Shown here one piece after another: positions 1-23,379 of a stretch of 23,379 nucleotides of DNA (its first letter is position 1; each line of letters opens with the position of its first letter). A program made the translations under genes and the position numbers. Source of the DNA: Larix sibirica (taxonomy: Eukaryota; Streptophyta; Pinopsida; Pinales; Pinaceae); the NCBI GenBank assembly GCA_004151065.3, contig NWUY0300049548.1, positions 43,451-66,829 of the forward strand, read 5' to 3'. A model generated the notes under the pieces. It made no database searches, had not been told where the DNA came from, and worked only from the letters and a program-made list of their open reading frames with translations.

Positions 1-598
1 GTTTAAATGTTAGTATGAGGGCCTCCGAGCCTGGATCTAGATTTTAATTAAATAAGAGGCCTACGTGCCTTACTTGTCGGTCATTACAATAGTGACTGCA
101 TTAGAAAGCCAACTCATGTAAATAGTCATTGTATTCAAATAAAGGGTTGTGAACTTTTTGTAGTTTTTCTATGAAACTTTAATGAGAAGTCAGTATCCTT
201 GGCTAAACAATTTGGAGACACTTCAATTATAAAGCATTAATGTGTAAACTTTATCTAATACTTTGTTGAATTTTGGAATTGTATAAATATACTCTTTTAT
301 AATTAGTATTATAATCAATTATTTAATTTTAGATTTTTCTAATATATATTTAGATTTTTCTAATATATATTTGATTACTTATACTTTGTTGTTATCTCTA
401 TATGTTTGGTGTTATGATAAGTGAGAATAAATATTACACTAAAATAATTAACTATAAAACTCACATGTAGAAGCCATAAACTCACATGTAAAAGCTATGA
501 ACTATGAAACACATATGTAAAAACTTAACAAGATACATTAACTAAACCCCATGCACTACATGTAAGCAGTGAGCACTATGTCACCCCAAATAAAATAA
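1..598. other. AT-rich upstream intergenic DNA with short tandem repeats
   Basis: No gene is seen here. The stretch is AT-rich. A 21-bp unit beginning tagatttttct is present twice head to tail at about 330-370. A looser repeat of about 22 bp containing ctcacatgta recurs at about 465-520. It probably holds the distal promoter of the downstream gene, but no specific element can be supported. Confidence 0.5.
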
Positions 599-605
599 TA
601 TATAC
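599..605 (+). promoter_or_regulatory. Putative TATA box of the 414-codon gene
   Basis: TATATAC lies in an otherwise AT-rich stretch and is followed by more mixed sequence and then a pyrimidine-rich leader from about 690. A start site about 25-35 bp downstream would fit normal plant TATA spacing. AT-rich background makes chance matches likely, so the call is tentative. Confidence 0.35.
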
Positions 606-713
606 AATCGTCTGAGCGATATAGCCTTGAGCAACATCCCAGACAAATCTCCATAATTTTTCGCATTTCCCATTTGATGAACAGGAACTCTCTATGCCTC
701 TGGTATCTATCTC

Positions 714-933
714 GTTGTGTTCTCTTGTTTCTCATTGCAATTCTGCGATTGTCTTCTGCCAGCTTTTGTTGCAGATTCTCCCAGCTTTTGTTGCAGACGA
801 AGCTATTTCCCTACCATCTCCTTGTGTTCTCTTGAACATTGCAATTCTGCGATTGTTTTCTTTCAATTTTTGTTGTTGTCTGTTCATCCCTTCTTGAGAT
901 TTTTGTTGCAGATGAAGTTATTTCCCTACTATC
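714..933 (+). repeat. Tandem repeats in the 5' leader
   Basis: Two modules alternate. Module A (tgtgttctcttg followed by cattgcaattctgcgattgt) occurs at about 716-752 and 823-855. Module B (ttttgttgcag, then gaagytatttccctac) occurs at about 784-817 and 900-933, with a short extra copy near 765-776. The period is about 107-116 bp. The units are pyrimidine-rich and each B unit ends a T-rich tract with ttgcag, which resembles a plant 3' splice site. The block lies between the TATA-like box and the start codon, so it is probably transcribed leader. Confidence 0.7.
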
Positions 934-945
934 ACCTGGTCTTTG

Positions 946-1071
946 GTAAAGTTTACATTTTTTAGCCGTGTAATTGGAAGCACATTTTATTGTTTAGATC
1001 ACCAGATTTTGTTGTGCATTAGTTTCTTGCTAAACGAATTTGTTGCCCTTTTGTTTAAATTTTGTTTATAG
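946..1071 (+). other. Probable 5' leader intron
   Basis: A good donor (ctttg/gtaaag, GT at 946-947) is followed by T-rich sequence, a branch-like gctaaac near 1029 and a T-rich acceptor tttgtttatag (AG at 1070-1071). The 126-nt length is normal for a plant intron. Leader introns are common in plant genes. Alternative acceptors in the upstream repeat block cannot be excluded, and cDNA would decide. Confidence 0.45.
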
Positions 1072-1338
1072 CCAGTTTGGCGATTTGGGTTTGTCCCGGT
1101 GCTTCGATCTGACAAGGAAAAAAAGCAAGTATTTGTCTCAAGCAATGGTGTCTTCTTGATTATATCGGGATTTCCTTGGCCAATTCACTTTAGTTGGGAT
1201 TGCTACATAGCTGCAATTCATTCAGTTTTCTGCGTAACGTGGTCGGCTCTTGATCTGTTCTCAGTTTATGCAATTTGAACCCTACACCGATTTGTGGACT
1301 CTCATTATTGAGGAAGTCTGAGTTTGTGTTCCGTGGAA

Positions 1339-2583
1339 ATGGACCCCATGGAGGATTCTGATAATATTTGGCATTGGTGCAGAGCTCCCAAAAAGGTTTT
1401 CCCAATGAGCAGAATTCAGGAAGATGGATCCTTTTCAGTAGCTAAAATCGGCACTCTTGTAGATCATGTGCCCCGTTCAAACATTCGCAATGGACAGCAA
1501 CACATGGATCCAGTTCAAAATTCAATTCTGGAAGCTGATTGCGCGAAGTATGGGAATTCATCGAAGTCCGCGATCCCGGTAATTATAGATCATGTATCTT
1601 CGTCTGGGATGAATTCAGATACAAAGTCAGATCATCCACACCGTGATACAGGCCCTGATGGTCAGTTCTTAAGCCCGCCTATGGGCATTGCCGGTGAAAA
1701 TTCAGAGGAAGATCTGATTATCTATCAGAAGAAGCAACCATCCAAATTGAGACTGAATAGAAAGGGACAAAAAGCGGCTCTTAAACAGAGCGGTTTATTT
1801 TCTGATGAGGGGAAGAAGGGTAACTCGGATCAATATACAGCCTGGAACAGGGAAACCTCAACGGAGGCCTCTTCGTCTTGTTCAATTTCAAAGGTTGTTG
1901 CAGAGCATATGCAGCTGAAGTCGGGAAGTATGAAAGGAGAAATCAGGAAGTTGAGGACCGTTGCTGGGTCTGAAACCAGTTCGAGTTACATTAGTTGGCC
2001 CTGCCATCCATCTGCTAGGAAGAAATCCAAGAGCAATCAGAGCTTGATTTCTGAGGCTGGAGAGAGGCTTCCCAAAATTGAAAATCCGGGGGCCAAATCT
2101 AAAATCCTCTTTCGAGAACTTCATCTTTTAGCTGAAGTTTCCGTTTTGGTTGTGGAGAATGAGCAAGCCGCTTTCCCTGAGAACATCAGAGGAGAGAAAG
2201 AGGTTAGAAAGGCAATATTCACTCCCACTAGGGTATCCTTCTTGCAGAAGAGAGTACTCAGAAGAGCCAGAAGAGCGAAAAGTGCTTTTAAACATCCTGA
2301 GCCTGATGCTCCGAATATGCTTCACAATTTGCAGCGGAATCTAAGTGCTGCCAATTCAAAGCCTCTCTTGACAGCTGATAACATCTCCATATTGGGGACT
2401 CTTGTGTGTACAGAGCACAGTAAAAACCAGGTTATAGGTAATGGGGATAATGATGACCAAAAGGTGATCCCCCAGTTGCGCTGCTCTAAGAGAACTAGAT
2501 CTCAGGTCTTGCCATCTAAGTATTGTGACTCTGTTATGCATCCATGGAAGAGAGGTACTAGATCAAATCCTTGTGTCTGTTGA
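1339..2583 (+). CDS. Unrecognised basic, probably nuclear plant protein, 414 aa
   Basis: This is the only long, undamaged reading frame in the window. I start it at the ATG at 1339: its context (gtggaaATGg) has a purine at -3 and G at +4, and an in-frame TGA lies upstream at 1309. It ends at TGA 2581-2583, with no splice signals needed inside. The protein is hydrophilic and Ser/Lys/Arg-rich, with no signal peptide or membrane segment. Residues 1-30 include an acidic start followed by WHWCRAPKKVFP. Around residue 226 lies ARKKSKS, and around 303-319 a strongly basic run (KRVLRRARRAKSAFKH), both like nuclear import signals. A central segment (about 255-290, FRELHLLAEVSVLVVEN) looks helical and folded. 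Near the C-terminus, about 382-399, is SKRTRSQVLPSKYCDSV, which faintly resembles basic LP-rich motifs in uncharacterised plant nuclear proteins. I do not recognise the family, and nuclear location is an inference. Base composition is more GC-rich than the flanks, as expected for a real gene. Confidence 0.8.
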   Translation: MDPMEDSDNIWHWCRAPKKVFPMSRIQEDGSFSVAKIGTLVDHVPRSNIRNGQQHMDPVQNSILEADCAKYGNSSKSAIPVIIDHVSSSGMNSDTKSDHPHRDTGPDGQFLSPPMGIAGENSEEDLIIYQKKQPSKLRLNRKGQKAALKQSGLFSDEGKKGNSDQYTAWNRETSTEASSSCSISKVVAEHMQLKSGSMKGEIRKLRTVAGSETSSSYISWPCHPSARKKSKSNQSLISEAGERLPKIENPGAKSKILFRELHLLAEVSVLVVENEQAAFPENIRGEKEVRKAIFTPTRVSFLQKRVLRRARRAKSAFKHPEPDAPNMLHNLQRNLSAANSKPLLTADNISILGTLVCTEHSKNQVIGNGDNDDQKVIPQLRCSKRTRSQVLPSKYCDSVMHPWKRGTRSNPCVC

Positions 2584-4022
2584 TTTCGACCATAGGGATG
2601 AAATCATGATTTTGTCCAAAGTTGCTCCATAATTATTTCTTGTACGTATTGGAGGCTACTTGTTAATATACTCAGTAACTTAGAGGAAGAAAAGAAATGT
2701 TGTCTCCAGTCATTCTCTGCAGATGATGGGGGAAGGCCATTCATGGGCTTTTTTCGTTCTCTTGCCCCGTATTACTCCCTTTTGTATCGAGTGTACATAA
2801 TCGAACTTTTTCATTTACTTTTCTTGCAAAGTCTCGCTTGTTGTATCCATTCATTTATTTTTTAGAGCTTGTTACACTGATGAGCTTCAGGTTTTTCTTT
2901 CAAAGTTGTCTTTCACCTCTATTCCAATTGTAAACCTTTGCGCTTGTGTATGGTAGCTCTCATTAATTGTGGACGCTTTTGCTTCTTTTATATTGGAAGT
3001 CTTGTACAGGTTAGTGTATTTGAGTTGTTAATAATTTATAATACGAATTGATCTAGTTGACTATTGAAGGAATCTTTAACCTGATGCATTATCAAGTAAA
3101 TTGAACCCATGTTCCGATGTTATGGCCATTGCTTAGAAGTGAAACGAATGAGCTTCCTTGATTCCAACCTCTGCTTAACTAGCTCTTGTTTGCGTGATGC
3201 ATATGCCCAAATCTTCTGTTTGGAAAATTTTTGGGCATCATATAGACTGCAAATAATGTTGATGCTGCCAGCAAGTGTGACTCGAATAATGAACTCATTA
3301 AGGAATATACATCAAGAAAATTCAACACAGCTTCAATAGGCAAATCTGAATAACATTCTTTTGTTCTCCATTCTCTCTAAAGACTGCAGATTCCTTAAAA
3401 TGCCCAACACAGGAATCTAACTGATTCCTTAAAATTCTCAATAAAGAAAATTAAGTTTTCTAATTTCTACTACTAAATTTATCAAAATAAACTAATGTAT
3501 GTAGCTCTCTATCAAATCCAATCATATCAGTCAATTTACTCAAATAAAATAATCAAAGTGGCTCTCCATCAAATCCAAATACAACAGTTTCAACATGCAA
3601 TGACTTCAGTTTATTTAGAAATTTTCTAGCTTGCATCATTTTAGAAATTTCTGCCTTGTATCAAATGTTGCTTTGGTTTTTGTAGTCCTTCCAGTTTTGC
3701 ATTTCATTTTGTAAATAAATATGTTTCCGAGTTCCTCTTTAGTCCTCTACCTATAGACAGGCCAAATAGGAATGGTGGATGGCAGGAGGGCCATGCCTGG
3801 AGAATCTATAATACATTCGTCAAATAATCATGCCAGTTAAAATATTTCCAACAGTACTTTCTCTTCCAGTCAACGGGGGACAGGCTTCATGTTAACTTTT
3901 CTTGTTCTTACTTTGCCAAGCCAAACTTCATATGCACGCATGCAGCTATTGTTAACTGTAAAGAGAGGCATGGGAAGCTTAGCAGTTTTTTAAAATATAA
4001 TTTCTTATCCTGTGCTGCTTGG
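2584..4022. other. 3' flank and intergenic DNA
   Basis: The first few hundred bases are T-rich and probably contain the 3' UTR of the 414-aa gene. There is no AATAAA close to the stop codon; plant polyadenylation signals are often degenerate, so the end cannot be placed. The small open frames here show no recognisable protein. Minor duplications are visible, for example gctctctatcaaatccaa near 3502 and a near-copy near 3562. No other gene is seen. Confidence 0.5.
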
Positions 4023-6074
4023 TGATGCAGACAGAATAGGGTCAGGCCCAAAATGCCGAAAAATAAACTGACAGACCATACACTCATCAATTTCAAAGAG
4101 AGAATTACAGAGACAGAATAAAACTTAACTTCAGATCTGCTCAAGTGCAGACACACACTCTGTTCCAGCATTATGAATCAAATAACAGCAGCATTACATC
4201 CTCAGGGCAACTCAGGCCTGATTACACTCAGATAACTATTGGCACGCAGGCCACTTAATTTGTGCTCAGCCAATTCGCAATGCTCTCTGGTAAGCACAGC
4301 TCTTCTGAGTGTATTTGCAATGCTCCTTTGAGCATCTCAACAATTTTTTGTTGCTCTTTCTGAGTGCTCACAGCGCTGCCAAAACTCTCTGACAGAGACT
4401 GTTTAACAGAAGCCCTCCCTGCCTCCTCTTCTGAAGCTCTCTCCCTCTTCTCCTGCACTCTACAATTCCTCTTCAAATACACTCATACATCAGTGAAGGG
4501 AACACAGGCCTGTTACCCACTCAATCCTAACAGAACTTAGTGTAAACTCCGAGTTAAAATCGGGAGTGGGTACCCTTTTCAAACTGCATGCATCTATGTT
4601 CGGACTCTTAGAATCCCCGAGACATGTGGCAGGCTTTACAGATGCTCTGCATCATACTCCTCTTGTTATACAAATTCTGAACCTCCTGGTTCAAAGTTAT
4701 TGTGCTTTGTTTTCCTCTACTTTCTCCACCTATCAAACCATGACTCACTCTCGATAGTGTCCCATTCAAGCACTCCAAATTTCCACATCCAATAGTTCAA
4801 TCTCTCTATAGGTCGTTCATCTCCATCGGTTAATCTCTCCGTAGATTGTTCATCTCCATCGGTCAATCTCAAGCTATCTATCAAGTACATGAAGTACCAT
4901 CACATATGCCTTTGCCTCCAAAACTCTGTTCACCTCAACAACCAAACTCCTTTGTATGAAGACAAATCTCGTCATAACTAGGCAAAGTTTTTCCTCTTTT
5001 GCTACGGCAATCTTCTCCACGGTGAATCCTTGTTCAACCATAGCCATGTTGTGAATGACATATCCTTCTTCCATATTCAAGAGATACATCATGTTTCCCG
5101 TTTCCCACTTCTCCTAGGCATTTGGTTTTCGCAATCTGCAAATCAGCCTTATATTCAGTTGTTTATCCTCTGTAATCTCCTCCTCCGAGAAGTCTTTAGC
5201 TGCAAGCTTCTTGCCTTCTACAGTACTCTTCACAAAGGTTTTCACAACCTTTTCTCGGATGCAATTTGCGGTATTATTCTTATCGTTGCATTTGTATACA
5301 TGCATGTAAGTTTTTATGCACTCTTCCTCGTTCTTTTTCTTATGACTTGGATCTCTGCTTTCTCTTATGCCTTTTGTTACACTCTTTGATTAGTTTCCTA
5401 CTCGCTTCTATCTCTTCCATGATCCACTCTTTCTCTTCTTGGCTCAGCCACTTTTCCTTCACCATTTTTAACCCACATAAGAAAACACACAACACTTATG
5501 CTAGCAATCCTGGTCCTCAGTATAGCTTCCTCCAGCCAACTCAATATCGTCAAACACTTACATGCACCTCAGTGCTTTCTAATGCTCCTCAAGGCAGCGC
5601 AGGGGTTACTAAAGCAAATGAACTCTTTCTCTACAACTTAACTTTAGCTTTCCAATCTCTCATTGTTTTCTCAACAGCTCACTCTCTTAAAGTTGTTCAC
5701 AATACGGCTTTCCATAGCCAAGGCCCAATACATTAGTCACTGGTAACAGTAATGCACCTTTGTGCAATTTAGTGCTCCTCGAACACACTTAGTTCTTATG
5801 TGGAACTAACTTTTCTATTTCAGCATCTAAGACTCCCGCTGTAAACCAAAATGATGCAGAGGCCTCACTCTACAGATGTAGATCTGGACTGACTTCAAGG
5901 AACACAGATCTCTGGCTGCTACAGGTACAAACCTGCACAGATATGCAAACAAATACTTGCAGACTGATACAGACACCTCAGGCTGCTACACGAATAAAGC
6001 TGCACAGATCTTTAAACAAACACTTTGACTGCATTGAGGAATTAAATGAGGCAGGTTGGAGGTTATCTGCATCA
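4023..6074 (+). mobile_element. Candidate long terminal repeat (about 2.05 kb)
   Basis: The segment starts TGATGCAGA (4023-4031) and ends TCTGCATCA (6066-6074), a perfect 9-base inverted terminal repeat with the TG...CA ends of an LTR. It is followed after three T's by TGGTATCAGAG (6078-6088), which matches the 3' end of initiator tRNA-Met and is the usual primer-binding site of plant LTR retrotransposons. The LTR would therefore be a 5' LTR on the plus strand. A second TGATGCAGA at 5852 allows a shorter 223-bp alternative (5852-6074). No second LTR copy is present in the window, so the left boundary is inferred only from the terminal repeat. Confidence 0.5.
4797..4871 (+). repeat. 33-bp tandem repeat, about 2.3 copies
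   Basis: Two adjacent 33-bp units (4797-4829 and 4830-4862), both ending gttcatctccatcgg, are followed by the first nine bases of a third. It lies inside the candidate LTR. Confidence 0.8.
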
Positions 6075-6077
6075 TTT

Positions 6078-6088
6078 TGGTATCAGAG
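6078..6088 (+). other. Primer-binding site, initiator tRNA-Met type
   Basis: TGGTATCAGAG matches the canonical plant retrotransposon primer-binding site for initiator tRNA-Met. It lies three bases after the TCTGCATCA end of the candidate LTR, which is the expected arrangement. The following 110 bp show no recognisable gag. Confidence 0.65.
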
Positions 6089-6199
6089 AAAACCTGATAA
6101 TGGCCCAGAGGGTAATCCATTTGAACTGGGGAAGAAAAACTGGGAGGACTGTTTTGTAGGATTTTCCTTTGAGTTAATGTAATAAAAGAAAACAGATTA

Positions 6200-6218
6200 T
6201 TGGAGGTTATCTGCATCA
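6200..6218 (+). repeat. Second copy of the LTR end (19 bp)
   Basis: The 19 bases ttggaggttatctgcatca that end the candidate LTR at 6056-6074 are repeated exactly at 6200-6218. The copies flank the primer-binding site and about 125 bp of sequence. Just outside, cttgg (4018-4022) and ctagg (6219-6223) differ at one base, which would be compatible with a decayed 5-bp target-site duplication around a collapsed element. That last reading is weak. Confidence 0.6.
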
Positions 6219-6223
6219 CTAGG

Positions 6224-7344
6224 TGTCTGTATCATTGTTGTATCATTGTTGTGTTGAAACAGTGCATCCCTGAGGGGATCAAATCCTATCCAAAGCTGGG
6301 ACTTGAGGCACAAAGCTTCTGATCATGGAAACTAACTATTTTTTAGTTTTGGTCAAGTTAGTAATATCTGATTTAACGAAAGATTTCCAATGGAGGATAT
6401 GAAAAATAAGTCTGTTGGCCTGTAGTTGGATGGTAATGAGGAATGCTTACTATAAAGATACAGAAGCTAAGCTCACATCTTATAGGCATCTTACCTGCCC
6501 AAATAAGCAATATCTTCAAATAAGGGATATGAGAAACAGATTTAGTACATTAATAGAGATGACACAATGAAGAACTTAGTCATGACTCATTCATGGTAGG
6601 GAATTTCATTTGTGAAACAAGGTTGAAGAATGGGCTAAGCAAAAGGACACTTTCTTGTCACTATACTGGGAATATTGACAGTCTCTTTATTATGTAATGT
6701 ACTTTAGGTGGTGAATTTGGTTGGTAATAATTTATAAATATTGTGCATATTATAGATTATAGTATATGTATTTGTATATTATGTCAATTTCATAATATAA
6801 AGGCAATCCCAATCCACTTTCATGCTGTGTTTTTCTTCAGGTCGAGGAAAAACATCTTTATTATGGTAACAATTTGAGCTGTGTTACTATGGATCAACCA
6901 GTTATAAAAGCCTAAATTTTATAATAACCTAATAAGAGTTTAAATATAATAATAATCTTATAATATATAAATACATATTATAAAATAATAACATAATATA
7001 ATATTATACAATTAATAATAATAAGTTAAATTCAGTGGGTTAGAGCCACACTAAGAGGTAATATATAATTTTATAACGTATATTATCACATTAATATGTG
7101 TGACAATACGGACATATAAGAGATCGGACAGACCGGGTAGAGGTTTCAAAGACGCGGGTCATTATGGTTAATTGTACTATAATGAATTTAAATTATATTA
7201 TAATAAATTTATACTTATTAAAAAAGAAGCCAGCAGACACTGCAATTCTTTGATGGGATACCCTTCAAATTGAAGGAGGTAATTTTCTCACTTTTGGACG
7301 AATTATGAACATAGAAATAACCCTCTAATTGGTCTGACCATCTC
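6224..7344. other. AT-rich repeat-like DNA without a recognisable gene
   Basis: From 6224 to about 6700 the sequence is mixed, may be eroded retrotransposon interior, and gives no protein I can name. Between about 6720 and 7210 it becomes extremely AT-rich, with many runs of ataat. No functional feature can be supported. Confidence 0.45.
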
Positions 7345-7560
7345 TACAAACAATTTTTATATATTTTCCCTTCAAACAGAAAGATAACTTGTATCTTGAA
7401 AGTGTTGTTCCTACTTCCTTTGAAAGGACTACTGAATGAAGATACCTCCATCATTGTACAAACAGTTTGCATCTATTTTGCCTTCAAATAGAGCGATAAC
7501 TTGTACCTTGAAAATGTTGTTCCTTTGAAAGGACTACTGGATGAAGATGCCTCATCATTG
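7345..7560 (-). repeat. Tandem duplication of about 110 bp
   Basis: Copy 1 is 7345-7456 (112 bp) and copy 2 is 7457-7560 (104 bp). They share long stretches such as ttgttcc, tttgaaaggactactg and atgaagat. They differ by scattered substitutions and a deletion of about 8 bp. On the minus strand the unit can be read as SSPFKG followed by F-x-RYKL, faintly like the N-terminus of a Ty1/copia gag. This fits the minus-strand primer-binding site at 7771-7781, but the protein reading is weak. Confidence 0.7.
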
Positions 7561-7770
7561 TTGGGAGTCAACAAACGATTTGAGAGAAAAAATTCCTCAT
7601 CTCATACCTTTATCACTTTAGGGCTCCCTAGAGCAAGAATGTGATATGGTCTCCTCCTCCATTGTCTTTCTTTTCAGATTCCACCATGTGAGGTTGCTTG
7701 TTTAAGAGCTCAGTTAACTTGAGACTTAAGACCGTATACCTTGAACTTGTGGGGAATAGATAACAGATTG

Positions 7771-7781
7771 CTGTGATACCA
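7771..7781 (-). other. Minus-strand primer-binding site relic
   Basis: Read on the minus strand this is TGGTATCACAG, one base away from the canonical TGGTATCAGAG. On that strand it is preceded by ...TATATCA plus one base, as expected at the end of an LTR. It marks an LTR retrotransposon relic oriented opposite to the one at 4023-6088. Confidence 0.5.
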
Positions 7782-7782
7782 T

Positions 7783-8625
7783 TGATATAAATTGGATTGA
7801 GAATGGAATGAAAGAAAAGAACATAGAGTTACAATGAAAACCAAATCCATTATTTAAATAATAGTAAAAAAATGTCATGATGGTTAGATGATGGTAGCAA
7901 TCTATGACAAGATATATCTTTGATATGCTCATTCATAAAAATTCCTTAACAAAGGAGAAAAACTCTTTTTATTACAATATGAAGCAAAAATTGTATAGTG
8001 AAAAAAACATAAAGTAGAAACCCTAAACTTGGGCATTGAGGTGGTGAAACAAAGGTCGGCCTTGGGAAGATGAGGTGGTGAACAACTTGCAGGGACTATA
8101 AATCCCACTCACATTCTACTAGGTGCAACCCACGTTTAATTTAGTTTTGACATCTCTTTGATTTGTTGAAAGGTAGTTTTAGCATGTTAATTTTTCTCAT
8201 GAATTATTCATGGTTTTATCATTGTTGATTTTGATTAAATTGCTTAAATTTTAAAAAATTACATTGAAAATGAATGAAATCATTCANTAAACTTGGGCAT
8301 TGAGGTGGTGAAACAAAGGTAAGCCTTGGGAAGATGAGGTGGTGAACAACTTGCAGGGACCATAAATCCCACTCACGATGCAACCCACGTTTAATTTAGT
8401 TTTGACATCTCTTTGCTTTGTTGATGTTAATTTTTCTCATGAATTATTCATGGTTTTATCATTGTCGATTTTTATTAAATTGCTTAAATTTAAAAAAATT
8501 ACATTGAAAATGAATGAAATCATTCATTTCAAGTATTTGTAGCTTTTAGTTCTTTCCTTTTCAACAAGTTTAGTTTTCACATCAGTTATGCACACAATGA
8601 GGGACACAAATCATCTTTCATATCA
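7783..8625 (-). mobile_element. Candidate minus-strand LTR
   Basis: The segment begins TGATAT at 7783 and ends ATATCA at 8620-8625, giving 6-base inverted ends, and abuts the minus-strand primer-binding site. The length of about 840 bp is ordinary for an LTR. No partner LTR is visible, 6-base ends can occur by chance, and the segment contains a duplication and an N, so its outer boundary is uncertain. Confidence 0.3.
8024..8527. repeat. Tandem duplication of about 263 bp with an N at the joint
   Basis: Copy 1 (8024-8286) and copy 2 (8288-8527) both start taaacttgggcattgaggtg and end near aatgaatgaaatcattca. Copy 2 lacks two short segments (for example ttctactagg and aaaggtagttttagca). The single undetermined base at 8287 lies exactly between them, so an assembly or sequencing problem is possible. 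The copies differ at several sites, which argues against a simple duplicated read. Confidence 0.85.
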
Positions 8626-9264
8626 GAGTATGCTCTTCACCTTGCCCTCATAATGGATTGGGTAATTCTAACCCTTTACACTCATAGTAGATAACAGACT
8701 TCATTCATGCCACCTAACCAAGACTTATTAAAACCAAACAATTAAATCCTCCCACAAGGATCATAAACAATTTATAGTCTAGGTTAGGTATGTCGTGTTA
8801 GGAATCCAAATAAGACACCATGGTCGTTTCTCATTGAAACATAGATGTTGTTCTAAGGAGCTTGAAAGGTGTGGTTTATAAATACAAGGTAGCACCATCC
8901 TTTTAATGTGAACGTTGAGGTCAACTCAACAAATTTGCATGAGTCTCCCAACTCAATCAAATTCATGTGTTGCCTAATGGGTGAGGCCAATAACCCCTTT
9001 TCCACAACCCATTAAGAGACATTGCTGTAACCAATCATAGGTTTATCTCCATGTGATTGTGAGAGAACCTAAGGCAGTTAGTGGTTACCCCATTTTATTT
9101 CACCACCTTGGGTGTGTCACTATAACAACAAATTCATACCTTCACTTGCCTTATTTAGTGGATTTTATCATTGCAATTTGAGAGATTTAAAAGGTCCTTT
9201 CAATCACTACAGTTTACTTGTGATTCGTTAACTTGTTTTAGGTGTATTCTTCTTTCTTCTACGA
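8626..9264. other. No gene seen; possible LTR-like stretch
   Basis: No coding sequence is recognised. A TATA-like TTATAAATA lies at about 8876-8884. Because it is upstream of the gypsy gag relic at 9408, this stretch could include its LTR or leader, but no TG...CA ends or primer-binding site were found. Confidence 0.3.
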
Positions 9265-9407
9265 ATGAAAACCTATCACCAAAAAAAATATTTTATCAGC
9301 ATTAGAAACACACTTATAAACCACTTGTTGCACCACCTACGCTTATGTTCCCTTTGGAGGCATCACATTGGCAACTCATTCATACAACACACTACTTTGC
9401 TTAGCAT

Positions 9408-9720
9408 TTATATCACCATGGAAGGAACCCAAATCATGCCATTCACGACTAATCTGAATCTTATGAACTTAACATGTCTCATTAATGACCCTATACAACA
9501 TGATGCCACATGGCCAGCCATGCCTACCAAGTTTCCCTCAAATATTCCTAAGTTCAAATGTCGAGCTAGAGAGGGCCCATCAAACCCCATCATGGCATTT
9601 CACTTGTGGTGTTCCTCCAATAGAATTATATAATATTATGCTTGGTTGAGGTTGTTTCAATGAACCCTCACCCGCGATTGCCACCAAATGGTGCACTAGT
9701 AGATTGATTGTAATAGAAAG
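9408..9720 (+). pseudogene. Ty3/gypsy retrotransposon gag relic
   Basis: The open part (9408-9632) contains LINDPIQHDATWPAMPTKFP, then IPKFKCRAREGP and FHLWCSSN. This follows the order of a gag N-terminal region found in many plant Ty3/gypsy elements (NDP...WP..PTK.P.DIPKFEGK.GEDP...H...FHLWCSSN). After a TAA stop the frame continues as WLRLFQ-stop-TLT, matching the next family block (LRLFQRTLTG.A..WY). Gag normally forms the particle that packages element RNA. Here the reading frame is broken by several stops, the typical EGK.GED segment is altered, and no protease, reverse transcriptase or integrase follows. It is a non-functional fragment. Confidence 0.65.
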
Positions 9721-9946
9721 AAATGATAGTTTAGATTTGCATGAATTGCTACATCAAGATGATATATTGTGAGTTTTAAACAATCTCCCTTTTCTTGGTT
9801 CTGAACTGTGCTTAGAGTTATATACTCAAGCCTCTTAATGTTTTCAAAATTATGGACAATAAACTTAATCCTAGCAACAATCTATTGAAGCTAGTGGAAG
9901 AGGAGAACATAATGGACTCCATAAGTTCTATTTCAAAGACACCAAT

Positions 9947-10159
9947 AAATACCTAAATTTTGCGAGCTTTCATGACCTATTTCCATATTATTTTGAAGAC
10001 AATAAATTGAGGTAAGATTTGGACGATCAATCTTTATACTTTCTGCCTTGTCATGATTATGAAAATGCAACACATAATGGCATTAAGTATTTGGAATTGG
10101 AATTGGAAGAACTTGACTATCAGGCTAATAGTATTTGTCAAAGATATGGGTTTATTTAA
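9947..10159 (+). pseudogene. Coding-like fragment of unknown origin
   Basis: A 71-codon frame with only one internal stop (TAA) reads as a plausible soluble protein, including HDLFPYYFEDNKLR, DDQSLYFLPCHDY and YLELELEELDYQANSICQRY. I do not recognise it. Its end overlaps the first copy of a 152-bp tandem duplication, whose period is not a multiple of three, so the duplication breaks any frame. It may belong to the same decayed element as the gag relic upstream. Confidence 0.25.
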
Positions 10160-10374
10160 GGGTAGATTCAATCAAAGCAGGTTGTGTAGAAAGAATATCT
10201 AAGACTTTGTAAACAACAAAATCACATATTGACATTAAGAGTTTGGAATTGGAATTGGAAGAACTTGACTATCAAGCTAATAGTATTTGTCAAAGATATG
10301 GGTTTATTTAAGGGTAGATTCAATCAAAGCAGGTTGTGTAGAAAGAATATCTAAGGCTTTGTAAACTACAAAAT
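10071..10374 (+). repeat. Tandem duplication of 152 bp
   Basis: Copy 1 (10071-10222) and copy 2 (10223-10374) are nearly identical, including ttggaattggaattggaaga and the tract from cttgactatca to gaaagaatatctaag. The few differences point to a rather recent local duplication. It lies in non-functional sequence. Confidence 0.9.
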
Positions 10375-13300
10375 TTGAAAAGGAAGTGAGTACCAATATG
10401 ATAATAAATGACTATAACAATATATTGCTCTCAAACATGAAGGTTTATAATGGAGAAACTTCTTTTTTTGAAATAATGAATCCTAACTATCTTCAACTAA
10501 TGCATAATCTCCAATCTAAAATACTAGAACAACAAAAGGAAATGATCCTAAAAACACACATTCTATGCTCTTATATGAGGATTCCAAACATTATGATAAT
10601 AACTTTAATGACTTCGATGGAAAGTTGGTTGGAATCATTATGGTCTCTAAAGCTTTTGCATCATGCTAATCACCTTGCATTCTTCACTATGAATGAGATC
10701 TTTGCTGCCATAATTATTTTGATTGTGCATCATTCAACATATGAGCCTTGCATACTTATGTTCTATTCAACATACCCAACATGCAATGACCGTGCAAAAC
10801 TACATTTCTTCTTGAAGTATTTTATGATGGCTATCTAGTTGCGCAATTCAATAGATTGATTCTTATCCAATATTGGGGTCATTTCAAATCACAACACATG
10901 ACAAGACAAGGTGAGATTTTTAAGTTGTATTAATTATTCTATGAATTTATTTTCTACAAGATTCATGAAGAAATCTTAGACAAATTTATGGAGGGGATTG
11001 GTAATTATCACTAATGATTGGCATGTGTGGGAAATTATAGATGAGAAATTACCTTTCCATCTCAAATGATCAAATTGACTCCTTATCACAAAATAATTCA
11101 TGCCACTTTTTAAGAATGGCTGAATCAAAATGCATGTTTGTTAGTGATTCCAACCTGAATACAAAGAGGTGTATTTTGATCATAGGTTTGATGTGCATCA
11201 TGTATTTTTTTCTTTGCATAAAATAGGATTATTTTTAGGACATCTCTTACTTAGATCTCAGATTCTTCAAAGATACATTTAACTAAAATATGACAGGTTA
11301 TTTTCAAATTCAAGTTGCCCCACTTGCAAATTGAGTTAGCCTTGGACAATATGAATGATGCAACAGATTGAGGAAAAATACTCATGGTTAAATGCCATTT
11401 GGTTGTCCTTTGTTTATCATTATGTGGCATAGATCCTTTACATATGTTTCTAGCATAAGTATCTCCATATGCATTAAAGGTCATCTATGGTGAAGTGTAT
11501 GAGATCAAGAAACACCAATGCTGAAGTTGGAGCAAATTATAGATGTTTTCAAACAATTAGGAATTAAATTGAATAAGTAATAAAAACAATTGGTTTTTAA
11601 CCATTGTGAACACTGAGATCATCCAATCTGAAAAGAAGGGGGAATTCACGATTGGAAATCTTCAGTTTAATGACTAAAGGAGAATTTTGTGTTTCCAAAT
11701 TGTGAGTCACTGATGAAATTGTGTCTCAAAACAATTTGAATTCCTCAAGACAATTGCTTGCATTCTTTTTATAGAGATGAGCCATAGCCATTCCTAGGCA
11801 TACTTATTCACATTATTGTATTTACATATGGATTTTACCTATTGAGTTATGTGCACAAATCATGCATAATAACACTTTTATTCGAGTATTTTATCTTGCT
11901 AACAATCTATTTGCCCACATAGAAGGAGTGATTATTTTTTAAGCTACTTTTATTTTTGTAAGGATATTTGTTTCAATTATTGCATCTAGTCTCCCACTTA
12001 ATTCCTTTCTTTTCCTAAAGCATAGTGTATTTTTTCATTGATGAAATTTTGGTCTTCAGGTTTCAATTGATCATCATGTATTATAAGCTTCCTCTTATAG
12101 GACTAGCAGTACATATATCATATAATCCTGAATAATTCTATGTTTTTAATTTTTAATTATGAACTTGGAGGAATGAGGATCCATTTCCAAATTAGAGGTA
12201 CGGCAATATGTAGTGTAAGTGGTTGGACCATGAACATTATGAATGATCATCCTTGTGCCCTAGTTTAGTGAACAAACTTAATGTGATGCAATATCCACTC
12301 GTACAAATTAAAACAATTGATCATGGAAAGGGGGTGTTACTACTTTAAATAAATCAATTGTTAAATAGTTTCAAGATGAACCAAATTCTATAAATAAGGA
12401 ACTAGTTGGTTTATGTCAATCCCACACCAACCACCCGGGGACTAGAAAAGGGGGATTGGGGTGATGAAAGGTCAAAATTTTATGGGATATAAATCAAAAG
12501 GGATCATTTTAATAGTTAGGAACAACAAATCATTAATACAATCCCAATAGTAAGGAAGTAATCCTTAGTGAGCTTGTAAAGGTCATTGCTTCCCCAATCG
12601 ATTGTTTGCTAAATCATTTTTTAAAATAAAATAAAAGGAATGTGAAGGGAAGTTCATTTTACAAAGGGGACATGCATATATCTTCATTAGAGCTATAGAA
12701 AGTGACTGGAAATGGATCAAGGAAAATGACACCATAGTGACTCTACCAGGGCCGTGGACACTCGTGGGAAGCAGAGCAACACCTAAGGGATAACATATTT
12801 GTTCCTATTGAAAATATTTTTAATCCCAAATATAGCATTCCCTATGACCAATACTTTAACCTGGATCATAGATTCATGCCTTATGGAAATGAATCGCATT
12901 ATATTTTTATGCTTCAAAATAAAACATGAAGTTTCTGAACCTGGTGTGAAAGTATGATCATTGACTCCCTCATAAGGAAGGTTCCCATAGCACTGTTGCA
13001 TAATGATCCTTGAGTTCCTATCATAGTTGAGAAAAGAAGTTCTCTTCCGGATCATAACACAACAAAATGCAATTAAATATTCTTGCTTCGCCCGATCATC
13101 CTTGCCCCCAAGTCGATTGACTTAGGGACCCACTTTTAAATTTTGTTGAGCCTTATTAAGTAAACTTCACTTGCACTTAAGTTTATTCTTTTGATTTAAC
13201 TTAACGACGGTAATTTGTTGATTAAAATTGTATAAACTAAATGTTTGTTTGATCCAACTATTATCTTGCACTAATACATAATCTATGCTGGATACATTAT

Positions 13301-14160
13301 TAGATTGATTTTCCTTACATGTTTGATTAGATGCATCTTGATTGTGAATGCTCTTGTATCTTTTGGATTCGATTGGTGTGTATATGTTTAAAACTACTAT
13401 GTAGTTGTTCTCAATACTTTTGAAACAATTTTTCATCATTTTCTAGCTTGAAATTGAGTTAAGAGTAGAATCAACACTTTCACCAAATGTTGGGTTTGGA
13501 GTGTGTTGAAGTCTAATGTCCTCATTTCTTGAGTTAATATATTTTTAGCTGCTTAGAAATACTATTGACATATTTTAACATCTAGAAGGCCTATATAACC
13601 AACATCTAAGATGAGCTAACATAATTTAATTTGAGTAGAGCATCATGCTAAATGGCACCTAAAATTTATTAAAAATGTTTTTTCAAATAATTTTGGGTAC
13701 AAGTCAAGTTGACATTTTAACTGCCAAAAAGGTTGTTTATGGATTTTGGGGGATTGTGAACCCAAATGAATTGTTAGTTTCTAAATCTCAACTCCATAAG
13801 TGTAGAAATGCACATTTATTGTGTGCAATCTTTTGGATTTTTACTTTCTATATCTTTAGAAACTATTGATGTGTTTCGGGTGGACGCTCCACCCATATTA
13901 AGAATCACATGAAGCTATCGTAAAATAGAAAAGATTATGGCGAGTTGTTGGATTTTCCCATCAAATCAGGTTGTTGGATTGTATCATTTATGGAAGCTAC
14001 CAAGATGGTTTTGAATAGGGATGTGTGAGTAGTTTCCAGAAAATCATGTCTATCATATTCATATTGCAAAGGGAATTCTTCAATTTAAGAAGTTGTGGAC
14101 AAGTTATATGTTTATTAATTTTGAAATCATGTAGGCTCCACTAATGCTTGGGTTAATCAA
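10375..14160. other. Long stretch without a recognisable gene
   Basis: Several short open frames are present. The frame starting at 10386 (150 codons) has no recognisable domain, and in another frame 10535-10669 also looks coding-like (for example MLLYEDSKHYDNNF), so this is probably eroded element sequence. The minus-strand frames at 12783-13055 and 13167-13439 are likewise unrecognised. There is a GC-richer patch at about 12420-12470 and 12720-12780 whose origin I cannot tell. The 24 bp at 13126-13149 recur with two mismatches at 20412-20435, suggesting a dispersed repeat. No RNA gene was found. Confidence 0.4.
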
Positions 14161-14203
14161 TGCCACTCTCTAAATAAGTTTTTATTATTATTTTAACGTT
14201 ATT

Positions 14204-16175
14204 GTAGATCCTTTGTTGTCTATGAGAGAAGAGGAACTTATAATAGATGTTTCTATTGAAATAGATAAAGAAAAAAATGTCATGTTTTATGAGAATAGTG
14301 GCAACTTTTATGGAACAAAACTTCATCGTATAGCTAGTCACTTCTACATTCAATGTGTTAGTATTGAGATGTATAATGACATGCCAACAAAACACATGAG
14401 TGATAGTGAGTTTATAAGTATCATGGATCACTCATCTGAGTTTGACAATATCATGGTTAGAGAGGAGGAGGAGGAGCATGATTTAGAAACTTTATACCAC
14501 AAGTTATGCCCCTTGAATGTGCGAGCTGGTGGTGCTAAGGATAAATATGGGAAAATTTCTATTTTGATTCACGAGTATATTTAACATGGTTCGTTTGAAT
14601 GTCTCCCATTTGTTGCAAACTTCCATATGCAATTATACAAGTCAAAACGTTGATCAATTTATGTGTGCAATAGTTAAAATCAATTTACGCCAGGGGTGGT
14701 GGGTTTTAATGGTGCTACCAAGCATTGGTGGATCTTGGTTGAAGATTCTGAAAAAAATCATATCTATATTTCATAATTGTCCATGTTGATGAAAAGAATA
14801 ACAAGATCAGGTCCACATAAACCTACATTCACCCTACCTATATTTGAACCTTGTCCACCTCAATACTACATATGGGTTATTTCAAACAATTGGTTGGAGG
14901 AAAAATACTTTCATACTGTCTTTCCAACATCTCATTTTACCATGCTTACATACTTCACATACTTAAATTTATGATTTCTATTGGTAATCGTATCTATGAG
15001 GGGTTGTATAATTTTTCACGTTTCAACCCAATTCAAACCTAGCCATTTCATATTCTATACCAAACAAACAACAATGTTGTTTTAGGTGCACCAATAGGAA
15101 GTGAGAAGGTAATATATGCAGAGCTTTCCATGCTCCATCACTTCAATACTCAACTAGACATGAAGCTTAATTAGATTGTGCCATTGAAACCCATTGTAAG
15201 AGAAAGGATGAATGACTAGAAGAAAGGGCTTGTACCCTCTTCGAGAAAGAAAATGGTTGAGATGACTGGTGATTTCACTCCATATTTAAAGACACTCCTT
15301 TCAACATATATAATTATATCCACTCTAGAAAAATGGGATGGTATCAACCATTGTTTTCACAATTGTAACTATGTCATGAAGGTTAGACTCTTAATATTTA
15401 GATAAAATTCAATTATTTGAAGCAAATTGTGGAGCTATTCTTGAGGTTATCATTTTTAGAACGATAATTATTTCTTCACAAACACCATGTTTGTTTGTTA
15501 ATTGCTATAGCTAATGGTTTTGATTTAGGTAAATGGATGAGTATTGATGATGTTGGTCTTTTGAACTTCAAACTAAGTTTAAGGACAATTCCAATCAAAT
15601 TTCACATTTGGGGATACCCTAAAAATTTATATTTCCCATGGATTAATAATATGAATAACCCATCACATGATGATATAACCACCCATTTACCTTCAAATCC
15701 AAGTTTTTTTTGTTTCACCTTGTCATCGAACATGGCTTACATCTCTTGATCTCTTTAAGTTTGTTACTATAGATGATAGCCCAAGACAATTTCTTAATAT
15801 CCTTGAAGAAACAATAAAAATGTTAATTTCCTAGGTTATAGATACAAATTTAAGACATACATTGCAATTCATAATTTGTCTACATCATGCTAGTTTGAAT
15901 GATCATGATAGGGATTTGGTTGAGGGACATTTTTCCAACAACAAAATTCAGGTCATTATCTACACAAGCACACTAGCATGGGGTAAATCTACTTGCACAT
16001 CTAGTAATAATCAAGGGAACATATTATTATGACAGAAAAGCAAAAAAATGTTTATCTTTCAATCACAGATAGTTATTTCTTGTTGAAAGTAGTCTCAAGG
16101 ATCTTCTCCATGATCACAATTAATGCAGAGATTGTTCCTAGAACTATTTCAAGGAATTAAGATGTTGTGGCATAA
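14204..16175 (+). pseudogene. ASCC3/DExH14-type (Brr2-like) helicase pseudogene
   Basis: Intact relatives are large nuclear/cytosolic RNA helicases with two helicase cassettes, each followed by a Sec63 domain. In animals ASCC3 acts in alkylation repair and in splitting collided ribosomes; the plant relative is DExH14. Here the order is collinear with the family: end of the first cassette and start of its Sec63 domain (14204-14584, with SGNFY, RIASHFYIQ, HSSEF, REEEEEHDLETL and GKISILI), the Sec63 C-terminus (14702-14950, HWWILVEDSE, LPIFEPCPPQYY), then the second cassette: FNPIQT (15024-15041), a Walker A relic GAPIGSEKV (15085-15111), IVRERMND, MVEMTGD, EKWDGI, a DEIH-box relic DKIQ (15401-15412), the 15495-15749 block, LRHTLQF, LHHASLNDHDR, NNKIQV, STLAWG and VNLLAHLVIIKGT (to about 16030), ending near NAEIV (about 16125). 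Frameshifts, stops, altered catalytic motifs and a missing block of very roughly 100 codons between 14683 and 14702 show it is dead. Confidence 0.85.
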
Positions 16176-16557
16176 CAAAGGTTCATTGGAAACAATATCC
16201 CCCCCCGACACACACACACACACGTGTATGTGTATGTATGTATAAGAATTCTAGAATAGAGAGGAACTCGTGAAATTTGGATTTTATATAATTTTGGTGA
16301 ATGTAACGCTTGCTTGAGACTAAGACCATGGAATTACTGGATAATTTTGTGATAATTTTACTATGAACTGAATCCCACAAGGCATTAAGAAATGTAATTA
16401 AAGTTCTAAGTTATAAAATAAGATAATAGTAATTTTTTTAAAGGGTTTTCATGTGTATGTTAGAGAGATGTTTACATGTTATAAAGTGTTGACTATGTAC
16501 TCTAAGTTGCAGCCTAGTTTATTTCTTTATTTTATTTCTTAAATTATTGGACTACAC
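16176..16557 (+). mobile_element. Probable 3' part of a gypsy 5' LTR
   Basis: The sequence just before the primer-binding site at 16564 ends ...ggactaca, giving the CA end of an LTR. The LTR should extend upstream, but helicase pseudogene sequence runs to about 16175. It is therefore either short (about 380 bp) or 5'-truncated, and the exact start is not visible. It contains the C8 and (AC)n/(GTAT)n tracts at 16199-16242. No second copy lies in the window. Confidence 0.35.
16199..16242. repeat. Simple repeat: C8, (AC)8, then GT/GTAT tract
   Basis: Eight C's are followed by g, eight AC units and then gtgtatgtgtatgtatgtata. The AC and GT/GTAT halves are largely complementary, so the tract can fold into a hairpin. 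It is otherwise a simple microsatellite. Confidence 0.85.
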
Positions 16558-16563
16558 CAGATT

Positions 16564-16570
16564 TGGTATC
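16564..16570 (+). other. Primer-binding site relic of the gypsy element
   Basis: TGGTATC is followed by GGATAAG where the canonical site has AGAGC. It lies seven bases after the putative LTR end (ggactaca) and about 100 bp before the gag start, as expected for a Ty3/gypsy element primed by initiator tRNA-Met. The partial match reflects decay. Confidence 0.5.
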
Positions 16571-16670
16571 GGATAAGGAGTTTCTTGTTGTAGAGGAAAA
16601 TTACAATTCTAGTAGGGATATTTTGTTGGGAAGAACTGTAAGAAGGGGATTTCTAAAGAGTAAACAATAT

Positions 16671-17690
16671 GACTAATAGAGGAAGAGTGGATGTGTAGTG
16701 GAGAGGTACATGGAAACATGGAGGTGTTTCAAATGATGTGACTTGAGCACTAAGAGCTATCCAAGATAGATTGGAATCCATAGAAACAACTCAGAGGAGA
16801 GGAATTGAAACTAAAGCTCATGGTGCGAGTGATGAAGAATTAGAAGATGAGAACCCATAAGAAGAATATGAGGTAATGGAATCCCTAAAAGAGGGAATTA
16901 TTAATTCCTTGACATATTTGAGATGAAAAACAAAGACGGAGACACCTACTTACTTAGGAAGTGTGAACCTAGAAGAGCTAATTGACTAGGTTAGGGACAT
17001 GGATAAGTTATTTGTCATGGAGCAAATTGAGGATCTTTAAAGAGTGAAGATGGCTTGCATGAATTTAAAAAGACATGCATCCTTATGGTGATATACCATG
17101 TAACTAGAAAGACAAAGGAAAGGCAAGGACAAAATCAAGACTTGGGATAGAATGGTGGTGAAACTTAAAGGTAAATGTTTTCCTATTAACTATACTTTAA
17201 ATTTGTATAGGAAGCTACATAATATTAGGAAGAAAGAAATGACACTTAAGGAGTATGAAAAAGAGTTTTATAGGTTTTCTATTGGTGATGAAGGATATGA
17301 AATTGTGGCTAGATACATTAATGAGTTGAGATATGAAATACAAGATGAATTGAGTATTATGAGGATTAGAATAGTGGGAAAAGAATACTAGCTTTCCTAA
17401 GTATAGCATAATTTGTCCAATAAGAATTCAGGTGCTAGGGGGGAAGAAACAATTAGAGGAAAGGTTAGAAATATGTCTAGGAAAGGATAGAGTAGTAGAG
17501 CTAAAGGAGAAGAAGGTATTAGTGTAAATGCTCCAACCCGAGAATTTATAAAGAGTAATGAATTTTTTAAAGGAAGAGGGACTTATTGAGGAAACACAAA
17601 CCTTAGGGGTATAGGAGCTAGAAGATCATCAGTCATTTTTTATAAGTGTCAAACACGAGGACACAAGGCCTATGAATGTCATGACCTAAA
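16671..17690 (+). pseudogene. Ty3/gypsy gag pseudogene with CCHC knuckle relic
   Basis: One plus-strand frame from ATG 16671 reads through most of a plant Ty3/gypsy gag, interrupted by roughly ten stop codons. Recognisable blocks are a Glu-rich N-terminal part, LEELID-stop-VRDMDKLF (normally a Trp at the stop), KRHASLW-stop, KGKDKIKTWDRMVVKLKGKC, the open stretch 17152-17391 with LHNIRKKEMTLKEYEKEFYR and ARYINELRYEIQDE, and a basic linker. Near 17641-17682 lies YKCQTRGHKAYEC, a CX4HX4C knuckle whose first Cys position is Phe. Gag would package the element's RNA. Many stops occupy Trp or Gln positions, consistent with C-to-T decay. Protease and polymerase are absent because the sequence switches abruptly at about 17690 to the minus-strand LINE. 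Confidence 0.85.
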
Positions 17691-18216
17691 AATTACCCTG
17701 TTCCAAAGGTCGTTTTGTTTTTGTTTTAAACTTCAAATCTGCATGTTGAATTTCTAATGTATCTTGATTGACTATAACATCTTCAAATAAGGGCGCATCC
17801 TCTTGCAGCCCGACTTTGTCATCCACAAGAGGAGAGGGGTCATGTATTTTCCAGCTTTTGGATTTAGAAGCCAGTCCCTTTTTCTTTTTTGGTAGGCTAC
17901 GAGCATGTGGGCAAGAATCCTGAAGGTGACTAGTTTGATGACAAGATTTGCATCGGAAAGCAGTATTTTCATAGTCCAAGCTTTGAGACCACTGAAAATT
18001 TCCAATCTTTAACATCATTCTATTTGGAATGCCTTTTTTGAGATCAATCTCCACACATATGCATGCATATGTGAACAACCCTTTCTCAATTATGTCCCTA
18101 TCAATCTTGATAAATTTGCCCAGGGAATTTCCTATATCTTGTAAAGCCACATGGTGCCAGAACGGAAGTGGCAGATTTGGAAGCTGAACCCAAACCGACA
18201 TTTTTGCAACCACCAT
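17686..18216 (-). pseudogene. LINE ORF1, C-terminal DUF4283 and CCHC knuckle
   Basis: This 176-codon open stretch carries VWVQLPNLPLPFWHH (residues 8-22), IGNSLGKFIKID (28-39) and ACICVEIDLKKG (51-62), all typical of DUF4283. A complete CX2CX4HX4C knuckle follows (CKSCHQTSHLQDSC, 89-102), then a Lys-rich segment (KKKKGL near 110) and an acidic tail. ORF1 proteins of this type bind element RNA and form the ribonucleoprotein needed for transposition. The open frame here is only the downstream half: in the same frame the protein continues upstream through two stop codons (at about 18284-18286 and 18260-18262) into the next piece, so the ORF is a pseudogene despite its open C-terminal part. Confidence 0.85.
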
Positions 18217-18466
18217 AGAATTAGGTTCAAAGTTTGGGAACCAAGGAGTGATGAAAATTCATGCTCTACCCCAAAACCAAGGACCCTATTCAAGGGCATT
18301 CCTATAATCCTCCTTGGTATTAAAGCGAACTACAAAGAAACCCTTGGAACACAGCAAAATTTCGCATTCCCTTGTCCAGGTAAAGTAGATCCATTGATGT
18401 AGATCTTCTGAGCGTGGCCAAAATCCATTAAATTTGCAAATTATTGCGTAAGATTCCAAGGAGAGG
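18217..18466 (-). pseudogene. LINE ORF1, DUF4283 N-terminal piece downstream of the SINE
   Basis: The frame reads YAIICKFNGFWPRSEDLHQW, then a WTRECEILLCSKGFFVVRF block and NTKEDYRNALE, followed by stop, GPWFWGRA, stop, and TPWFPNFEPNS before the 18216 ORF. This is the standard order of DUF4283 (CKF.G..P....L..W, G.F.V.F....D...AL..GPW). Upstream it ends at the target-site duplication of the inserted SINE, and the preceding ORF1 residues resume at 18849 in a frame that joins correctly once the SINE and one duplication copy are disregarded. Confidence 0.8.
18450..18466. repeat. Target-site duplication, left copy (17 bp)
   Basis: aagattccaaggagagg is identical to 18832-18848. The two copies exactly bracket the tRNA-like and poly(A) features of the SINE. 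They interrupt the codons LSLES of the LINE ORF1, which is the expected outcome of target-primed insertion. Confidence 0.9.
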
Positions 18467-18831
18467 CCCACGAGGGTCGAATAGACGGTGTATGGGTGTA
18501 ATGTTAAGGCACTCTTCACGTAAGGTCACTGGTTCGAAACTCCAAAGATACTAGCCTTACCAAAAAAAGAATGAATGAATGAATAACATATGCCATATGA
18601 CATGTTTGTCAATTGAGTTTAGCCCGAGTGGTTGAGTTATCGGATTGTTATTTGCTCCACCGAGGTTCAAGTCCCGTCAGTGACACTTGCTCTTAAGTGA
18701 GCCGTTGAGCTCTTCATGATCTCTACTAGCCAATTAATCGCCCTTCCTATGTCTCCGGACGTCGGGGAGGTTAACGTGGACATAGCGGGGCACCGAAAAA
18801 AGAGGGTGCTCCGTGAACCACACGAAAAAAA
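18467..18831 (+). mobile_element. SINE with two tRNA-derived heads
   Basis: This element of about 365 bp lies between perfect 17-bp target-site duplications and ends in a run of A's (18825-18831), so it was inserted by target-primed reverse transcription. The first tRNA-like head has box A-like tatgggtgtaatgttaaggc (about 18491-18510) and box B-like ggttcgaaactcc (18531-18543). It is followed by an A-rich, (gaat)n tail-like tract at about 18560-18582. The second head has box A tagcccgagtgg (18620-18631) and a perfect box B ggttcaagtcc (18664-18674), as in plant Au-like SINEs, followed by a 3' body of about 150 bp. These boxes are internal RNA polymerase III promoters. SINEs encode no protein and borrow LINE enzymes. 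Confidence 0.85.
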
Positions 18832-18848
18832 AAGATTCCAAGGAGAGG
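18832..18848. repeat. Target-site duplication, right copy (17 bp)
   Basis: This is the exact second copy of aagattccaaggagagg, directly after the poly(A) end of the SINE. Because the tail ends in A's, the first one or two A's of the duplication are ambiguous, so its true length is 15-17 bp. Confidence 0.9.
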
Positions 18849-19018
18849 AAGAAATCCTTAATCTCGGGATTTTTTACCTCCAAAGTTGGGATCTCTTCTG
18901 ATTTTTCTACAATAAATGGGATGGGCATGTTTAGAGTTTGCATTGAATCCAGAGGAGCCTTGGATCAAGCAGCATCCTTGTAAGACTTGGCGAAGGAAGA
19001 ACCCCCAATCCCCACAGT
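18849..19018 (-). pseudogene. LINE ORF1 linker between ubiquitin module and DUF4283
   Basis: In the frame that continues from the Gly-Gly at 19019-19024, the minus strand reads TVGIGGSSFAKSYKDAA, one stop (TGA), then SKAPLDSMQTLNMPIPFIVE and PEIKDFFLSLES, meeting the SINE at its target-site duplication. Ser-Phe-Ala-rich segments followed by a short hydrophobic start are usual at the N-terminus of plant LINE ORF1 proteins. The frame differs by one base from that of the ubiquitin module, the shift lying in an A8/T8 homopolymer at 19041-19048. Confidence 0.65.
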
Positions 19019-19247
19019 GCCCCCATACAACTATGTCGATAAAAAAAATGGTCGAGTCTCGGGAGATCTTATATTTCTTCAACGGGGAAAAGTCTTGAAG
19101 TTGTTTTCCTTCATGAATAAGGCATTGCATGGTTGAAGGAATACCTAAGCGTTGTTCCAACATAAGCTTAGTGGCCTCGACAAAATACCCATTAGAAACC
19201 CACACCAGCATCAACTTCCATGAGAGTGTTTTGATGAAAATATGAAT
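19019..19247 (-). pseudogene. Ubiquitin-like module fused upstream of LINE ORF1
   Basis: The minus strand encodes IHIFIKTLSWK, then LGIPSTMQCLIHEGKQLQD and SPLKKYKISRDSTI. It aligns without gaps to ubiquitin. Allowing one extra T in the T8 run (19041-19048), all 76 ubiquitin positions are covered and the module ends LYGG where ubiquitin has LRGG. By my count about 29 of 76 residues are identical. K6, K11, K27, K48, I44, G47, L73, G75 and G76 are kept; M1 is Ile (ATT for ATG), K29 is Met, K33 and K63 are Arg, and R72 is a stop. Free ubiquitin is a protein tag; natural fusions are cleaved after Gly76 by deubiquitinases. Here the copy is disabled by the shift and stop. It is far too diverged to be a recent insertion of a host ubiquitin gene, so the fusion is probably old within this LINE lineage. 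Confidence 0.75.
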
Positions 19248-19680
19248 AAGATCTGAGGGAACAGCCCTTGTATTTCCAGAGATAGACCATGTGGTAGCAA
19301 GTTTTGTTAACTTCTTCAGCTTCCCTGTGGATCTGACACCATCTAGCTGACAGTGGAGAAAAGGAGAAGGGAGGCACCTAGGGATGCATCTTAGACCAAA
19401 ATCCAGCCAAGAAACCTTGAATTGAATTGAGTCTGCCAAGATCTGGGCCTTTAAGCTCACAAAGAAACACAAAACTCCAAGATATTGCCATTTACAGATG
19501 GTAGAGCCCCAAAAATCCTTCGATGCTCTTCATAAAAAATGATCTACCCAGATAAGACGTGAGGACACCACCGAGGTCGAGGAAAAACTAGCCAGACAGG
19601 CGATCCACACTGACTCCTTTGTTGGAAGAACAATGGCGGAAACTACTAAACCCTCGACCATTTTTCACCCTACAAATTGT
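19248..19680 (-). other. Probable 5' leader of the LINE
   Basis: Upstream of the ubiquitin module on the minus strand the sequence is GC-richer than its surroundings and open from 19472, but the translated residues (for example TWSISGNTRAVPSD) match nothing I recognise. It probably represents the 5' untranslated region and internal promoter of the LINE. The drop to AT-rich sequence at about 19680 is taken as the 5' end. Confidence 0.4.
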
Positions 19681-20165
19681 TTTGCATATTCCTTTGTATC
19701 TTTTAATTGTCAAGTGATCATTTGATTGTTACCGAAGTTGTATTGATAGTTGAAGAAATTTATGTGTCCACATATGTTTATGTTGAGTTGTTATTTATTA
19801 TTTATTAGGCAATGGAGAGGAGTTTCTTTTGTCACTAGAATTGATGATTGAGGCAATTTGAATTTTTTTTTTTTTGCTTCATAAGTTACAGTAGCATTTT
19901 TTGCAATTTTTAGATTGTTTGGCTTATCATGCATGACATCTATCATGTGGCCATTCTCTATGCCGACAATAGGAAACACACTATTTAGTCTCTTACAAAC
20001 ACCCATAGTGGTTCTCCAAATGCACATTGACTTGAATGATTGCCAATAAACCATGGCCCACCAACGGATTAAAGAAAAAACAAGTTGATGTGATATTGTC
20101 ATATAGCAAGGCACCCATTTCCAAAGGCAATAGAAAAAGGTGATACCTATCGACATTCATCAATC
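19681..20165. other. No recognisable gene; T13 tract
   Basis: The sequence is AT-rich. A run of 13 T's (19863-19875), read on the minus strand, could be the A-tail of a retroposon but nothing recognisable precedes it there. The 121-codon minus-strand open frame at 19791-20156 shows no known domain and its hydrophobic start is low in similarity to anything I know. Confidence 0.4.
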
Positions 20166-20340
20166 ACAACTAAAGCACATGTGCTAACCTAACAATTAAG
20201 AACATGTGGTTCATCCTAGGAGGTCACATGTTCAAATCTGAAAGGGATAAGGTATGCACACCTCCATAGAATTTGGGGATTAAATCATTTAATGGAAGGG
20301 ATCTCTTATCCCACAAACAAGGAGGTCTTATATACCAAAT
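20166..20340 (+). mobile_element. Possible tRNA-derived SINE or tRNA-like repeat
   Basis: A tRNA-like head can be seen: gtgctaacctaacaattaag (weak box A, about 20181-20200), then acatgtggttcatcctagg and a box B-like cacatgttcaaatctg (about 20225-20240). It is followed by a non-tRNA body that ends near 20340. No clear poly(A) end or target-site duplication was found, and box B has several mismatches to GGTTCRANNCC, so this is a tentative call. Confidence 0.35.
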
Positions 20341-20789
20341 TAGATACTCAAGTAAAACAAATGAATTCATAATTATTAAAATCCTTTATAAAATGGATAT
20401 TATCCAATTTTGGACCCACTTTTAAGGTTTGTTGACAAGGACATAAACCTAACGTGGGAGATCCATTCTTAGATCTAGTAAACGATAGATCTACATTTCA
20501 ATGATCCATAGAGGTATTGGGGATTTGCATAATAGAGGAGGTAATGGAGAAGGTCTAGTGTTGTGGTCAAGTTTTTTGCTGCATGGACTCTTACCGAACT
20601 TTAGTGGATTTTTCTGAGGACACAAGAAAAGAATAGATTTTTTGTCCCCCCCCCCCTCCGCCCCAATATCGACAATTTGGTTGATCATATCGTTGACTCC
20701 CTACATGATGATCTAGCACATCAAATCAATACAGGCAATGCAGGCTTGTGTATGAAGTATTCAAATAGATCTTATCAGGGTTTGGAGGG
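20341..20789. other. Unassigned stretch upstream of the second LINE
   Basis: It contains the 24-bp segment at 20412-20435 shared with 13126-13149, and a C11 tract at 20646-20656. Some of it may be the 5' part of the LINE that follows. No gene is recognised. Confidence 0.35.
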
Positions 20790-21780
20790 TTGATACCGTT
20801 GAGGGCTCACTTGTTGTGGAGGGGATAGAAAACCTTGTTATGTTAATTCAAGAGTCTTGTTCGCTTAATGTTCAAACCCCAAGCTAATTGATGTACCCAA
20901 GGAACCTCTTGAACCTAACCTTCCTTACAACTCTGACCTGATTTTTGGGGTTTATGAGAAGTCGATTACAAAGCAATGGAGGTTTTAATTATTCTTCTCT
21001 TGACCATTTACTATTACAAGGGGAGGATATAATCCCTAAATCTCAGTCAAAAGCAAGGAAGAGGTGAAAGCTGGTGCCAAGTCATGGTGGTGGGGTTTCC
21101 TTAGTTGTTGGTGAGAATTTCATGTTTGACCAGATACTAGATCTATCTAGTGCAACCCTCATTAGTAAATTTATGGGGAATCGTGTCTCAATGGAGATGC
21201 TTAATGCTTGGATCTTACAGTACCGATAACTATTCCTAGGTTATGGGTCAGTTTTCCACTCACTATCTCAAGGTGGTGTGGCTTCATTTTTAGAACCAAG
21301 GAGAATGCTTGCCTTGTTCTAAAAGGAAACTAGTTATTGGGTTGCTCTTTCTTGCACTCAAGCCTTGGCATCCATTATTTGATGCAAGGTCTAAGATTCT
21401 TGAGCAATCCCCAATATGGGTGAAACTGTCAGGATTATCTATGGAGTTTTGGTCAGTCCATACCATCTCAACGATCAGTGGTCTTCTAGGGAAGATCATC
21501 TTGGTTGATGACGACTTTATGGAGAGTTCGAAGGGGTTGATAGTTAGGGTTCTTGTTGAGTTAGATTTTCGATGAGAGCTTTATGAATTCCTAGACTTGG
21601 TTATCAGTGACAGAGGTATTCACAGTTCTTGGACTACAACATATTTCATTTTGTTGTGAGATGCCACGAATAAAATCATGTTCTGACAGACTGCACTAAT
21701 GTGTTTCAACATAAAGTGTGGGGTCAAAATCGAATTGTAGAAGGTTATGATAAAAAGTGGGCTTCCGTTGAAGGAGCCTT
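20790..21780 (+). pseudogene. Second LINE ORF1 relic (DUF4283 and CCHC)
   Basis: Across shifting plus-strand frames one reads an N-terminal part (QGEDIIPKSQSKARKR, HGGGVSLVVGENFMFDQ), then DLSSATLISKFMGNRVSMEM, LNAWI, ENACLVLKGN and, in the open stretch 21309-21575, LALKPWHPLFDARS, SPIWVKLSGLSMEFW, ISGLLGKIILVDDDF and VRVLVELDFR. These follow DUF4283 in order. About 21646-21700 gives RCHE-stop-NHVLTDC, a CX4HX4C knuckle with its first Cys lost. Several frameshifts and stops make it non-functional. It is oriented opposite to the LINE at 17686-19680 and differs clearly in sequence. No ubiquitin-like module is seen upstream, and no ORF2 follows. Confidence 0.8.
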
Positions 21781-23379
21781 TGGTTGCACAAGATATGGAG
21801 GAGATTGGTGGACAGAATAGGAATGAGGGGACTATGAAGAATTAGGTGGATGTTGTTGGTGAGGGTAGTTTGTCTATTCAAATCGGTGATTGGTATATTC
21901 CCCTTTATCAAGGGCTAAGAGAATACAGTGCATTCATAATTGGAACAAGTTTGTAGTGTTCCTTGGGCTTCTCTATCTATGACTATAATGCCCCACATGT
22001 AGCATTATGTGACTAGAACTATATTATCTCTTGTCCTAAAGTTTATTTTGCTTACCTTCTATTTAGATGGGCCAAACTAAAGAGACACTTGATATGTGGA
22101 CATGTAGACAGGTTTATGTATCATGGGATATTATTTTTATGGTTATATGTTGCGATGATGAAAAATATGTGAGCTCATTAAACATGCAAAGTAAGAAGTG
22201 GAAATTGGGTACATGCATATTGACTCAAAACTATGGTGTAGATATATAACAAATGTGAGGCATGGTACAACTAAACACATGGTTCAAGGTACTAAATTTG
22301 TTTATATCTGCATGAATATGAGTTAATGTTGAATCAACTTATAGGGTGATGAGATATGTGTAGATGCATGATTATAATGATGAGGTAAATTGGATGTCAT
22401 TGACATCATGAAAGTAATGTGCATTATATGTTTTCTTATGATTTCAAATGTTGCTATGATCTATGGCTAAGTGTGGTTTGACAGGATGCATAGCTTGCGC
22501 ACAATGGTTGTTCAATGATGTGACTATAAGAACAATAATTGCACGGTATGGCTTAGTATAAGGTGTCGACCCTAGTTATAACAGGAGGGGTGGCGGAATT
22601 TCCCACCATGTATCCTCCAAAACCTAGAGTTGTGGGAGGGCTATGCGGAGACACACTCCCTAAGTTGTGGGATGATGACTATTGGTTGCCTATTTGGGAG
22701 GCTTGATCGATATAGTTGAAACTTCCACTAACACTTATGGGTTCTATCTGGGGTTAGGTCAATATAGTTGACACTCTAGCATATTCCAGTAGAGGAAAGG
22801 ATATGTTGTGGAAGATGGAAGTAGGTTAGTGAGGAAGGATGGTTTGAAGTAAATTAGAAAGATGTTGTGAGCTAGTTATTTAACAACACGATTGCTTTTG
22901 TGTTCTAAAAAGTCTTCCTTTACTCATGTGTGAGGATATGGTTATGTTGTGTCGTTTCTATTGAATTATTGTAAACTAGTGTGATTGCTAGATGTTGAGG
23001 TTTGTATTTGTTATCGTGCAAACTTGGGTTATAATGAGAACATGTAGGAACTAGGCATTAGAAGAATGGTTGTTTATTATTAGTACATGCACGGGTATGT
23101 ATACACTAGCTACGTATACCTGCATTTTACATGTACACTAGTATGATTAATTGATGTATTAATTATTAAATGAATGGCTATTGATTGTAGGGACTATATG
23201 GAGTACATATAAATATCTAGTAGAATTAAATACCCTTCTTGACTTTCCCTAATTGATGATATGATTAATTAAATAGGTATAGTGGGGTGTAATAAGTTTT
23301 GGGGGAAAATGTCAAATTCATTTATAAGCTAGCATGAATAGAAAAACTTTTTTATTTTATATTTATTGTTATTTAATTC
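21781..23379. other. Right end: unassigned, probably repeat-derived
   Basis: No gene, ORF2 or second LTR is recognised. A GC-richer patch at about 22560-22700 has a look common in plant LTRs. The sequence atatagttgaaac recurs as atatagttgacac (about 22709 and 22763). The last 200 bases are strongly AT-rich. Confidence 0.4.

Follow-up and report, generated by a model that had tools for sequence, protein, structure and literature searches.

Ubiquitin is among the most invariant of eukaryotic proteins, and in the ubiquitin-ribosomal protein fusions (eL40, eS31) as well as in polyubiquitin it is placed N-terminally to its passenger and ends with RLRGG. Ubiquitin-like domains that are not cut usually lose the C-terminal Gly-Gly. 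The ORF1p of mammalian LINEs is of the coiled-coil type. In the pestivirus strain CP Rit, host UCHs cut ubiquitin from NS3, and an S27a fragment is present upstream of the ubiquitin (PMC8310069). HAL1 elements are described as non-autonomous L1 derivatives of several origins that code for ORF1p alone (PMC5753468). For plants, the review by Ohshima reports that a 3' hairpin with an adjacent, conserved 5'-CGAG-3' is common to some L1s and SINEs (PMC3747384). In our searches of the open-licence literature, judged by titles and abstract openings, we did not find a fusion of ubiquitin with a LINE described.

The window analyzed here, i.e. the whole stretch of 23,379 nucleotides from Larix sibirica, contains a decayed copy of such a fusion, in which a ubiquitin-like domain (UBL) precedes a gag-like ORF1 with DUF4283 and CCHC motifs. 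While the ubiquitin fusion as such is certain, we favor with a probability of roughly 55% the more far-reaching interpretation that the copy represents a family of likely trans-mobilized half-LINEs, whose protein is predicted to be cut by deubiquitinases after Gly-Gly. The UBL of the window copy (19019..19244, minus strand) is recognized by Pfam, where the minus-strand ORF 19529-18858 matches PF00240 ubiquitin, covering positions 1-66 of the 72-position model (37.7 bits against a curated cut-off of 25.4, E 1.8e-9), and it shares 25 of 69 residues (36%, counted on the printed alignment) with ubiquitin chains of the PDB. When all six frames of the window were cut into stop-to-stop pieces and those with 15 or more residues were scanned with phmmer, the UBL was the sole ubiquitin-like piece (E 3.4e-9; the next piece had an E-value of 4.3), its matching residues 96-163 being encoded at 19244-19041. 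The frame shifts close to where the UBL ends, so that the Gly-Gly position, which ends at 19019, is in the neighboring frame, and the C-terminal tail of this copy's own UBL is decayed. By its profile match and its beta-grasp fold, the domain belongs to the ubiquitin superfamily. The initial annotation, which had recognized a real and full ubiquitin domain from the letters alone, is thus confirmed by exactly the profile search that it had proposed, as well as by the PDB ubiquitins, and its boundaries of 19019-19247 were accurate.

The element around this domain covers 17701..19707 of the minus strand, as delimited by blastn and local alignment to the genomic copy L010, in comparison with which about 380 bp of the 3' end are missing. 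Upstream of the UBL there is an N-terminal extension or 5' region that is common to the copies L009 and L010 (19262..19707, minus strand; blastn 68% to L010, local alignment to 19707). On the other side, the post-Gly-Gly linker and the start of the DUF4283 part follow in another frame (18857..19030, minus strand; tblastn match to residues 235-293 of the database protein P0004, 52% identity), and thereafter the DUF4283 domain and the CCHC knuckle of the gag-like ORF1 (17701..18462, minus strand; tblastn identities of 61% to P0003 and 55% to P0004). The same-strand ORF1 that had been claimed to adjoin the UBL is therefore indeed present: Pfam identifies DUF4283 (PF14111) in the minus-strand ORF 17686-18258 with an E-value of 1.2e-12, and a knuckle of the type C-x2-C-x4-H-x4-C can be read from the translation at 17952-17911. 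A SINE-like insert of 366 bp that is foreign to the element (18467..18832, no strand assigned) is enclosed by perfect 16-bp repeats (18451-18466 and 18833-18848), and as it is situated between UBL and DUF4283, the window copy has no continuous open frame across both, unlike its relatives among the database proteins, in which both domains are in one open frame. By eye, the insert contains tRNA-promoter-like stretches; an Rfam scan of the window and an ARAGORN scan of the insert's stretch gave no match. Where the truncated element stops on its 3' side, a gypsy-like gag piece follows at a distance of some 310 bp (17104-17391, plus strand; Retrotrans_gag, E 6.4e-5, with 23.5 bits just under the curated cut-off of 24.1), and its CCHC stretch, again by eye, reaches the junction near 17700. 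A second DUF4283 ORF piece without a ubiquitin-like segment is found on the opposite strand (21294-21575, plus strand, E 1.5e-13), and no ORF2 match was detected in the window.

Is the fusion a family trait? A search of 5.8 billion proteins, for which only the DUF4283 part of the window copy served as query, returned 62 proteins, 50 of which have a precomputed PF00240 match, and a profile built from 14 of these 62 gave 205 matches, 120 of them listed. Among the 125 family proteins fetched from both searches, a first UBL profile detected the domain completely in 67, partially in 15 and not in 43 cases, and a second profile scored above 20 bits in 84. Many of the family proteins without UBL begin inside or after the UBL position; P0059-P0062 look like longer proteins without it. 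When at least 150 residues precede DUF4283, the UBL is found in 64 of 65 proteins, the exception being P0062, with a cut-off that favors UBL-bearing proteins, as the UBL itself occupies that space. As a control, relatives of the UBL-less ORF1 of a LINE from the same genome (L054) were examined, and none of the 120 listed of 230 contains a UBL; in the 104 of these 120 that start with Met, the region upstream of DUF4283 has a median length of 93 and a maximum of 142 residues. All 28 UBL-bearing proteins in a tree of 34 hand-picked tips, the other six being UBL-less, group together in a single clade (support 0.62), in agreement with ubiquitin having been captured once. The 63 UBL-bearing proteins in our Pfam scan match both families, for which they had been selected, and P0031 has two ubiquitin domains arranged in tandem ahead of DUF4283, one partial and one complete. 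Copies were not found in viral and prokaryote contig collections. The sole named relatives among the matches listed are gene models, four from Pinus taeda and one from Taxus, and from these five, in which no UBL was found, a gymnosperm host range is plausible.

In the 618 Mb of the window's own genome, the window UBL matches 23 places including itself (E up to 1e-3). Twenty of the 22 others were fetched (L009-L028), and DUF4283 follows on the same strand at 19 of them, the exception being L028, a decayed polyubiquitin tandem near canonical ubiquitin with three matches around 1539-2183. The initial view of the UBL as a stable part of the element thus holds for 50 of 62 proteins and for 19 of 20 loci of the own genome, and the profile and PDB matches, together with the repeated occurrence in relatives, rule out a chance neighborhood or a misread domain. 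Genome searches with P0004 and P0051, which also capture UBL-less ORF1s, gave at least 70 scored matches of 7661 and at least 85 of 7265 first-look candidates, respectively. Most scored matches contain stops, and this one genome contains copies of each of several diverged subfamilies. It is our uncounted impression that TAG is commoner than TGA and TAA among the stops of decayed copies, and a decay of CAG through C-to-T changes at methylated positions would be expected to produce an excess of TAG.

The initial annotation had suggested that the UBL is a part of a LINE, with ORF2 to be expected behind ORF1; if such a LINE is autonomous, ORF1-only copies would be deletion products. The ORF1 with DUF4283 and CCHC indeed agrees with autonomous LINEs of the plant L1 clade, and its homology to the ORF1 of LINEs that do have an ORF2 (roughly 28-44% identity) favors this possibility, but an ORF2 (EN, RT) was not found in the same element. 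Of the genomic loci, 15 extend for 3 kb or more in the downstream direction; 13 of these gave no sense ORF2 match, and at the remaining two, L016 and L027, ORF2 is present only behind a second DUF4283 ORF. Directly after the ubiquitin-ORF1, ORF2 thus occurs at 0/15 loci; the 17.7 kb downstream of the window copy contain none, no ORF2 domain was detected in the 6.5 kb downstream of L010, and none of the genome loci examined combines ubiquitin-ORF1 and ORF2 in one element. In L016 (oriented, about 6083-8949) and L027 (about 4259-9900), the second DUF4283 ORF and the ORF2 behind it are on the same strand as the ubiquitin-ORF1, which agrees with an autonomous LINE; the layout may also reflect a composite element, nested insertions or mere adjacency. 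These two loci might hint at a LINE with three ORFs, but such an element is unsupported by L034, where the 2.4 kb upstream of ORF1 are without UBL, and likewise by L054 and L055. An RNase H-like (RVT_3) remnant detected by Pfam about 75 bp behind the ubiquitin-ORF1 of L023 (L023:3410-3673), and at this locus only, is a possible trace of a deleted ORF2, and it follows that UBL and ORF2 may formerly have been combined in a LINE. The database contigs of 79 of the 84 UBL-bearing proteins point in both directions, as in 12 of them (5 to 62 kb) the sequence outside the ORF exceeds 3 kb and could accommodate an ORF2, but less than 3 kb remains in 67 and less than 1 kb in 58. Moreover, the copies L009, L010 and L011 end in a defined tail only 147-179 bp past the ORF1 match, and three LINEs of this genome that possess both ORFs (L054, L055, L034+L032) are devoid of ubiquitin. 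We therefore consider an autonomous UBL-bearing LINE to be quite improbable. Of what had been expected initially from searches of genome and proteins, the many relatives with UBL and DUF4283 in one frame were found, whereas the ORF2 directly behind them was not; the best copies look like insertions of ORF1 alone. Flanking direct repeats exceed 95% of the null at four of nine tested loci (L009, L010, L021, L029), are just under this value at L011 and fail at four, and the insertions that are thereby implied at L009, L010, L021 and L029 have sizes of 1.89-2.03 kb. At these four loci, an ORF1 protein alone is encoded in an insertion bounded by target-site duplications (TSDs), as it would be expected for a HAL1-like element.

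The 3' tail of the family, TTTTTTCGAGGAAAAAA, is the point where the homology of L009 and L010 stops. With a probe made from these two copies, its alignment exceeded the maximum of 20 shuffles at 10 of 19 ubiquitin-ORF1 loci, namely L009, L010, L011, L018, L020 (marginally), L021, L023, L024, L026 and L029, the last of which had been fetched by the tail itself, and L017 and L022 were left out of the test; at the other nine loci, including the window copy, the tail was undetectable. Genome-wide, the pattern of the tail was found at 13 sites, and the reversed pattern at none. Five of the 13 were fetched (L029-L033) and a sixth is L011. L029 is a ubiquitin-ORF1 copy, and at all three further loci scanned (L031, L032, L033) zf-RVT, RVT_1 or RVT_3 domains are encoded upstream of the tail, meaning that the family has, as expected of a HAL1-like element, a 3' end in common with LINE ORF2 domains of its genome. 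Upstream of L032, L034 codes for a DUF4283 ORF1 whose best matches have 28-44% identity, and even with the HMMER filters off, a UBL was not detected therein. L054 combines a UBL-less ORF1 with an ORF2 that has EN, RT, zf-RVT and RNase H according to Pfam, and L055 a UBL-less ORF1 with ORF2 matches; the tail was looked for in both and not found. These plant L1-clade LINEs thus resemble the family in their homologous ORF1 and, in case of L032, in the same 3' tail, but they differ by the presence of ORF2 and the absence of ubiquitin. Could the copies nevertheless be processed pseudogenes of a host gene, i.e. of a domesticated ORF1 with ubiquitin that is no mobile element itself? Contigs that have the size of transcripts, about 2.3 kb, and contain intact ORFs, together with the stops in most scored genomic matches, would agree with this idea, but a host gene does not readily account for several diverged subfamilies with copies in one genome, nor for a tail that is shared with LINEs instead of a plain poly(A), and we regard it as very unlikely. 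The insertions of about 2 kb with TSDs, the tail shared with LINEs and the lack of an adjoining ORF2 therefore suggest that the family is likely an ORF1-only, HAL1-like half-LINE. As judged from the shared tail sequence, it is likely mobilized in trans by L1-type LINEs, which would recognize this tail and thereby copy the RNA of the element.

In comparison to the HAL1 elements of mammals, the similarity consists in the sole ORF1-like protein and in the TSDs of the best copies, and the differences are the plant-type DUF4283/CCHC ORF1, the ubiquitin and the defined, CGAG-containing shared tail. The stringent-type pairs of plant L1s and SINEs likewise share a 3' end with CGAG, but their partners are monocot SINEs, whereas the non-autonomous partner in our case codes for a gag-like protein. 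This likeness of the tails is suggestive only.

What may be the role of the ubiquitin? The core of the domain has drifted far, with identities to ubiquitin of 25-45% (mean 0.37 among 31 non-redundant UBLs), a mean pairwise identity of 34% and a mean majority frequency of 0.48, but its end is retained, as R72 is found in 29, R74 in 29, G75 in 30 and G76 in all of the 31 sequences. In the set of 67 proteins, G75 is present in 66 and G76 in 67, and the residue thereafter is A/S/C/M/T in 64, mostly Ala or Ser, and never Pro, so that the database proteins have both the kept Gly-Gly and the cleavable next residue of a cleavable UBL. In the predicted model of P0003, the UBL has pLDDT values of 93-97, and the tail and linker of about 50; the best Foldseek match of this model is ubiquitin (TMt 0.91). 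The median dN/dS of the UBL is 0.39 (43 pairs). The initial idea of a divergence outside host constraint thus applies to the core, but neither to the Gly-Gly tail nor to a domain with a dN/dS near 0.39. It is hardly credible that ubiquitin was carried along once as a neutral passenger without any role: the low identity of the core would permit this, but the UBL is kept across a diverse clade together with its Gly-Gly tail, and the dN/dS argues against it. The best-supported mechanism, on the grounds of these sequence features, is a predicted cut after Gly-Gly by host deubiquitinases, which would leave the DUF4283/CCHC protein with a newly created, defined N-terminus and free it as a chaperone that binds RNA. 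Alternatively, the UBL may never be cut and may remain attached to the ORF1 protein, where it would serve for docking, solubility or the tuning of degradation, for example in RNP assembly or by binding of ubiquitin receptors. A stable fusion under purifying selection fits any useful domain, and some copies of the window's own genome are easier to explain in this way: among 25 copies whose GG can be read, 20 have it intact, other residues frequently take the place of R72 and R74, and in eight copies (L043, L044, L046-L050, L053) position 72 is occupied by Gly and the GG position is followed by Asp, Glu, Asn or Tyr, which is unexpected under a strict RLRGG-cleavage model. However, the Gly-Gly is the best-kept part of the domain (G76 in 31 of 31), and the receptor-patch positions 68 and 70 are unconserved, which makes a permanently attached UBL unlikely.

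The predicted cleavage would also remove everything upstream of the UBL, and this upstream part is highly variable. In 58 proteins that start with Met, the extension has 13-393 residues with a median of 212, and no majority residues are found in it across subfamilies. The N-termini of host proteins can be recognized in six proteins. Five of them were found by Pfam among 63 scanned proteins, which are a glutathione transferase (P0015), an NAD-dependent epimerase/reductase-like protein (P0001), a DEAD helicase (P0023), an F-box-like protein (P0077) and an At5g48480-like glyoxalase (P0057), and the sixth is ribosomal protein uS19/RPS15 in P0067 (E about 1e-29), the only N-terminus that was compared with the PDB, having been picked by eye. 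These N-termini could be products of template switches, insertions into genes or assembly chimeras. Provided that they are real, a Gly-Gly cut would render them harmless to the ORF1 protein, and the discarding of the upstream part would render copies expressible behind changing, sometimes host-derived, 5' ends. It is thus possible, although we propose this only tentatively and at somewhat less than even odds, that ubiquitin was captured once as a "cut-here" adapter, which would allow the family to swap its 5' ends for pieces of host genes and to use their promoters and start codons, with the ORF1 protein still being correct.

The ubiquitin-ribosomal protein fusions and polyubiquitin share with this arrangement the position of ubiquitin ahead of a passenger, but the core is here only 25-45% identical, and the 13-393-residue extension precedes the UBL. 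The cytopathogenic pestiviruses are similar in being mobile RNA parasites with a captured ubiquitin as processing signal for host enzymes, albeit with the cleavage being a prediction in our case, and they differ in that ubiquitin occurs in single viral strains, whereas it is a diverged, family-wide module in the plant-type retroelement. The pestivirus strain is a precedent and shows that such a logic works in nature. For elements of this kind, our searches of open papers, judged by titles and abstract openings, did not find the predicted release of a gag-like protein by deubiquitinases described. If true, a retrotransposon would possess a ubiquitin-fusion expression system of natural origin, carried long enough for the core to drop to about 37% identity while the cleavage tail has been held, which would explain how a functional gag-like protein is obtained despite changing, host-derived 5' ends. 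The family may thus be a transposon counterpart of the pestivirus ubiquitin trick, and it permits testing how ORF1-only half-LINEs persist and what their protein does.
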